Positions 1 to 64,000 of a DNA stretch of 64,000 nt are shown piece after piece (position 1 is the stretch's first letter; every line of letters begins with the position of its first letter). The stretch comes from an uncultured Bacteroidales bacterium (GTDB taxonomy: Bacteria; Bacteroidota; Bacteroidia; Bacteroidales; F082), in contig CAJOEZ010000009.1 of assembly GCA_905233685.1 (NCBI GenBank), positions 186,001 through 250,000 on the forward strand, given 5' to 3'. The position numbers and the translations under genes were made by a program. A model generated the notes under the pieces. That model saw only the letters and a program-made list of their open reading frames with translations. It searched no databases and was not told the DNA's origin.

Positions 1-908
1 TGAGAGAACTGCCCGTCGAAAGCTTCTTTGAGGAGACCGATCCGCAAGTGGAAAAGAAAATCTTCGCCGAACTGCTGAAGACCTACAAGAACGCCTTCAA
101 AGGTGAAGAACTGCCTGAAATCTACTCGATTATCGACAAGAAATTCAAAGGTGACATTGATGCTTTTGCTGACGATGTCTACACCAACTCCATCTTCGCC
201 ACTCCCGAGAGCATCAAGACTTTCTTGGCCAAGCCCAACCCGAAGAAAATCGGCAAGGACTACGCCTACCTCATGAGCAGCTCGATGATGGAAGTCATCA
301 TGAGCCACATGATGGACTACCGTCAGGCCATGCAAGCCGTGAGCGAGAACGACCATGTCTTCGTGAAAGGTCTGCGCGAGTATTATGCTGCCACTCAGCC
401 CGAGAAGAGCCTCTATCCCGACGCCAACTCGACGATGCGCATGACCTACGGCTCCGTCCAAGACTACATGCCTGCCGATGCCGTGCATTACGACTACGTT
501 TGCACTGCCAACGGTATCCTTGAGAAGTACGTTCCCGGCGACTACGAGTTTGACGCTCCCAAGCGCCTCATTGACCTCATCGAGAAGAAGGACTTCGGCG
601 TGTATGCCGACGACAACGGCGAACTCATCGTGTGCTTCCTGTCGACCAACGACATCACCGGCGGCAACTCCGGCAGCCCGATCATGAACGGCAAGGGCGA
701 ACTCATCGGCCTCGCCTTCGACGGCAACTGGGAAGCCATGAGCGGCGACGTGAACTTTGAGCCCAAACTCCAGCGCACCATCAACGTGGACGTGCGCTAT
801 GTGCTCTTCATCATCGACAAGTACGCTGGCGCCACCAACTTGATCAACGAACTCGACATCCGCAAAAGCGAGCCCAAACCGCTGCGCGTGGAAGAAGAGA
901 AAATCTAA
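1..908 (+). CDS. S46 family dipeptidyl-peptidase (DPP7/DPP11-like), C-terminal part
   Basis: The reading frame is open from base 3, so the gene begins upstream and only about 300 C-terminal residues are visible. The segment TGGNSGSPIMNGKGELIG carries the nucleophilic serine of S46 serine exopeptidases. These periplasmic or surface enzymes release dipeptides from oligopeptides in asaccharolytic and gut Bacteroidales. The residue 18 positions after the serine is Gly (in FDGNW). DPP11 enzymes, which prefer Asp/Glu, have Arg there as I recall, so this copy looks DPP7-like with hydrophobic P1 preference; that specificity is an inference. The catalytic His and Asp lie outside the window. A strong hairpin terminator follows the stop. 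Confidence 0.9.
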   Translation, partial: RELPVESFFEETDPQVEKKIFAELLKTYKNAFKGEELPEIYSIIDKKFKGDIDAFADDVYTNSIFATPESIKTFLAKPNPKKIGKDYAYLMSSSMMEVIMSHMMDYRQAMQAVSENDHVFVKGLREYYAATQPEKSLYPDANSTMRMTYGSVQDYMPADAVHYDYVCTANGILEKYVPGDYEFDAPKRLIDLIEKKDFGVYADDNGELIVCFLSTNDITGGNSGSPIMNGKGELIGLAFDGNWEAMSGDVNFEPKLQRTINVDVRYVLFIIDKYAGATNLINELDIRKSEPKPLRVEEEKI

Positions 909-925
909 ACCTAAGTTCATTTGAT

Positions 926-965
926 AAAAAACGGCTGTTTGGATGTCCAAACGGCCGTTTTTTTC
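926..965 (+). terminator. Rho-independent terminator after the S46 peptidase
   Basis: Arms 926-942 and 946-962 match at 16 of 17 positions around a 3-nt loop. The right arm runs into a T tract, so it ends the peptidase transcript. The next gene's promoter element starts at its edge. Confidence 0.85.
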
Positions 966-973
966 TATTTTTG
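966..973 (+). promoter_or_regulatory. Bacteroidetes -7 element (TATTTTTG) for the AlgX-like gene at 996
   Basis: TATTTTTG matches the Bacteroidetes consensus TAnnTTTG, 22 nt before the ATG. No clear -33 TTTG is seen. Confidence 0.6.
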
Positions 974-995
974 CCGCGCAATTTGAATCATTGAA

Positions 996-2309
996 ATGAA
1001 CAATCGGGTAAAAGAGGTTTTATGGGCGATGAGCCTCGTGGGAATGCTGGTGCTCTTCGTGCAGACCCAGTGGCATCCAGTGAAGTTCAGGGCATTGAAG
1101 CACGACTCCAAAGAAGCCCCAAAACCCGTTTTGACCTACGACAATTATAGAAATGGCGTCTTTCAAGCCCAGGCAGAAAGCTATCTGAGGGAGAATTTTG
1201 CCTTCAGGGAGTTCGGCATTCGCAGCTACAACCAACATCGCTATTGGCTTTGGAAGATTACCTGCAACCCGTTTTTCCGTCCCGGCAGGGGGCCTTGGAT
1301 GTATTACCTTCCAGGCGTGCTCGACTATTACGGGCAAGAAACCTCCAAATTCTTCGCGACGAACGACGACTTGGACGACTATGTGAACCATCAGGTTGAC
1401 ATGCTGACCGAGTTGCGCGACATCCTGAAACAGGACTATGGCATCGAGCTGCTCACTTTCATCGCGCCCGACAAGGCTTTCGTCTATCCCGAACACCTTC
1501 CTAAAATGACCCACGACACCACCGTGGGCGTTGCCGCTACCCGTTTTGCGCAACGGTTCGAGGAAACGGGCTTCCCCAATATCGACATGACGAGTTGGTT
1601 CGCGTCGATTGCCGACACTTCGTCGCGCCTGCTGTTCATGCCGATGGACACGCACTGGACTTTCTCATCGGCCTATGGCTACGATTCCCTTTTCACGCTG
1701 ATGGACAGCCTCAGCCCATACAGCATTCCGACGCTGAGAATCGACAGCATCACCGCAAGAAAATACGAAGGCAGGCAAGACGACGAGGCCACGCTCAACC
1801 TGCTCTTTAAGGTGAGAAACCACACGCCAGCCTACACCGCGCACGTCAGTGTGGAAGCCGACAGCACCTGCTGCAAGCCGAGGGCACTTTTCGTCGGCGA
1901 CTCGTTCATCTTCGCTTTCGAGAGCTTGATGCCCATGAGGGAATTGATTTCCTACTACGAAAACTGGTTCTATTATGACAAGGTCTTCAAAAGCTTCGAC
2001 AAGAAAACCTACCAAATCAACGAAATCAACCGCTTGAGAAGCATCCTCAACGTGGACTTTGTGGTGGTGTATTCAGTTGGCTATCAATGGTGTCGGGGAA
2101 CAAACGGCTTTGTCGAGGATGCCTTGGCTGCTATCAAGGACCCCTATCAGGTGGAGGTCGCACTGAAAATGAACGAGATGGAGGCCAAGCCCGAACTGAT
2201 GGCCATGATTGCTGAAAAAGCGGAAGACAGAGGTGTTTCGCTCGAAGAAATGCTTGAACTTGATGCCAAATGGCTGATTGATAACAAAAATGACTCTGAA
2301 AATGAATAG
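996..2309 (+). CDS. AlgX/AlgJ-like SGNH acyltransferase-related protein (DHHW type)
   Basis: A 437-residue protein with one N-terminal membrane anchor (about residues 8-25) and an extracytoplasmic SGNH-like domain. AlgX/AlgJ proteins move acetyl groups, supplied by an MBOAT protein, onto exopolysaccharide or cell-wall glycans. The family motifs are intact: DTHW (Asp about 218, His about 220) and GDSF (Ser about 303), matching the Asp-His and Ser of the AlgX triad. It is the only one of three paralogues here with the Asp. The MBOAT partner is encoded on the opposite strand at 5830-7296. Its 3' end overlaps the start region of the CotH-like gene, suggesting co-transcription. The glycan modified is unknown. 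Confidence 0.8.
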   Translation: MNNRVKEVLWAMSLVGMLVLFVQTQWHPVKFRALKHDSKEAPKPVLTYDNYRNGVFQAQAESYLRENFAFREFGIRSYNQHRYWLWKITCNPFFRPGRGPWMYYLPGVLDYYGQETSKFFATNDDLDDYVNHQVDMLTELRDILKQDYGIELLTFIAPDKAFVYPEHLPKMTHDTTVGVAATRFAQRFEETGFPNIDMTSWFASIADTSSRLLFMPMDTHWTFSSAYGYDSLFTLMDSLSPYSIPTLRIDSITARKYEGRQDDEATLNLLFKVRNHTPAYTAHVSVEADSTCCKPRALFVGDSFIFAFESLMPMRELISYYENWFYYDKVFKSFDKKTYQINEINRLRSILNVDFVVVYSVGYQWCRGTNGFVEDALAAIKDPYQVEVALKMNEMEAKPELMAMIAEKAEDRGVSLEEMLELDAKWLIDNKNDSENE

Positions 2310-4104
2310 GTGCCGATTATTCATATTATTTGTGTTTTGTCTATTCTCCATGTCAACAAATGCACAGTGGAAGGTGCTTTTTTCTGCCAACGGTGGCTTT
2401 TACGAGGACGTGTTCGAATTGGAACTGTTCAGCACCAACCCACAAGGGCACATTCGGTACACCATCAATGGCAACAGGCCTACGGCGCAGTCGCGGCAAT
2501 ACACCGAACCTTTGGTCCTGGATAGCAGTTTATTTTCAAAGTCAGACATATACACCATTATTAATACCATCCCGTCGATTTTCTATCTCCCCGACAGCAT
2601 CCAGCATTGCATTGTTATTCGTGCCGCTGTGTTCGACGAAAACGACAGTTGCATTAGTCCCGTGGCTACACAAAGTTATTTCATTCGTACTTTGGGTTGC
2701 GATTTTCACGGTCTGCCAGTGCTTTCCATTACAGCCGACTCGTTAGACTTATTCGACTATGACACAGGTATTTTCGTTCCAGGTGTCCATTATGACTTTA
2801 ACGATTCCACTAATACAGGCAATTACACCATGAGAGGTCGGGAATGGGAAAGACTAATTAACGTGGAGTTTTACGAACCTGACAACCAAGGTATCAACCA
2901 AGAGTGCGGAATGAGAACCCACGGTGGTGCCTCACGATGGTTCCAGCAAAAGGGCATGAAGCTTTATGCCCGTGAGGAATACGGCAAAAAACGCTTCTCG
3001 CACCGCTTTTTCGAAACCACGTCCGTCGAAAAGTTCAAGCACCTCAAATTGCATCCTTTCCGTTGCAGCAATTGGCTTCAAACTGGGGGACAGGATTATT
3101 TGGCACAAAGCATCGCCACCCATCTTGACATTGAGTCGATGGCGGTACGTCAAACGGTGGTTTTTCTCAACGGAGAATATTGGGGCATCTATACCCTTGA
3201 GGAATCGAATGATGAGCGATATTTGGAAGACCATTTCGATGCCGACCTTGAGAAAGTCAATATGGTTAAATTCTGGGGCGTACCTTATTATGGCGACCCT
3301 TCGGAGTGGCATGAGGTGTTTTGGTGGATGCCCACTGCCGACCTCACCCAGCCTGAAGACTCGGCCTATGCCTATTCGCATATCGATGTGGCGAATTTCA
3401 TTGACTACATGGTCTTTGAGACCTTTTCGGCCAACCTCGACTGGCCTGCCAACAATGTGATGATTTGGCAGGCAGAGACAGGGTCCCTTTTCAGATGGAT
3501 TTTCTATGACGGCGACGGCTGCTTCACGTTTCCTGATTATCAAGCAATTGAGAATAGCCTCAACCAAGACTTGAGTAGCATGGTGTTTGTGCGTTTTATG
3601 GAAAACCGCTCTTTTTTTGAAGCTTTTTGCGACCGATATGCCCAACTTTGTGACACCTACCTCAGTTATGATTTCATGAAATCAGTATTGGAGCAATATG
3701 GTCAAATCGTTGAGGGAGAGATAGATGCGCAGTCGTATCGCTTCGGCTTCCCAACAAGTCGGGACAGATGGCTCGCGGATATGGACAAGGCCGACGAGTT
3801 TCTCAGAACGCGTCACCAGTATTATTTGTCGGAAATCCAAAATCTTTGGTCCCTTCCAAAACAAGAAGCGGACATCCTGCAGTGTTATCCCAATCCTTCA
3901 TCGGGTGAGTTGCATCTGCGTTTCCAACTGGAAAGATCGGGGCAAACTGATATCGCCATCTACGACTTGTTAGGTCGTAGGGTGTTTTCTCAATCTTGTT
4001 TGGTGAGGGAAAATTTTGTTGAAACCACCATCAATCCAGTTTTGGTTCCCGGCGTTTATGTTTTGAAAGTGAACGGCTTCACCCAACGCATCGTCAGGTA
4101 TTGA
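2290..4104 (+). CDS. Secreted CotH-kinase-like protein with chitobiase-type domain and T9SS sorting domain
   Basis: About 604 residues. ATG codons at 2290 and 2302 precede a signal peptide ending near NAQ; I take 2290, which overlaps the upstream gene by 20 nt. After the signal comes a CHB_HEX_C-like beta domain (YTINGNRPT), then a CotH domain (GGASRWFQQKGMKLYARE, LEESNDERYL, FRWIFYDGDGCF), then a type A T9SS sorting domain (CYPNPSSGELHL through VPGVYVLKV). CotH proteins are atypical kinases known from spore coats, but secreted bacterial versions are mostly uncharacterised. Coupling to the AlgX-like gene suggests work on a surface polymer, which is an inference. It converges on the minus-strand gene ending at 4105 with no gap. 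Confidence 0.8.
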   Translation: MTLKMNRCRLFILFVFCLFSMSTNAQWKVLFSANGGFYEDVFELELFSTNPQGHIRYTINGNRPTAQSRQYTEPLVLDSSLFSKSDIYTIINTIPSIFYLPDSIQHCIVIRAAVFDENDSCISPVATQSYFIRTLGCDFHGLPVLSITADSLDLFDYDTGIFVPGVHYDFNDSTNTGNYTMRGREWERLINVEFYEPDNQGINQECGMRTHGGASRWFQQKGMKLYAREEYGKKRFSHRFFETTSVEKFKHLKLHPFRCSNWLQTGGQDYLAQSIATHLDIESMAVRQTVVFLNGEYWGIYTLEESNDERYLEDHFDADLEKVNMVKFWGVPYYGDPSEWHEVFWWMPTADLTQPEDSAYAYSHIDVANFIDYMVFETFSANLDWPANNVMIWQAETGSLFRWIFYDGDGCFTFPDYQAIENSLNQDLSSMVFVRFMENRSFFEAFCDRYAQLCDTYLSYDFMKSVLEQYGQIVEGEIDAQSYRFGFPTSRDRWLADMDKADEFLRTRHQYYLSEIQNLWSLPKQEADILQCYPNPSSGELHLRFQLERSGQTDIAIYDLLGRRVFSQSCLVRENFVETTINPVLVPGVYVLKVNGFTQRIVRY

Positions 4105-5826
4105 TTATAACACGATTTCGCCCTGCTCAATCTGGTAGTTGATAATCCAAGCGGCATCGGCATGAAGCTGCTCCTCTACGGAAATGCCATTGGCCTTGGC
4201 CTTCTCGCGGATGTTTTCCATCAGCTCGGGGTTGTTGTTGCGGATTTCGTCCTCCATCGCCTTCACCAAGCTTTCAACATAGGTTTGCCGCGAAAACACA
4301 TTCGGCTCATCACGCATCAAAGGCCTGTCGTTCAATATGTTCTGCGCCTCCATTTTCAACACCTGCTCCAAAGTGGTGTTGCGGATGACTGTCTGGCATT
4401 GCAGGTTTTTCATCCAAGCCGTGTCTTGCTTGATGTCGCGGATGGCCAAAACTTCGGGAATCCTTGGATTTCGTGCCGTGGGGACGCTGTCGCCCGCGAT
4501 TTCGGGGAAATACCTTTCAGGGTGCTTGACGACCATTTCGTAAGCCAATCCGCCCAAGGTGAGTTGCGGGTCGTCGCGGAGCTTGGCCATCGTGGCCTCG
4601 TCGCGACCTAAGCTGTCAATCAAATGCTGGCGCACTTCCGCCACGCGGTCGTCGCTGACGCACAAGGCCATCAAGGCCTGCTCAGCGAAACCAAAGCTCA
4701 TCTTGCACATCTGGTCGCCCTCGGCAAACCACACCACATAGCCCGACTCCAACAAGGTTTGCAGTATGTCTAACTCGCCGACCATCGTCATGCGCTTATA
4801 GCCCTTGCCGTAGTAAACCGTTGAGTTATAGTACCAATACTGCGACCCTGGGAAGATTTCACTGAGAGGGACGAAATCGTACATGCGCATCAGGAAGGAG
4901 GTGCCGACAAAGATGGCCGAGGGCTGCACCGTTGTGGAGTCCGTCAGGAAAGTAACGGGGGCGTCGTAAAGACGGTCGTAGTCATGCCGAATGGGGCGCA
5001 TCAGGTTGGCGAGGTTCTCGATGTCGTAGTCATTTTCCAAGATTTCCTCGGTGCTTGGATGCAAAGCCCCAAATTGGAGTTTCGGCAATTCAACTCCCTT
5101 TAAATCAGCCATAAAGCGAATCAATGAATCTGTGGCGAAGGCAGCCGAAAAGCACCAATGAGCCCCTGTTTGCGGAAACAACGAATAAGGCAAAGTGTCG
5201 GCTTCTTTCAGCTCCTTAAACCATTTCGTCATCTCAATATAGGGAAAACCGTATTCATCAAACTTGGCAGAATAATACTCCCTAGCGTTGATAGAGGTCG
5301 TATCAAACTCCCTGTCGGGCAAATGTTCAGGATAGAGAAAACCTTTTTGGGGTGCCATAAAGACAAGAAAATCAACATCGTATTCCTTCAACACACCACG
5401 CAATTTCCACATCAGCTGAGCTTCCCGGTCGTAGGCTTCGCGGGCTTCTTCGTTCGAGTCATACCAACGATACATCTCCGTTCCATAATAATCGTTCACA
5501 TGCTGGATGAAATAGAGCCATTTATCCTTACCGACGATGATGTTATCGTTGGTGCTTGTTCGGAAAAAGTCGTACAAAAACTGGTTGTAGAATCGAATCA
5601 GCGGCTCGCGAAAACCGAAATTCTCCTTGAGGAAAGGCTCAAACTGGGCTTGAAATTGCCCTGTGCGATAGGTCTCCAAAGTCAAGTGCGGCTCAGGTGC
5701 TGGAACAAAAACACCATTCAAAGGCTTGAAGGTAAACAACTTCGTCTGTCTCTGAATCATCTGCACAAAGAGCAGAAGCATTGTCAGCACGAAAAGAAAA
5801 ACTTTTATGAAGCTGTTCTTTTTCAT
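4105..5826 (-). CDS. AlgX/AlgJ-like SGNH protein, divergent paralogue with altered catalytic motif
   Basis: A 573-residue protein with an N-terminal membrane segment (about residues 8-22) and an AlgX/DHHW-type domain. The usual DxHW motif reads GAHW (His about 223), so the catalytic Asp is replaced by Gly. The nucleophile block reads GTSF (Ser about 310) instead of GDSF. It has a C-terminal extension of about 110 residues compared with the 996-2309 protein. It starts 3 nt after the MBOAT gene stop, so it is the last gene of the operon 8698-7283, 7296-5830, 5826-4105. It may bind or present a glycan rather than acetylate it, or use another acid; the sequence alone cannot decide. Confidence 0.75.
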   Translation of the reverse strand: MKKNSFIKVFLFVLTMLLLFVQMIQRQTKLFTFKPLNGVFVPAPEPHLTLETYRTGQFQAQFEPFLKENFGFREPLIRFYNQFLYDFFRTSTNDNIIVGKDKWLYFIQHVNDYYGTEMYRWYDSNEEAREAYDREAQLMWKLRGVLKEYDVDFLVFMAPQKGFLYPEHLPDREFDTTSINAREYYSAKFDEYGFPYIEMTKWFKELKEADTLPYSLFPQTGAHWCFSAAFATDSLIRFMADLKGVELPKLQFGALHPSTEEILENDYDIENLANLMRPIRHDYDRLYDAPVTFLTDSTTVQPSAIFVGTSFLMRMYDFVPLSEIFPGSQYWYYNSTVYYGKGYKRMTMVGELDILQTLLESGYVVWFAEGDQMCKMSFGFAEQALMALCVSDDRVAEVRQHLIDSLGRDEATMAKLRDDPQLTLGGLAYEMVVKHPERYFPEIAGDSVPTARNPRIPEVLAIRDIKQDTAWMKNLQCQTVIRNTTLEQVLKMEAQNILNDRPLMRDEPNVFSRQTYVESLVKAMEDEIRNNNPELMENIREKAKANGISVEEQLHADAAWIINYQIEQGEIVL

Positions 5827-5829
5827 GGC

Positions 5830-7296
5830 TCAGAACCTAAAGTAGATGAACGGACTGAAGTCGGAGGCATTCAAGGCGGCCACGCAGAAAACAAAAGCGA
5901 AGGCAGCCACAACCCACACGGCAATGTGCTGGCCATCAGTGTAATCGGTGAAATATACCTTTTCTTGCACCTTTTGGCCGAATTTGGTCAGCGTGAGGAA
6001 GGAGAAGAAGGCCGCCACAATCATCGTGGTGTAAAGTTGCGCGTTGGCGCTGAACGGCAGCAGCGTGAACTCGAAGGCGAACATCCGCTTGATGAGCAGC
6101 CAGGCCAAACTGAAGTCCTCGACGCGGAAAAACACCCAAATCAAGTTCACCAAAAGGAAAGTGAGGATGACGCTCGGCACCTTGCCAATTTTCTTCATCA
6201 CCTTGCCGAGGAAGAGCTTGTCGGCACAGATGAAGAAGCCATGCAACGCGCCCCAAACCAGGAAGTTCCACGACGCACCGTGCCACAAACCCGACAGCAA
6301 GAAACAGACCCACAGGTTGAAATACATTCGGCCTTTGCCCTTGCGGTTGCCACCAAGCGGGATGTAGAGGTAGTTCATGATAAACGCGCCCAAGGTCATG
6401 TGCCAACGACGCCAAAACTCAGTAATGGAGCCTGAAGTGTAAGGGTTGTCGAAGTTTTCCGGGAACTTGAAGCCCATCATGCGCCCGAGGCCGATGGCCA
6501 TGTCGCTGTAGCCCGCGAAGTCGAAGTAGATTTGGAAGGTGTAGGCCAACGAAACAATCCAAGCGGTGGTGCTGTCCAAAGCCGCCACGCGAGTGAAGAT
6601 TTCGGAGATTTGACCCGGGTCAAGCAGGCTGAAATTGGCGGGGCCAAGGATGGCATCCACTTGTGCGCCGATCACGTCGGCGATGAGGATTTTTTTGCAC
6701 AGACCGATGACGAAGCGGTAGAACCCCTGCAAACGGTCGCTCATGTTCGACTCGCGATTGCGGATTTGGTCGGCCACATCACAGTAGCGGATGATGGGAC
6801 CGGCAATCAGCTGCGGGAACATAGTGATATACAGCACAAAATCAGTGAGTTTCTCCATCGGCTTGTTCACGCCACGATAGGTGTCGAGGGTGTAGGTGAC
6901 GCTCTGGAAAGAGAAGAACGATATGCCGATGGGCAGCAAAATCCGCCTCCAGGTGAGCGGCGTATGACCTGTCAAACCAAGAATCAGGTTCAGGTTCTCC
7001 ATCGTGAAGTTGCCGTACTTATAGAACAGCAACAACCCAATCGGGATGATGATGGAGAGGCCGCAGAGTAGCTTCTTCAGCCCTGGCTTCTCGGTCTTGC
7101 ACATCCACTTGACCAAGAAGAAATTGGCCACCGTGGAACCGACCAATTGGAGGATGAAGTCCGGCGCACCGTAGGCGTAGAACACCAACGAGGCGAGCAG
7201 GAGGATGTAGTTGCGGGCTTTCTTCGGCGTCAGGAAGTAGACGAGGAAGAAAATCGGCATGAAATAAAGCAGGAAAACGTTGCTACTGAATACCAT
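5830..7296 (-). CDS. MBOAT family membrane O-acyltransferase (AlgI/DltB/PatA-like)
   Basis: A 488-residue polytopic membrane protein of the AlgI type. These proteins carry acyl groups across the inner membrane and hand them to an AlgJ/AlgX-type protein for O-acylation of polysaccharide or peptidoglycan. Conserved blocks are FWRRWHMTLGAFIMNYLYIP (about residues 300-320) and LSGLWHGASWNFLVWGALHG, the latter containing the essential His. The start codon overlaps the 3' end of the upstream AlgX-like gene by 14 nt and the stop is 3 nt from the next one, so the three are probably translationally coupled. One MBOAT with three candidate extracytoplasmic partners suggests several acceptors or sequential transfer. 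Confidence 0.9.
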   Translation of the reverse strand: MVFSSNVFLLYFMPIFFLVYFLTPKKARNYILLLASLVFYAYGAPDFILQLVGSTVANFFLVKWMCKTEKPGLKKLLCGLSIIIPIGLLLFYKYGNFTMENLNLILGLTGHTPLTWRRILLPIGISFFSFQSVTYTLDTYRGVNKPMEKLTDFVLYITMFPQLIAGPIIRYCDVADQIRNRESNMSDRLQGFYRFVIGLCKKILIADVIGAQVDAILGPANFSLLDPGQISEIFTRVAALDSTTAWIVSLAYTFQIYFDFAGYSDMAIGLGRMMGFKFPENFDNPYTSGSITEFWRRWHMTLGAFIMNYLYIPLGGNRKGKGRMYFNLWVCFLLSGLWHGASWNFLVWGALHGFFICADKLFLGKVMKKIGKVPSVILTFLLVNLIWVFFRVEDFSLAWLLIKRMFAFEFTLLPFSANAQLYTTMIVAAFFSFLTLTKFGQKVQEKVYFTDYTDGQHIAVWVVAAFAFVFCVAALNASDFSPFIYFRF

Positions 7297-8698
7297 GGTT
7301 TTCTGATTTTGTGTTTTTTATTCTTTGTTTCGAGGGCCAATTCATGAGACCTTGTTCGATTTGGTAATTGACGACCCATTCCGCATCGTCATGCAGAGCT
7401 TGTTCGATGCTTACGTTCCGTTGGGCAGCCTTTTCGCGTATCATGTCCATCGAGCTGGGGTCGGCCAAAAGTTTGGCGACAGTCCGCTTGATTTCTCGCT
7501 CGATGAAGGCAACCGAGTCGAAAGCGATGCTATCATTTATATTGGCCAAGACCTCAATCGCTTTTTGGGTGAAGCCATCATTGAGCCGATATTGTTGCGT
7601 GGCGCAATAGAACAAGACGATGAAGTCGGCAGAGAGCAGTTCTTCAGCAAAGTCAAGCTCAGCCACCGAGTCATACGGTGGATAGTAATAGACGGAACTG
7701 TTGTAGTACCAATAAGGGATTTGCGAAAAAAACTCGCCAAAGGGAAGCTGGAAGGCGATGGTCCACCAGAACGAATCGCCGATGACAATCATTTTGGGCT
7801 TCGTGGCGGTGGTGTCTTCGTCAGCCCTGACCTCTGCATACCAATACTTGGGTTTCGGCAGCGGTCTGGCAAGGTTGAGCAGGCTCTCAAGGTCGTCGTC
7901 GGGGTCTTGTGCCTTGCCAAGTTCTCTCGGCCCTATGACGAGGTTATGCATATTGATGCCGCCCAAATGTTCCATGTATCGGATGAGCGTGTCGGCACCT
8001 TGCAAGGCAGCATATTTCGACCAGTGCGTTCCTGTTTTCGGAAACAGCATAAAGTCTGCTGTATCCTTGATTTGAAGGAACCACTGCTCCAGATTGAGGT
8101 GATTGATGCCGAGCCTCGTGTATTCTTTCTCATTGAAAAAACGAGCTGATATTTTAGGCTCATTATCAAATCTTGTATCTTGGTTTTCAGGAAGATACTC
8201 AGGATAAATCAAATCCTTGGCAGGTGCCATGCAAACAAAAAGGTGGATGCCTCGCTCTTCTAATAGTTGCTGCAACTGAAGCAATTGCTCCGCCTCCAAA
8301 GTGAGCATCATGGCCATTTGGGTCGAATCGGAAGCATATTGGCGAAACTGTCGCTGATAATGGTCGGCCACCACCCAAGGCTCGTACATCCAGCCGTCCT
8401 TGCCGAACAAGACCTGCCCCTCAGTGACAGGTGTCTTGCCGTAAAAGTCCCAAAGGTATTGGTTATAAAGGCGGATCAGTGGCTCGCGGCAACCAAAGTG
8501 CTGTTTCAGGTAAGGCTCCACCTGCTGCTGGAAACTGCCGTCGCAACAGTTCTGGAACGTCAACTTTGGCTTTGGTTCTTCCACAACCACGCCTTTCAAC
8601 GGCTTGAATCTCGGCCAGTTGAGCCAGTTTTGCAGCATTGAGGCCAACAAAAGCACCGCAGAAAGGGCGAACAATATGGTTTTTGTGGTGGTTTTCAT
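7283..8698 (-). CDS. AlgX/AlgJ-like SGNH protein, second divergent paralogue
   Basis: I place the start at the ATG at 8698 (MKTTTKTILFALSAV), which gives 471 residues with a normal N-terminal membrane anchor. The frame stays open upstream to 9166, but that stretch lies antisense to the U32 gene. The catalytic block reads GTHW (His about 225) with Gly where Asp is expected, while GDSF (Ser about 309) is intact. It resembles the 4105-5826 protein more than the 996-2309 one in this motif. It is first in the operon with the MBOAT gene and has its own promoter element 12 nt upstream of the ATG. Confidence 0.8.
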   Translation of the reverse strand: MKTTTKTILFALSAVLLLASMLQNWLNWPRFKPLKGVVVEEPKPKLTFQNCCDGSFQQQVEPYLKQHFGCREPLIRLYNQYLWDFYGKTPVTEGQVLFGKDGWMYEPWVVADHYQRQFRQYASDSTQMAMMLTLEAEQLLQLQQLLEERGIHLFVCMAPAKDLIYPEYLPENQDTRFDNEPKISARFFNEKEYTRLGINHLNLEQWFLQIKDTADFMLFPKTGTHWSKYAALQGADTLIRYMEHLGGINMHNLVIGPRELGKAQDPDDDLESLLNLARPLPKPKYWYAEVRADEDTTATKPKMIVIGDSFWWTIAFQLPFGEFFSQIPYWYYNSSVYYYPPYDSVAELDFAEELLSADFIVLFYCATQQYRLNDGFTQKAIEVLANINDSIAFDSVAFIEREIKRTVAKLLADPSSMDMIREKAAQRNVSIEQALHDDAEWVVNYQIEQGLMNWPSKQRIKNTKSENHGIQ

Positions 8699-8710
8699 AA
8701 AATAAGCGTG

Positions 8711-8718
8711 CAAAATTA
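8711..8718 (-). promoter_or_regulatory. -7 element (TAATTTTG on minus strand) for the acylation operon
   Basis: The plus strand reads CAAAATTA, 12 nt before the minus-strand ATG at 8698. Together with the plus-strand element at 8750-8757 it forms a compact divergent promoter. Confidence 0.6.
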
Positions 8719-8749
8719 GGAAAATTCTCTGAATCGCGCTGAAAAACCG

Positions 8750-8757
8750 TAAATTTG
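8750..8757 (+). promoter_or_regulatory. -7 element (TAAATTTG) for the U32 gene
   Basis: It lies only 4 nt from the ATG at 8762, implying a nearly leaderless transcript. Confidence 0.6.
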
Positions 8758-8761
8758 CGGC

Positions 8762-10501
8762 ATGAAAACGAAGAAGATAGAACTGCTTTCGCCCGCCAAG
8801 GACTGCGCGGTGGGCATAGCCGCCATCAACCATGGCGCGGATGCCGTCTACATCGGTGGTCCCGACTTTGGCGCACGCGAAAAGGCCTCCAACACGATTC
8901 AGGATATTGAAAAGCTGTGCCGCCACGCGGCCTTGTTTGATGCCAAAGTGTATGTCACGCTGAATACCTTGCTGTACGACAACGAGTTGGAACGTGCCCG
9001 AAAGATAGCCTACGACTGCTGGAATGCCGGTGTGGATGCCCTCATCGTGCAAGACATGAAACTCCTTGACCTTGATTTGCCGCCCATTCCGCTTCATGCC
9101 AGCACGCAATGCGACAACCTGACCGTAGAGAAGGTGCAATTGCTTGAAAAACTTGGTTTTAGTCAAGTCGTTTTAGGCCGTGAATTGAGTTTGAAACAGA
9201 TTCGGGAAATCCGCGAGAATACCACTGTGCCGTTGGAGTTTTTCGTGCATGGCGCGTTGTGCGTGAGCCATAGCGGGCGGTGCTATCTGAGCCAATACAT
9301 CGGCAACCGCAGCGCCAACCGAGGAGCCTGTGCCCAGCCCTGCCGTCTACCTTGGGACTTGCTCGACGCGAATGGGAAAATGCTCATCAAAAACCGGCAC
9401 CTGCTTTGCTTGAAAGACCTCAACAACAGCGCCCATTTGGAGGAACTCATCGATGCAGGCATCACGAGTTTCAAGATTGAAGGCCGCATGAAAGACGCTG
9501 ACTATGTGAAGAATGTGACCGCATTCTATCGGCAGAAATTGGATGAAATTTTCAATCGTCGTGCGGATTTGGCACAGGCTTCACGCGGCCATTGCCAATA
9601 CAATTTCGAAATCAATCCAGAGAAATCCTTCAACCGTGGTTTCACCGATTTTTTCATCAACGGGCGGCAAAAGGGCATTGATTCACCCTTCACGCCGAAA
9701 TCGATGGGCGAATACATCGGCGAGGTCGTATGGTGCAACCCGCTTCGCATGGAAATCAAGACGGACAAGGTGTTGCACAACGGCGACGGGCTTTGTTTTT
9801 TGAACCAGGACAATGAATTGGTGGGGCTGCGGGCGGATGTGGTTCGGGATTATACGGTTTCGTGCAATCGTCCGCACGGTGCTTATCGCGGCGCGAAAAT
9901 CTACCGCAATTACGATATTGAATGGCAGAAACAGGTGGACGCCTCAACCGGCAACCGCAAGATGGACATTGAATTGACCTTGACGGAAACCGATACAGGG
10001 TATGAATTGGCCGCAGCAACCATGTCATTGCGAGGCAGCAGGCCGTGGCAATCTATGGTTGCGTCTGTGAGCGAAAAAATTCCCGCCAACAACCCCGAAA
10101 AGGCCACCGAAAACATCCGCAAGAAGGCCCTCCAATGGGGCGACACGCCCTTCAACCCCGTGAATCTGGAATTGAAATTCGCCGAACCGCGCCTTATTCC
10201 CGCTTCCGTTATCGGGGAAATGAAACGCGATTTGGTGACAAAATTAACTGAGGAATTGATCGAAAATCACCGGGATAATCGTCTCTGTAAAGACGCGCGG
10301 CCGTGCGTCTCAACCAAGGTAGATCCCGACGAAATCCCCGACCGCCTGATGACCTGCCACCACTGCATCCGCTATGCTAACGGGATGTGCAGCAAGGAAA
10401 CGGGGCAAAAGGCCGAACCGCTGTTCATCCGCAATGGGGCGAACACATTCCGGCTGGAATTTGATTGCAGGAATTGTTTGATGTACGTCGTCAGCCAATA
10501 A
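8762..10501 (+). CDS. U32 family protein (RlhA/TrhP-like RNA hydroxylation factor)
   Basis: A 579-residue U32 protein. The family signature FFVHGALCVSHSGRCYLS (about residues 160-180) and CAQPC provide conserved cysteines. Characterised members hydroxylate RNA (RlhA at 23S rRNA C2501, TrhP at tRNA U34), so an RNA-modifying role is more likely than proteolysis even though the family is named peptidase. A second Cys cluster lies near the C terminus (TCHHCIRYANGMC and DCRNC). Just before it, a palindromic repeat (10291-10310) is read in frame as an insertion. The last 11 nt overlap the convergent regulator gene. Which RNA is modified cannot be told from sequence. Confidence 0.85.
   Translation: MKTKKIELLSPAKDCAVGIAAINHGADAVYIGGPDFGAREKASNTIQDIEKLCRHAALFDAKVYVTLNTLLYDNELERARKIAYDCWNAGVDALIVQDMKLLDLDLPPIPLHASTQCDNLTVEKVQLLEKLGFSQVVLGRELSLKQIREIRENTTVPLEFFVHGALCVSHSGRCYLSQYIGNRSANRGACAQPCRLPWDLLDANGKMLIKNRHLLCLKDLNNSAHLEELIDAGITSFKIEGRMKDADYVKNVTAFYRQKLDEIFNRRADLAQASRGHCQYNFEINPEKSFNRGFTDFFINGRQKGIDSPFTPKSMGEYIGEVVWCNPLRMEIKTDKVLHNGDGLCFLNQDNELVGLRADVVRDYTVSCNRPHGAYRGAKIYRNYDIEWQKQVDASTGNRKMDIELTLTETDTGYELAAATMSLRGSRPWQSMVASVSEKIPANNPEKATENIRKKALQWGDTPFNPVNLELKFAEPRLIPASVIGEMKRDLVTKLTEELIENHRDNRLCKDARPCVSTKVDPDEIPDRLMTCHHCIRYANGMCSKETGQKAEPLFIRNGANTFRLEFDCRNCLMYVVSQ
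10281..10311. repeat. Palindromic interspersed repeat inside the U32 coding sequence
   Basis: AGACGCGCGG at 10291-10300 and CCGTGCGTCT at 10301-10310 pair at 9 of 10 positions with no loop; GTCTCT precedes them. It encodes DARPCVST in the linker before the C-terminal Cys cluster. It resembles short GC-rich palindromes dispersed in many bacterial genomes, by memory only. Confidence 0.5.
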
Positions 10502-12158
10502 ACGGCCTCACAATCTCTGCAAGGTCCTCAACGCCCGTCTTTTTCTTGATGGCTAATCGCGCCTTGCTGACCGTGTTTTCGCGCAAGTCGAGGATGTAGG
10601 CAATTTCCTTCACGCGGAACGAGAAAAACGAAAGCAGGCAAATGGCGCGTTCCGTGTCGGTCAATTCGGGATGGGCGACTGAAAACTCACTTAAGGCATT
10701 GGGATACACTGCGTTGAACTCGGTGACGAGACGGTCGTAGAGATTGTCATTGCGCTCCTTGTAGACGGTCTGCATCCGCATCCTTAGAGCCTCGCTCGAA
10801 AGGCGTTCCTTGTCGTCGTAATTCTTTTGCAGTTGCTGTTTCTCCTGGCTCAGTCGAAGGTTTTTCACCTCGTTTTCTTTTTGATGGCGATAAAACAGCA
10901 AAACGACCACCAAAAACACGATAACGAGGGCGGCCATTAAGAGGTAAAGCCGCATCCGCTTCAACTGTTGCTCGCTTTGAAGTTGCTGGATTTCAATTTG
11001 TTTCTCGTATTCATCGTTCACCTCGGCGATGGCTTTCTGTTCCTGGCCTCTGTCACGGTCAAGGGTTTTTATATAAAGGTCGGCATAATGGGCCGCATTT
11101 TCATAATCACCCAAAATCTGATACGACCTTTGTAGGTGCAAATAGGCTCGGTCCAAGTTGTTATAAGGGTCATTCGGGTTATCTAACTCTATCACTTTCA
11201 GGGCATAATAAATGGTGGAATCATACCGCTGGAGCCAATAGTAACCGCTGGCCAAGCTTTCATAAACATCCGACACCCCATTTCCCAAAAGTGACAGGCT
11301 TTTCAGGTTTTCCGAGACGGACATCCTAAGCCATTGCTGCTTTTCTTCCTCTGATTTTTCAGGCTGATTATCAAATAGATACAAATAATTATAAGCGATG
11401 TTGTGATGGTATTCGGCACATTTGGCCGTGTCGTTAAGGGCTTCGGCAGCCAGCAAGCCGTTTTGATAGCAAAGGAGGCAACTGTCGTATTCCTGAAGGC
11501 CGAGATAGGTAAAGCCCAATTGATACGCCGTTTTGATTCTTGATTTATAGTCTTGATGCTCAGCATAATAATCATCGGCAAGCTTGAGGTGGTTGCAGGC
11601 GTCTCTCCAATAGCCGCACATGCCGTAAACCGTTCCCAACTGATTGTGAATGTCGTATTTGAGCCGGTCGATTATGGTTTGTTCATCGGTCGGGATAGGG
11701 GAAAAGCGTACCAAGCGTTCATCCACATGGCGGCATTCCTCAACGCTCTGCAAGGCATTCAGCATTTCTTCGAGCATGACATGTTTGCCCGAACCATCGG
11801 CCAAAGCCTTGCCTGCCAGCATCCAATAAACCTTGGCCTCGTAATACTTATCATCACTTCCAATAAACTGTTTTTCAATGATGTGCAACATAGAGTCGAC
11901 CGTTGCGTCATAATGGTCAAGCAATCGGCAGACCTTGATTTTCAGCAGAAAGTAATGCGCCTTCTCTTTCTCGGAAAGTGCGGCCACATTCAGTGTGTCA
12001 AGGATTCGGGCGGCGCTGTCGGAGTTGGTTGGGCTAAAGCACTCTATTTGATAGAGCAGGTCTTCTTGGGGTGGCGGTGACACATTGGATTGACGACAGG
12101 AGGAGAAGCCTGACAATAGCGCAAATAGAAAGCTCAATGTTTTGAAAATCGGTTTCAT
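10491..12158 (-). CDS. TPR-membrane-LuxR-type HTH transcriptional regulator
   Basis: A 555-residue protein with a lipoprotein-like N terminus (LLSGFSSC, Cys about 21), TPR-like helices to about residue 390, a membrane helix (LLMAALVIVFLVVVLLFY) near 410-425, a coiled coil rich in Q/K/E, and a C-terminal LuxR-type HTH (ELTDTERAICLLSFFSFRVK, then ENTVSKARLAIKKKTG). This architecture is common in Bacteroidetes and is presumed to sense envelope or extracellular signals and act at DNA near the membrane. Targets are unknown; the adjacent T9SS cargo genes on the same strand are candidates by position only. The start follows a -7 element by 4 nt. Confidence 0.85.
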   Translation of the reverse strand: MKPIFKTLSFLFALLSGFSSCRQSNVSPPPQEDLLYQIECFSPTNSDSAARILDTLNVAALSEKEKAHYFLLKIKVCRLLDHYDATVDSMLHIIEKQFIGSDDKYYEAKVYWMLAGKALADGSGKHVMLEEMLNALQSVEECRHVDERLVRFSPIPTDEQTIIDRLKYDIHNQLGTVYGMCGYWRDACNHLKLADDYYAEHQDYKSRIKTAYQLGFTYLGLQEYDSCLLCYQNGLLAAEALNDTAKCAEYHHNIAYNYLYLFDNQPEKSEEEKQQWLRMSVSENLKSLSLLGNGVSDVYESLASGYYWLQRYDSTIYYALKVIELDNPNDPYNNLDRAYLHLQRSYQILGDYENAAHYADLYIKTLDRDRGQEQKAIAEVNDEYEKQIEIQQLQSEQQLKRMRLYLLMAALVIVFLVVVLLFYRHQKENEVKNLRLSQEKQQLQKNYDDKERLSSEALRMRMQTVYKERNDNLYDRLVTEFNAVYPNALSEFSVAHPELTDTERAICLLSFFSFRVKEIAYILDLRENTVSKARLAIKKKTGVEDLAEIVRPFIG

Positions 12159-12162
12159 GGCG

Positions 12163-12170
12163 CAAATATA
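12163..12170 (-). promoter_or_regulatory. -7 element (TATATTTG on minus strand) for the TPR/LuxR regulator
   Basis: The plus strand reads CAAATATA. Only 4 nt separate it from the start codon, so the transcript would be nearly leaderless. Confidence 0.55.
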
Positions 12171-12182
12171 AGGAAATAATCC

Positions 12183-13811
12183 TTATTCCTTAATCCACTT
12201 CCCAGTTTCCACTACTCTCCCATTCGTCATCACCTTCCAAACATAAACTCCCGCATCCCAGTCCGTTGCATCAATCGCCGTTACGTTCTCCGTGAGGGCT
12301 TGGCTGTGGATGAGTCTTCCGTGGATGTCGTACACTTCCACGCGAGCATTCTGCAAGGCCGTGCAGATATTAAGCACATCCTTCCCAGGATTGGGATAGG
12401 CGATGGCCACCTTCAGGCCGTTGTCATGGGCTTCCTTGATACCCACAAAAGCCTCGGTAGGGTATTTAACCACACTAACACAGCCTTGGTTCCATGCGTA
12501 CAGTTTCCTTTCCCACGTGGTAAGCAACAATCCGCCATCATTTAATGCTTTAATACCTTTCGCCCTACTAAAAACTCCATCATCATTTGAACCATAGAAC
12601 AATGTCTTGATAGTATCAAATTCAGGAGTCAAATGTTCCAATACAATCCAAGAATCATTGGATAAACCAAGGCCATTGTTTAATGTGTAAGCATAACAAA
12701 TAGTGCCATCATCCCAAAGTGCGACACCAGTACTTTGTGTTGGCGAGTCATAATCTGTTGTCTTCCTTTCTGCATAACGCTTTATTGGTACACTGTTGCC
12801 AGAAGCGTTGACATCGTCATTATATTCATATAAAACACTACAATAATGGTCGTCCTTCTCACTAATCACACTGGTTAGGTATGTTGTGCCATGAGGGCTG
12901 CGCTTGACATTCATGTTTTGAAAATAAACGTTGTCAAAAGGATGCAGCGCATTGGAATGCCGGAAAGCACGAGACCGTACAATGTTGAAGTCATAATCTA
13001 AATAGACAAGGTTTTTCCCGTCCTCAGCCACGACATCGCGCACGAATCCATAATAAATGTAAAGGCTGTCGGCTATAACAATATGGTGGTTTCGGTAATC
13101 GAGGGTCGGGTCCTCGCCCCAGCGATACTCTCCGCAATATCGTGCCTCATTGATAATCCGCCCTTCAAAGTCCATCCTGAAGAACACCGTGCTGTCATAG
13201 CCGCGTGGATCTGGATAATCGAAGCTGGTGGTTTTGCAATAAGCGCCCACTATGGTACCGTCGCCGTCTACAAATGCAGTGGACAAGCTTATTTGTCCGC
13301 AATTCCAAGGTCTTCCTTGATATTCAAAGGTGTCAATAGGGATTTCCAGTTCATGGCTTTCCGCGATGCTCAGGTCATCGTTGAGCTTGTAAAGGCCGAG
13401 GATGCAATAATCGATAGGTGGGTTAAAGTTTTGAAAATAGTTAGGCGAACAGATGTCGTGATCGGGGCTGTAGTTCATCAAGATGAAAGATTCTCCCGAC
13501 TCGTTTTCAAGAACAAATGGATGGCTGCCAAAAAAGCCTTCCTTAAAATACTCGGAATAGGCTATTTCCGTCCCCTCCGAATCCAATACCATCAGGGCGG
13601 GAATGGGATACACGTAGAGGCCACAATCATTTACATGGTTGTTGGTGCATGATACCAAAATCCTTCCGTCTGACAATTCGAATGGCTCAAGAAAATAGGG
13701 CGCATCAAGAGAATAATCAAATTCTTGGGAATACACCCACTCCTGCCCGAAGGCCTTGACCCCAACCATCATCAGCAGCGCAAGCAGAGCGTAAATTCTT
13801 GTTGTTTTCAT
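12183..13811 (-). CDS. T9SS type A sorting-domain protein, unknown function
   Basis: 542 residues. A signal peptide ends near KAFGQ, followed by about 430 residues of beta-rich sequence that I cannot assign, then a type A T9SS sorting domain (AYPNPGKDVLNI, AGVYVWKV). It is presumably exported and anchored or released at the cell surface. The start lies 4 nt after the stop of the upstream gene (13816), so the two form an operon. The last 85 residues are almost identical to those of that neighbour, and the similarity extends to the DNA. Confidence 0.8.
   Translation of the reverse strand: MKTTRIYALLALLMMVGVKAFGQEWVYSQEFDYSLDAPYFLEPFELSDGRILVSCTNNHVNDCGLYVYPIPALMVLDSEGTEIAYSEYFKEGFFGSHPFVLENESGESFILMNYSPDHDICSPNYFQNFNPPIDYCILGLYKLNDDLSIAESHELEIPIDTFEYQGRPWNCGQISLSTAFVDGDGTIVGAYCKTTSFDYPDPRGYDSTVFFRMDFEGRIINEARYCGEYRWGEDPTLDYRNHHIVIADSLYIYYGFVRDVVAEDGKNLVYLDYDFNIVRSRAFRHSNALHPFDNVYFQNMNVKRSPHGTTYLTSVISEKDDHYCSVLYEYNDDVNASGNSVPIKRYAERKTTDYDSPTQSTGVALWDDGTICYAYTLNNGLGLSNDSWIVLEHLTPEFDTIKTLFYGSNDDGVFSRAKGIKALNDGGLLLTTWERKLYAWNQGCVSVVKYPTEAFVGIKEAHDNGLKVAIAYPNPGKDVLNICTALQNARVEVYDIHGRLIHSQALTENVTAIDATDWDAGVYVWKVMTNGRVVETGKWIKE
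12190..12440. repeat. Sorting-domain direct repeat, copy 1
   Basis: About 250 bp encoding the C-terminal sorting domain, closely matching 13824-14075. Identical stretches cover the codons for ALQNARVEVYD and SQALTENVTAIDATDW. Confidence 0.75.
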
Positions 13812-13815
13812 AGCA

Positions 13816-15690
13816 TTATTGTTTTATCCATTTTCCAATTTCTACTTCCTTGCCGTTTGAAATCACTTTCCAAACATAAACTCCCTTAGCCCAGTCCGTT
13901 GCATCAATCGCCGTCACATTCTCCGTGAGGGCTTGGCTGTGGATAAATCTTCCGTGGGTGTCATACACTTCCACGCGGGCGTTCTGCAAGGCCGTGCGGA
14001 TGTTGAGCGTGTTGCCGCCCGGATTGGGATAGGCAAAGGCCAGCTTCAGGCTGTTGTCATGGGCTTCTTCGATTTGGTCGTATGGCAAAACATGGATGAC
14101 AGTGCTCACGCGACCTGCAAAAATTTGCTGTCCTTGTTGGTTCTGCCGATAGATGTCGCACGATAAACGATAATTCTCTCCCGTAGCATAACTATGCTGC
14201 ATCACGGGGCCTGTCGCCGTGGCTGTTTGGCCGTCGCCGAAGTCCCAATGGGCCTCGATGAGGTCATAATTGGTCAGTAACCTGAAATGCAACGATTCAT
14301 TAACGGCGGCCTCGAATCCTTCGGGGTGCTCCAATTCGGGTTCGTTGTTCACCGACAACTCCGATGTCCATGTCATGGCACCAGCGGAATAGGCGTAGGC
14401 TTCGGCGTGTCCGTAGCCATAAACATACGCAGAAAAGCCGCCTGAACTATTCGACAAACGATAGGTCCCATCCTCAATCTCCATCCTCGCATAAGAATAT
14501 ACGGGATTGCCTGGCACCACATTGAATTGCGAGGCGATATTGACTGTGTCTAACATCATGCCCACCAATTTGTCGGTTTCGGCGACGATGTTGATGAAAT
14601 GACGGCGTACATAAACCGTGCGAAAGGTGGCGAAAACGGCACTTTCGACTTGTTGTTCCACAGGGTTGATGATGACCATGTCAGGGTCGCCAAAATAATT
14701 CTCGTATTGGCTTCCCGTAGCATACATGCCTACTATCGCGGGTTCCGAAGTTTCAAGAAACGAGGCTGGATCATCCGCAGTGATTTCAAAATCAAGGCAT
14801 TGGCTTGCACCTATGGTGGCCAAAAGAATGCCGTCTTTCCTAATCTCACAGTTGTCTTTCAAGGCCGTCACGCGAATCATATCAGCATTTCGATGCAGTG
14901 TCTGTGTCAACACGAAACGCCGACCCAAGGTGGATATGGGCATCATTTGCTCTTCGGCATGATCGGAACATGTTACGGTATCATTGGGAACATAAACATC
15001 CCTGCCAGCCGCGATGACAGCAAAACTTTGTTTTTGGTTTCGAGCCGTCACCCGACTTCCGTTGAAGTTTTGGTAATGAACCGATTGCAATTGGTAGACC
15101 TGCCCTGCCTGCAGAGTCACGGAAAACGGCACATTGGCCCAATGCCCGTTCCATGTGTCACAAGTCAACAGGAAATCTATGGTGGTGTTGTCCTCCACCG
15201 CAATGACCGAAAGCACCGACCGCATCGTTTCATAATCGCCAACAGAATTGTAAGTCTGCACTAAATAATCACTCCCCAGCGAAGGCGTTGGCAAAGCGCA
15301 AGAAACATCAAAGGTGGCCCTTCTGTAATTTCCTACAAACACCGAAACAGAGTCCGTGGTCAAGATATGAAGCGCGGTTTCAAGGACGCAATCCGAGGTG
15401 TCCTGCACGTAGGCCTGTTCCTCGGGAATATCAAGAACGGTAGCCACTCCCGCCTCGACCTCAAACGACACTGTCCAACCAGTGTGCGGGTTGGATATAG
15501 TTCCCGAGCAAGGTCTTTCGCCCACGATCTTAACAATCGGCGCTAAGGCATACATATTGCCTGAAGCAGGAGTGTATTTGGCATTGGGCAATATTGTCAT
15601 CCAGAAATCTGTGCCTACGGTGCTTTGAGCGAAAATTTGTGAGGCTCCTATCAAAAGAAGCAACATAAATAAGAATCTGTTTTTCATCAT
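13816..15690 (-). CDS. T9SS sorting-domain protein with IgGFc-binding-like and PKD domains
   Basis: I choose the ATG at 15690 (MMKNRFLFMLLLLIG), giving 624 residues with a normal signal peptide ending at FAQ; the open frame reaches 15741, but that extension would block the signal. The N-terminal half (GTDFWMTILPN onward) resembles the IgGFc-binding N-terminal region of Bacteroidetes surface proteins. A PKD domain follows (HWDFGDGQTATATG, about residues 460-540), then a type A T9SS sorting domain. It is probably a surface adhesin. It is first in a two-gene operon with 12183-13811, behind a -7 element at 15717-15724. Confidence 0.8.
   Translation of the reverse strand: MMKNRFLFMLLLLIGASQIFAQSTVGTDFWMTILPNAKYTPASGNMYALAPIVKIVGERPCSGTISNPHTGWTVSFEVEAGVATVLDIPEEQAYVQDTSDCVLETALHILTTDSVSVFVGNYRRATFDVSCALPTPSLGSDYLVQTYNSVGDYETMRSVLSVIAVEDNTTIDFLLTCDTWNGHWANVPFSVTLQAGQVYQLQSVHYQNFNGSRVTARNQKQSFAVIAAGRDVYVPNDTVTCSDHAEEQMMPISTLGRRFVLTQTLHRNADMIRVTALKDNCEIRKDGILLATIGASQCLDFEITADDPASFLETSEPAIVGMYATGSQYENYFGDPDMVIINPVEQQVESAVFATFRTVYVRRHFINIVAETDKLVGMMLDTVNIASQFNVVPGNPVYSYARMEIEDGTYRLSNSSGGFSAYVYGYGHAEAYAYSAGAMTWTSELSVNNEPELEHPEGFEAAVNESLHFRLLTNYDLIEAHWDFGDGQTATATGPVMQHSYATGENYRLSCDIYRQNQQGQQIFAGRVSTVIHVLPYDQIEEAHDNSLKLAFAYPNPGGNTLNIRTALQNARVEVYDTHGRFIHSQALTENVTAIDATDWAKGVYVWKVISNGKEVEIGKWIKQ
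13824..14075. repeat. Sorting-domain direct repeat, copy 2
   Basis: Partner of 12190-12440, in the 3' end of the upstream gene and in the same orientation. Confidence 0.75.
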
Positions 15691-15716
15691 TTTTTGTGTT
15701 TTGGATTTTCGACACA

Positions 15717-15724
15717 CAAAATTA
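15717..15724 (-). promoter_or_regulatory. -7 element (TAATTTTG on minus strand) for the T9SS cargo operon
   Basis: The plus strand reads CAAAATTA, 26 nt upstream of the ATG at 15690. Confidence 0.55.
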
Positions 15725-15894
15725 TAACAAAAAACCACCAAAATTTCAATATTCTGGCCAAATCCATATTTTTGTTTTTAACTTATATTGAAAATCAATG
15801 GATTACAAAATTTGAATCCATATTTTTGTTTGGACTAAACGCCCAAATAACGATAGATTTTTCCTCCAAAACAATCCAAACAGGCACAAATCCG

Positions 15895-15925
15895 TTGGAT
15901 AGGTTGGAGAAATCTTCTATTTTTG
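15895..15925 (+). promoter_or_regulatory. Promoter of the ABC exporter: -33 TTGG, -7 TATTTTTG
   Basis: TTGG at 15895-15898 and TATTTTTG at 15918-15925 are separated by 19 nt, the expected Bacteroidetes spacing. The ATG is at 15954. Confidence 0.65.
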
Positions 15926-15953
15926 CATCTTTAAAATAAAACAGAACCTGTCT

Positions 15954-17744
15954 ATGAACCTCTTCCAACTCTTCAAAAACGTCAGCCCGTTCGTTAAGCC
16001 TTACAAATGGCTGGTTTTCATTACTTTAATACTGACCTTAATCGGGTCACTGATGGCGCAGGTCAATGCCATCGTGCTCGACTGGACCGTCGACCAGGTG
16101 AACGGCCTCGTCACCGCTGGCGAACAATGGGGCCCAGCCGCAGCGCATATCGTCATCTTGATTTCGGTAGTGCTTTTAGGCAAGGAAATCATCTCGGCTT
16201 TGGTCACTTTCGCCCAGAACTACTATGGCGAGCGGATGCGTATTTTCGTCAGCCGCGACCTTGCCCAAAGCGTCATCGAAAAGGTGCTGACCTTCAAGAT
16301 GGCCTTTTTCAACTCGGGCGACAACGCCACGGGCAAACTTCAGGCTCGTATTGACCAGGGAGTCAGTTCGTTATCGCGCACGGTGCAAAACTTCTTCATC
16401 GACCTATTGCCTCTGTTTACGAGCGCCATTTTGGCCTTGATTCTGATGTTTGCCGCCAATGTCTATGTCGGTTTGGTGGCCTTGGGCATCGTCCCGATTT
16501 ACTTTTGGATTACCTACCGTCAGGCGCGGAGGCTGAAAGGCTGGCGGCGCGAAATGCGTAACCACTTGGAAACCAAGAGTCAAGGCATCAAAAACATCAT
16601 CGACTCCATCAACGTCATCAAGAGCTTCAACCGCGAGCAAATCGAAGGGCAAAAGCAACTTGATATTCAGAACCAAGTGACTGAAAACCAGATGAAAACG
16701 CGCAAGGTGGCGTTCTATTACAACGGCATCAAGAGTTTCGTGAAGCAAGTCGGTACGGTGTTGGTCATCATCCTGACGGCCTACCTTGTATTAATAGGCT
16801 ACCCAGGCATGACCATCGGCAAAATCATGTACCACGTCATGCTGTTCAGCAATGTCATCGCGCCCATCACGCAGTTGCAGCGCATCTTCGATGACGTGAA
16901 CGACGCGCTCATCTACGCCGAAGGCTTTTTCAGCATTTTGGACTCGGAAAAAGACATCGAGCCCTCGGGCAATTACCGCCCCGAAAAGATTCACGGCAAG
17001 TTTGAACTCAAACATGTGGACTTCACCTATCCTAATGGAAATCAAGCCCTTTTCGATGTAAACATGACCATCGAGCCGAACAAAATCACGGCCTTGGTGG
17101 GACTTTCGGGCGCGGGCAAGAGCACCATAGTGAACCTCTTGGACAAGTTCTACGAGCCGCAAGTCGGCACCATCACTTTGGACGGCATCGACCTGCGCGA
17201 GTACGACACGCAATACCTGCGCGAAAACATCGGCCTCGTGCTGCAAAAGAACCACATTTTTGACGGCACGATTGAGGAAAACATCCTTTACGGCAACCCG
17301 AATGCCACGCACGAGGAAGTGGTGGAAGCCGCCAAAAAATCGTACATCTACGACCAAATCATGGAGCTGCCAAAGCAGTTCGAGAACAAGGCCTCCGACC
17401 TCTCGGGTGGACAGCAGCAGCGCATCGCCATTGCACGAATGTTCCTCAAAAACCCGCCTATCATCTTCCTTGACGAGCCCACCGCCAGTCTCGATGCCAT
17501 CGCCACCGAGCAAATCAAGAACAGCCTCGACGCCATCAAGAAAGACCGCACTGTCATCATCATCTCGCACAGCATTTCACAAATCATTGACAGTGAGATG
17601 GTTTACGCACTCAAGACGGGTCACGTGGAAGAATCGGGCCATCCCGATGAAATTTACAAGAAAGGCGGAATCTACAAGGACATCATCGACGCCTCAGCAC
17701 GAAGCTTGAATATTGAGAAGATTGCGAAAACCGTTACATCCTAA
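15954..17744 (+). CDS. ABC exporter, fused permease and ATPase (MsbA-like)
   Basis: A 596-residue half-transporter: a six-helix membrane domain (about residues 15-320) followed by an ATPase domain with Walker [10 protein letters not shown] (about 382), signature [15 protein letters not shown] (about 482), Walker [11 protein letters not shown] (about 502) and a switch His (IISHS). It belongs to the ABCB/MsbA group, which as a homodimer flips lipids or exports drugs or peptides. An LptD-like gene lies 4 kb away, but nothing directly links this exporter to lipid A. It overlaps the convergent carboxylase gene by 11 nt. The substrate is not predictable from sequence. Confidence 0.85.
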
Positions 17745-19341
17745 ACACCCCAAATTGCTGCGGCGGGAAGGGCTGGTTCAGCGAAGCCGCGATGCCCAAA
17801 GCGAGGATCTTGCGTGTGTCCATCGGGTCAATGATGCCGTCATCCCAAAGGCGGGCGGTGCTGTAGAACGCCGAACCTTCGTAGTCGTATTTGGCTAAAA
17901 TTTCTTTTTTCAGTTGAGCAATTTCATCGGTCGGGACTTCAAGGCCTTTGTATTTGTACTGGTCTTCCTTGACCGTGGCCAAAACGCTGGCCGCCTGCTC
18001 GCCGCCCATGACGGAGATTTTGGCGTTGGGCCACATGAACAACAACCTCGGACTGTAAGCTCGACCCGCCATGCCATAGTTGCCCGCGCCAAACGACCCG
18101 CCGAAAATGACCGTGAACTTGGGCACATTGGCGTTGCTGACGGCATGTACCATCTTCGCGCCGTCCTTGGCGATGCCGCCCTGCTCGTACTGTTTGCCCA
18201 CCATGAAGCCCGTGATGTTCTGCAAAAACACCAACGGGATGTTGCGCTGGCAGCAAAGTTCGATGAAATGCGTGGCTTTCAATGCTGACTCTGAGAACAA
18301 TACGCCAAAGTTGGCAATGATACCGACTGGAAAGCCCATCAGATGCGCGAAACCGCAAACGATGGTGGTGGCATAGCGCGACTTGAACTCCTGAAAACGG
18401 CTGCCATCGACAATGCGGGCGATGATTTCCCTTGGGTCCACGAGTTTGTGGAAGTCTATGGGCGCGAGGCCGTAAAGGTCGTGCGGGTCGTATAATGGTG
18501 CCTCAACGGGCAACATGTCCAACTTCTGGCGATGGCTTTTCTCCAAGGTCTTGAAGATGTTGCGGCAAATCTGCAAGGCGTGTTGGTCATTCTCAGCCAG
18601 ATGGTCGGCCACGCCTGACACGGAGGTGTGCATCTCGCCGCCGCCCAACTCTTCCGCCGTGACCACCTCACCCGTGGCGGCCTTCACCAACGGCGGACCA
18701 CCAAGGTAAATCGTGCCTTGGTTGCGCACGATGATGGTCTCGTCGCTCATGGCCGGAACGTAAGCACCGCCAGCGGTACACATTCCCATCACGATGGCGA
18801 TTTGCGGGATGCCCATGGCCGACATACGCGCTTGGTTGTAGAAGAACCGCCCGAAATGGTCGCGGTCGGGGAAGACCGTGTCTTGCTCGGGGAGGAACGC
18901 GCCGCCGCTGTCGACCATGTAGACGCAGGGTAGGTGGTTTTCCATCGCAATCTCTTGGGCGCGAAGGTGTTTCTTCACCGTGTATTGCATATAGGTGCCG
19001 CCTTTCACGGTGGCATCGTTGGCCACGATGACCGCCTCTCTGCCTTGAATTACCCCGATGCCGGTGATGATGCCTGCCGAGGGGAAGTCGTTGTTATAGG
19101 TGCCGTAGGCCGCCATTGGCGACAATTCAAGGAACGGCGTGTTCGGGTCGATGAGCAGGTCGATGCGCTCGCGAGCCAGCAGTTTGTTGCGTTTCTTATG
19201 TTTGGCCACGGCACTTTCGCCGCCGCCCTGCATGGAGGCCGACATCGCCTCGCGGTATTGTGCCATCAGCGCGAGGAAGTTCTTCTCGTTCTGCTTAAAC
19301 TCCTCGGAGTCGGTGCGTATGTTTGATTTTAGAATTTGCAT
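17734..19341 (-). CDS. Biotin-dependent acyl-CoA carboxylase beta subunit (methylcrotonyl-CoA carboxylase-like)
   Basis: A 535-residue carboxyltransferase with two crotonase-like halves. The block [18 protein letters not shown], then [17 protein letters not shown], is characteristic of methylcrotonyl-CoA carboxylase beta rather than the shorter-motif propionyl-CoA/MmdA type also present here (36327-37886). It would carboxylate a branched or medium acyl-CoA, as in leucine degradation, using a biotinylated alpha subunit. No biotin carboxylase/carrier gene adjoins it, so the alpha subunit must be encoded elsewhere. Substrate assignment is inference from motif resemblance. Its promoter element is at 19362-19369. 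Confidence 0.85.
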
Positions 19342-19361
19342 ATTGTCTGTTTAGGAGTATG

Positions 19362-19369
19362 CAAAAGTA
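19362..19369 (-). promoter_or_regulatory. -7 element (TACTTTTG on minus strand) for the acyl-CoA carboxylase gene
   Basis: The plus strand reads CAAAAGTA, 20 nt upstream of the start at 19341. Confidence 0.55.
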
Positions 19370-19410
19370 CAAAAAGTTGGTTAAACAATGCTTTGGAGCG
19401 AATAATTTGC

Positions 19411-19418
19411 TAATTTTG
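19411..19418 (+). promoter_or_regulatory. -7 element (TAATTTTG) for tyrS
   Basis: It lies 21 nt before the tyrS ATG at 19440, divergent from the carboxylase promoter. Confidence 0.6.
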
Positions 19419-19439
19419 CGCCCTCAAAAACAACAATAG

Positions 19440-20738
19440 ATGAAGAATTTTGTCGAAGAACTCCGCTGGCGCGGAATGTTGGCACAAATCATGCCAGGAA
19501 CGGAAGAACTCCTCCAAAGAGAAATGGTAACAGCTTACCTCGGCACCGACCCGACCGCCGACTCCTTACATATCGGTCATTTATGCGGCATCATGATGCT
19601 CCGCCATCTGCAACGCTGCGGCCACAAGCCCATCATTTTGGTGGGCGGTGCCACGGGCATGATTGGCGACCCCTCTGGCAAGAGCCAAGAGCGTAACTTA
19701 CTGAATGAAGAGACGTTGCGCCACAACCAAGAGTGCATTAAGAAACAGGTGGCCAAGTTCCTTGACTTCGATTCAAAAGAGGCCAACGCCGCCGAGTTGG
19801 TGAACAACTACGACTGGATGAAGGACTTCACTTTCCTCGACTTCGCGCGCGAGGTGGGCAAGCACATCACCGTGAACTACATGATGGCCAAGGACAGCGT
19901 GCAGCAGCGCCTCAACGGCACCGCCCGCGACGGCTTGAGCTTCACTGAGTTTACCTACCAACTGCTGCAAGGCTACGACTTTCTCTGGCTCTACCAGCAC
20001 AAAAACTGCAAACTGCAGTTGGGTGGCAACGACCAATGGGGCAACATCACCACGGGCACAGAGCTGATTCGCCGCACTTTAGGCTTTGAAAACGAGGCCT
20101 TTGCGCTGACTTGCCCGCTCATCACCAAGGCCGACGGCAAGAAGTTCGGCAAGACCGAAAGCGGCAATATCTGGCTCGACCCAAAACGCACCACGCCTTA
20201 CAAATTCTACCAGTTCTGGCTCAACGTCAGCGACGAGGACGCTGAGAAATACATCAAAATTTTCACCTCGTTAGATAAAGAAACCATCGATGCCCTCATT
20301 GAGGAGCACAAGAAAGACCCAGGATTGCGTGTGTTGCAAAAACGCTTGGCACAAGAAGTTACCGTGATGGTCCACTCGCAGGAAGCCTTGGATGCCGCCA
20401 TTGAGGCCTCCAATATCCTTTTCGGCAAGGCCACCAAGGACGCTTTGGAGAAACTTGACGAGGAAACTTTCCTTGACGTTTTCGAAGGTGTGCCACAAGA
20501 GCACATTGCACGCACTGACCTCGAAGCCGGCCTCCCGATTGTCGACTTTTTGGCCGTGAACACGCAAATCTTCCCCTCGAAGAACGAGGCCCGCAAAATG
20601 ACGCAGGCTAACGGCGTGAGCGTCAACAAGGAAAAGGTCACTTTGGACAAAGTGATGACTCCTGCCGACCTTATTGACGGGAAGTATATTCTCGTGCAGA
20701 AAGGCAAGAAGAATTATTATTTGGTGGTAGTGGAATAA
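19440..20738 (+). CDS. tyrS: Tyrosyl-tRNA synthetase
   Basis: A 432-residue class I aminoacyl-tRNA synthetase that charges tRNA-Tyr. It has the HIGH motif ([13 protein letters not shown], about residues 42-54), the KMSKS equivalent KFGKT (about 234-238) and tyrosine-pocket blocks such as [13 protein letters not shown]-terminal S4-like RNA-binding domain follows ([18 protein letters not shown]). Length and order match bacterial TyrS. It is monocistronic as far as can be seen, with its own promoter and a hairpin after the stop shared with the convergent amidase gene. Confidence 0.95.
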
Positions 20739-20746
20739 ACTCGATT

Positions 20747-20787
20747 CACGTATAGGGCTGTCATACTATCTATGGCAGCCCTACGTG
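20747..20787. terminator. Hairpin between convergent tyrS and amidase genes
   Basis: CACGTATAGGGCTG(T) pairs with CAGCCCTACGTG with one bulge, around a loop of about 12 nt. It sits exactly between the two stop codons but lacks a strong T tract, so terminator activity is likely but unproven. Confidence 0.5.
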
Positions 20788-20789
20788 TA

Positions 20790-21908
20790 TCACTTCTTCA
20801 GTGCCTCCTCAGCCTGTTTGACGGTACCCCGCTCGCCATTGATGAAAGCAATGACAAAGGCATCCTTGAAACCTAAGTTGCGCACCTCGTTCTGTCGGGC
20901 TACGGCTTCGGCCTTGGTCTGAAAACGGCCAGAAGTGTAGCGGAATGCGCCGTTGTATTCGTAAACCTCCACTTCCTTCACGCCCTTGAAAGCCTTGTCA
21001 GTGACAGGCACTTTCTTATCCAAAGTGGAGAACTGCACGGTGAAATAAGTGTCCTTGTTGCCGCTTTGGGCTGGCTTTGTGTCGGTACTAGCGGCAGGCT
21101 TATCGGCGGGTTTCGGTGCAACGTGGTTCTCTGACTCAAATTCGCGCTTGTATTCCTCGAAGGCGCGATAGAGTGCCAAAGCCATCTGCGTCTGGCCTTT
21201 CTCGCTGTTGAGGAACTGCTCCTCCTTCGCGTTGTTGATGAAGCCCAACTCAACCAAGATGCTTGGCATGGAGGTCTTCCAAAGCACCAGAAAACCAGCC
21301 TGTTGCACTCCCCTGTCGTGGCGACCCACCTTGTTGGCGAACTGCTTCTGCACCTTGTCAGCAAGGTCGAGGCTCTGGCTTTGATAGAGGCTCTGTGTGA
21401 GCGAGAACAGAATATAGGCTTCGGTACTGTTGGGGTCGAAGTTATCGTAGGCATCGGTGTTGTCTTCAAGCAAAATAGCCGCGTTTTCCTTCTTAGCCAC
21501 AGCGAGGTTCTTCTCGTTTTTCGACTCACCCATGACGAAGGTCTCCGCGCCTTTGGCCGTGGTGGTGCCTTCGGTGGAGTTGCAGTGGATGGAGATGAAC
21601 ACATCGGCGTTGTTGCGGTTGGCAATAGCCGCGCGCTCGCTCAGTTCGACGAACTTGTCGGTCTTGCGTGTGTAGATTACCTTCACGTCGGGCAGGTTTT
21701 CCTCGATGTAGGCACCCAGTTTCTTCGCCACGGTCAGATTGATGGCCTTTTCGGTAGTGAGCGAGCCTAAAGCGCCCGTGTCCTTGCCGCCATGTCCGGC
21801 ATCAATGACCACGGTTTGTATTTTTTCGCCCTTTTGGGCAAAAGTGAACAAAGGCGCCAGAAAAAGCAGCGCGAAAACACCAAATCGGAAAATCTTTCGT
21901 TCTATCAT
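20790..21908 (-). CDS. N-acetylmuramoyl-L-alanine amidase (Amidase_3) with SPOR-like C terminus
   Basis: 372 residues. A signal peptide ends at TFAQ, followed by a zinc-dependent Amidase_3 domain (about residues 32-245) with metal ligands in IDAGHGGKD and SIHCNS and the catalytic Glu in LVELGFINN. A Pro/Lys-rich linker leads to a SPOR-like domain (YFTVQFSTLDKKVP through RNLGFKDAFVIAF), which binds denuded septal glycan. It cleaves the amide bond between MurNAc and L-Ala during daughter-cell separation or remodelling. It is divergent from the LptD-like gene, and their promoter elements lie in an interlocked arrangement. Confidence 0.9.
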   Translation of the reverse strand: MIERKIFRFGVFALLFLAPLFTFAQKGEKIQTVVIDAGHGGKDTGALGSLTTEKAINLTVAKKLGAYIEENLPDVKVIYTRKTDKFVELSERAAIANRNNADVFISIHCNSTEGTTTAKGAETFVMGESKNEKNLAVAKKENAAILLEDNTDAYDNFDPNSTEAYILFSLTQSLYQSQSLDLADKVQKQFANKVGRHDRGVQQAGFLVLWKTSMPSILVELGFINNAKEEQFLNSEKGQTQMALALYRAFEEYKREFESENHVAPKPADKPAASTDTKPAQSGNKDTYFTVQFSTLDKKVPVTDKAFKGVKEVEVYEYNGAFRYTSGRFQTKAEAVARQNEVRNLGFKDAFVIAFINGERGTVKQAEEALKK

Positions 21909-21941
21909 GTTGAGTTCGTTTATTTATGCGCGAAGAAAAGC

Positions 21942-21949
21942 TATCTTTG
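21942..21949 (+). promoter_or_regulatory. -7 element (TATCTTTG) for the LptD-like gene
   Basis: It lies 37 nt before the proposed TTG start at 21987. Confidence 0.55.
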
Positions 21950-21966
21950 CAGCGGATTTCGACCGA

Positions 21967-21974
21967 CAAAAGTA
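21967..21974 (-). promoter_or_regulatory. -7 element (TACTTTTG on minus strand) for the amidase gene
   Basis: The plus strand reads CAAAAGTA. It lies downstream of the opposing LptD promoter element, so the two transcripts would overlap at their 5' ends. Confidence 0.5.
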
Positions 21975-21986
21975 ATTGTTTTCGTC

Positions 21987-24893
21987 TTGACAAAACGCAC
22001 AAACCATAGGAAATATTTTACAACAGCGGCTTTTTGCCTGTTGGCGGCTTTGGCGTTGTTGTTCTATGGCTGTAAGCAAATGGCTCATATTGAAAAAGAT
22101 ACATATGGAATCGAGACCATTGAGGCCGATACCATCGCAACACCCGCCATTGAGCCGAAACGCATCCAAGACACGATTACCATTGTTTCAGATCCTATCG
22201 TGAACGACACTTTACCGCCTTTCATCGTCGACAGCCTTCCTATGGCTGATAGCCTTCGTTTCCCATTGGACAGCCTCGCCTTGCCCGACAGCCTGCGAAT
22301 GCCGTTGGACAGCCTTTCTGTCGCGGATTCGCTGCGTTTCGACAGCTTGAAACCCACAATCAAGAAGCCCCTTCCGAAACGTTCCTCCTCGGCCATTGAG
22401 ACACAGGTCATCTGCTCTGCCACCGACTCGGTTTGGCGCGACCTGAACCGCAAGAAAATCTTCTATTTCGGTAACGCTGAGGCCAAATACGACGACATCA
22501 ACCTGACGGCAGCTTGCCTCGAATTCGACCTTGAGACCAGCACCTGCCGCGCATACGGTGTCGTCGATTCGTTGGGCAAGCCACAAGGACGGCCCGTCTT
22601 CAAGCAAGGCGAATCAACCTTTGAAGCGGTGGAAATGCTTTACAACTTCAAGTCGAAGAAAGGCGTTATCACCAAGGTGTGGACCGAAGAACAAGGCGGT
22701 TATCTGCACGGCGAGCGCGTCAAGCGCATGGACGACAACAGCATCAACATCAAATCGGGCGGCTACACCACTTGCGATTTGAAAGACCATCCGCACTATC
22801 AGTTCAAGTTTACCAAGGCCAAAGTCATCCCCGACGACAAAATCGTCACCGGCCCGATTTACATGACCATCGCCGACGTGCCACTGCCGCTTGCTTTGCC
22901 TTTCGCTTTGATTCCCAACACAAAAGGCAAGAAATCGGGCCTTATCCTCCCGACCTACGGCGAGTCGGCCAACCGAGGCTTTTACCTTGAAAACGGCGGT
23001 TATTACTGGGCCATCAACGACAGCTACGACCTGCAAGTGTTGGGCGACATCTACACACGCGGCTCGTGGGGCATCAAACCGACTTTCCGCTACAACAAGC
23101 GCTACAAGTTCAACGGATCGCTAGCTTTGGGCTTCGCTGTCAACAAGGTAGGCACGAAGGGCGCGGCCGACTACGAGGAAAGTAACGACTTTAAAATCCA
23201 GTGGACCCACAAGCAAGACCCCAAATCGCATCCACGCAACAACTTCTCAGCCGACGTGAACATCGTCAGCTCCAACTTCAACAAATACAACGCCCAAACC
23301 ATCAGCGACCAGCTGAGCAACACCTTCCAGTCGAGCATCAGCTACCAGACCAACTTCGCCGGCAAGGTCTACCTCACCCTCAACGCCAACCACAGCCAAA
23401 ACACGCTGACACACCAAGTGACCGCCTCGTTGCCTGAGCTCACCGTGAACGTCAACACCTTCTACCCATTACAGAAGGTCGGCAAAACGGGCAAAAAACG
23501 CTGGTACCAAAGCCTGAGCATGAGCTACACGCTGAACGGAAAGGCCTACATCAACGGGGTGGACAGCGTGCTGTTCCAGGGCTTCAGCGACGACTTCGGT
23601 TCGTGGGCCAAATACTTTTTCCGCGACCAAGTGCAAACAGGCATCTCGCACAGGATGCCCATCAGCGCGACCATCAAACTGCTCAAGCATTTCTCATGGA
23701 CCAACTCCATCGGGCTCAATGACTACATGTACTTCAAGCACGTCGAGCAGCAATGGATCAACGACTCCGACTCGACGGGGCACGTGCAAACCGACACCAT
23801 CCACGGCTTCCGCAACCTCGTTGACTTCAACGTAACCACCAAACTGACCACCAAGATTTATGGCATGAAGAGCTTCGGCCACGGCCCTATCCGCGCCATC
23901 CGGCATGTCTTCACGCCTGAAATCGGCTTCACCTACCGCCCCGACTTCGGCGACCCGAAATGGGGCGTCTACGGCTATTACATCGACGGCAACGGCGAGG
24001 AAAAGAGCTACAACAAGTTTCCCGGCGCCCTTTACGGCACGCCCTCGCAAACCCAACAAGGCCTGCTGACCTACAGTTTCGGCAACAACTTGGAAATCAA
24101 GGTGCCATCGAAGAGCGACACCATCACAGGGGTGAAGAAAATCCCGATTCTGGAGTCATTCACCATTTCGGGCAATTATGACATCACCAAAGACTCCCTC
24201 AACTTCTCACCCATCTCTATCAGCGGGCGCACGACCTTGTTCAAGAAACTAGGCATCAGCTACAACAGCACTTGGGACCTTTACGCCGCCGACGGGATGG
24301 GCCGCCGCATCAACCGATTCGAAGTCCTCGAAAGCGGGAAACTGTTCCGCAAAACCGGCTCATCGTGGCGCTTTAGCCTGAGCTATAGCTTCAGCCAAAA
24401 CGACTTCAAGAAGCTGAAAGGACAGAAAGGCAGCCAGGAGTTGCGCGACGAAATCAACGACAATGCGCGGCGGTCAGGCAATTTCGACCCTGACGAGCTG
24501 AACGAAATCTTGGGCAATCCCAACGCCTATATCGACTGGACCACGCCTTGGTCGGTTTCACTCAGCTATAACCTAACTTACACGACCTCAATCGCCTACG
24601 CCGAAATCATGGGCATCGCCACCAACACTTATGTTCACACCATCGGCCTCAACGGCGACATCAGCATCACGCCCAAGTGGAAGTTCACCTTCTCGACGGG
24701 TTGGGACTTCGTCAACAACACCCTCAGCTACACCAACCTCAGCGTCTACCGCGACCTGCACTGCTGGGAGATGCGCTTCAACTGGATTCCCATCGGCAGC
24801 TACAAGAGCTGGAACTTCACCATCAACGTGAAGTCGCAGGCCTTAAAGGACCTGAAGTATGAGAAGAAGAAGGATTACCGAGATAATTATTAG
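21987..24893 (+). CDS. lptD: LptD/OstA-like outer-membrane LPS assembly protein
   Basis: I start at the TTG at 21987 (MTKRTNHRKYF), because it lies downstream of the promoter and gives an N-terminal hydrophobic segment ending LLFYGC; the open frame continues to 21792 through the amidase promoter. About 968 residues. A Ser/Asp/Leu-rich linker (about 80-120) precedes an OstA/LptA-like jellyroll (VWRDLNRKKIFYFGNAEAKY, YTTCDLKDHPHYQF), then a long beta-barrel region rich in aromatic residues ending RDNY. LptD inserts LPS into the outer leaflet. The non-ATG start and the possible lipoprotein Cys are uncertain. LptE is not in the window. Confidence 0.85.
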   Translation: MTKRTNHRKYFTTAAFCLLAALALLFYGCKQMAHIEKDTYGIETIEADTIATPAIEPKRIQDTITIVSDPIVNDTLPPFIVDSLPMADSLRFPLDSLALPDSLRMPLDSLSVADSLRFDSLKPTIKKPLPKRSSSAIETQVICSATDSVWRDLNRKKIFYFGNAEAKYDDINLTAACLEFDLETSTCRAYGVVDSLGKPQGRPVFKQGESTFEAVEMLYNFKSKKGVITKVWTEEQGGYLHGERVKRMDDNSINIKSGGYTTCDLKDHPHYQFKFTKAKVIPDDKIVTGPIYMTIADVPLPLALPFALIPNTKGKKSGLILPTYGESANRGFYLENGGYYWAINDSYDLQVLGDIYTRGSWGIKPTFRYNKRYKFNGSLALGFAVNKVGTKGAADYEESNDFKIQWTHKQDPKSHPRNNFSADVNIVSSNFNKYNAQTISDQLSNTFQSSISYQTNFAGKVYLTLNANHSQNTLTHQVTASLPELTVNVNTFYPLQKVGKTGKKRWYQSLSMSYTLNGKAYINGVDSVLFQGFSDDFGSWAKYFFRDQVQTGISHRMPISATIKLLKHFSWTNSIGLNDYMYFKHVEQQWINDSDSTGHVQTDTIHGFRNLVDFNVTTKLTTKIYGMKSFGHGPIRAIRHVFTPEIGFTYRPDFGDPKWGVYGYYIDGNGEEKSYNKFPGALYGTPSQTQQGLLTYSFGNNLEIKVPSKSDTITGVKKIPILESFTISGNYDITKDSLNFSPISISGRTTLFKKLGISYNSTWDLYAADGMGRRINRFEVLESGKLFRKTGSSWRFSLSYSFSQNDFKKLKGQKGSQELRDEINDNARRSGNFDPDELNEILGNPNAYIDWTTPWSVSLSYNLTYTTSIAYAEIMGIATNTYVHTIGLNGDISITPKWKFTFSTGWDFVNNTLSYTNLSVYRDLHCWEMRFNWIPIGSYKSWNFTINVKSQALKDLKYEKKKDYRDNY
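22228..22350 (+). repeat. Degenerate DSL-repeat linker in the LptD-like gene
   Basis: The encoded segment repeats Asp-Ser-Leu about every 7-8 residues (DSLPMADSLRFPLDSLALPD and onward). The DNA is repetitive around GACAGCCT and could slip during replication. Confidence 0.6.
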
Positions 24894-24970
24894 TTTAGAG
24901 TTGAAAGTTGAGAGTTTAGAGTCCGTTGTGAGTTGAGAGTTAGGAGTTAGGAGTGTGGAGTGTGGAGTTA
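24892..24970. repeat. Intergenic GAGTTGAGAGTT-type simple repeat
   Basis: Starting right after the lptD stop, the sequence iterates variants of GAGTT, AGAGTT and GGAGTGTG for about 80 bp. The rest of the gap to 25095 holds only a promoter element. Confidence 0.6.
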
Positions 24971-25057
24971 AAGCTCGCCCTGAAATCGAAGATTCTACGT
25001 GGTCAATGACACGAAGCTGTGAAAAACGATTAAACGCTCAACAATTAAACATTTTAT

Positions 25058-25065
25058 TATCTTTG
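25058..25065 (+). promoter_or_regulatory. -7 element (TATCTTTG) for the redoxin-like T9SS gene
   Basis: TATCTTTG lies 29 nt before the ATG at 25095. Confidence 0.55.
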
Positions 25066-25094
25066 CCCATTCAAACCATTTAAATTATTCGCTT

Positions 25095-26162
25095 ATGAAA
25101 AAACTTACTACCCTCTTTCTCGCGCTGGCCATTGGTTTTGGCCTGAAAGCGCAAAACTACGACCCGCAAGTGAGCATTTATGTCGACCAAGTGTTGGAGA
25201 CCGAGGTCACGGCCACCTTCACGCCCAATGAGGACTGCGCCTCCTACAGCTACATGCTAGCCACCGAAAGCGAAATCCAACAGTGGATGAGCATGACGGG
25301 ACTTGATCTGCCCGATTACCTCCACACCTACGGCTTCCCCGCTGAGGAGACCCTTTCGCACACCTTTAGTGCCTTGGAACCCAACACGGAATACATGATT
25401 TACGCTGTACCCGTCGACCTTGACGGCAACTTTGGCCCAGTCGCACAAGAGGCAGTGGTCACCACACCCGGCGGAAGCTCTGAAATCATCCCCGACTTCA
25501 CCGGGACCGACATCGACGGCAATGAAATTAACCTTTACAGCATCCTCGACGCGGGGCAGGCCGTGTTCATCAACTTCTTCCTTTACGGCGACCCGTACAG
25601 CGAACAGCCCATGACCGATGTCCTTGAAGCCTACCGTCTCTATGGCTGCAACCAGCACGACGTGTTTTTCATGGAAATCACGCCCAACGGCCACGATGAT
25701 GACTGCCGCATCTGGGTTGACCAGTTCGGCGTGGAATATCCCACCATCAGCCGTGACGGTGGCGGCAACACCATCGCGCAGGCCATCCCAGTGGGCCTCT
25801 ATCCCACCCTCATGCTCATCCGCCCCGACCACACCATCGCCGTGCGCGACATTTATCCGCCCACGTTGGAATACATCATCGATGCTTTTGAGAGCGAAAG
25901 CTATATGCAATATGAGTGCGAAGACGGCATTGAAGAAGCTGAGAATCAGCTCTTCACCCTTTTCCCGAATCCCGCCAACGAAAGCTTGACCTTGAAGGGC
26001 GAAAACCTCGGCACGGTGCGCGTCTACAATGTCCTCGGTCAGAAAGTCGATGAATTTGAGGCCAACGACACTGAAACCAATATCAACACAACTCGCTACG
26101 AGGATGGCGTTTATGTGGTTAAAGCTGGAGAGAAAATGATGAAGTTTGTGGTAAAACATTGA
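25095..26162 (+). CDS. T9SS sorting-domain protein with fibronectin-like and degenerate thioredoxin-like domains
   Basis: 355 residues. The signal peptide ends near LKAQ. Next comes a fibronectin-III-like region (about 25-135; FSALEPNTEYMIYAVPVD), then a TlpA/AhpC-like thioredoxin fold (about 145-275; IPDFTGTDIDGNEINLYS, VGLYPTLMLIRPD), then a type A sorting domain (FPNPANESLTLKG). Where redoxins have CxxC or a peroxidatic Cys, this reads YGDPYSEQPM with no Cys, so a redox function is doubtful. The cis-Pro neighbourhood (LYPT) is kept, so the fold is probably retained. A binding or structural role at the cell surface is an inference. Confidence 0.8.
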   Translation: MKKLTTLFLALAIGFGLKAQNYDPQVSIYVDQVLETEVTATFTPNEDCASYSYMLATESEIQQWMSMTGLDLPDYLHTYGFPAEETLSHTFSALEPNTEYMIYAVPVDLDGNFGPVAQEAVVTTPGGSSEIIPDFTGTDIDGNEINLYSILDAGQAVFINFFLYGDPYSEQPMTDVLEAYRLYGCNQHDVFFMEITPNGHDDDCRIWVDQFGVEYPTISRDGGGNTIAQAIPVGLYPTLMLIRPDHTIAVRDIYPPTLEYIIDAFESESYMQYECEDGIEEAENQLFTLFPNPANESLTLKGENLGTVRVYNVLGQKVDEFEANDTETNINTTRYEDGVYVVKAGEKMMKFVVKH

Positions 26163-26195
26163 TTAAATGCAAAAAGACGTTTCCCAAATACAATG

Positions 26196-26235
26196 AAAAA
26201 GAAGGGCTGCCCTTTGCAGGACAGCCCTTCTTTTT
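26196..26235. terminator. Bidirectional terminator between convergent genes
   Basis: AAAAAGAAGGGCTG (26196-26209) and CAGCCCTTCTTTTT (26222-26235) pair perfectly over 14 bp around a 12-nt loop. The A and T flanks suit both directions. Confidence 0.9.
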
Positions 26236-26255
26236 ACCCCAAAAACCGAAAAAGA

Positions 26256-26690
26256 TTATTTCTTCTTCAGCTTGCCCAAACGAGCAGTCACCTTATAGGT
26301 GGTCTTTGAGTAAAGGTCAGTGCCGAGAACCGGAGCGAAACGGTAGCTCTCCACTTGAGGATAAATCACGACATCGTAGCCGGGATTCTTCTTCATCAGG
26401 TCATACAGAGCGTAGTTGGCGCCCGTAGGAATGACGGCTCCAATGTAAGGAATAGCGGTGCCGAAAGCGGGAGTTTCACCGATTTCCGTGGTGCCGAAGG
26501 TGTGCTGCCAGTCAATCCAAAGCACACGGTAAACAGTGGCTTCACCGGTCACAGGGGCTGACAGGTCAAAATCGTTGGCGTAGAGTTCAACATAAGCGTT
26601 GGGCTCTCTCATGCTGTGGCGGTAAGTGTGGCAGCTTGACATGAACAACACTGCAATACCACAGATCAAAAACAGTCTGAATTTCTTCAT
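26256..26690 (-). CDS. Small lipoprotein of unknown function
   Basis: 144 residues. The signal ends in the lipobox FMSSC (Cys about 20). The mature part is a small mixed alpha/beta domain containing YVELYANDFDLSAPVTGEAT and YDVVIYPQVESYRFAP, similar in feel to Bacteroidales lipoproteins that describe trafficking or binding domains of unknown role. It ends in KLKKK. It converges on the redoxin-like gene with a shared terminator. The outer-membrane barrel gene 62 bp upstream is on the same strand and could be co-transcribed. Confidence 0.75.
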   Translation of the reverse strand: MKKFRLFLICGIAVLFMSSCHTYRHSMREPNAYVELYANDFDLSAPVTGEATVYRVLWIDWQHTFGTTEIGETPAFGTAIPYIGAVIPTGANYALYDLMKKNPGYDVVIYPQVESYRFAPVLGTDLYSKTTYKVTARLGKLKKK

Positions 26691-26751
26691 GATACTTAGA
26701 TTTTAGTTGATTAATTAATTATACGTATAACTTTTGTTATTGGGGTCATTG

Positions 26752-27315
26752 TTAATATTTGCCAGCCGAGAAGCTGATGTTGCCATAAATGGCATGGGTT
26801 GTGGCCACAGCACCGATTTCAATCCACGGGATGGGACGGAACATCAGGCCTGCGCCATAGTTGAAGTGGGGATAAATGTGTTCCTGAACATATTTGTGTA
26901 CAATTTTGCTGTGATCCGCAGTAACCGAGTTGGCGAGCGTTAAGCCTGTAGTTTCGTTGCTGTAGCCTACAATCGGGGTCACAAAGAGCCAAGACAACAC
27001 GGGAATCTGATAGCCCGCATTGATGGTAAGTGCGGTGTGGTCATGCCAGTCAGCAACCCCGACTTCATTAGAATTGCGATGCTCGGGGCCTTGGTAAATG
27101 AAATCAAGATAGACGCCGCCCACCGAAAGGCTAACGCCCCAACCGAAGTTGGCCAAATCGGTGTTCAAGCCGTTCCGCCCAAGCTGATAGCCCACCGAAC
27201 CCAGATTAAGGCCAACGGAAGCGCGTACATTGTTCGTAAAATCGAACCACTGGGCTTTGGCACTGCCAACCGTAAAAGCCAGCAACGCTAACAGAGTCAG
27301 TGATTTCTTTTTCAT
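26752..27315 (-). CDS. Small outer-membrane beta-barrel-like protein
   Basis: I choose the ATG at 27315 (MKKKSLTLLALLAF), giving 187 residues; the longer open frame adds 39 residues that would mask the signal peptide. After cleavage near AKAQ the protein shows alternating hydrophobic/polar strands (GVSLSVGGVYLDFIYQG, LFVTPIVGYSN) and ends with an aromatic residue (SAGKY), typical of a small outer-membrane barrel. A -7 element sits at 27346-27353. Function unknown. Confidence 0.75.
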   Translation of the reverse strand: MKKKSLTLLALLAFTVGSAKAQWFDFTNNVRASVGLNLGSVGYQLGRNGLNTDLANFGWGVSLSVGGVYLDFIYQGPEHRNSNEVGVADWHDHTALTINAGYQIPVLSWLFVTPIVGYSNETTGLTLANSVTADHSKIVHKYVQEHIYPHFNYGAGLMFRPIPWIEIGAVATTHAIYGNISFSAGKY

Positions 27316-27345
27316 AACAAATGGTTTTGATATAGATTTAGGCTG

Positions 27346-27353
27346 CAAAGATA
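27346..27353 (-). promoter_or_regulatory. -7 element (TATCTTTG on minus strand) for the small barrel gene
   Basis: The plus strand reads CAAAGATA, 30 nt upstream of the start. Confidence 0.6.
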
Positions 27354-27370
27354 ATGCTTTTTTCTTTACG

Positions 27371-27403
27371 GTGAAAAAAACCGCCCCGAAATTTCGAGAC
27401 GGT
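27371..27403 (-). terminator. Rho-independent terminator of the large T9SS repeat gene
   Basis: Arms 27391-27403 and 27378-27390 pair at 11 of 13 positions with almost no loop. Read on the minus strand they run into seven T residues. The gene's stop is at 27452. Confidence 0.7.
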
Positions 27404-27451
27404 TCTTTTGTAACCTGATGGGGAGCCATCAAAGGAAGTCCCTTGATGGAA

Positions 27452-30400
27452 TCATTTCAACACGATTTTCTGCGTCTTTATGTCGTTGCCGTCAATCAAA
27501 CGAAGCACATACACACCTGCCGTCATTCCGCTGGTAGAGACACATTGAATGTGTCCGCCACGCGAAACAATGACGCGCCCCGTCACGTCCACAATCTGCA
27601 ACGTGGCCTCCGAGCTGGCGTTGGGGACGATGATGTTCCCGTCGCTAACGAAGGCAAAAGCCGCTGAGTCTGTCGAAGCGCCACCTTCTTCGTTTGCGCT
27701 GAACACTAAGCGGAAGCGGGAGGCGTAGTCGGTGGTCTTGGCGGTGAAAGTGTAGGAGGTCGCTGAGCCTGTCGAAGCGCCGTCCCCAGCGTGTCCTTCG
27801 ACAAGCTCAGGAGCCGCCGGGACCAGCAAATCCACATCCGCGCCAGTCAGATTATCAATCAAGTGCAGATAGTTCATTTCCACACCCTCGGGATTCACCG
27901 AAATGGTGTAGGTGCCGTTCTCCGAAGCCTTGAAGTTCAAGGGCATTTCGCCCTGCATATCGCTGAAAGCAATGGCGTAGTCCTCGCCGCCTTGTGGGAT
28001 GTAGATGTTGGCGTTCTGCGTGCCGAAGTAGAACTTGCCCAACTCAACACCCTCGTTGAAGCTCACGATGGCGTTGTCCATCACGGCATTGCTGCGTGTG
28101 TTGGCCTGACTCAAGGCTATCTTCAAGCTGCCGTTGTTGGGACCAGCACTAAACTCGCCAGATGTATTGAAAGTGACGGTTTTGTTTTCGCTGACTTCCA
28201 CGATGACACCGTGGCAAGGCGCAATTTTTTGGTCATCATCGGCATCTTTCGCCACGATTGCTGAACCGTCGCTATTCAGCGTATAGTAAGGCCTGTTGAC
28301 ATAGGCTTCCACAGTGAACGGGTTGCCCACGAGGTTGAAACCTGCGGGAAGGTTTTCAAAGGTCTTGCTGTTGCTCGTGTTGAACGAGCCAGTGAAAGCT
28401 AAGGTCTTGGTCTCCTTGGTGGCATAGAGGTAGCCCAAGCCGTTGACGAGGTTGAAATGGTGGTGGTCGCCTTCCTGCTTCCAGTTCTCCCACATTGTGT
28501 TGCTCGGGTTGAGGCGGTAGAGGTCGTATTCAGAGGCACCGAAAATGTTCTCAACGGCGGATGAACTCGGATCAGTATCGTTAGCAAGCGGCGAGGCGAT
28601 AAACGCCCAGCGGTCGTTGCCGTTGCCATAGCCTTCTATTTCGCGGTAAATGGTTGTAAGAGTGACATCGGCAGTGATGACAACATTCTCGTTTGGCATA
28701 TTCAGCGTATAGCTGTTAAAGTCATTGAGCGTAAGCAGTGTTCCGTTGGCGTAATAGTTGACAGCATAACCGGGCTCAGTGTAGTCGAGTAAGAGACTCA
28801 CGGTTTCACCAGAACTGGCATAATGTACACCGTCATATTTGATACCTGGGTCGTAACCGATGACACCGATGGTGGTTTGGGACGAAGCTACGCCGTCGAT
28901 CTCTATGGAGATATACTCGTTTGTGCCAGTGATGCTGCGAGCCAGCTTGCCTTGTTTTTGAGACATCTCCGCAGCTTCTGTGTTGTAGTAACAGTTGTTG
29001 ATGGTGGATCCTGAACGGCAAATGGTATAGTTATTTTTGGCCGCGTTGACATTGATTTCTTCGGGATTGAAGAAGCAATTGCTGATAGTGATGCTGTTAT
29101 TAGAATTACTACTATATCCTATAATGCCACACCAATAAAAAGTCTCATCGCCCAGCATTTTACCATTGAACACGCAACCGGATATGGTTACGCTATTGTT
29201 TTCGCCACCAAGTTGCCCAAGAATACCGCCATGTGAGCCGTTATCATCAATTGTTGCGTTGATGATAGTGCTGTTGACGCAGTTGGTGATGGTATTTGAG
29301 CCAACGGCATGTGCCACCACGCCTCCTGCGAATTTGTTGGAGGAAGTGACAGTTCCTGCCACCTTAAGGTTTTGGATGGTGGCACTGTTGATATACCTGA
29401 AGGGAGCAATGTACTGCTCAGTGGCGTTGTTTTGATTGAAGGTGAGCGTTTGCCCATTGCCGTCGAAGGTGCCGCTAAACTTGTTGCTGCTGGTACCCAC
29501 CATTTCAGTAACACTGATATTCTCCATCAACTTGAAGAACTTGCCGCTGTAACTGGTGGCAGTCTCACCGTTGGTGCCGTTGACGCGGTTGGCAAACATG
29601 TTCCATTGCTCCACGTTGGATATCAAATATGCATGCTCTTCGTCGTCACCAGTATATTTTGTTGCCCAGTCGATAAGTAGGTCTGGTACAACGGTGACAT
29701 TGGCATCGGCAACTATGTTGAAACTGTCGCCTTCGATGCGTGTGCCGTTCACGGAGTAGATGTGCTCGTAGCCAGGGTTGGCTGGAGTGACGTAGGAGAG
29801 ATTGATGGTGATTCCATTCTTGTAGTAATTCACCGTATTGTAGTTAACTACAGGAGAGGCGTCAGAAGAGATGCCATCCGCAAGGGTAAGGGTGAATACC
29901 GCTTTGGCGCCCTCGACGTCCAAGCCGTTGCAGCCTACTCCCGTAGGATATGCCGTGCTGCCCACGGTGCAATTGTGGTAGTAATTTGATACCAGACCTT
30001 GACTACTGCCATTTTCACCTGCAATGGCACCTGTATGGTATACGTATGGGATGGTGATTCCAAGTACAAAATTGTTACTCATCGTACTTGTACTGCCTGA
30101 TTTACGACCTGCTATGCCGCCAAACCATGGGCATTCAGAAAAGTCACCGGTAGCATTAAGCGTTGCTGTCGTTACCCGGCAACCGGTAATGGTGCTGCTC
30201 CCATCACATTCTCCAACAATGCTTCCTACGCGATCGTTGCCTGTAATCTCGATATTGTTCACATAGAGATCCTTCACCTCGGCTTCCACAATATAGCCGA
30301 AAACGCCAAGGTAACCACCAGTGCTATTGATGCGGACGCCATTGATGGTCTTTTGATTGCCGTTAAAATGTCCGCTGAACGGATGGGTGCTGGTACCGAT

Positions 30401-32653
30401 GGCGATGTAGTTGTTTTGTTGTGTATTGTCGTATGTTAGGTCGTCCATCAGTTTGAAGTACTTGCCGCTGTAGCTCTCGCCTGCATTCACGCGAGTGGCG
30501 AGAAGATCGAGCTGCTCTTTATAATAAATCTTATACGGGTTTCCTTCGGTATCGCCTGCACCTTGCTCGGTGGCCCAGTCGGCGATCATGCTACCGATGG
30601 TGACCACGGCATTGGCGTTTTGCATATCGAAATCATGACCTGGGGCAAGATTGCTTCCTGTCAATGTCTGGCCATAGACAACGTATGCGTTTTGGCAACC
30701 AGGATTCGGGTTACTACCGTCCAATCCACCGCTCAAAGTGACGGTGACACCTTGTTTATAATAATTCACCTCGTTGTAGGTGTGGGTGGCGGTGGCAGTA
30801 GCGGTAACGCCATCAGGAACGCTGACGGTGAATACCGGTTCAGCACCTCCGACATCACCACCGTTGCAGCCCATTCCCGTAGGATATGCCGTGCCGTTCA
30901 TGATGTAATTGTGGTAGTAGTTTGATACGAGACTACCGCCATTTTCACCCGCAATAGCACCGAAATGGTAGATTTGAGGGATGTTGATTCCAAGCACAAA
31001 GTTGTTACTCATTGTACTTGTGCCCATATAATAACCTGCTATGCCGCCAAAATACGGGCAATCGGAGTAGCCTCCTCCGGTATTATTAAGCGTTGCTGTC
31101 GTCACCCTGCAATTGGTAATGGTGGAGCTGCCATCACATTCTCCAACAAGGCTGCCTACACGATCGTGGCCTGAAATCATAATATCGTTCACATAGAGAT
31201 CCTTCACCTCGGCATCCACAATATAGCCAAAAACACCTTGATAACCACCGGTGCTATTGATGCGGATGCCATTGACGGTTTTGCTGCCGCCATTGAAATG
31301 ACCACTGAATGGATGGCTGCTGGTACCGATGGCGATGTAGTTGTTTTGTTCTGTATTGTCGTATGTTAAGTCATCCATCAACTGGAAATACTCGCCGCTA
31401 TAGGTGCTTGTGCCGTTGTTCACTCGAGTGGCCAAAAGATTCATTTGGTCGTTGAAATAAATCTTGTAAGGATTGTCAGAACTGCTTCCTGCGGTGGGGT
31501 TATTAGGTGTGATGGCCCAGTCGGCATGGATTTCGCCGATGGTGATGGTGACATCCTCGGCGGGCATGTCGAAATTGTTTTTGACAGTGGTGCTGTTTTC
31601 TTGGAGAGCCACGCCATTGACGCAATAGGCTTTCTGCCAGCCCTCGGTCGGTGTGCCGTCCAAGCCGCCGCTCAATGTAATCGTTGTGCCGTGCTTCCAG
31701 TAGTTGGTTCCGCCATACACTAAAGTGGGTTCGGTAGTGATGGTAACATCATTGGGCTTTGTGATGGTGTGAATGCTCATTGCGCCGTCGCCAGTTGTAA
31801 TATCAGCACCGTTGACACCGATATTGACGGTGTTGGCGGTGCCATTCACTGTGCAAGCGTGGTAGTAGTTGTTGGTAAGGGTGCCGCCGTTGTTCAAACC
31901 GGCAATGGCGCCATAATGATCTGTAGCAGTGAGGTTGGCATTAAAAACCTTGTTGCCCGACAACGTGCCGTCGTTGTAGCCCGCGATGCCGCCAACATTT
32001 TCACTTCCATAAACGTAATTGCCCCTGCTGATTGTCGCTTCGCTGACGCAGTTCGTAATCGTGCCGTGGTTGTAGCCCACAATGCCGCCATGATTCTCAA
32101 GTGTATGACCCCAGGCATGAACAGCAACGGTTCCGGTGACGTGGCAGTTCGTGATGGTTGCGCCGCTATTGACATAACCCGCGATGGCACCTACCTGCGT
32201 TTGACCAGCAATACGGGCATTGCTAATGGTGAGGTTCTCGATATAGGCATTCGAGCCAAGATTAGTGAAGAGACCGTTTTGGTCATGGTAATTGTCGTTG
32301 GCAAAGATGCGGAGTCCGCTGATGGTGTGGCTATTGCCGTTGAAATGGCCGTTGAATCCGGCGATGGCGGTGAAGTTGTGCTCGGTACTTGAGGCATCAT
32401 CCCATGTGGTGCTGGGCGTGTAGGTGATGTTGTCTCCAAGTTTGAAACACGTGTCGCTGTAGGGATGAGTGCCGCCATTCGTGCGTATGGAGAGAAGGTT
32501 GAGGTCATCAACTGAAGAGATGATGTAAGGGCTTTGTGCCGTACCGCTACCGCTCCATTCAGTTGGAGTGTAAGGCATAAGGGTGTGGCCGGCAATGGCA
32601 TCTTTCCAATCGTCGTTGACTTTACCATAGATAATGAAGTTAGTATCGGTGGT
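27452..32653 (-). CDS. Large T9SS surface protein with GLUG-like repeats, portion after an in-frame stop
   Basis: The frame continues directly from 32654-33355 after one TAG. If translated separately the first ATG is at 32578, giving 1,708 residues without a signal peptide. It consists of repeated beta modules of GLUG/right-handed-helix type (GAIAGYVNSGATITNCHVTG and similar), two of which form a roughly 930-bp direct repeat. Several modules begin ADWATxxxGDxEGNPYKIY. The C-terminal part has a beta domain, a stretch with three short palindromic repeats (27664-27810) and a type A sorting domain ending KTQKIVLK. It is probably a large adhesin or surface filament whose export needs the upstream fragment, so the stop probably silences it unless read through. 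Confidence 0.75.
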   Translation of the reverse strand, partial: TTDTNFIIYGKVNDDWKDAIAGHTLMPYTPTEWSGSGTAQSPYIISSVDDLNLLSIRTNGGTHPYSDTCFKLGDNITYTPSTTWDDASSTEHNFTAIAGFNGHFNGNSHTISGLRIFANDNYHDQNGLFTNLGSNAYIENLTISNARIAGQTQVGAIAGYVNSGATITNCHVTGTVAVHAWGHTLENHGGIVGYNHGTITNCVSEATISRGNYVYGSENVGGIAGYNDGTLSGNKVFNANLTATDHYGAIAGLNNGGTLTNNYYHACTVNGTANTVNIGVNGADITTGDGAMSIHTITKPNDVTITTEPTLVYGGTNYWKHGTTITLSGGLDGTPTEGWQKAYCVNGVALQENSTTVKNNFDMPAEDVTITIGEIHADWAITPNNPTAGSSSDNPYKIYFNDQMNLLATRVNNGTSTYSGEYFQLMDDLTYDNTEQNNYIAIGTSSHPFSGHFNGGSKTVNGIRINSTGGYQGVFGYIVDAEVKDLYVNDIMISGHDRVGSLVGECDGSSTITNCRVTTATLNNTGGGYSDCPYFGGIAGYYMGTSTMSNNFVLGINIPQIYHFGAIAGENGGSLVSNYYHNYIMNGTAYPTGMGCNGGDVGGAEPVFTVSVPDGVTATATATHTYNEVNYYKQGVTVTLSGGLDGSNPNPGCQNAYVVYGQTLTGSNLAPGHDFDMQNANAVVTIGSMIADWATEQGAGDTEGNPYKIYYKEQLDLLATRVNAGESYSGKYFKLMDDLTYDNTQQNNYIAIGTSTHPFSGHFNGNQKTINGVRINSTGGYLGVFGYIVEAEVKDLYVNNIEITGNDRVGSIVGECDGSSTITGCRVTTATLNATGDFSECPWFGGIAGRKSGSTSTMSNNFVLGITIPYVYHTGAIAGENGSSQGLVSNYYHNCTVGSTAYPTGVGCNGLDVEGAKAVFTLTLADGISSDASPVVNYNTVNYYKNGITINLSYVTPANPGYEHIYSVNGTRIEGDSFNIVADANVTVVPDLLIDWATKYTGDDEEHAYLISNVEQWNMFANRVNGTNGETATSYSGKFFKLMENISVTEMVGTSSNKFSGTFDGNGQTLTFNQNNATEQYIAPFRYINSATIQNLKVAGTVTSSNKFAGGVVAHAVGSNTITNCVNSTIINATIDDNGSHGGILGQLGGENNSVTISGCVFNGKMLGDETFYWCGIIGYSSNSNNSITISNCFFNPEEINVNAAKNNYTICRSGSTINNCYYNTEAAEMSQKQGKLARSITGTNEYISIEIDGVASSQTTIGVIGYDPGIKYDGVHYASSGETVSLLLDYTEPGYAVNYYANGTLLTLNDFNSYTLNMPNENVVITADVTLTTIYREIEGYGNGNDRWAFIASPLANDTDPSSSAVENIFGASEYDLYRLNPSNTMWENWKQEGDHHHFNLVNGLGYLYATKETKTLAFTGSFNTSNSKTFENLPAGFNLVGNPFTVEAYVNRPYYTLNSDGSAIVAKDADDDQKIAPCHGVIVEVSENKTVTFNTSGEFSAGPNNGSLKIALSQANTRSNAVMDNAIVSFNEGVELGKFYFGTQNANIYIPQGGEDYAIAFSDMQGEMPLNFKASENGTYTISVNPEGVEMNYLHLIDNLTGADVDLLVPAAPELVEGHAGDGASTGSATSYTFTAKTTDYASRFRLVFSANEEGGASTDSAAFAFVSDGNIIVPNASSEATLQIVDVTGRVIVSRGGHIQCVSTSGMTAGVYVLRLIDGNDIKTQKIVLK
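27664..27810. repeat. Three copies of a CTGAGCNTGTCGAAG palindromic repeat inside the T9SS gene
   Basis: CTGAGTCTGTCGAAG at 27664-27678, CTGAGCCTGTCGAAG at 27763-27777 and its inverse CTTCGACAAGCTCAG at 27796-27810. The last two can form a 14-of-15-bp hairpin. They are translated in frame as low-complexity linker (PELVEGHAGDGASTGSAT) just before the sorting domain. Confidence 0.7.
29890..30545. repeat. Direct repeat copy A (about 930-bp period) in the T9SS repeat gene
   Basis: Closely matches 30826-31480; for example TGGTACCGATGGCGATGTAG occurs at 30391 and 31321. The encoded module runs from LMDDLTYDNT through GENG and AYPTG. Confidence 0.75.
30826..31480. repeat. Direct repeat copy B (about 930-bp period) in the T9SS repeat gene
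   Basis: Partner of copy A at an offset of 930-936 bp with small in-frame length differences. It could recombine to add or remove one module. Confidence 0.75.
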
Positions 32654-33355
32654 CTACATATATTGACCACTCTTAACTTTCATCATATTACCTGTGTAGC
32701 CGCTCTGATATTTTGTGGAGTAGATGCGGTCGCTACTATTGGTGTAACCGATGGTTAGTGTCGAAGTCATGCCGCTGCTCCAGATGCCGCCACCGTTGGC
32801 AGTGACATTGCCACCATTGATAGTGACGACGTTGCCACGCATACCCCAATCATTACCGTTAGCAGTGACAGTTCCGCGATTGATAACAAGTGTTTTGTTT
32901 GCGTATATGCCATTGCTGGAACCAGAAGCATTGATAACGCCGCCGTTGATGGTGAAATACTCGGTATAAATACCGGAGCCGGAAGTGGCGGTGGCTGTAA
33001 GTTGCCCTGTGCCGTTCGTCTGGCCGTATATGGTCAAGGTCGAGTTATCTGCAGAGCAATTGATGGCATTTTGATCTGTGGTGTTGACGGTCAGGCTTGC
33101 ACCATCGCATAGAATCAAGTTGATATTGGAGATATACGTCACTTGACTGTTGATTTCAACGTTGCCTTCTACATAATAAAAGATATCATAACCATGCATG
33201 CCCAACGTAGTGCTGGCACTTGTTATCAAATATGCAGAGGCAGTCTGCGGTTCGCCATAGGCATCAATGTAGTTGACGTTCGTTTGTTGTGCCCACGCCA
33301 TCTGCCCGAAGGCGAGAAGGGCGAGGAGGATTAAAAAAAGTTTGTTTTTCTTCAT
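32654..33355 (-). CDS. N-terminal fragment of the large T9SS repeat protein, ended by an in-frame TAG
   Basis: 233 residues. The signal peptide ends near AWAQ, then comes a beta-helix-like region with Asn/Gly/Thr-rich turns (TINGGNVTANGGGIWSSG). The TAG lies at 32654-32656 and the same frame continues with codons for TTDTNFIIYGKVNDDWKD into the downstream part, so one gene of about 1,967 sense codons has been split by a single stop. The complementary halves (signal here, sorting domain there) support this. A point mutation, an assembly error or genuine readthrough are possible. Other genes here end in TAG, so code reassignment is unlikely. Confidence 0.75.
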   Translation of the reverse strand: MKKNKLFLILLALLAFGQMAWAQQTNVNYIDAYGEPQTASAYLITSASTTLGMHGYDIFYYVEGNVEINSQVTYISNINLILCDGASLTVNTTDQNAINCSADNSTLTIYGQTNGTGQLTATATSGSGIYTEYFTINGGVINASGSSNGIYANKTLVINRGTVTANGNDWGMRGNVVTINGGNVTANGGGIWSSGMTSTLTIGYTNSSDRIYSTKYQSGYTGNMMKVKSGQYM

Positions 33356-33775
33356 CTGATTTGTTGTTTAATTGTTTATTGTGTTTGAGGCTATAGTTTG
33401 ATAATTGACTGATTTTTGTGCTGTTTCTTGAGAACTGGTTTTCAAATTGGCTAGTTTTTGTGATTTTTGCCCTTCTTTTTACAACGTGTTTATACAAAGA
33501 AGTTGAAAAACAGCATTCTATGTATTATTAGAATATCAGTCATTTATACTACTAAAGCCTTGTTTGATTTATTATATATTTTCGTGATTTTCAAAACGGC
33601 TGCAAAATTACAAAAAAAATCTTTACCTTATTTGAACAAAGACAAAGTTTTCGACTCAAAGGATAAAATTGTTTTGTTTGTTCAATTTTACTTTTAAGTA
33701 GATGAGCAAAATATAAGACAAAGCCGCTCCATCGGATAATGGAACGGCTTTGCTATTAATTATAATAGGTGTAGA
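33356..33775. other. AT-rich intergenic region without a supported gene
   Basis: 420 bp between two minus-strand genes. It contains a minus-strand TAATTTTG element (33603-33610, about 250 nt upstream of the T9SS gene) and the hairpin at 33720-33751. The short open frames across it look random. Confidence 0.6.
33720..33751 (-). terminator. Hairpin after the mmd operon
   Basis: AAAGCCGCTCCAT and ATGGAACGGCTTT pair at 12 of 13 positions around a 6-nt loop, 25 nt past the mmdB stop. The T tract is weak. Confidence 0.6.
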
Positions 33776-35518
33776 TTACATCATCAGGAACGACATCATC
33801 ACACCAGCTGCCACTGCCGATCCGATGACGCCCGAAACATTCGGGGCCATGGCGTGCATGAGCAGGTGGTTCGACGGGTCGTATTTCTGACCTTCCACTT
33901 CGACGACGCGGGCGCTATCGGGCACTGCCGAAACGCCAGCGGCACCAATCATCGGGTTGATCTTCTCCTTCAGGAAGAGGTTCATGAACTTGGCACCGAG
34001 TAAGCCGCCAGCGGTGGCCACGCAGAACGAAAGGGCACCGAGGACGAAGATCTCGATGGAACTCATGGTCAGGAACACGGAGGCTTGCGTCGAAGCACCC
34101 ACCGTGAGACCCAAAATCATGGTCACGATGTCAATCAACGGGTTGGATGCGGTGTTTTGCAAACGCTTCACCACGCCCGACTCCTTGATGATATTGCCGA
34201 AGAACAGCATACCCAACAGCGGGAGGGCCGTGGGGCTGATGAAGGTGGTCAGGATGAGGCCGACGACGGGGAACATGATCTTTTCGGTCTTGTTCACCAT
34301 ACGCGGGGCGCGCATCTTGATGAGGCGTTCTTCCTTGGTGGTCAGCAGGCGGATGATAGGCGGCTGGATCACGGGCACCAAAGCCATGTAGGAATAGGCT
34401 GCGATGGCGATGGGGCCGATGAGGTTGCGCGTGCCGTTCATGCCGTTGGCCAAACGCGACGAGAGGAAGATGGCGGTGGGACCGTCGGCACCACCGATGA
34501 TGCCGATGGCACCAGCCTCACGCAGGTTAAAGCCGAGATACAAGGCTCCGATGAAGGTGAGGAACACACCCAACTGGGCGGCGGCACCGAGAATCATCAG
34601 CTTGGGGTTGGCGATGAGCGACGAGAAGTCGGTCATGGCGCCGATGCCCAAGAAGATCAAAGGCGGATACACGCCCGAGGTCACACCGAAGTACAGGTAG
34701 TTCAACACGCTGCCCTTTTGGTAAAGACCCGTCTGGAGGTTCAGCTCGCCGCTTTGGAACACCTCGCCCAAGAAGGCTTTCACGTTCTCGATTTCGGTGG
34801 CTGCCAAGCCATATTCGGTCAACTTAAGGTGGTCGACCTCCTTGATGGCCTCGCTCAACACCATGTGTTTGTTGCCGTCGCCGTCAAAGATGGTGAGCAG
34901 CATGGCCTTGGCTGTTTCCATGTCAAAGCTGTAAGCCCCTGAGGCTATGGCGTTTTGCGCAAAGTCGATGGCTTCTTGGAGCGTGACGCCCGTGCCTTGG
35001 AAGAACGGGATGTTACCGCAGATGATACCAGTTCCGATCGGGATGAGCAGCATAGGCTCAAACTCGAAGCGGACGGCCAAGAAGATGAAGAGGATACCCA
35101 CCAGAATCATGATGAGGTTACCGATCTTGCAGTTGCGGAAGCCCGTGAGCAGCCAGAAGTTGCTCAAGCCTTCCTTCAGGCGTTCGTTGGTTGTCATTTC
35201 CTTCACTTCGGCCTTGGCCACGTTGGCTTTCTTGACGTTCTTGCCTTCCAAAGCCGTGACGCGTTGGTCGAGGTTCTCGATTTGCTGTCCAAGTTCAGCC
35301 GTCTTTGCCGATTCGGCCACGACGGCATCAGCGATTTCGGCCAACTGGGCGTTGCTTTGCTCAGCGGTCATCTCGCTCACCTGCTCGGTCTTCGCGAGGT
35401 CGGCGACCTTGGTGGCGAACATCGGGTTGTTGACAACCAGCATGTTCAGCAGCATCAAGAGCACCAACGAGCCGATGATGACCGCAGGTTTTCTGTAGAT
35501 ACTTTTCTTGCTTAGCAT
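33776..35518 (-). CDS. mmdB: Na+-translocating decarboxylase beta subunit (methylmalonyl-CoA/oxaloacetate type)
   Basis: 580 residues. An N-terminal helix plus coiled-coil extension (about 1-130; AELGQQIENLDQRVTALEGK) precedes the conserved polytopic OadB/MmdB domain. The Na+-pathway motif GIIGGADGPTAIFLSSRLAN is present (about residue 375). The subunit decarboxylates carboxybiotin on the carrier and exports Na+, coupling methylmalonyl-CoA to propionyl-CoA conversion to a sodium gradient. It is last in the operon, 4 nt after the carrier gene. The extension is longer than in classical MmdB. With the neighbouring carrier gene broken, the complex may not work unless another carrier exists. Confidence 0.9.
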   Translation of the reverse strand: MLSKKSIYRKPAVIIGSLVLLMLLNMLVVNNPMFATKVADLAKTEQVSEMTAEQSNAQLAEIADAVVAESAKTAELGQQIENLDQRVTALEGKNVKKANVAKAEVKEMTTNERLKEGLSNFWLLTGFRNCKIGNLIMILVGILFIFLAVRFEFEPMLLIPIGTGIICGNIPFFQGTGVTLQEAIDFAQNAIASGAYSFDMETAKAMLLTIFDGDGNKHMVLSEAIKEVDHLKLTEYGLAATEIENVKAFLGEVFQSGELNLQTGLYQKGSVLNYLYFGVTSGVYPPLIFLGIGAMTDFSSLIANPKLMILGAAAQLGVFLTFIGALYLGFNLREAGAIGIIGGADGPTAIFLSSRLANGMNGTRNLIGPIAIAAYSYMALVPVIQPPIIRLLTTKEERLIKMRAPRMVNKTEKIMFPVVGLILTTFISPTALPLLGMLFFGNIIKESGVVKRLQNTASNPLIDIVTMILGLTVGASTQASVFLTMSSIEIFVLGALSFCVATAGGLLGAKFMNLFLKEKINPMIGAAGVSAVPDSARVVEVEGQKYDPSNHLLMHAMAPNVSGVIGSAVAAGVMMSFLMM

Positions 35519-35522
35519 GACC

Positions 35523-35910
35523 TTATCCGATTACGATTAAAGTATCACCTTGGAGCACATTGTCGCCCTGGCGGCAGTTGATGGCGGTGATGGTACCGTC
35601 AGCCTCGGCCAGCAGGTTGTTTTCCATCTTCATGGCTTCGTACATGAGCAGCGGTTCCGGGAAGCGGAGCGGCCATCTTGTAGCCTGCGCCACCGGCGGC
35701 GGCAGGTTTCGGAGCGGCACTCTGGGTCGGAGCGCTTGCGGCGGGCTTGGCAGCCGGACGGGCCACGGGAGCCACCACAGGAGCGGCTTGCTCTTCCATT
35801 TCCACTTGATATTCGGTGCCATTCACATTGACGGTGGCGATGTTGCCCTCAATGTTCTGGACTTCTACTTCGTATGGTTTCCCACTAATGGTGAATTTGA
35901 ATTTTTTCAT
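35523..35910 (-). pseudogene. mmdC: Biotin carrier subunit (mmdC-like), internal deletion and frameshift
   Basis: From the ATG at 35910 the frame encodes MKKFKFTISGKPYEVEVQ, an Ala/Pro-rich linker, then GYKMAAPLPGT and goes out of register. The next frame resumes with PLLMYEAMKMENNLLAEADG, including the biotinylated Lys of the AMKM motif, and ends correctly at 35523. Related carriers have about 17-18 residues (of the VKVGDTVKKGQ kind) between PLPG and the strand leading to EAMKM. Here a single nucleotide remains, so about 50 bp are missing near 35650. Both the biotinyl fold and the frame are broken. Flanking subunits look intact. It could be a real pseudogene or an assembly or sequencing error. 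Confidence 0.75.
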
Positions 35911-35921
35911 TGCTTGAATAA

Positions 35922-36311
35922 TTAATGATTCCAGTGTCTAACTCCGTAATTTTTGTCGTTCCACGAGGTCTGCCGACGCTCAATGGTGATGACGTTGCTC
36001 TCCTCGTCGTGGAGGTTGGTCGTAAGGTACAGGGCCATACCGATGGCGGCTTGCACCTCAGCGGGGATTTCGCCTTCAGCCAGCTTGGTGACAGGCTTCA
36101 CCGTGGCAGGTTTCACCTCCTTCACCTCATTCTTCTGGGCGTCTTTCTTCTTGAAATAGGAGGCCACGCCGCTAAAGATCATCGAAAGGATGGCGAGGGC
36201 GAGGATGACGATGAGGAATCCCGCGATGGTGACAATCCAGCCTTTGGTGTAGACCCAAGGCTCGTGTGCCAGAAGGACTTGCATGATTTGCATTTGTAAC
36301 AGGTTCATCAC
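35922..36311 (-). CDS. Na+-translocating decarboxylase gamma subunit (OadG-like)
   Basis: 129 residues. One N-terminal membrane helix (WIVTIAGFLIVILALAILSM, about 25-45) is followed by a charged Lys/Pro linker and a short conserved tail (SWNDKNYGVRHWNH). OadG/MmdD proteins hold the decarboxylase together at the membrane and bind metal through the tail. The stretch EGEIPAEVQAAIGMALYL is common in Bacteroidetes versions. It starts 15 nt after the mmdA stop and ends 11 nt before the carrier gene, as expected in an mmd operon. Confidence 0.85.
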   Translation of the reverse strand: MMNLLQMQIMQVLLAHEPWVYTKGWIVTIAGFLIVILALAILSMIFSGVASYFKKKDAQKNEVKEVKPATVKPVTKLAEGEIPAEVQAAIGMALYLTTNLHDEESNVITIERRQTSWNDKNYGVRHWNH

Positions 36312-36326
36312 TTCAAAGATTTACGG

Positions 36327-37886
36327 TTACAGCGGGATGTTCGAATGTTTCTTCTCGGGGTTGGCTAAGCGCTTCGTCTCAAGGGTGCGCAGGGCACGGA
36401 TGACACGGAAACGGGTGTTGCGCGGCTCGATCACGTCGTCGATATAGCCGAACTTGGCGGCCTCATACGGGTTGGCGAACTTCTTGGTGTATTCATCCAC
36501 CTTTTGGGCAACGAACTCGGCACGCTCTTCAGGATTGGTGATCTCGGCGATCTTCTTGCCATCGAGCACCTCAACGGCGCCGCTGGCACCCATTACGGCG
36601 ATTTCAGCCGACGGCCAAGCGTAGTTCACGTCGTTGCGCAGCTGCTTGCAGCCCATCACTAGGTGCGAACCACCATAGGACTTACGCAACGTGACGGTCA
36701 CCTTCGGCACAGTCGATTCGCCGTAGGCATACAACAACTTGGCGCCGTGGACGATGATACCGGCATATTCTTGGCCCGTGCCAGGCAGGAAGCCAGGAAC
36801 GTCGACCAAGGTCACGATCGGGATGTTGAAGGCATCGCAGAAGCGCACGAAACGGGCGCCCTTGCGCGAAGCGTCGCAGTCCAATACGCCAGCGAAGAAA
36901 GCCGGGTTGTTGGCCACGATACCCACCGACATGCCATCGAAGCGGGCAAAGCCGACGATGATGTTCTTGGCGTAGTTCTTGTGAATCTCGAGGAAGTCGC
37001 CATTGTCGACGATGGCCGTGATGATGTCGGCCACGTTGTAAGGCTTGTTCGGGTTGTCAGGAATGATCTGGTTCAGAGCGTCTTCCATGCGGTCGATGGG
37101 GTCGTTGCACTCCACCAGCGGGGCGTTCTCCATGTTGTTTTGCGGGATGAAGGAGAGCAGGCGACGGATGAGGCCGAGGCCTTCCTCTTCGTTCTCGACA
37201 GCGAAGTGGGCCACGCCCGACTTCTGCGAGTGGATGCGGGCACCACCGAGGTCGTCTGTCGAAACGTCTTCACCGATGACGGTCTTCACCACCTTCGGAC
37301 CAGTGAGGAACATGTAGCTGTTCGCATTGGTCATGATGATGAAGTCGGTCAGTGCGGGAGAATACACGGCACCGCCGGCGCAAGGACCGAAGATGGCCGA
37401 AATCTGCGGGATGACACCCGAAGCGTTGATGTTGCGTTGGAAGATTTCAGCGTAACCAGCGAGGGAACGGGAACCTTCCTGGATACGGGCACCGCCCGAG
37501 TCGCAGATGCCGATGACGGGAGCGCCAACTTTCATGGCTTGATCCATCACCTTGCAGATTTTCAGCGACATGGTCTCACTCAAGGCACCGCCAAACACGG
37601 TGAAGTCCTGAGCGTAAACATAAACGACGCGGCCGTCGATGGTGCCGTGACCAGTGACGACGCCGTCGCCGAGGAACTGTTGCTTGTCGAGACCGAAATC
37701 GACGGTGCGATGGGTCACGAACATGTCAGTCTCTTCGAAACTGCCTTCGTCGAGCAGGATGGCGATGCGCTCGCGGGCTGTCATCTTGCCTTTGGCATGT
37801 TGGGAGTCGATGCGCTTCTGGCCGCCACCAAGACGAGCCTCGTTGCGCTTCTCCAACAATTCTTGGATTTTTTGTTCTATAAGCAT
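36327..37886 (-). CDS. mmdA: Methylmalonyl-CoA decarboxylase / propionyl-CoA carboxylase carboxyltransferase subunit
   Basis: 519 residues with two crotonase-like halves. [20 protein letters not shown] forms the first acyl-CoA/oxyanion block, [18 protein letters not shown] the second, and [20 protein letters not shown] the biotin-side block. It moves the carboxyl group between methylmalonyl-CoA and biotin on the carrier. Operon context with OadG and MmdB points to the decarboxylating, Na+-pumping direction in propionate formation. It is preceded by the palindrome at 37926-38002 and the epimerase gene. Confidence 0.93.
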
Positions 37887-37925
37887 ATTGATGGTATTAT
37901 TTGTTGTTTGATGCGGGGTGTTTTC

Positions 37926-38002
37926 GGCTGTTAGCTATTAGCTGTTAGCCATTAGCCAACGGGCAAAGCTGGCCAATAGCTAATGGCCAAAAGCTAACAG
38001 CC
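37926..38002. repeat. Long imperfect palindrome built from TTAGC/GGCCATTAGC units
   Basis: Arms 37926-37957 and 37971-38002 (32 nt each) match at 26 of 32 positions around a 13-nt loop. Each arm is built from repeated GCTATTAGC and GTTAGCCATTAGC units. It lies between mce and mmdA and would fold in the operon mRNA. Confidence 0.75.
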
Positions 38003-38008
38003 AAATCA

Positions 38009-38425
38009 TTATTTGTTCTTGTCTTCACACAGTTCGGTCAGCACGCCGCAAGTTGATTTCGGGTGCAGGAAGGCGATGCTCAGACCTTCGGCGCCCTTGC
38101 GCGGGGCTTGGTCGATGAGGCGGATGCCGGCTTCCTTGGCCTCTTCGAGGTGGCCTTCAAGGTTCTCGACGGCGAAAGCGATGTGGTGCATACCGCCCTT
38201 GCCGTTGTTCTTCTCGATGAAAGCGGCGATGGTGCTTTCGGGGCTGGTAGGCTCCAAAAGTTCGATTTTGGTCTGGCCGCAGCGCAAGAAAGCGGTCTTC
38301 ACTTTCTGGTCGGCGACTTCTTCGATGGCATAGCACTTGGTGCCAAGGAGTTTTTCAAAGAAAGGAATGGACTCGTCCAAGCTCGTGACGGCGATTCCAA
38401 TGTGTTCAATGTGAGAGGGTTGCAT
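38009..38425 (-). CDS. mce: Methylmalonyl-CoA epimerase
   Basis: A 138-residue vicinal-oxygen-chelate (VOC) protein. Metal ligands are visible in IEHIGIAVTSLDE, GGMHHIAFAVEN and GVLTELCE. It interconverts (R)- and (S)-methylmalonyl-CoA, linking methylmalonyl-CoA mutase to the decarboxylase encoded next. It is first in the operon. The ATG follows a perfect 16-bp palindrome, and the promoter is about 75-100 nt upstream. Confidence 0.93.
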   Translation of the reverse strand: MQPSHIEHIGIAVTSLDESIPFFEKLLGTKCYAIEEVADQKVKTAFLRCGQTKIELLEPTSPESTIAAFIEKNNGKGGMHHIAFAVENLEGHLEEAKEAGIRLIDQAPRKGAEGLSIAFLHPKSTCGVLTELCEDKNK

Positions 38426-38441
38426 AATTATTCGAATAATT
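38426..38441. promoter_or_regulatory. Perfect palindrome AATTATTCGAATAATT at the mce start
   Basis: A 16-bp perfect inverted repeat directly abutting the mce ATG, within the 5' leader. It may be an operator or a small leader hairpin. No regulator is identified. Confidence 0.45.
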
Positions 38442-38498
38442 TATTGTTAAAAAATACGTATTTATAATTGACTAACGTCGAATCTTCGATTTCGGCTG

Positions 38499-38530
38499 CA
38501 AAGGTATAACAATTTTTCGAGGTTTCCAAA
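38499..38530 (-). promoter_or_regulatory. Promoter of the mce-mmd operon
   Basis: Plus strand CAAAGGTA at 38499-38506 (TACCTTTG on the minus strand) and CAAA at 38527-38530 (-33 TTTG) are 20 nt apart. The predicted leader is about 65 nt. Confidence 0.6.
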
Positions 38531-38562
38531 GGAAAAGTTGCGGTATCTTTTTTCCAAAAAAA

Positions 38563-38590
38563 GTGGAGACACGATTTCTCGCATCTCCAC
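38563..38590 (-). terminator. Terminator of the outer-membrane protein gene
   Basis: GTGGAGA and TCTCCAC pair over 7 bp around a 14-nt loop; on the minus strand a run of T follows. Confidence 0.6.
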
Positions 38591-38647
38591 GACTCTTGAC
38601 AGGAAAACGTCTTCGTAGCAAGTCAAACGAAAGACTTTTCCGTTAAC

Positions 38648-39160
38648 TTACAGTTTGAAGGTCACACCAATATTGAGGTAGCTCATATAAGACACATAAC
38701 CCATTTCTGCTTCAACACCAAAACCAGGTGTAAACATATAACGAGCACCAACAACTTCGCCGTGAGCAAATCTAATTTCGTTGTTGTGTTCGTAATAATT
38801 ACTCGGCCAATGGCGCCAGCATACGCCTGTCATTACGGCAACATGAGCTTCAAATTCTTTAGTGATGTTTAATCCATAAGTGGCTCTCGGCATGAAAGCG
38901 AAGTCTGATTCATGGTCCCAACGGGTAAAATTGTATCCAGCATAACCACCAACAGTGAAGTGACCTTTCCACCAAGAATCAACCAGAGTGTAGTCACCAA
39001 CAACGCTACCGCCTAGACCTATGTAACCTAACGGTCTAATACCAGCGCGGATACCGATAACCATCGTGCCTTTCGGATTGGGATCTTCAATAGCTTGGGC
39101 TTTTTGGCTCATAGCAAGGGTCATGAACGCGACCATTGCAAGCATAATAACTTTCTTCAT
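38648..39160 (-). CDS. Small outer-membrane beta-barrel protein
   Basis: 170 residues. The signal peptide ends near QKAQA. The mature part reads as alternating strands (MVIGIRAGIRPLGYIGLGGS, HFTVGGYAGYNFTRWD, GFGVEAEMGYVSYMSYLN) and ends in a hydrophobic strand (IGVTFKL), as in small porin-like barrels. Function unknown. It has its own terminator. A possible -7 element (plus strand CAAAAGTA, 39259-39266) lies about 100 nt upstream. Confidence 0.75.
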   Translation of the reverse strand: MKKVIMLAMVAFMTLAMSQKAQAIEDPNPKGTMVIGIRAGIRPLGYIGLGGSVVGDYTLVDSWWKGHFTVGGYAGYNFTRWDHESDFAFMPRATYGLNITKEFEAHVAVMTGVCWRHWPSNYYEHNNEIRFAHGEVVGARYMFTPGFGVEAEMGYVSYMSYLNIGVTFKL

Positions 39161-39340
39161 TTTAATCAGTTTTTAGTTAAGCTCTTGGGTTAAAAATCTG
39201 CCCGCCATGGACGAAGAGCTTTCCACGTCCATGGCGGTTTTGACTTGCATTGCGGCGGCAAAAGTACAAACTATTCTCCTAAAATGTTTCGCTTTGACGC
39301 CGAATTATCAAATATTTCCCAACTGTTTCCTGACAGTCAG

Positions 39341-42300
39341 TTATTTGTGAACTTTCCGGATAAACTCCTCCACCTCAGGCACACCGCCTTGGTAGACCAA
39401 GTAGCCGTTGTAAGGCTCTCTCGGGGTGATTTCGCTATTCACAGGAGTGAGCATGATGTTCTTCACCTCTTCCCTATCATGCGTCTGACCCAAGGCCCAG
39501 CCCAACTTGATGTAGGCAGTCTCAGCAAGCATGTTCTGTGCAGGGATAATGCCGCGATCCATAAGGTCACGGCCGGTGTCATAAACAAACATGTGGGCAT
39601 AACCCCAAATGGTCTGCACGGTCATGTATTGATGCACACCCTTGTCGGTGGCGCGCTGGATGGCGTCGAACATGCCACGGTTGACGTGACCTAGTCCAGT
39701 GCCGTCCCAAACAATGCCCTTGTAGCCGTTATCCACCAGTGCGTCAAGTACATCGGGCTTCATGCCAGGATAGTAGTACAGGATGGCCACTCTGTCGTCG
39801 AAGGTCGGAATAATTTTCACGTCGCGGTCAGCGCGGCGGTGGTTATAGACTTCCTTAATCGGCACCACACCACGCTTGCGGTCCACAGTGGCCACGGGCG
39901 TATCGCCGATGGTGCGGAAGGTGGAACGGTATGAGGAGTGCATCTTACGCACACGTGTGCCACGGTGCAGGAAGCCGTACTCGTCGGAGGTGGGACCAAA
40001 CATGCAAACCATCACTTCGGCCACGTCACCGTGACCAGCAGCGGTCATGGCGTGCATGAGGTTCAAGGCGGCATCCGAGGAAGGACGGTCGGAAGAACGC
40101 TGCGAACCGACCAAGACAATCGGCACAGGCAGGTTCTGGCACATGAAGGTCAGGGCGGCGGCGGTGTGGGCCAAGGTGTCAGTACCGTGGCCAATCACGA
40201 TGCCGTCGATGCCGTTCTGAATCTCCTCGCCAATCTTCTTGGCCAAGGCGATGTATTCCTTGGGCGACATGTTCTCGGAGAACACGGCGAACACCTTTTC
40301 GGTGTCTAAGTTGCAGATGTCGGCCAATTCCGGCACGGCACCATACAACTCACCCGGCGAGAAAGCGGGAATCACGGCACCCGTGCGGTAGTCCAGACGC
40401 GAGGCGATGGTGCCACCCGTGCCGAGCAACTTCACATGCGGAAGCCCCTCTGTATAAGGGAATTCCTTCTCTGGGATGTGGTAGTTGGCTTTCTTGTAGT
40501 CGGTCTCCACCATGCCCGTGATGGTACTGATATCGACGCCAATGTTGTAGCCCGTGTTCACCTTCATGACGATATGCTGGTCGTCCTGGAAGGCGGCGCG
40601 AGGCAGAATCGTGCCTTTGAACAGGCCGCCCGTGGTCTGGCACTCGGCCTGACTCCACACGCGGCAGTTGTATTTCTTGAGCACCTCAAGCGAGGCACCC
40701 CAATATCCTTGGAAAAAATCTTTCATTTCGATGTTGCCCGTCGCTTCCCGCATCTGGCCCATGATCCAGTTCATGCGGTCGAGGTCGGTGCAGGACTTCT
40801 TCTTCGGCGCGAAGCCGGCGCAGAGGTTGTCGAGTTTGGTCAAAAGGTCGTCTTTCGCGAAACGCTTGAAACCAATCTTCTCCAACACTTGCTCCATCGG
40901 CAGCGAAGCGTCTTCGACCAAAGCGGGAGCCATGTTCCAAGCCAAGCGGCTGTCTAGGCCTTGCTCCTTCAGGAAGGCGAACAGATTATATAAGGTGTTG
41001 TCGTTGAACTTCGAAGCGGGGTTCTTGCCCAATAAATGCTTCAGCCTCATGCCGACAAAGCGACCGAGCGTGCGACCGTCCACGCCAAGTTTCTCGACGG
41101 TTTCGGCCATGATGGGGAACCAGTTCTTCGCGAAGATGTAGCGGAAGCAGTCCTCCGGCACGTTCCACTCCTTTAATGTATAATAACGGTCGATGATTTC
41201 GGTGGGCAGTTCGGCGCGCAAAGCCTTGATGAAGGCGGGGTCAAGCGGGATGGGAGCCGAGTCGGTGTCGGGATACATACGGTCGGCACCAGGCAACACG
41301 CGCTCGAAGATGGTGATGCCGTTGCAGACGGCTTTACGGGTCTCCTTCGGCACGCCGTCGAAGGCCATGAGACAACGCTCTTCGATGGTCTCGATAGCGG
41401 TGGGCATGTCGTTTTGCGGCCCCCAAACGAGGATGAGGGCATCTTCGTCGGTGGCGTGGATGCGCTTGGCCAATTTGTGCCATTGCGAATGGCTCAAAAC
41501 GGATTCCAGCATCTCGTCGTGGAGCATGTTGGGACGCTCAAGGCAGGCAATGACCTTCAGGCGGTCGGCGATTTCGTCGGCGAACATCTTGCCGGGTTGG
41601 GTGAAGTGAGAGAGTACGCCACGGAACTTGGGCAACTTGACGAGTTTCATCGCGCCGCCTTTGGCCTTGTTGTCAAGGATGGGCAGATAGTCGGTCGGGA
41701 ACGACACGTCGGCCACTTCCACTTTCCAGCCTTCCTTGCCAACCTCGCGGTTGAGGCGCTCTTGCAGTTGCACCAACGACCACTGGCGGAAGCACTCATT
41801 ATGAGAGAGTTCGGGGATCCACTTGGCATGTTGCACACCCTTCAACTCGATACGAGTGCCACCCGTGCAACTCACGTTCACATCCTGGCGGCCTGCACCC
41901 ATGCCTATGCGGACAAGACCCGTGGAGCGACCGAGGAAACGGATGTATTCGCAGGTCTCGCGAAGTTCGTCGGGGTTCTTGCAGTCGGGATAGGTGACGG
42001 TCTCAATCAACGGCACGCCGAGGCGGTCGGTCTGATAGATGCGGCGGTGGCCGATGTCGCTGATTTCGCGGCAGGCATCCTCCTCGATGCTCAACTGAAT
42101 CAGGCGGATGTCCTTTTTCGGCAGTTTCAGCAGGCCTTCCACGCCCACGATAGCGGTGCGCTGGAAGCCCGTCGGGATGGAGCCGTCAAGGTATTGCTTG
42201 CGGGTGATATGCACCTCGCCCACGATGTTCAGGTTGGAACGCAGGGCGATGATGATGGCGTTGTGCAAGGCCTCGCGGTTGATGGGGAACGGCGGGGTGT

Positions 42301-42643
42301 CGTCGATGTCGTAGGTGCAGGCGGTGCCGTTCTTGATGCGATAGACGATTTCCTTCTTCGTCTTGAACTCCATCAAGGCCGTGCCGTCATATTCGCCTAA
42401 TTCCGAAAGGGTGGGGCGCATGTGGCGGATGAGTTCGGCATCGTAGTCGTCAAACTTGTTGAATTGTCCGGCGGGACAGTGGCAAAACAGTTTTTCTTTC
42501 GTCTTGATCTGTTGGTGCACTTCCAGTCCCGACATGAAGCCTATGCGGTCATAGTCTTCTTGTGTGGCTTTCTTGCGCTCGACGTAGCCGGCTTGTTGCT
42601 TGGTCAGCTCGTAGTTGGCGCGTGGGTCGAAGTTGGTGCTCAT
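39341..42643 (-). CDS. gatE-gatD: Fused archaeal-type Glu-tRNA(Gln) amidotransferase, GatE followed by GatD
   Basis: 1,100 residues in one intact frame. Residues about 1-640 match GatE: GFMSGLEVHQQIKTKEKLFC, LSIEEDACREI, DRLGVPLIETV (about 205), GAGRQDVNVSCTGGTRIELK, an inserted AspRS-like GAD region (about 290-420) and a YqeY-like tail. Residues about 645-1100 match GatD: the N-terminal domain (GTILPRAAFQDDQHIVMKVN), then an asparaginase-type domain with LGTGGTIASRLDYRTG (about 738), HGTDTL (about 815), GSQRSSDRPSSDAAL and RKMHSSYRSTFR, which supply the Thr, Thr-Asp and Lys of the catalytic set. GatDE releases ammonia from Gln or Asn and amidates Glu-tRNA(Gln). It is normally two separate archaeal proteins, while bacteria use GatCAB or GlnRS. 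Confidence 0.88.
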   Translation of the reverse strand: MSTNFDPRANYELTKQQAGYVERKKATQEDYDRIGFMSGLEVHQQIKTKEKLFCHCPAGQFNKFDDYDAELIRHMRPTLSELGEYDGTALMEFKTKKEIVYRIKNGTACTYDIDDTPPFPINREALHNAIIIALRSNLNIVGEVHITRKQYLDGSIPTGFQRTAIVGVEGLLKLPKKDIRLIQLSIEEDACREISDIGHRRIYQTDRLGVPLIETVTYPDCKNPDELRETCEYIRFLGRSTGLVRIGMGAGRQDVNVSCTGGTRIELKGVQHAKWIPELSHNECFRQWSLVQLQERLNREVGKEGWKVEVADVSFPTDYLPILDNKAKGGAMKLVKLPKFRGVLSHFTQPGKMFADEIADRLKVIACLERPNMLHDEMLESVLSHSQWHKLAKRIHATDEDALILVWGPQNDMPTAIETIEERCLMAFDGVPKETRKAVCNGITIFERVLPGADRMYPDTDSAPIPLDPAFIKALRAELPTEIIDRYYTLKEWNVPEDCFRYIFAKNWFPIMAETVEKLGVDGRTLGRFVGMRLKHLLGKNPASKFNDNTLYNLFAFLKEQGLDSRLAWNMAPALVEDASLPMEQVLEKIGFKRFAKDDLLTKLDNLCAGFAPKKKSCTDLDRMNWIMGQMREATGNIEMKDFFQGYWGASLEVLKKYNCRVWSQAECQTTGGLFKGTILPRAAFQDDQHIVMKVNTGYNIGVDISTITGMVETDYKKANYHIPEKEFPYTEGLPHVKLLGTGGTIASRLDYRTGAVIPAFSPGELYGAVPELADICNLDTEKVFAVFSENMSPKEYIALAKKIGEEIQNGIDGIVIGHGTDTLAHTAAALTFMCQNLPVPIVLVGSQRSSDRPSSDAALNLMHAMTAAGHGDVAEVMVCMFGPTSDEYGFLHRGTRVRKMHSSYRSTFRTIGDTPVATVDRKRGVVPIKEVYNHRRADRDVKIIPTFDDRVAILYYYPGMKPDVLDALVDNGYKGIVWDGTGLGHVNRGMFDAIQRATDKGVHQYMTVQTIWGYAHMFVYDTGRDLMDRGIIPAQNMLAETAYIKLGWALGQTHDREEVKNIMLTPVNSEITPREPYNGYLVYQGGVPEVEEFIRKVHK

Positions 42644-42796
42644 ATTTCGTTAGATTTCAAATTCAAGATTTTTTATTTGATACAGGACTTCGGGACGCGA
42701 GACGCGGAACAAAAATCCCTTCTAAAAACAATCGGCTAAAATAGTAGTTTTTTGGATTGGTTGAGAAAAATGTAGGAGAAAATTGCAAAACATTTG

Positions 42797-43651
42797 TTAT
42801 TCTTGACACGCTTTCAAGCTATCAAGCTGTTTTTTATAGACATCCAAGGTGTAAAGGTCTTCCGGCTTGAGCGTTGGAGTGTAGAAATCATCACTGACAG
42901 GAACCTGCTCCTCAATGACGATTTCCTTATGATATTCCTCCATAAACTTCTTCAATTCCTTTTCGGAAATGCCTATCACACTCATATTCTGCTTGTTGGT
43001 GTAGCGCATGAGTTCTGCCTGATAATGCAGCCAGCAGAGCCAGTTGTGCTTCATTACCATCGCTTGGCGCACATTGGTGTTTCGCAACCATTTTGTGCAA
43101 ATATATTTTCCAGGATATTGCTCCGGGTGCCCACTGATATCATCGAAGAGTTTCTCCTCCTCTTTCACTCTGTTGTTCCAGTAATCCTCAATGTTGTGCA
43201 TTCGTGTAAAACAGTCACCGACATTGTTTATAAACTGGAAATTACCCAAGTTTTTCCAAGTTTCAAGATTGTTGGAAAAAATGTTTTCGGCGGCTTTGTC
43301 GAACGATACGAAGTTGTTGCTCACGGCATCATACACCAAATCCTGTAGCGTTTCTCTTGGCATCAGCTCCAGCTCGTCGACGGGCACACTGAGGAGCCAT
43401 GCGCAAAGCGAGTCACAACGCCGTTGATTTTCAACAATCTGATCAATGCCGTTTGCAAAGTCCTCTATGGTGCCCATTACCATAAGAGCCGAAAGCCTGC
43501 GGTCGCTGGCCCGCTCTTTGCGTTCAAGCATCACACTTGTTCCAATGGTAAGTACCAAAGAAATGGTGGTACCGATGATAATCATTCCTATCTGTTTCCA
43601 AAAACCGGTATGTTTCTTTAATTCGATGCTTTGAGGTAATTCTATTTTCAT
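42797..43651 (-). CDS. Membrane-anchored protein of unknown function
   Basis: I use the ATG at 43651 (MKIELPQSIELKKHTGF), giving 284 residues; 14 more codons are open upstream. A single membrane helix (IGMIIIGTTISLVLTIGTSV, about residues 21-40) is followed by a largely helical soluble domain with no family motif I recognise. Charged, Trp- and Cys-containing helices (CFTRMHNIEDYWNNRVKEEE) suggest a periplasmic sensor-like or structural domain. It is divergent from the THUMP methyltransferase gene and stands alone between fairly long gaps. Confidence 0.6.
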   Translation of the reverse strand: MKIELPQSIELKKHTGFWKQIGMIIIGTTISLVLTIGTSVMLERKERASDRRLSALMVMGTIEDFANGIDQIVENQRRCDSLCAWLLSVPVDELELMPRETLQDLVYDAVSNNFVSFDKAAENIFSNNLETWKNLGNFQFINNVGDCFTRMHNIEDYWNNRVKEEEKLFDDISGHPEQYPGKYICTKWLRNTNVRQAMVMKHNWLCWLHYQAELMRYTNKQNMSVIGISEKELKKFMEEYHKEIVIEEQVPVSDDFYTPTLKPEDLYTLDVYKKQLDSLKACQE

Positions 43652-43753
43652 GTCTTTCAGATGTTTTGCCCGGATTTGCCATCCGCGTTTCAAAAGAATT
43701 GGCTAAAATAGGAAATAATTGTTTAGGTTGAGAAAATCAGGGAAGATTTTCCC

Positions 43754-43761
43754 TATTTTTG
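43754..43761 (+). promoter_or_regulatory. -7 element (TATTTTTG) for the THUMP methyltransferase gene
   Basis: It lies 15 nt before the ATG at 43777 and rules out the in-frame TTG at 43759 as start. Confidence 0.6.
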
Positions 43762-43776
43762 CCAAAATTTTTCCCA

Positions 43777-44961
43777 ATGGAAGACAACTATCAGCTTATA
43801 ACTAAAACCGCCGCCGGCCTCGAGGAGGTCTTGGCCTCCGAAATCAAGGCCTTGGGAGCCAAAAACGTGCGCCTCATGCACCGCGCCGTCATCTGCGAAG
43901 GCAACAAGGAACTGATGTACCGTATTAATTATGAGGTGCGCACCGCCCTCAAAGTGCTGAAGCCTTACAAGACTTTCTTCGCCAAGAACGAGGACGACTT
44001 ATATAAAAAGGTGCAAGAAATCAACTGGGTGGAGCTTATCCGCACCGACCAGACCTTCTGCATCGACGCGGTGACCAGCGGCCGCTTCTTCACGCACTCA
44101 CAGTACGCCAGCCTGCGCATGAAGGACGCCATCGTGGATCAGTTCCGCGAGGTCTATGGCATCCGCCCAAGCATCAACACATTGAACCCTGACCTGCGCA
44201 TCAACCTCCACATCCGCGAGGACAAGGTGAGCATCCTCTTCGACAGCTCCAACGAGAGTCTGCACCATCGCGGCTACCGCAAGCAGGTGGACAAGGCTCC
44301 GATGAACGAGGTGCTGGCAGCAGGCCTCATCCAGCTTTCGGGCTGGAAGGCCGACTGCAACTTCTTGGACTGCATGTGCGGCTCGGGCACCCTCCCGATT
44401 GAGGCGGCCATGTACGCGATGAAGATTCCGCCAGGCTACTACCGCAAGCAGTGGGGCTTCATGAAATGGGACGACTACGACGCCGAGCTGTGGGAACGCA
44501 TCCGCAAGGAAGCTGACGCCAAAATCTGCGACTTCGATCATGAAATCTGGGCCTCCGACCGCTCGCCGAAGGCTGTGGCCATTGCCGAGGGCAACATCAA
44601 CTACGCCCATTTGCAGCACGACATCCACCTGATGAAGAAGGACATGCACGACCTCACCCCGCCCGAAGGCGGCGGCATCATGATCATCAACCCGCCCTAT
44701 GGCGACCGTCTTGAGGAGGATGACATCGACCAACTTTACGAAGAAATCGGGCGCACGCTGAAGCATAATTTCCAAGGCTTCCAATGCTGGCTCATCACCG
44801 ACGACGCCGTGGCGCTGAAGCATGTCGGCCTGAAACCTCGCGCCAAAATCCCGATTTGGAACGGACCGCTGGAATGTCGCTTCGTGCTGTTCAACATTTT
44901 TGAAGGAACGTTGAAAGACCAGAAAGCCCGCGAAGCGGAGGAAAACCTGAGTATATTGTAA
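43777..44961 (+). CDS. THUMP-domain class I RNA methyltransferase (RlmL N-half/YpsC-like)
   Basis: 394 residues from the ATG at 43777 (MEDNYQLITKTAAGLEEVL). An N-terminal ferredoxin-like/THUMP RNA-binding region (about 1-160) is followed by a Rossmann methyltransferase with the SAM loop LDCMCGSGTLPIEAA (about 205-220) and the catalytic motif INPPYG (about 308-313). This matches the family that makes m2G2445 in 23S rRNA (the N-terminal half of E. coli RlmL) or related tRNA guanine methylation. The exact target is uncertain. It converges on the DUF4143 ATPase gene with a 1-nt gap. Confidence 0.85.
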   Translation: MEDNYQLITKTAAGLEEVLASEIKALGAKNVRLMHRAVICEGNKELMYRINYEVRTALKVLKPYKTFFAKNEDDLYKKVQEINWVELIRTDQTFCIDAVTSGRFFTHSQYASLRMKDAIVDQFREVYGIRPSINTLNPDLRINLHIREDKVSILFDSSNESLHHRGYRKQVDKAPMNEVLAAGLIQLSGWKADCNFLDCMCGSGTLPIEAAMYAMKIPPGYYRKQWGFMKWDDYDAELWERIRKEADAKICDFDHEIWASDRSPKAVAIAEGNINYAHLQHDIHLMKKDMHDLTPPEGGGIMIINPPYGDRLEEDDIDQLYEEIGRTLKHNFQGFQCWLITDDAVALKHVGLKPRAKIPIWNGPLECRFVLFNIFEGTLKDQKAREAEENLSIL

Positions 44962-44962
44962 A

Positions 44963-46111
44963 TCATGTCAACCAATCCAAATAATTATCGGGGGTGATGA
45001 CGACCGTTTCTTTTACATTGTATGCGTCGAGAAAAGCTTGGGGGAAAGAAGCTTTGCCCTTCTTTGGATTCCATTTCATTTCAAAGACAGTCATTGCGCC
45101 GTCACATTCCTCAATATAGTCAACTTCCTGCTGCGTTTGGGTGCGCCAGAAATAATTGTTGCAATAGTGACCTGTGTAATGGTTATATTTGATGCGCTCC
45201 GAGATAAAGAAGTTCTCCCATAGCGCACCAGCATCATTGCGCATATCTAATGGCGCAAACTGCCGAATAACCGCATTGCGTATGCCGTTGTCATAGAAAT
45301 AAACCTTTTTGGCTTTTTTCAACTCGTTGCGCAAATTACGACTCAACCCGTTCAAGCGGAAGACGATGAAGCATTTCTCAAGCAAGTCGATATACTTTTC
45401 AACAGTTTTGTTGTCGGTGCCCACAGTTTGCGCCAATTCGCTGTATGATACCTCGCTGCCCACTTGAAGCGCCAATGCAACCAAAAGCTTCTCCAACAAG
45501 ACAGGTTTGCGCACGCTCTCCAACGACAATAGATCTTGATACATGTAACTGCTCGAAAGATTCATCAACAAGTCGCGTGGATTTTCCGCTCCCATGACCA
45601 CATCGGGGTATGAGCCATAGATAAGGCGCGACTCGAATGTCTGTCGAACACGCAATAGACCTCCTTCGTCAAGCAACTCTTTCGTTGAAAACGGATAAAG
45701 ATGGTACTCGAACTTCCTCCCCGTCAGAGGTTCGTTGAGCTTGCCTTGCAACATGAACGAAGAAGAGCCTGTAACCAACAATTGAATATCCTTGAAATGG
45801 TCTGTAATCAGTTTCAATGTCAGGCCCACGCCTTGAACACGCTGGGCTTCATCCACCATCACAAGGCGCTTGCCTGCCAATTGCTGGCGCAAATCAGCAA
45901 GGCTGCTGTTTTCGAGCAGCCTTCGGCTTTCGGCATCGTCACAATAAATGGTCAGGATTTGGTCGTTGCTGACGCCTAATTGCGAATTGCCAAGTATCTG
46001 CTCAAAAAGGGTGGATTTTCCAACCTGCCTCGCACCTATTAATATAATCGCCTTACCGCAGAACATGCGGTCTTGTATCTCTTTTTGCAATTGTCGTTTA
46101 ATGAATGCCAT
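44963..46111 (-). CDS. AAA ATPase with DUF4143 (ATPase_AAA_14 family)
   Basis: 382 residues. Walker A is GARQVGKST (about 26-34), Walker B LVMVDEAQRVQG (about 90), and a sensor segment LVTGSSSFML follows. A DUF4143 winged-helix region spans about 200-300, and the C terminus has a restriction-like core, EVDYIEE then VFEMKWN, resembling PD-(D/E)xK nucleases. These proteins are multicopy in Bacteroidales and their role is unproven; defence or DNA transactions are suspected. A second member occurs at 61304-62632, with low similarity but the same layout. Its promoter overlaps a 33-bp-period repeat. Confidence 0.85.
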   Translation of the reverse strand: MAFIKRQLQKEIQDRMFCGKAIILIGARQVGKSTLFEQILGNSQLGVSNDQILTIYCDDAESRRLLENSSLADLRQQLAGKRLVMVDEAQRVQGVGLTLKLITDHFKDIQLLVTGSSSFMLQGKLNEPLTGRKFEYHLYPFSTKELLDEGGLLRVRQTFESRLIYGSYPDVVMGAENPRDLLMNLSSSYMYQDLLSLESVRKPVLLEKLLVALALQVGSEVSYSELAQTVGTDNKTVEKYIDLLEKCFIVFRLNGLSRNLRNELKKAKKVYFYDNGIRNAVIRQFAPLDMRNDAGALWENFFISERIKYNHYTGHYCNNYFWRTQTQQEVDYIEECDGAMTVFEMKWNPKKGKASFPQAFLDAYNVKETVVITPDNYLDWLT

Positions 46112-46141
46112 AGAACCAAAGATTTATACGTTTTTGTGCGG

Positions 46142-46172
46142 CAAAAATACAAAAAACTCGATAATCCACAAA
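46142..46172 (-). promoter_or_regulatory. Promoter of the DUF4143 ATPase gene, -33 within a tandem repeat
   Basis: Plus strand CAAAAATA (46142-46149, -7 TATTTTTG) and CAAA (46169-46172, -33 TTTG) are exactly 19 nt apart. The -33 lies in the first repeat unit. Confidence 0.65.
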
Positions 46173-46259
46173 ATCATATAGATTTTTGGGATTATAATCC
46201 TAAAATATATATTGATTTTTGGGATTATATGCCAAAAACCAGAGAAATCTATTTGTTTT
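46161..46259. repeat. 33-bp-period tandem repeat upstream of the DUF4143 ATPase gene
   Basis: Units start at 46161, 46194 and 46227. The first two match at 27 of 33 positions (shared GATTTTTGGGATT); the third is degenerate. Confidence 0.7.
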
Positions 46260-46317
46260 TAGCCGACTCCAAAAAAACATGTTTTTTAATCCAATCTCAA
46301 TCAACAAGATTTTTGTG

Positions 46318-46325
46318 TATTTTTG
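46318..46325 (+). promoter_or_regulatory. -7 element (TATTTTTG) for the methyltransferase/HNH operon
   Basis: It predicts a transcript start near 46331 and so a leader of about 290 nt, far longer than others in the window. Confidence 0.55.
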
Positions 46326-46353
46326 CACTCGACTACAGCTGAAAAGCACCAAA

Positions 46354-46386
46354 ATGCAGGATGCTGTAGGTTTTATGGGAACATAG
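46354..46386 (+). CDS. Possible 10-residue leader peptide in the methyltransferase 5' leader
   Basis: ATG to TAG encoding MQDAVGFMGT, about 23 nt after the predicted transcript start and before the palindromes. There is no amino-acid bias and translation is unproven. It is listed because leader peptides commonly precede alternative RNA folds. Confidence 0.2.
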   Translation: MQDAVGFMGT

Positions 46387-46411
46387 CAACATTTGCTATT
46401 TATTCGATAGA

Positions 46412-46642
46412 ACGTCCTTGAAGTTTGGCCACTGATAGACGTACTTCATAGAATAGAGAGCAGGTGTCCACTTGATACGTGGGCATCTGACTTGTCTGTG
46501 AAGTACGGGTTAGGCCAAACACCCAAGGACGTGGACGAGGAAGATTGTCCACGTTTTGTGTCTGTATGACACAAGGGTGTCTGGCCTAACCGCACGTTTC
46601 TTGAAGATGTTCCCCAATTGACATGTCGAATCAAGAAACGTG
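46412..46642 (+). ncRNA. Palindrome-rich structured leader with mutually exclusive folds
   Basis: Fold 1: 46412-46420 with 46524-46532 (9/9), 46423-46430 with 46513-46520 (8/8), 46441-46448 with 46499-46506 (8/8) and 46461-46471 with 46479-46489 (9/11). Fold 2: 46508-46524 with 46575-46591 (16/17), enclosing 46529-46536 with 46547-46554 (8/8) and 46556-46562 with 46568-46574 (7/7) as a three-way junction. Folds 1 and 2 use the same bases 46508-46532. In addition 46593-46604 pairs with 46631-46642 (12/12), placing the methyltransferase ATG (46623) in the loop. This looks like a cis-regulatory RNA or attenuator; a mobile palindromic element is the alternative. I do not recognise it as a known class. 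Confidence 0.55.
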
Positions 46643-47669
46643 GACAAACATGGTGAAACGAACAGAACGATTGCAAGGCAGCAAGCGGAAACGCGATGAC
46701 GAATACTATACGCTGTTCAACGACATTGCTGCCGAAGTGAGCCTTTATCTGCCACAACTTCGTGGCAAACGCATCCTTTGTCCCTGCGATTGGGATGAAA
46801 GCTACAACGAGGAAATTGTGTACAAGGAGGAAGGCTACATGCTGGAACGAGACCTGTTTTCGCAGGAAGGATGCATCAAAAACATTGACATTGCCCAAAC
46901 CCGTGAAAAGATAGAGAAACGTATGGATTTGGTGAAATGCCAATTCGTCTATTATCTGTTAGGGCAGGCCGAGGATTGGGGCATCCGCTCCATCAGCGTT
47001 AGCGGTTACAATCCTCAAACGGGTCAAGGTGTCCGCTTCCAAGATATTGACTATAGCCATTATGATGTTATCATTACCAATCCTCCTTTTAGCCAATTTG
47101 ATGAGTTTATCGACTTATTGGTGAAAAATGGCAAGCAGTTTCTTGTGATTGGCCCGCAAACGGCTCCAACAGAGAAAAGCATTATCCGACATTTCCGAGA
47201 TGGCAACATTCGCATCGGATATCATTATCATTTGAGTGGATTCCGACGGCCTGACGGTTCAGTGTTGCCCAAGCAGCATAACACCCCTCGTAGTTGCTTA
47301 TGGTACACAAACATGCAAGTAAACGAGAACTCAAAAGAACTTATCCTTTCCTGTTCCTATGCAGAAAACCCAGAGAATTACCCCAAATATGTGAATTATA
47401 ATGCCATCGATGTTCGTGCAACAGCAGAAATACCATACGACTATTATGAAGAAATGGGTGTTCCTATTACCTTTTTGCAAAAATACAACCCCAAGCAATT
47501 TGAAATCATAGGAACAAGCGCAACTTTATGTAAGCCGCTCAAAGATTTCGTCGAAGAAGATGCTGTCTATACAGGAGGTGGTAACGGGCGTTTTTATCTT
47601 GCTCTTGGAAACAAACAATACAGAAGACTTTGGGACCGAATCGTCATCAAACGAAGAAAGGATCAATAA
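46623..47669 (+). CDS. EcoRI-family adenine-specific DNA methyltransferase
   Basis: 348 residues. The N-terminal block RKRDDEYYTLFNDIAAEV and KRILCPCDWDESYN fit the EcoRI methylase family. The catalytic N6-adenine motif is NPPF (about residue 155, VIITNPPFSQF). It should transfer methyl from SAM to adenine in a specific site, protecting DNA from a partner nuclease. The next gene (47671) starts 1 nt after this stop and encodes a DUF262-HNH protein, so the two look like a restriction-modification or related defence pair. The start codon sits in the loop of a perfect 12-bp inverted repeat. Target sequence unknown. Confidence 0.88.
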   Translation: MSNQETWTNMVKRTERLQGSKRKRDDEYYTLFNDIAAEVSLYLPQLRGKRILCPCDWDESYNEEIVYKEEGYMLERDLFSQEGCIKNIDIAQTREKIEKRMDLVKCQFVYYLLGQAEDWGIRSISVSGYNPQTGQGVRFQDIDYSHYDVIITNPPFSQFDEFIDLLVKNGKQFLVIGPQTAPTEKSIIRHFRDGNIRIGYHYHLSGFRRPDGSVLPKQHNTPRSCLWYTNMQVNENSKELILSCSYAENPENYPKYVNYNAIDVRATAEIPYDYYEEMGVPITFLQKYNPKQFEIIGTSATLCKPLKDFVEEDAVYTGGGNGRFYLALGNKQYRRLWDRIVIKRRKDQ

Positions 47670-47670
47670 T

Positions 47671-48777
47671 ATGACAGTAAAAGAACTATACGAAAAAGTT
47701 GAAAATGGCGACATTATCAGCGACATTGAGTTGCAACGCGCCATTGTGTATGACGATGAAAAGCAATCGCTTGTCATCGATAGTCTTGACCACGACATAC
47801 CCTTGCCCGCTTTCTATTTATGGGACAACAAAGAAACAGGAAAACTCGAAGTGCTTGACGGCAAACAACGCATTGAGGCTATCAAAAAGTTCAAGCACAA
47901 CAACCTGAAATATCAGGGCAAGATATGGAAAGCCTTTGCCGATGATGCAACAAACTTCCAACAAAGATTTGACTCAAAGGAACTTACCATGATTATTTGC
48001 GGCGGTACGGAAGAGAAAAAGCGAGAAATCTTCAAGCGTATCAATACGTTAGGTGTTCCGCTATCGAAATATGAAGTACTCAATGGATTATATCACGGCG
48101 AGTATTTGGAAGGTCTCAGCGCCTATTTTATGAACGATGCCAATGTAAGGAAAGTCCTTCCCAATGACAGCATTGACCGAGGCAACAACAAATATCGTCT
48201 GTTAGAGTATTTGTATTATGTACGTCACAACGGTGTTTTCCCAAAATCGGGCGAACTTGATGATTATGTCCAGAAAAACAAAGATTGTTCATTCAACTAC
48301 GAAGTAAAGAAAATAAAACCATATATCAGTTTCATTAGGGATGTGTTCGGAGATTCTTCAAAGATTTCTTCCACTTTGAAATTCAAATTGTCATTCAAAT
48401 ACTTAAAAGACCGCGCAATATGGTTGCAACACAAAGATGACATTTGTAAGGATTGTAATGCATTTATCAAAAGTGAAGGCTACAAACTATCGACAACAAA
48501 AGACGCTGATATTGAAGCCATGATTTTGGGAATAGTCGGCAATATGCGCGTGGATCCCAAAAGATTGTTCACGGCGGATGACAAACAGCAATTATTGTCC
48601 AAAAAGAAACAGGATGAAAACGGACAATATGAATGTGACGAATGTCACCAGCATTTCTATGCAGATGAACTGACTGTTGACCATATTAAACCTTGGAGCC
48701 TTGGTGGAAGAACCGTTCTTTCAAATGCAAAACTATTATGCAGGGCATGTAATAGCAGATTGGGAAACAGGAAGTGA
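47671..48777 (+). CDS. DUF262 protein with C-terminal HNH nuclease
   Basis: 368 residues from the ATG at 47671; the frame is open further upstream, but this start fits the methyltransferase stop at 47669. The N-terminal DUF262 (ParB/sulfiredoxin-like) region includes VLDGKQRIEAIKKF (about 61-74), the motif that in GmrSD and SspE relatives binds or hydrolyses nucleotide. The C terminus has a zinc-HNH module: CDECHQHF (about 321), VDHIKPWSLGG and CRACNSRLGN. It differs from GmrSD/SspE, which carry DUF1524 HNH domains. Coupled to an EcoRI-type methyltransferase, it is probably the restriction partner; whether it is blocked by or dependent on methylation is unknown. Confidence 0.82.
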   Translation: MTVKELYEKVENGDIISDIELQRAIVYDDEKQSLVIDSLDHDIPLPAFYLWDNKETGKLEVLDGKQRIEAIKKFKHNNLKYQGKIWKAFADDATNFQQRFDSKELTMIICGGTEEKKREIFKRINTLGVPLSKYEVLNGLYHGEYLEGLSAYFMNDANVRKVLPNDSIDRGNNKYRLLEYLYYVRHNGVFPKSGELDDYVQKNKDCSFNYEVKKIKPYISFIRDVFGDSSKISSTLKFKLSFKYLKDRAIWLQHKDDICKDCNAFIKSEGYKLSTTKDADIEAMILGIVGNMRVDPKRLFTADDKQQLLSKKKQDENGQYECDECHQHFYADELTVDHIKPWSLGGRTVLSNAKLLCRACNSRLGNRK

Positions 48778-48829
48778 GATAACCTGAAATAAAATCCATG
48801 TATTTAAAAGATTATCAGTATATTAAAAA

Positions 48830-49393
48830 TCACCTCTTATTATACTGATTCATAGTCCGGTCCACCCCTTGGGTAACGAAACTCTTGATGATTTCAACGG
48901 CCTCGTCGGCTTTTTCATCGACGATGGGCTCTTCTGAAGGCTTCCATTGCCCGAGGACGAAATCAATCTGGCGGCCGCGTGGGAAGTCATCGCCAAGACC
49001 GAAACGCAGGCGGCTGAACACATTGGTGCCTAACTTCTCGATGATGTCGGTCAAGCCGTTGTGGCCGCCGTCGGCACCTTGTTTGCGAAGGCGCAACGTG
49101 CCCAAAGGCAAAGCGATGTCATCGTTGACTACAAGCAGGTTCTCAATCGGAATCTTCTCATAGTCAAGCCAATATTTCACCGCACGCCCGCTGGCGTTCA
49201 TGTAAGTCGTCGGCTTGATGACCACCAGGGTCTTGCCCTTGTATTTCATCTCCGCCACCTGCGCCAAACGACTCGTGGTGAACGTCGCTTCCAAGTCCTT
49301 CGCCAGACGGTCGGCAATCTTGAAGCCGATATTGTGGCGTGTGTTGTCGTATTCGGCACCGATGTTTCCTAAACAGGCAATCAGGTATTTCAT
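48830..49393 (-). CDS. pth: Peptidyl-tRNA hydrolase
   Basis: I start at the ATG at 49393 (MKYLIACLGNIGAEYDNTRH), giving 187 residues, the usual bacterial size; an in-frame ATG at 49420 would add 9 residues. Pth hydrolyses peptidyl-tRNA released from stalled ribosomes. The catalytic His is in NTRHNIGF (about 20), with PTTYMNASGRAV and VVNDDIALPLG contributing the Asn and Asp. A -7 element (plus strand CAAAAATA, 49435-49442) lies just upstream. Confidence 0.93.
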   Translation of the reverse strand: MKYLIACLGNIGAEYDNTRHNIGFKIADRLAKDLEATFTTSRLAQVAEMKYKGKTLVVIKPTTYMNASGRAVKYWLDYEKIPIENLLVVNDDIALPLGTLRLRKQGADGGHNGLTDIIEKLGTNVFSRLRFGLGDDFPRGRQIDFVLGQWKPSEEPIVDEKADEAVEIIKSFVTQGVDRTMNQYNKR

Positions 49394-49477
49394 GTTGTCC
49401 GGTTCATTAGATTTTCCCATGCGGAAAAACCGTGCAAAAATACTATTTATTAATGACATGGCCGATTTTTGGTTTGC

Positions 49478-49554
49478 GGACGCAAGCGTTGCGTCCCGAA
49501 AACGGGCAGAAAGATTTCGGCCCAACATTATTGGGCAGACACACGGGTCTGCCC
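49478..49554. repeat. Two adjacent hairpin repeats between pth and rplY
   Basis: GGACGCAA-GCG-TTGCGTCC at 49478-49496, then GGGCAGAC (49533-49540) and GTCTGCCC (49547-49554) with a 6-nt loop, followed by CTACAT. The second has the same layout as the element at 50243-50270. Confidence 0.7.
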
Positions 49555-49568
49555 CTACATCAAACTAA

Positions 49569-49598
49569 AAAAAGAGCCGCCCAAAGACGGCTCTTTTT
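49569..49598 (-). terminator. Rho-independent terminator of rplY
   Basis: AAAAAGAGCCG and CGGCTCTTTTT pair perfectly around an 8-nt loop; T tracts flank both sides. Confidence 0.88.
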
Positions 49599-49614
49599 AA
49601 TGAAAAAACTATAC

Positions 49615-50202
49615 TTATTCAGCAGCGGCCTCTTCTTCCTCGGTGCTAACCGAAGCGCCACGGGCCATATTAACCGCGAAAATGACGGTGTAGCCAGGCG
49701 TGACAGGCGTCACGTTCTCGATGTTCAAATCCTTCACCTTGATGGATTCGTTGATGTTCACGTTGCTGATGTTGACGTTGACATAATCCGGAAGGTCCTT
49801 AATCAGACCGCAAACCTTCACTTTCTTGATGCCCATTTTGGGTTTACCACCACGCATCACACCGGCTGCCGAGCCTTGGAGGGCGATGGGCAACGTCACG
49901 GTGATGGGCTTGTCTTCCTTCACGATAAGGAAATCGGCGTGCAGGACGCTGTCGTTCACAGGATGATACTGGACATCTTGCAGGATGGTCTTGTAAACCT
50001 TCCCGTTGACTTCGAAATCGATGATGTAGCTCTCAGGCGTGAAGAGAATCTTGTTGAAATTCTTCTCCGAAGTGGCGAAATGCACTTGCTCTTCACCAAT
50101 GCCGTACATCACACAAGGCACCAAACCAGCCTTGCGCAAGGCTTTAGTATCCTTTTTCCCTACGTTCTCGCGAAGAGAACCGCTCAATGATACTGTTTTC
50201 AT
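49615..50202 (-). CDS. rplY: 50S ribosomal protein L25 (TL5/CTC form)
   Basis: 195 residues. The N-terminal L25 5S-rRNA-binding domain (about 1-95; VPCVMYGIGEEQVHFATSEK) is joined to the longer CTC-type C-terminal beta domain (about 96-180; ADFLIVKEDKPITVTLPIAL), ending in an acidic Ala/Glu tail. It binds 5S rRNA in the large subunit. It lies between prs and pth as in many bacteria. The prs-rplY gap holds a hairpin repeat, and a strong terminator follows. Confidence 0.95.
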   Translation of the reverse strand: MKTVSLSGSLRENVGKKDTKALRKAGLVPCVMYGIGEEQVHFATSEKNFNKILFTPESYIIDFEVNGKVYKTILQDVQYHPVNDSVLHADFLIVKEDKPITVTLPIALQGSAAGVMRGGKPKMGIKKVKVCGLIKDLPDYVNVNISNVNINESIKVKDLNIENVTPVTPGYTVIFAVNMARGASVSTEEEEAAAE

Positions 50203-50242
50203 TTTTTGAATTGTTTAATGATTAATTAATTGATTATAATTT

Positions 50243-50270
50243 GGGCAAACCTGTGTGTTCGCCCCTACAT
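50243..50270. repeat. Hairpin repeat between prs and rplY
   Basis: GGGCAAAC (50243-50250), 6-nt loop, GTTCGCCC (50257-50264), then CTACAT. Same 8-6-8 layout and tail as 49533-49560. Confidence 0.7.
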
Positions 50271-51206
50271 TCATTTGAACAACGAACTGATGGACTCATA
50301 GGACTCCACGCGCTTGATGACCTCAGCGAAGAGATCGGCGGTGCTGACCACCTTGATTTTTTGGGAGGCGTTTGCAGGCAACGGGATGGAGTCGGTGACA
50401 ATCACTTCCTCAAACACCGAATTGTCGAGGCGTTCCATGGCCGGACCGCTACACACGGCATGAGTGGCGAAAGCACGCACGCTCTTGGCTCCGCTATCCA
50501 TAATGAGTTGACCTGCCTTAACGATGGTTCCAGCCGTGTCGATGATATCATCAACGAGGATGACATTCTTGTCCGTCACATCGCCGATGAGGGTCATGCT
50601 GTCGACTACATTGGCACGCGAACGTTGCTTGTGGCAGATGGCGAGGTCGCAGCCAAGACGTTTGGCGTATGCCGAAGCACGCTTCGAGCCGCCGATGTCG
50701 GGAGCGGCTATCAACAGGTCTTCCTCCTTCATCTTCTGGATATGGTCTATAAAGAGCGAGGAAGCGTAAAGCGCGTCCACGGGGATGTCGAAGAAGCCCT
50801 GAATCTGGTCAGCGTGAAGGTCGAGCGTGATGATACGGTCCACTCCAGCTGCGGTCAAGAGGTTGGCCACCAACTTCGAACCGATACTCACACGCGGCTG
50901 ATCCTTGCGGTCCTGACGCGCCCAGCCGAAATACGGAATCACGGCAATAATCTTGTGCGCCGAGGCACGACGAGCTGCGTCAATCATGAGCAAAAGTTCC
51001 ATCATATTGTCGGTGGGCGGCACGATGGACTGCACCAAGAACACGTGATGTCCACGGATGCTTTCTTCATAAATGGGTTGGAATTCATGGTCAGAGAACT
51101 CGACCACCGAAGACTTTCCAAGAGGTGCACCGTAGGCCTTGGCGATTCTCTCGCCCAAGTCACGAGTCGCTCTTCCGGCAAAAATGGAAACAAAATTTTC
51201 CGACAT
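50271..51206 (-). CDS. prs: Ribose-phosphate pyrophosphokinase (PRPP synthetase)
   Basis: 311 residues, the normal class I length. It makes PRPP from ribose 5-phosphate and ATP for nucleotide, His and Trp synthesis. ATP-binding and flexible-loop residues are in PYFGWARQDRKDQPR (about 93-107), and the PRPP motif is VILVDDIIDTAGT (about 215-227). A -7 element (plus strand CAAAAGTA, 51229-51236) is 22 nt upstream. rplY and pth follow on the same strand. Confidence 0.95.
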   Translation of the reverse strand: MSENFVSIFAGRATRDLGERIAKAYGAPLGKSSVVEFSDHEFQPIYEESIRGHHVFLVQSIVPPTDNMMELLLMIDAARRASAHKIIAVIPYFGWARQDRKDQPRVSIGSKLVANLLTAAGVDRIITLDLHADQIQGFFDIPVDALYASSLFIDHIQKMKEEDLLIAAPDIGGSKRASAYAKRLGCDLAICHKQRSRANVVDSMTLIGDVTDKNVILVDDIIDTAGTIVKAGQLIMDSGAKSVRAFATHAVCSGPAMERLDNSVFEEVIVTDSIPLPANASQKIKVVSTADLFAEVIKRVESYESISSLFK

Positions 51207-51309
51207 GGTAGTGTGTTGTTTGAGGCTGCAAAAGTAGGGATTTTCCGCGTGCGGTTTGCACCGCTGATAAAAAAAATCAATTTTTTTCTTGCATGTTCAA
51301 AAATTGTTG

Positions 51310-51317
51310 TATCTTTG
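51310..51317 (+). promoter_or_regulatory. -7 element (TATCTTTG) for the efflux operon
   Basis: TTG at 51289-51291 lies 18 nt upstream as a weak -33. The predicted leader to 51484 is about 160 nt and contains a small open frame. Confidence 0.55.
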
Positions 51318-51343
51318 CAGCGTACTAATTCACTAATACAGTA

Positions 51344-51475
51344 ATGCTATTGAATGTAACATACAGATTATCTGACGAAAAAAGAAAGAACTATTTGTTT
51401 TTCTCGTTAAGATGTAATAAAAATGGCGTTTTTATGTCTAATAGTTGTCACGGTACACAAATACACCTTAATTAA
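51344..51475 (+). CDS. Possible 43-residue leader ORF ahead of the efflux operon
   Basis: ATG to TAA encoding a basic peptide (MLLNVTYRLSDEKRKNYLFF at the start) that fills the leader and ends 8 nt before the ATPase ATG. The AT-rich codon use differs from the operon. I recognise no family. It could be a leader peptide, a gene remnant or chance. Confidence 0.3.
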   Translation: MLLNVTYRLSDEKRKNYLFFSLRCNKNGVFMSNSCHGTQIHLN

Positions 51476-51483
51476 TATAGGCG

Positions 51484-52191
51484 ATGATTCGATTGAAAGA
51501 AATAAACAAGACCTACTTCGGTGCCCAGCCTTTGCATGTGCTGAAAGGCATTGATTTGCAGGTCAATGAGGGCGAGATGGTCAGCATCATGGGGGCCTCG
51601 GGGTCGGGAAAATCCACCTTATTAAATATATTGGGCATCCTCGACAACTACGACTCGGGCGACTATTACCTCAACGGAAAATTAGTGAAAGACCTCAGCG
51701 AGAACGAAGCCGCCGACATGCGCAACCGCACCATTGGTTTTATCTTCCAATCGTTCAACCTCATCCCCTTCAAGACGGCGATGGAGAACGTCGCGCTGCC
51801 TTTGTATTACCAAAACGTGAGCCGCAAGAAGCGCAACGAGTTGGCTATGGAATATCTGGAACGCTTCGGCCTGAAGGAATGGGCCGACCACTACCCCAAC
51901 GAACTCTCCGGCGGACAAAAACAGCGCGTTTCGATGGCCCGCGCCTTGGTAACGCAACCCAAAGTCATCCTCGCCGACGAGCCTACGGGCGCCTTGGACA
52001 GCAAGACTTCCGCCGAGGTGATGCAAATCCTCCGCGAGGTGAACCAAAGCGGCATCACCATGGTCATCGTCACGCATGAAAAAGGTATTGCGCTGAGAAC
52101 CAACAAGATCATCCATCTGAAAGACGGCGTGATAGAGAACATTGAAATCAACAACCCCGATAGCATCGACTTTAGCAAAGAGATTAAGTAA
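51484..52191 (+). CDS. ABC transporter ATPase (MacB/LolD-type)
   Basis: 235 residues. Walker A GASGSGKST (about 37-45), signature LSGGQKQRVSMARAL (about 140-154), Walker B VILADEPTGALD (about 160-171). It powers a MacB-like mechanotransmission transporter together with the two permeases that follow. It overlaps the first permease start by 1 nt (TAATG). Confidence 0.93.
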   Translation: MIRLKEINKTYFGAQPLHVLKGIDLQVNEGEMVSIMGASGSGKSTLLNILGILDNYDSGDYYLNGKLVKDLSENEAADMRNRTIGFIFQSFNLIPFKTAMENVALPLYYQNVSRKKRNELAMEYLERFGLKEWADHYPNELSGGQKQRVSMARALVTQPKVILADEPTGALDSKTSAEVMQILREVNQSGITMVIVTHEKGIALRTNKIIHLKDGVIENIEINNPDSIDFSKEIK

Positions 52192-53426
52192 TGGACTTCT
52201 GGCGCGAAATATTCATGGCCTTGGGCCGCAACAAGTTGAGGACTTTCCTCACGGGATTCGCCATCTCGTGGGGCATCTTCATCCTCATTGTGCTGCTCGC
52301 CGCCGGCAACGGCATCATGAACGGCATCGGCGAACAGTTCAGCGACCAGTCCACGAACACCTATATGATTTATGGCGGCGAGACCTCGAAACCTTACAAA
52401 GGTCACGGCACGAACCGCTCCATCATGTTCAATGACAAGGATATACGCTTCTTGGAAACCGAGGTGAAAGAGGTGGACCAAGTGTCGCCGCGCATTTATC
52501 AAAGTGGTTTTGCCAACTTCGGCGACAAGTCGGGCAGCATCTTCGTGCAAGGCGTGAGGCCTGTTTTCAAGGACATCAATAACACCAAAATACTTGAAGG
52601 CCGTTTCATCAGCGAATTGGACGAGAAAAGCAGCGAGAAGTTCATCGTCATCGATGACAACCTGCGCAAAAAGCTCTTTGACGACGGGGTTCCGGCGCTC
52701 GGACAGTTTGTCATCGTCAGCGGCATTGCCTATAAAGTGATTGGCATTTGCGAAAGCGAAGGTCGCTCCGACGGCGGCAACGGCTATGTGCCTTTCTCCA
52801 CTTTGAAAAAAATCACGAGGCAAAGCCGATACTGGATGCTGAATTTCACCGTTAATGGCTTGGAAACCAAGGAACAAAACGAAGCCTTCACCGAATACCT
52901 GCGCACCCAATTGGGCCGCCTGCACGAGTTTGACCCCGACGACCATTCGGCCATTTGGGTGCACAGCACCCAAGAGGAATACCTTCAGACCATGAAAATC
53001 TTCCGCACGTTCGAGCTTTTCATCTGGATCATCGGTTTTGCCATGCTCATTTCGGGCATTGTTGGCGTGAGCAACATCATGCGCATCACCGTGAAGGAAC
53101 GCACCAACGAAATTGGCATCCGTAAGGCCCTCGGCGCCAAGTCGCGCTCGATTTTGGCCTCCATCGTCACCGAGTCGTTGCTCATCACTTCAATCTTCGG
53201 CTACATCGGAATGTGGTTGGGAATGGTGGTGGCGGAAGTGGCCGGCAGTTTTTTGGGAGATGCGCAGTTGGGCGGTGAAGTCTCGCTGCACATCGTCCCC
53301 AGTATCGACATCCGCATTGTGCTGATGGCCACGGCACTCCTCATCGTGTGCGGCGTTTTGGCAGGATTCTTCCCTGCCCGCAACGCTGTGAAAATCAAAC
53401 CTATAGAAGCAATGAATTACCGTTAA
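52191..53426 (+). CDS. MacB-like ABC permease 1
   Basis: 411 residues. One N-terminal membrane helix (about 20-42), a large periplasmic MacB core domain (about 45-275), then three C-terminal helices with the FtsX domain (ISGIVGVSNIMRITVKERTN, about 290). The stalk segment ERTNEIGIRKALGAK is the usual coupling region contacting the ATPase. Translationally coupled to the ATPase gene. Confidence 0.9.
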   Translation: MDFWREIFMALGRNKLRTFLTGFAISWGIFILIVLLAAGNGIMNGIGEQFSDQSTNTYMIYGGETSKPYKGHGTNRSIMFNDKDIRFLETEVKEVDQVSPRIYQSGFANFGDKSGSIFVQGVRPVFKDINNTKILEGRFISELDEKSSEKFIVIDDNLRKKLFDDGVPALGQFVIVSGIAYKVIGICESEGRSDGGNGYVPFSTLKKITRQSRYWMLNFTVNGLETKEQNEAFTEYLRTQLGRLHEFDPDDHSAIWVHSTQEEYLQTMKIFRTFELFIWIIGFAMLISGIVGVSNIMRITVKERTNEIGIRKALGAKSRSILASIVTESLLITSIFGYIGMWLGMVVAEVAGSFLGDAQLGGEVSLHIVPSIDIRIVLMATALLIVCGVLAGFFPARNAVKIKPIEAMNYR

Positions 53427-53432
53427 AACCCT

Positions 53433-54701
53433 GTGACCATGTTCGACTTCGACGGATTAAAAGAGATTTGGCAGACCATCACGCGCAACAAGACTCGCAG
53501 CTTGCTGACGGCCTTCGGCGTGTTTTGGGGCATTTTCCTGTTGGTCATCCTTTCCTCCACGGGCAACGGTTTTGAGAAAGGCCTGATGATGCAGGTGGAA
53601 GGCGTGACACCCAACACGGGGTTCTTCTTCACGGGCCAGACCAGCGAACCTTACAAAGGCTACCAAAAAGGCCGCTCATGGTCGATGCAGATGGCTGATT
53701 TGGAGGCCATTAGAGAAGCGTTTCCTTGCATCACGGCCATTTCGCCCGAGGCCAGTTTATGGTCGAGCGAGGACAAGAACGTGATTTACGGCAGTCACGG
53801 CGGCAGTTTCACGGTGAAAGGCGTGATGCCCGAATACAACGACATATATCGGTCTAAAATCATGAAGGGACGCTACATCAACCCCACTGACATCGCCGCG
53901 CATCGCAAGGTGTGCCTCGTGGGAAAGAAAGTGTATGAAACCATGTTCGAGAAGGGTGAAGACCCAATCGGCAAAATGTTGAAAGTCAATGGAATCTATT
54001 TCCAAGTGGTGGGCGTAGTCCGTTCTTTTACCGAGAATGTCAATATTAACGGCACCATTGACGAGTCGGTGATTCTGCCTTACACCACTATGCAGCAGGT
54101 GTATGCCTTGGGCGACAAAATCCATTTCCTCGCTTTTGTGGCCGACGACGACACGCCCATCTCGAGCATTGAGGAAGACATCAAACAATTCATCAAGCAG
54201 CGGCACGACATCGCGTCCACCGACGAGGAAGCCATCAATTCGTTCAATGTGTCAGAGATTTTCAAGGCCTTCAAAGGCTTGTTCTTGGGCATACACATCC
54301 TCATTTGGATTGTCGGCTTGGGCACTTTGATGTCGGGCATCATCGGCGTGAGCAACATCATGCTCGTGACGGTGAAGGAACGCACCCGCGAAATCGGCGT
54401 GCGCCGCGCCATCGGGGCCAAACCCAAGAACATCATCAGCCAAGTGTTGTCGGAGAGCCTGTTGCTCACCACTTTAGCGGGTTTGGTGGGCTTGTGTATC
54501 GGCGTGGGCGTTATGGCGATAGTGGCTGCCATCGTGGCCGCCAACCCTACCGACAACATGATGTTCCAAGACCCAAACCTCGGTTTTGGAGCAGCCGTGG
54601 CCGCCACGGTTATCGTCATCATTTCAGGCCTTCTCGCCGGCGTTTTGCCCGCTTGGAGAGCCATTCAAATCAAAGCCATCGACGCAATCAGAGAAGAATA
54701 A
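53433..54701 (+). CDS. MacB-like ABC permease 2
   Basis: 422 residues with the same layout as its neighbour: N-terminal helix, periplasmic core (about 45-280), FtsX helices (GIIGVSNIMLVTVKERTREI, then GVRRAIGAKPKNI). It is a paralogue of permease 1, so the transporter is probably a heterodimer of the two around one ATPase type. Six bases separate the genes. Confidence 0.9.
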   Translation: MTMFDFDGLKEIWQTITRNKTRSLLTAFGVFWGIFLLVILSSTGNGFEKGLMMQVEGVTPNTGFFFTGQTSEPYKGYQKGRSWSMQMADLEAIREAFPCITAISPEASLWSSEDKNVIYGSHGGSFTVKGVMPEYNDIYRSKIMKGRYINPTDIAAHRKVCLVGKKVYETMFEKGEDPIGKMLKVNGIYFQVVGVVRSFTENVNINGTIDESVILPYTTMQQVYALGDKIHFLAFVADDDTPISSIEEDIKQFIKQRHDIASTDEEAINSFNVSEIFKAFKGLFLGIHILIWIVGLGTLMSGIIGVSNIMLVTVKERTREIGVRRAIGAKPKNIISQVLSESLLLTTLAGLVGLCIGVGVMAIVAAIVAANPTDNMMFQDPNLGFGAAVAATVIVIISGLLAGVLPAWRAIQIKAIDAIREE

Positions 54702-54719
54702 CAATAAATACAAATAGCC

Positions 54720-55817
54720 ATGAAGAAATTCTTTAAAATTCTGTTTTTCATCTTGTTAGGAGTTGGAGTCATCTGGACTTTCGTGTATCTCTACAAGAAA
54801 TCGAGACCGCAAGAGGTCGTTTATGAAATCGAGACGGCCAAAATCGACACCATCCAAAAATCGACGGTGGTGACGGGACAAATCGACCCGCGCGACGAGG
54901 TGGCCATGAAGCCGCAAGTGTCGGGCATCATTTCCGAAATCCTGAAGGAACCCGGCCAGCAGGTGCAGCAGGGCGAGGTCATTGCCGTGGTGAAGGTCAT
55001 CCCCGACGTGAGCAACCTTGCCGCCGCTGAGTCGCAGGTGCGCGTGGCCAAACTAAACCTCGACAACGTGGAAAAAACCTACCAACGCCAGCAAAACCTG
55101 AAGGCTAAGGGCTTGATTTCCACCGAGGAATTCGAGAAGTCGCAACTCGAATACCAACAGGTCAAGGAAAATTACAGCAACGCCCAAGACCAACTGAACA
55201 TCATCAAGGAGGGCATCTCGAAAAGCGCGACGGGCTACAGCAACACGAAAATCAAGGCCACCATCTCGGGCATGATTTTGGACATTCCCGTGAAGGTCGG
55301 CAACTCCGTCATCAACTCCAACACCTTCAATGACGGCACCACCATCGCGACCATCGCCAACATGCAGGACATGATTTTCAAGGGCAAACTCGATGAAACC
55401 GAGGTGGGCAAAATCCACGAGGGGATGCCCATGACCCTGACCATCGGGGCCATGAACGACCGCAAGTTTGACGCGGTTTTGGAGTACATCGCGCCTAAAG
55501 GCACACAAGAAAGCGGTGCCGTCTTCTTCGAGATGAAAGCCCGCGCCATCCTGAGTGACGATGTTTTCGTCCGCGCTGGCTATTCCGCCAACGCTGAAAT
55601 CATCCTTGACAAGCAAGAGGGCGTGGTGACTGTGCCCGAGAGTTGCATCACTTACGAGGACGGCGAGGCTTACGTCTATCGCTGCACCAAGGAAGATATA
55701 CCGCAAGAATTTGAGAAACAAGCCGTTAAAGTTGGCCTTTCCGATGGCGTGAACATCGTCGTGACCGAAGGCTTGAACGTCGGCGACAAAGTCCGTGGAA
55801 TCGAAAAAACCGAATGA
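54720..55817 (+). CDS. Periplasmic adaptor (MacA/HlyD family)
   Basis: 365 residues. N-terminal membrane anchor (ILFFILLGVGVIWTFVYLY), a split lipoyl domain (DPRDEVAMKPQVSGIISEIL and IKATISGMILDIPVKVGN), a coiled-coil hairpin (about 95-165) and beta-barrel/membrane-proximal domains. It links the MacB-like pump to the TolC-like channel encoded next, whose start overlaps by 4 nt. Confidence 0.92.
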   Translation: MKKFFKILFFILLGVGVIWTFVYLYKKSRPQEVVYEIETAKIDTIQKSTVVTGQIDPRDEVAMKPQVSGIISEILKEPGQQVQQGEVIAVVKVIPDVSNLAAAESQVRVAKLNLDNVEKTYQRQQNLKAKGLISTEEFEKSQLEYQQVKENYSNAQDQLNIIKEGISKSATGYSNTKIKATISGMILDIPVKVGNSVINSNTFNDGTTIATIANMQDMIFKGKLDETEVGKIHEGMPMTLTIGAMNDRKFDAVLEYIAPKGTQESGAVFFEMKARAILSDDVFVRAGYSANAEIILDKQEGVVTVPESCITYEDGEAYVYRCTKEDIPQEFEKQAVKVGLSDGVNIVVTEGLNVGDKVRGIEKTE

Positions 55818-57136
55818 CCATGAAACGTTTTATTCTGATAATGCTATTTGTTGCGACTGTTTTCGGTGCCCAAGCCCAGAAAGTCTGGACACTTGACGAG
55901 TGCATCAACTACGCTCTCGAGCACAACCTCGACCTGCAAAAAATTCAGTTGGCCCGCCAACAGGCTGAATACCAATGGAAAATGAGCAAAAACGCTTGGC
56001 TGCCTACATTGAGCGCCAACGCGGGAGAATACTTTGGCTTCGGTCAATCGCCTTCATACACAGGCGTTTATGTATCCGACAATTCCTCATCGGCTTCGTT
56101 TGGCGCAAATGTCTCCATGCCGCTGTTTCAAGGTTTGAACCTCTACAACACCGCCAAGGCCGATGCCCTCAACCTGCAAGCCGCCGAAATGGACCAAGAA
56201 GCCGCCCGTATCAACCTCATGCTCAATGTGATGGGCTTTTACATGCAGGTGCTTTACGGCAAGGAGTCGGTGGAAATCGCCCGCCGTCAGGTGGAGCTTT
56301 CCGAGGAGCAGTTGGAAAAAACCCAGCAACTTTTTGAAAACGGTCGCGTGGCCGAGGCCGATGTTTATGAAAGCCGAGCCCAACTCGCCTCCGACAAAGC
56401 TACACTCACCCAAACCGAGACCGATTTGGCGCTGAGTCTGCTCACCTTGACGCAAGTCCTTGAAATCGAGGACCCTGAAGGCTTTGAAATCAGCGAGCCT
56501 GAGGCCTATTTCGCGAATCAAGAATTGGTTCTCGGCACGCCGCAAAGCACCATCGACATGGCCTTGCTCAACCAGCCCGCGATGGAAGCCGCCCGTCTGC
56601 GCGTGGAAAAGAGCCATTACGACCTGAAAGCCACCAAGTCGGCGTGGTATCCCTCGTTGGACTTCTTCGGCGGCTATACCAACGGGCTTTACCATTATTT
56701 CGGCGACACCTATCCCAACACGCCCGCCAGCGAGCAGCTGAAACGCAACAGCAGGGCGCAACTCGGCGTTTCGCTTAACATCCCGATTTTCAACGGAATG
56801 AAGACCAAATACCGCGTGAAGATAACCGAACTTTCTATTGACGACCGTCAGCTTGACCTCGAAAACACGGCGAAAACACTGCGCAAAGAAATCCAGCAAG
56901 CCTACGGCAATGCCAAGGCCGCCCAACATAAAAAGGAGGCCTCGGAAAACAGCTTGGAAGCCTCGCGCATCGCCTACGAATTTGCCCAAGCGGGCTATGA
57001 AATGGGCAAAAAGACCCTTTTGGAACTGAACGAGAGCAAGACACGCTACATCAAGGCCGAATCCGACCTACTGCAAGCGCGATACGAGTATTTGTATCGC
57101 TGCAAAATCATTGAGTTTTACAGAAATACGGATTAA
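55814..57136 (+). CDS. TolC-family outer-membrane efflux protein
   Basis: 440 residues. The ATG at 55814 overlaps the adaptor stop as ATGA; a second ATG at 55820 gives the cleaner signal MKRFILIMLFVATVFGAQAQ. Two outer-membrane-efflux (OEP) repeats follow (WTLDECINYALEHNLDLQ; SAWYPSLDFFGGYTNGLYHY), with long coiled-coil helices. It completes a tripartite export system for an unknown substrate (peptide, drug or lipoprotein). Confidence 0.92.
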   Translation: MTMKRFILIMLFVATVFGAQAQKVWTLDECINYALEHNLDLQKIQLARQQAEYQWKMSKNAWLPTLSANAGEYFGFGQSPSYTGVYVSDNSSSASFGANVSMPLFQGLNLYNTAKADALNLQAAEMDQEAARINLMLNVMGFYMQVLYGKESVEIARRQVELSEEQLEKTQQLFENGRVAEADVYESRAQLASDKATLTQTETDLALSLLTLTQVLEIEDPEGFEISEPEAYFANQELVLGTPQSTIDMALLNQPAMEAARLRVEKSHYDLKATKSAWYPSLDFFGGYTNGLYHYFGDTYPNTPASEQLKRNSRAQLGVSLNIPIFNGMKTKYRVKITELSIDDRQLDLENTAKTLRKEIQQAYGNAKAAQHKKEASENSLEASRIAYEFAQAGYEMGKKTLLELNESKTRYIKAESDLLQARYEYLYRCKIIEFYRNTD

Positions 57137-57182
57137 AATCGCATTTTTTTCAAAAGCCGCTTGTGGGAACGAAAAAATTCCG

Positions 57183-57190
57183 TATTTTTG
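57183..57190 (+). promoter_or_regulatory. -7 element (TATTTTTG) for tRNA-Leu
   Basis: It lies 26 nt before the mature tRNA 5' end. Confidence 0.55.
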
Positions 57191-57216
57191 CAGCCGCGTT
57201 TCACGGAAACGGCCAT

Positions 57217-57300
57217 GCCGAAGTGGCGGAATCGGTAGACGCGTCGGTCTCAAAAACCGATGAGGTAACACTCGTGCCGGTTCGATCCCGGCCTTCGGTA
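57217..57300 (+). tRNA. tRNA-Leu (CAA)
   Basis: 84 nt. The acceptor GCCGAAG pairs with CTTCGGT (one G-U); the anticodon stem TCGGT/ACCGA closes a loop CTCAAAA with anticodon CAA; the long variable arm and T-arm (GCCGG TTCGATC CCGGC) are typical of a class II tRNA. CCA is not encoded exactly. A terminator follows. Confidence 0.93.
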
Positions 57301-57304
57301 CCCC

Positions 57305-57340
57305 AAACCCCTCTTAATCAATTGATTTTGAGGGGTTTTT
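57305..57340 (+). terminator. Rho-independent terminator of tRNA-Leu
   Basis: AAACCCCTC (57305-57313) pairs with GAGGGGTTT (57330-57338), followed by T residues. Confidence 0.85.
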
Positions 57341-57362
57341 GCTTTTTGATTCAATAAAAATC

Positions 57363-57458
57363 TGTCCACTAAGAAGTTTAAAACTATTTTCATGGACACT
57401 TTTTGTATTAGAAATATGTCCACGAAAGCCTAATAATTATGTTTCATGGACACATTTT
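57363..57458. repeat. Two palindromic units with 54-bp period between tRNA-Leu and secA
   Basis: TGTCCA at 57363 and 57417, TGGACA at 57393 and 57447: each unit is a hairpin with TGTCCA/TGGACA ends, and the second lies 54 bp after the first. T-rich tails follow each. The remaining 57460-57650 holds short hairpins and no supported gene. Confidence 0.55.
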
Positions 57459-57651
57459 TCCGTTTTCATCGGAAAACGCGGTTTTCAAACATAAAAAACC
57501 GCATCCGATACGCTGTCACGCCTCCTCAAACAAATCGTCCATTGCCACCTCGTTTTGGATGTTGTTCCAATACTTACCGTCCATTTCAGTGGTTCAAGTA
57601 TGATTTTCCCGTAAATAGCCTAAAATAGGTCGTTTGTTCTGAAGCACAAAA

Positions 57652-57687
57652 AAAACCGAGCGGAATCTGGTGCTTCCGCTCGGTTTT
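57652..57687 (-). terminator. Rho-independent terminator of secA
   Basis: AAAACCGAGCGGAA and TTCCGCTCGGTTTT pair perfectly over 14 bp around an 8-nt loop; on the minus strand a T tract follows. Confidence 0.9.
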
Positions 57688-57705
57688 CATTAGGTTGAGC
57701 GACGC

Positions 57706-60969
<3,264 letters not shown>

Positions 60970-61146
60970 TTTATTCAGTTTGCAGTTTGAAGTTGATAGT
61001 TATCAGTTAATTATATGAATGAAATTTGTCTTTGCGCAAAATTCGTGCAAAGGTAGTGTTTTTCCGTGAATTGAGGGGAATTTGTGTCAAAAAGTCAGGT
61101 GATTTTCGTCTAACGGAGAAATATGAAGGGCATAAGATGGCAAACA

Positions 61147-61256
61147 TTTTGCGATTCTTGTAGTTTTTAGCAAAAAAAATTTTGCGATAGTTGCTGTTTT
61201 TGCGAGAAAAAATTTTGCGATTCTTGCAGTTTTTGGCGAAAAACATTTTGCGATAA
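61147..61256. repeat. 33-bp tandem repeat upstream of the second DUF4143 ATPase gene
   Basis: Units start at 61147, 61180 and 61213 (exactly 33 bp each) with a partial fourth at 61246. All begin TTTTGCGAT. Confidence 0.85.
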
Positions 61257-61276
61257 TGTAAAAAGTTGTATTTTTG
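61247..61276 (+). promoter_or_regulatory. Promoter of the second DUF4143 ATPase gene, -33 inside the last repeat copy
   Basis: TTTG at 61247-61250 and TATTTTTG at 61269-61276 are 18 nt apart. The ATG is at 61304. Confidence 0.6.
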
Positions 61277-61303
61277 CACGGATTTTCAAAGGATTATAAA
61301 AAT

Positions 61304-62632
61304 ATGATTTTTAAGCGGAAATTATATGAAAAGATGCTCCAATGGAAGGACAGTCGAAAGGGCAGTTCTGCATTGCTTTTGAAAGGGGCAAGACGGGTTG
61401 GCAAATCCACTTTGGTTGAGGAGTTTGCCAAAAACGAATACGAATCGTATATCCTCATTGATTTCTCCGAAACCTCAAAGGAGGTCGAAGAACTTTTTGA
61501 GAACATGATGGACTTGAACTACTTTTTCTTCCGTCTGCAAAACATCTTCCACGTCACATTGATTGAACGGAAATCTGTCATCATCTTTGACGAGGTACAA
61601 CTTCAGCCTTTGGCACGGCAGGCCATAAAACACCTTGTGAAGGACGGAAGATATGACTATATTGAAACGGGGTCGTTGCTTTCCATCAAGAAGAACGTGC
61701 AGAATATCCTCATTCCCAGCGAGGAAACCCGAATGACGCTTTATCCTTTGGATTTCGACGAATTCCGTTGGGCCACAGGCGACAATGTTTCGCCTGATTT
61801 CATGCGACAGGCTTTCGATATGAAACGTCCAATGGGTCAGGCTGTACACCGCAAATGGATGCGCGACTTGCGGCTTTACATGCTTATCGGCGGAATGCCA
61901 CAGGCGGTGGATACCTACAACAAAACCAACAACTTGCAGCAAGTGGACGAGAAAAAACGCGAAATCATTATGCTGTATGACGACGATTTCAGGAAGATTG
62001 ACGCGACAGGTACGGCATCGCAAATCTTTATGGACATCCCTACGCAGCTTTCGAGCAACGCCAACAGATACATCGTTTCGAGTGCGACGGAAAGCCGCCC
62101 GACCGAAACGACTGCCGTTGTGATTAAGGACATGGAGGATAGTATGGTGGTGACTTTGGCCTATCACGCCAACGACCCCAACGTGGGATTGGGCTTGACC
62201 AAAGACTACACCCGCTATAAAATGTTCTTGAACGACACGGGGCTGTTCATCACTCTGGCCTTTTGGGATAAGGATTATACCGAAAACACTGTCTATGACA
62301 AATTGCTGTCCGATAAACTTTCCGCCAATTTAGGTTATGTGTACGAAAATCTGGTCGCCCAAATGTTGGTGACAGCAGGAAACAGCCTGTATTACTACAC
62401 TTTCCCCGATGGCAACAACCATAATTACGAAGTGGATTTCCTACTCTCGCGAGGCAACAAAATCGTTCCCATTGAGGTAAAGTCGTCGGGTTATAAAACC
62501 CACAAATCCTTGGACGAGTTCTGCAAGAAATATCCTTCGCGCATCGGGGAGCGCATTCTGCTTTATACCAAGGACTATCAAAAAGACGAGGTTATTACTT
62601 GTTTGCCGGTGTATTTCATACCATATTTATAG
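61304..62632 (+). CDS. AAA ATPase with DUF4143 (second copy)
   Basis: 442 residues from the ATG at 61304 (MIFKRKLYEKMLQWKDSRKG), chosen because it follows the promoter. Walker A is GARRVGKST (about 27-35), Walker B SVIIFDEVQLQPLARQ (about 95). The C-terminal nuclease-like core is EVDFLLSRGNKIVPIEVKSS (about 390-410), with the E...ExK spacing of PD-(D/E)xK folds. Same family as 44963-46111 but a different subgroup. Possible roles are defence or chromosome maintenance, unproven. Followed by the small protein and the DUF4062 gene. Confidence 0.85.
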   Translation: MIFKRKLYEKMLQWKDSRKGSSALLLKGARRVGKSTLVEEFAKNEYESYILIDFSETSKEVEELFENMMDLNYFFFRLQNIFHVTLIERKSVIIFDEVQLQPLARQAIKHLVKDGRYDYIETGSLLSIKKNVQNILIPSEETRMTLYPLDFDEFRWATGDNVSPDFMRQAFDMKRPMGQAVHRKWMRDLRLYMLIGGMPQAVDTYNKTNNLQQVDEKKREIIMLYDDDFRKIDATGTASQIFMDIPTQLSSNANRYIVSSATESRPTETTAVVIKDMEDSMVVTLAYHANDPNVGLGLTKDYTRYKMFLNDTGLFITLAFWDKDYTENTVYDKLLSDKLSANLGYVYENLVAQMLVTAGNSLYYYTFPDGNNHNYEVDFLLSRGNKIVPIEVKSSGYKTHKSLDEFCKKYPSRIGERILLYTKDYQKDEVITCLPVYFIPYL

Positions 62633-62659
62633 GTCGCCGAATTAGCCATTGAATTGAAG

Positions 62660-62694
62660 TTTATGCCAAAAAGTCATAAAATTTATGCCAAAAA
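62660..62694. repeat. Direct repeat TTTATGCCAAAAA
   Basis: Identical 13-mers at 62660-62672 and 62682-62694, 22 bp apart, just after the ATPase gene. Confidence 0.5.
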
Positions 62695-62737
62695 CGGTCT
62701 CAAAAAGTTTGGAAAAGCATTTGATAGATTGACAATG

Positions 62738-62751
62738 CGACAAATTTGTCG
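62738..62751. promoter_or_regulatory. Perfect palindrome CGACAAATTTGTCG upstream of the small ORF
   Basis: A 14-bp perfect inverted repeat 30 nt before the ATG at 62782. Possible operator; no regulator identified. Confidence 0.35.
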
Positions 62752-62781
62752 TGAGAAGAAACTCTATTAAAAAGGTAATAT

Positions 62782-63015
62782 ATGACACAACAAGACTTCC
62801 TAAACATTATTGGAAACAAGATTTCAAATGAGATGCAGAAGACAATCATTAGGAACAATTTCCAGCCACAGTTGGCCGACCAATTATGCAAAGTGATTGA
62901 CAGCCACGAAGCAGCGGATTTATTTCAAAGGATGATGAACGAATGGATTGAGTATCAAAACAGGCAACAACAAATTGTACAGGCATTTATGCGTCAGTAC
63001 TACAGATTGACATGA
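62782..63015 (+). CDS. Small hypothetical protein
   Basis: 77 residues, largely helical and Gln-rich (ADLFQRMMNEWIEYQNRQQQ). I recognise no family. ATG start, A+T-rich codon use like the next gene, and an 82-bp gap to it suggest one accessory unit with the DUF4062 gene. Confidence 0.5.
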   Translation: MTQQDFLNIIGNKISNEMQKTIIRNNFQPQLADQLCKVIDSHEAADLFQRMMNEWIEYQNRQQQIVQAFMRQYYRLT

Positions 63016-63097
63016 CAAAACATAATGGAATACCAATTCATTAGGATTCTCGAATCAATCAAGAATTAAAGACAAAGCCATTGAAACAATCAATAAT

Positions 63098-64000
63098 ATG
63101 GAAAAACGATATCAAATATTCATTAGTTCCACATATTCTGATTTAAAAGAAGAACGAACCAAAGTGATGCAAACCATAATGAGTTTGGATTGCATTCCTG
63201 CTGGCATGGAATTGTTTCCAGCTATGGACGAGGAACAATTTGAGTTCATAAAAAGAATCATTGATGATTGCGATTATTATCTTTTGATAGTTGGTGCAAG
63301 ATACGGAAGCATCGATGAAAACGGAGTTAGTTATACTGAAAAAGAGTATGATTATGCTGTTGCCAAAGGCATTCCTGTGATGGCCTTTTTACATGATGAT
63401 ATATCATCCATTCCATTAAATAAAGCAGATTTGGATAATAGTTTAAGGAGAAAGTTGAATAACTTCTACAAAAAAGTGAAAAAAGGAAGATTGGTTCAAC
63501 ACTGGAAAAACGCCGATGACCTCAATGCAAAAGTTGCTATCAGTTTGCCCAAAACTATCAAGATGTTCCCAAGAATTGGTTGGGTAAAAGCGAATTTGAT
63601 GACAACTGGAGAATCTTTACAAGAGATTAATGAACTAAGGAAAGAAAATGGATTACTTAGAGCCTACAAAACCAAACATGAAAAAAGTATAAATTTCGCC
63701 ATTAACATTGCCGATTGGAGCGAAGAATTTACCGTTCACTTTACCAAAGAAAATCAATTTGATGTTTGGAACGATGCGACAAATAGGGAAAGTATCGAGA
63801 TTACGCATACTTGGCTTGAATGGTTTACATTGATTGCATCAGAATTAGATGATAGTCACAAGAATTATTTGGGAATAGATAAAATATTTTCATCGGTAAT
63901 CTGTGAAGAAAACAGCATTGAAGATTGTCGGTTTATAATTAACTATAAAGACTTAACCACAATTAGGTATCAGTTTACTACTTATGGCGTAATAAACAGA
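63098..64000 (+). CDS. DUF4062 domain protein, cut by the window end
   Basis: The ATG at 63098 opens a frame of 301 codons that runs off the window. The N terminus matches DUF4062 (QIFISSTYSDLKEERTKVMQ, LLIVGARYGSIDENG, SYTEKEYDYAVAKGIPVMAF), a TIR-like alpha/beta fold often found at the N terminus of multidomain NTPases in defence islands. A helical segment follows (about residues 180-205), then a region I cannot assign. A+T-rich composition contrasts with the core genes and suggests acquired DNA. Defence is a guess from domain associations. Confidence 0.75.
   Translation, partial: MEKRYQIFISSTYSDLKEERTKVMQTIMSLDCIPAGMELFPAMDEEQFEFIKRIIDDCDYYLLIVGARYGSIDENGVSYTEKEYDYAVAKGIPVMAFLHDDISSIPLNKADLDNSLRRKLNNFYKKVKKGRLVQHWKNADDLNAKVAISLPKTIKMFPRIGWVKANLMTTGESLQEINELRKENGLLRAYKTKHEKSINFAINIADWSEEFTVHFTKENQFDVWNDATNRESIEITHTWLEWFTLIASELDDSHKNYLGIDKIFSSVICEENSIEDCRFIINYKDLTTIRYQFTTYGVINR

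Follow-up and report, generated by a model that had tools for sequence, protein, structure and literature searches.

An archaeal-type GatE-GatD amidotransferase pair in bacteria, joined into one reading frame in a single Bacteroidales assembly

An archaeal-type GatE-GatD pair, encoded in the window (the whole 64,000-nucleotide stretch of Bacteroidales DNA analysed here), is itself real and widespread in bacteria. The original prediction had drawn attention to the fusion of the two subunits into one protein. The fusion is no lineage trait, because relatives keep gatE and gatD as two separate genes, and represents either a strain-specific deletion or an assembly error. Less expected than the fusion is an archaeal-type pair in bacteria that already own the ordinary enzyme for the job. 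On balance, we lean towards a bacterial pair with an artefactual-looking join, which may act as a spare or repair amidotransferase.

GatE and GatD homologues in bacteria

In the window sequence as given, a single open frame on the minus strand (39341-42643) starts with ATG and runs for 1100 aa with no internal stops, the GatE half preceding the GatD half as predicted (Table 1). This confirms the joined frame for the sequence as given and says nothing about its existence in the cell. The archaeal-type assignment also held: NCBIfam gatE_arch (TIGR00134) matched residues 30-600 with 374.6 bits (cut-off 319.55), and gatD_arch (TIGR02153) matched residues 675-1076 with 494.7 bits (cut-off 324). A second GatD model (NF003217) was likewise passed (490 bits, cut-off 310), and a second GatE model (NF003107) scored below its cut-off (428.8 against 456 bits). 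With the gatB profile, the window protein reached 99.3 bits for a cut-off of 314.8, which places it outside GatCAB by this measure.

Table 1. Positions of the joined frame's parts and of a neighbouring gene in the window.
Feature	Position	Strand	Basis
GatE half, residues 1-643	40715..42643	-	Pfam/NCBIfam matches, alignment with conserved blocks, tail comparison
GatE half subdomains: catalytic, residues ~30-300; GAD-like insert, ~301-415; cradle end, 416-480; helical and tail, 481-643			Approximate limits, our own assignment
GatD half (GatD_N plus both asparaginase domains, N and C), residues 644-1100 with the stop codon	39341..40714	-	Domain matches, conserved blocks
Junction region, join at ~40719	40700..40735	-	Comparison with relatives' loci
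Presumed biotin-carrier subunit gene in an adjacent decarboxylase operon, cut short by a gap of 50 bp at ~35653	35599..35910	-	Comparison with relatives

Alignment of 30 bacterial rows with the two solved archaeal enzymes, one gap being allowed, left 85 invariant positions in GatE and 100 in GatD. These include the GatE blocks GLExHxQ, EED, DRLG and RxDxN and the GatD blocks TGGT, HGTD and RKMH, which we take to be catalytic; their predicted intactness was borne out across all 32 rows, both archaeal chains included. The gatE-gatD pair is under purifying selection, with dN/dS values versus seven relatives of 0.045-0.121 for E and 0.017-0.031 for D.

The bacterial pair was seen in several phyla, including in the single-contig genomes G256 and G264; the cultured Clostridium sp. 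CF012 is another carrier. Within the phylum, 12 of 148 genomes were GatE-positive (the window's genome and 11 others), and of 59 further genus genomes sampled, 33 had near-full E. Neighbour clustering over 80 loci found no conserved operon partner: the widest clusters besides E and D each covered 15 of the 80 loci, with 3 and 0 of them, respectively, lying outside the window's near relatives.

Two publications describe the GatDE family as archaeal only (PMC9499178, PMC8007984), a description that would favour recent acquisition from an archaeon, or contamination by an archaeal contig, as the explanation for the window pair. Either is highly improbable given the spread of near-full E through the genus and its presence in the 11 further phylum genomes, in two of which it lies on a single contig. 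The separate E and D trees, each including two archaeal sequences trimmed to the aligned portion, both place all bacterial rows on one side of a 100/100 branch. The ten bacterial rows listed share 62.6-79.4% identity with window D, and the two archaeal chains, of which one is from Methanothermobacter, 44.1-44.7%; for window E the figures are 44-60% for the bacterial rows listed and 32% for the archaeal ones. Of the two origins first envisaged, we prefer an overlooked bacterial lineage; genus and phylum spread, identities and trees speak against a recent gut-methanogen donor, as judged against two archaeal chains, and the pair's presence in single-contig genomes contradicts archaeal contamination. 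By its sequence, the window pair appears to belong to a bacterial branch of archaeal-type Glu-tRNA(Gln) amidotransferases that is separate from both archaeal enzymes in the comparison.

The junction between the two halves

Relatives with adjacent E and D genes carry 41 extra bases at the join, containing E's stop codon and D's start codon, and the two frames appear joined in the window because DNA spanning these codons is absent from the assembly. The missing DNA costs E 7 C-terminal residues and D its first three, and a 4-base microhomology, AAGA, lies at both breakpoints. In all 80 loci fetched from relatives, and in all 30 other genus genomes whose DNA was read, the E frame ends at a stop codon of its own, which speaks against the meaningful fusion proposed originally; three further genus genomes have tabulated E frames of 650-664 aa. 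Among 99 genus genomes, the fused junction pattern was found only in the window's own (0 of the 98 others). A putative second carrier, G093, was discarded, its two-mismatch match sitting in an unrelated frame that presumably resembles a ketoacyl synthase. Four genomes with large open-frame values (G047, G018, G041 and G023) were likewise rejected as fusions: E stops at its own stop in each, and we read the large values as the span of two matches.

Short gaps in coding DNA were also found elsewhere in the same genome. Its GlnRS gene, the only one found, lacks 42 bp (14 residues), a loss that we read as an assembly fault of the same kind as the junction gap, and a third gene lacks 46 and 35 bp when compared with one relative (G002). 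The truncated gene near the pair (Table 1), named from its sequence and thus only presumably a biotin-carrier subunit, is not part of GatDE and bears on assembly quality. Altogether, this genome showed 5 distinct coding-DNA gaps of 28-80 bp over 66,757 aligned bp, and five relatives together showed 4 over 348,857 bp (p 0.008). Without the two gaps that had given rise to this comparison, 3 versus 4 events remained (p 0.087), two of these three resting on comparison with the single relative G002. Counts of split reading frames (ORFs of at least 150 aa) do not show this assembly to be poorer than those of its relatives, with 1 split among 81 ORF matches versus 0/164, 3/121, 3/101, 2/42 and 0/61.

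We consider an assembly error the more probable cause of the junction gap, ahead of a real fusion specific to this strain, but not a proven one. A real fusion would imply that a recent microhomology deletion left this strain with a single functional enzyme of 1,100 aa, its subunits locked at a 1:1 ratio. We regard this as doubtful in view of the four other 35-50 bp coding gaps in the same genome, three of them frame-shifting in length and one falling in the sole GlnRS found, even though the 1,100-codon frame is unbroken, the loss is limited to the few residues at E's end and D's start, and both halves are under strong purifying selection. The AAGA repeats and the kept frame are compatible with a true deletion too, and the assembly's ORF coverage is normal, with split frames not in excess. 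Precedent comes from M. smegmatis mistranslation mutants, in which gatC and gatA reportedly became fused through stop codon loss (PMC7541841). An AlphaFold2 model of the fused protein (pTM 0.52, pLDDT <50 at residues 633-641) is too poor for its geometry to be judged. The case is a caution that a frame join seen in one assembly can hang on a few dozen missing bases.

Coexistence with GlnRS and candidate roles

In archaea, GatDE replaces GlnRS, which is absent there (PMC9499178). In the phylum examined here, GlnRS was found in 12 of 12 GatE-positive genomes versus 68 of 148 overall (hypergeometric p 5e-5, relatedness ignored); among the 34 genus genomes with near-full E it was found in 30, and among 34 other carriers in 28. 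The absence of GlnRS is a trait of archaeal hosts (PMC9499178) rather than of the GatDE protein family. AsnRS was present in 51 of 54 carriers, the window's genome included, and a glutamine synthetase (Gln-synt_C match) in 49 of 54. GatE and GatB are not associated (GatB in 10 of 12 GatE-positive versus 121 of 148 phylum genomes overall).

The original prediction also held that this organism makes Gln-tRNA(Gln) indirectly. Its genome has a GlnRS above cut-off and an AsnRS, and a profile search found no gatB above cut-off in it; its GluRS, at the single residue examined, has an arginine aligned with T. thermophilus Arg358, and arginine at this position marks a discriminating GluRS. The organism, judging from these genes, need not make Gln-tRNA indirectly, a point that weakens if the 14-residue GlnRS loss is real. 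Since GlnRS was present in all 13 E-lacking genus genomes (≥90% complete, ≤5% contaminated), the E-D pair is dispensable.

An E-D complex would spend ATP on activating the side-chain carboxylate of a wrongly charged aminoacyl-tRNA, Glu-tRNA(Gln) being the likeliest candidate, and would amidate it with ammonia that GatD frees from Gln or Asn. Our guess is that this could provide a spare or repair route for misacylated tRNA and not the main source of Gln-tRNA. Two points count against such a role: a discriminating GluRS would yield little Glu-tRNA(Gln), and the pair is dispensable in GlnRS-bearing genus genomes. Roles as an Asn-tRNA enzyme, or as a glutamine source where glutamine synthetase is lacking, were unsupported given the AsnRS and Gln-synt_C counts above. 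Several phyla carry GatDE beside GlnRS and AsnRS, with GatB also present in some. As a tentative proposal, such bacteria might have both direct and indirect routes to Gln-tRNA(Gln), or the Bacteroidales-type enzyme might have shifted to another aminoacyl-tRNA.

The tail of GatE bears on the second of these options. In GatDE and GatCAB, the tail reads the tRNA elbow and thereby contributes to selectivity (PMC4810234). Tails of the window's branch of bacterial GatE-GatD (group B) share 14% identity with archaeal tails and with those of bacterial group A, whereas the catalytic domain is 64% identical between the groups. Pfam GatB_Yqey gave a match below its cut-off (E 2.7e-5) in the tail of L211, a member of group A, and had no match in the window protein, three group B tails or the window's own genome. 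The tail model of the group B member L062 resembled the GatB tail 9a6e_A, itself an integrative model (TM 0.53, E 0.025); no match in the PDB structure search with this tail model reached E 0.001. The window-branch tail is thus remodelled in sequence, and its predicted fold still appears GatB-like.

These differences, together with the GlnRS, AsnRS and glutamine synthetase of most carriers, would fit a changed substrate in group B, whose tail would no longer select tRNA(Gln) and whose enzyme would amidate another aminoacyl-tRNA, perhaps outside translation. We think this unlikely: with a GatB-like predicted fold the same tRNA may still be read, and fast tail evolution is by itself no proof, group A tails also being divergent (31% identical among themselves, 21% to archaeal tails).

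Either a dual route or a shifted substrate, if true, would contradict the view of GatDE as confined to archaea and tied to the absence of GlnRS. If the bacterial pair acts on Glu-tRNA(Gln), both statements fail and the reason for keeping both routes becomes testable; if it is inactive on this substrate, the remodelled tail may be a natural tRNA switch in an amidotransferase.

Comparison with known amidotransferases

The window pair and GatCAB have the GatB/GatE catalytic domain in common. The partner subunit in GatCAB is an amidase, whereas that of the window is an asparaginase-type GatD. Both subunits can be aligned over most of their length with archaeal GatDE (1zq1 and 2d6f, which we take to be the P. 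abyssi and M. thermautotrophicus enzymes, respectively). However, identity to these is 32% for E and 44-45% for D, the E tail is remodelled in the window's branch, the single frame is found in the window only, and, unlike the archaeal genes, the bacterial ones accompany GlnRS and AsnRS. The M. smegmatis gatC-gatA fusion resembles the window in that a lost stop codon joins adjacent amidotransferase subunits, but that fusion concerns GatCAB and reportedly arose by an insertion in a laboratory mutant with a mistranslation phenotype (PMC7541841).

GatE and GatD in the window and among relatives

The minus-strand frame joining GatE (E) to GatD (D) is open for 1,100 codons. Profile searches of its product recovered the Pfam domains GatB_N, GatD_N and both asparaginase domains, with a GAD match under the Pfam cut-off, while the NCBIfam models gatE_arch and gatD_arch were both over cut-off; the closest solved structures are archaeal GatD/GatE chains (1zq1 and 2d6f). 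The original prediction, which read GatE and GatD in one frame, was correct on the sequence.

Scanning a collection of one genome per species (84,980 species) gave at least 585 pattern matches and, from these, at least 583 confirmed relatives; the analysis used the best 80 loci of these. E is closed by its own stop in all 80, three of which (L048, L051 and L055) have no D in the stretch examined. Within the genus, 34 of 60 sampled genomes, the window's included, carry a near-full E, and in the 30 of the 33 others whose DNA was read, E again ends at its own stop; for G015, G020 and G048, a summary table alone (DNA unread) gives E frames of 650–664 aa. These closed frames argue against the fusion as a shared trait. 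The junction itself, searched with up to two mismatches, gave hits in 2 of the 99 genomes of the genus, a count that uses one genome per species and hence covers a single strain of the window's species. One match is the window's own; the other sits in another gene and was set aside as chance.

In 82 loci with closed E and D frames, the E stop lies −35 to 129 bp from the D start by a simple start rule, with one exception at 1,581 bp. Additional to these are genus loci in which D is non-adjacent, 1.5 to 11 kb downstream of E (8 of the 30 genus genomes read). In L045, a locus with E and D apart, the separating gene is secreted-protein-like.

Features of the window, its contig and the genus loci with distant D
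Feature	Position or genome	Strand	Remark
Joined E–D frame	39341-42643	-	E then D
Biotin-carrier subunit gene	35599-35910	-	shortened; 50-bp gap seen against the stretches of ten relatives
Gene broken by 46-bp and 35-bp gaps	G000:C9:184776-186908 (own genome, window left edge)		compared with relative G002 only
Distant-D loci L122-L129	G047, G018, G002, G003, G057, G013, G054, G023		

Assembly fault or strain-specific fusion

Among relatives in which E and D adjoin, the nearest have E ending ...GNIEMKELANNIK, followed by a stop, about a dozen bases and the D start MAEDFFQGYWG...; the window reads ...GNIEMK-DFFQGYWG and is 41 bp shorter. We regard this join as fairly likely to be an assembly artefact. 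The only GlnRS found in the window's genome (L081, G000:C26) is missing 14 residues present in all seven genus genomes fetched, a loss that a living cell with no gatB over cut-off would hardly be expected to tolerate. Ten relatives' stretches have 50 bp that are missing from the window's biotin-carrier gene, probably through an assembly fault; the surrounding decarboxylase operon otherwise looks normal. The twice-broken gene at the window's left edge is presumably secreted-protease-like, and its G002 counterpart encodes 737 aa; identity to G002, 98.6% on one side of the first gap, falls to 88% on the other, as in a chimeric join.

Distinct gaps of 28–80 bp were counted where the other genome has coding DNA, over about 0.5 Mb of the window's genome and a further 1.1 Mb from five relatives: 5 in 66,757 aligned bp of the former against 4 in 348,857 bp of the latter (p 0.008), or 3 against 4 (p 0.087) once the two gaps that had prompted the test were removed. 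Other genus assemblies have a 29-bp gap in D (L052/L090) and a 30-bp gap in E (L100/L125) relative to the window, so short gaps are not rare in these assemblies. For the last 120 bp of E, the nearest relative is L055, on a contig that stops shortly after E, followed by L045/L085, where E and D are non-adjacent; for the first 200 bp of D, the nearest are those with both genes adjacent. On these alignments, the mismatch would fit a wrong join or recombination, and the true E–D distance in this strain therefore need not be 41 bp. A real strain-specific fusion would be consistent with the normal ORF coverage of the assembly and with split frames no commoner than in relatives (1 of 81 ORF matches, counting ORFs of at least 150 aa and thus leaving the short biotin-carrier gene outside); the further gaps in the same genome, including that in GlnRS, weigh against it.

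Distribution and cellular setting of the pair

Among the best 80 of at least 583 relatives, record names other than the window's include Bacteroidales, Bacteroidetes, Saprospiraceae, Ignavibacteriales, Chlorobiota, Chloroherpeton, Neomarinimicrobiota, Krumholzibacteria, Aegiribacteria and Clostridium sp. CF012. GatE was over cut-off in 12 of the 148 genomes sampled from the phylum; apart from the window's own, every genome in that sample is at least 90% complete. Two of the 12 are single-contig, both with E next to D. Trees built from 37 bacterial and 2 archaeal rows both set the archaeal ones beyond a 100/100 branch, although two such rows cannot place the root and the tree program gave a long-branch warning. 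Group B of bacterial GatE is firm in the E tree (26 rows, 100/100) and holds Bacteroidales, Clostridium CF012, the window and others; group A, the remaining 11 rows (weakly supported, 83/48), comprises phylum relatives, Chloroherpeton-named rows, Krumholzibacteria and Aegiribacteria. The Clostridium sp. CF012 record (L066), which bears no MAG label, has a group B pair and GlnRS with no gatB over cut-off.

Both genes are under purifying selection, with dN/dS against seven relatives of 0.045–0.121 for E and 0.017–0.031 for D. GlnRS was over cut-off in the window's genome, where the profile search found no gatB over cut-off, as well as in 52 of 60 genus genomes, 30 of the 34 with a near-full E and all 13 E-less ones that are at least 90% complete and at most 5% contaminated. 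Outside the genus, 28 of 34 carriers taken from the 80 loci have it; gatB is over cut-off in four of the six others, and the remaining two have neither gene. One of those two has zero match to the GlnRS model, which elsewhere catches GluRS too, and that genome may be incomplete. All 12 GatE-positive phylum genomes have GlnRS, compared with 68 of 148 overall (p 5e-5, ignoring relatedness, with 7 of the 12 from one family), and 10 have gatB. In one phylum locus (L213, G146:C45), the GlnRS gene directly adjoins gatD in convergent orientation. AsnRS and Gln-synt_C were found in 51 and 49, respectively, of 54 genomes, a set that includes three genus members with no near-full E. Because GlnRS, AsnRS and Gln-synt_C are all common in carriers, the pair does not look, from gene content, to be required for Gln-tRNA, Asn-tRNA or glutamine as such; with GlnRS in the window's genome and most carriers, the proposed indirect Gln-tRNA route was not supported.

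Possible role and the GatE tail

Among the matches listed in the open-licence PMC literature, none was presented as describing bacterial GatDE, an absence that is no proof; since the proteins exceed the cut-offs of NCBIfam models, database records may already bear GatE/GatD names. From the conserved blocks and established GatDE biochemistry, E–D would phosphorylate the side-chain carboxylate of a misacylated aminoacyl-tRNA, which would then be amidated with ammonia released by GatD. As to substrate and purpose, the simplest reading would be a spare or repair route for Glu-tRNA(Gln); a bolder one is that the tRNA substrate has changed in group B.

Groups A and B share 64% identity in the catalytic domains versus 14% in the tails. 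Pfam GatB_Yqey gave matches to two A tails, at E 2.7e-5 and 0.06, and to zero of three B tails. Modelled with AlphaFold2 (pLDDT 95.5), a B tail has no structural match at E 0.001 or better; its top match is GatB in the integrative model 9a6e_A (probability 1.00, TM 0.53, E 0.025), followed more weakly by GatB crystal structures, YqeY, 2d6f and human GlnRS. On this model, the B tail seems to have kept its fold while changing its sequence. In GatDE and GatCAB, as reported in PMC4810234, this tail helps to distinguish tRNA(Gln) from tRNA(Glu).
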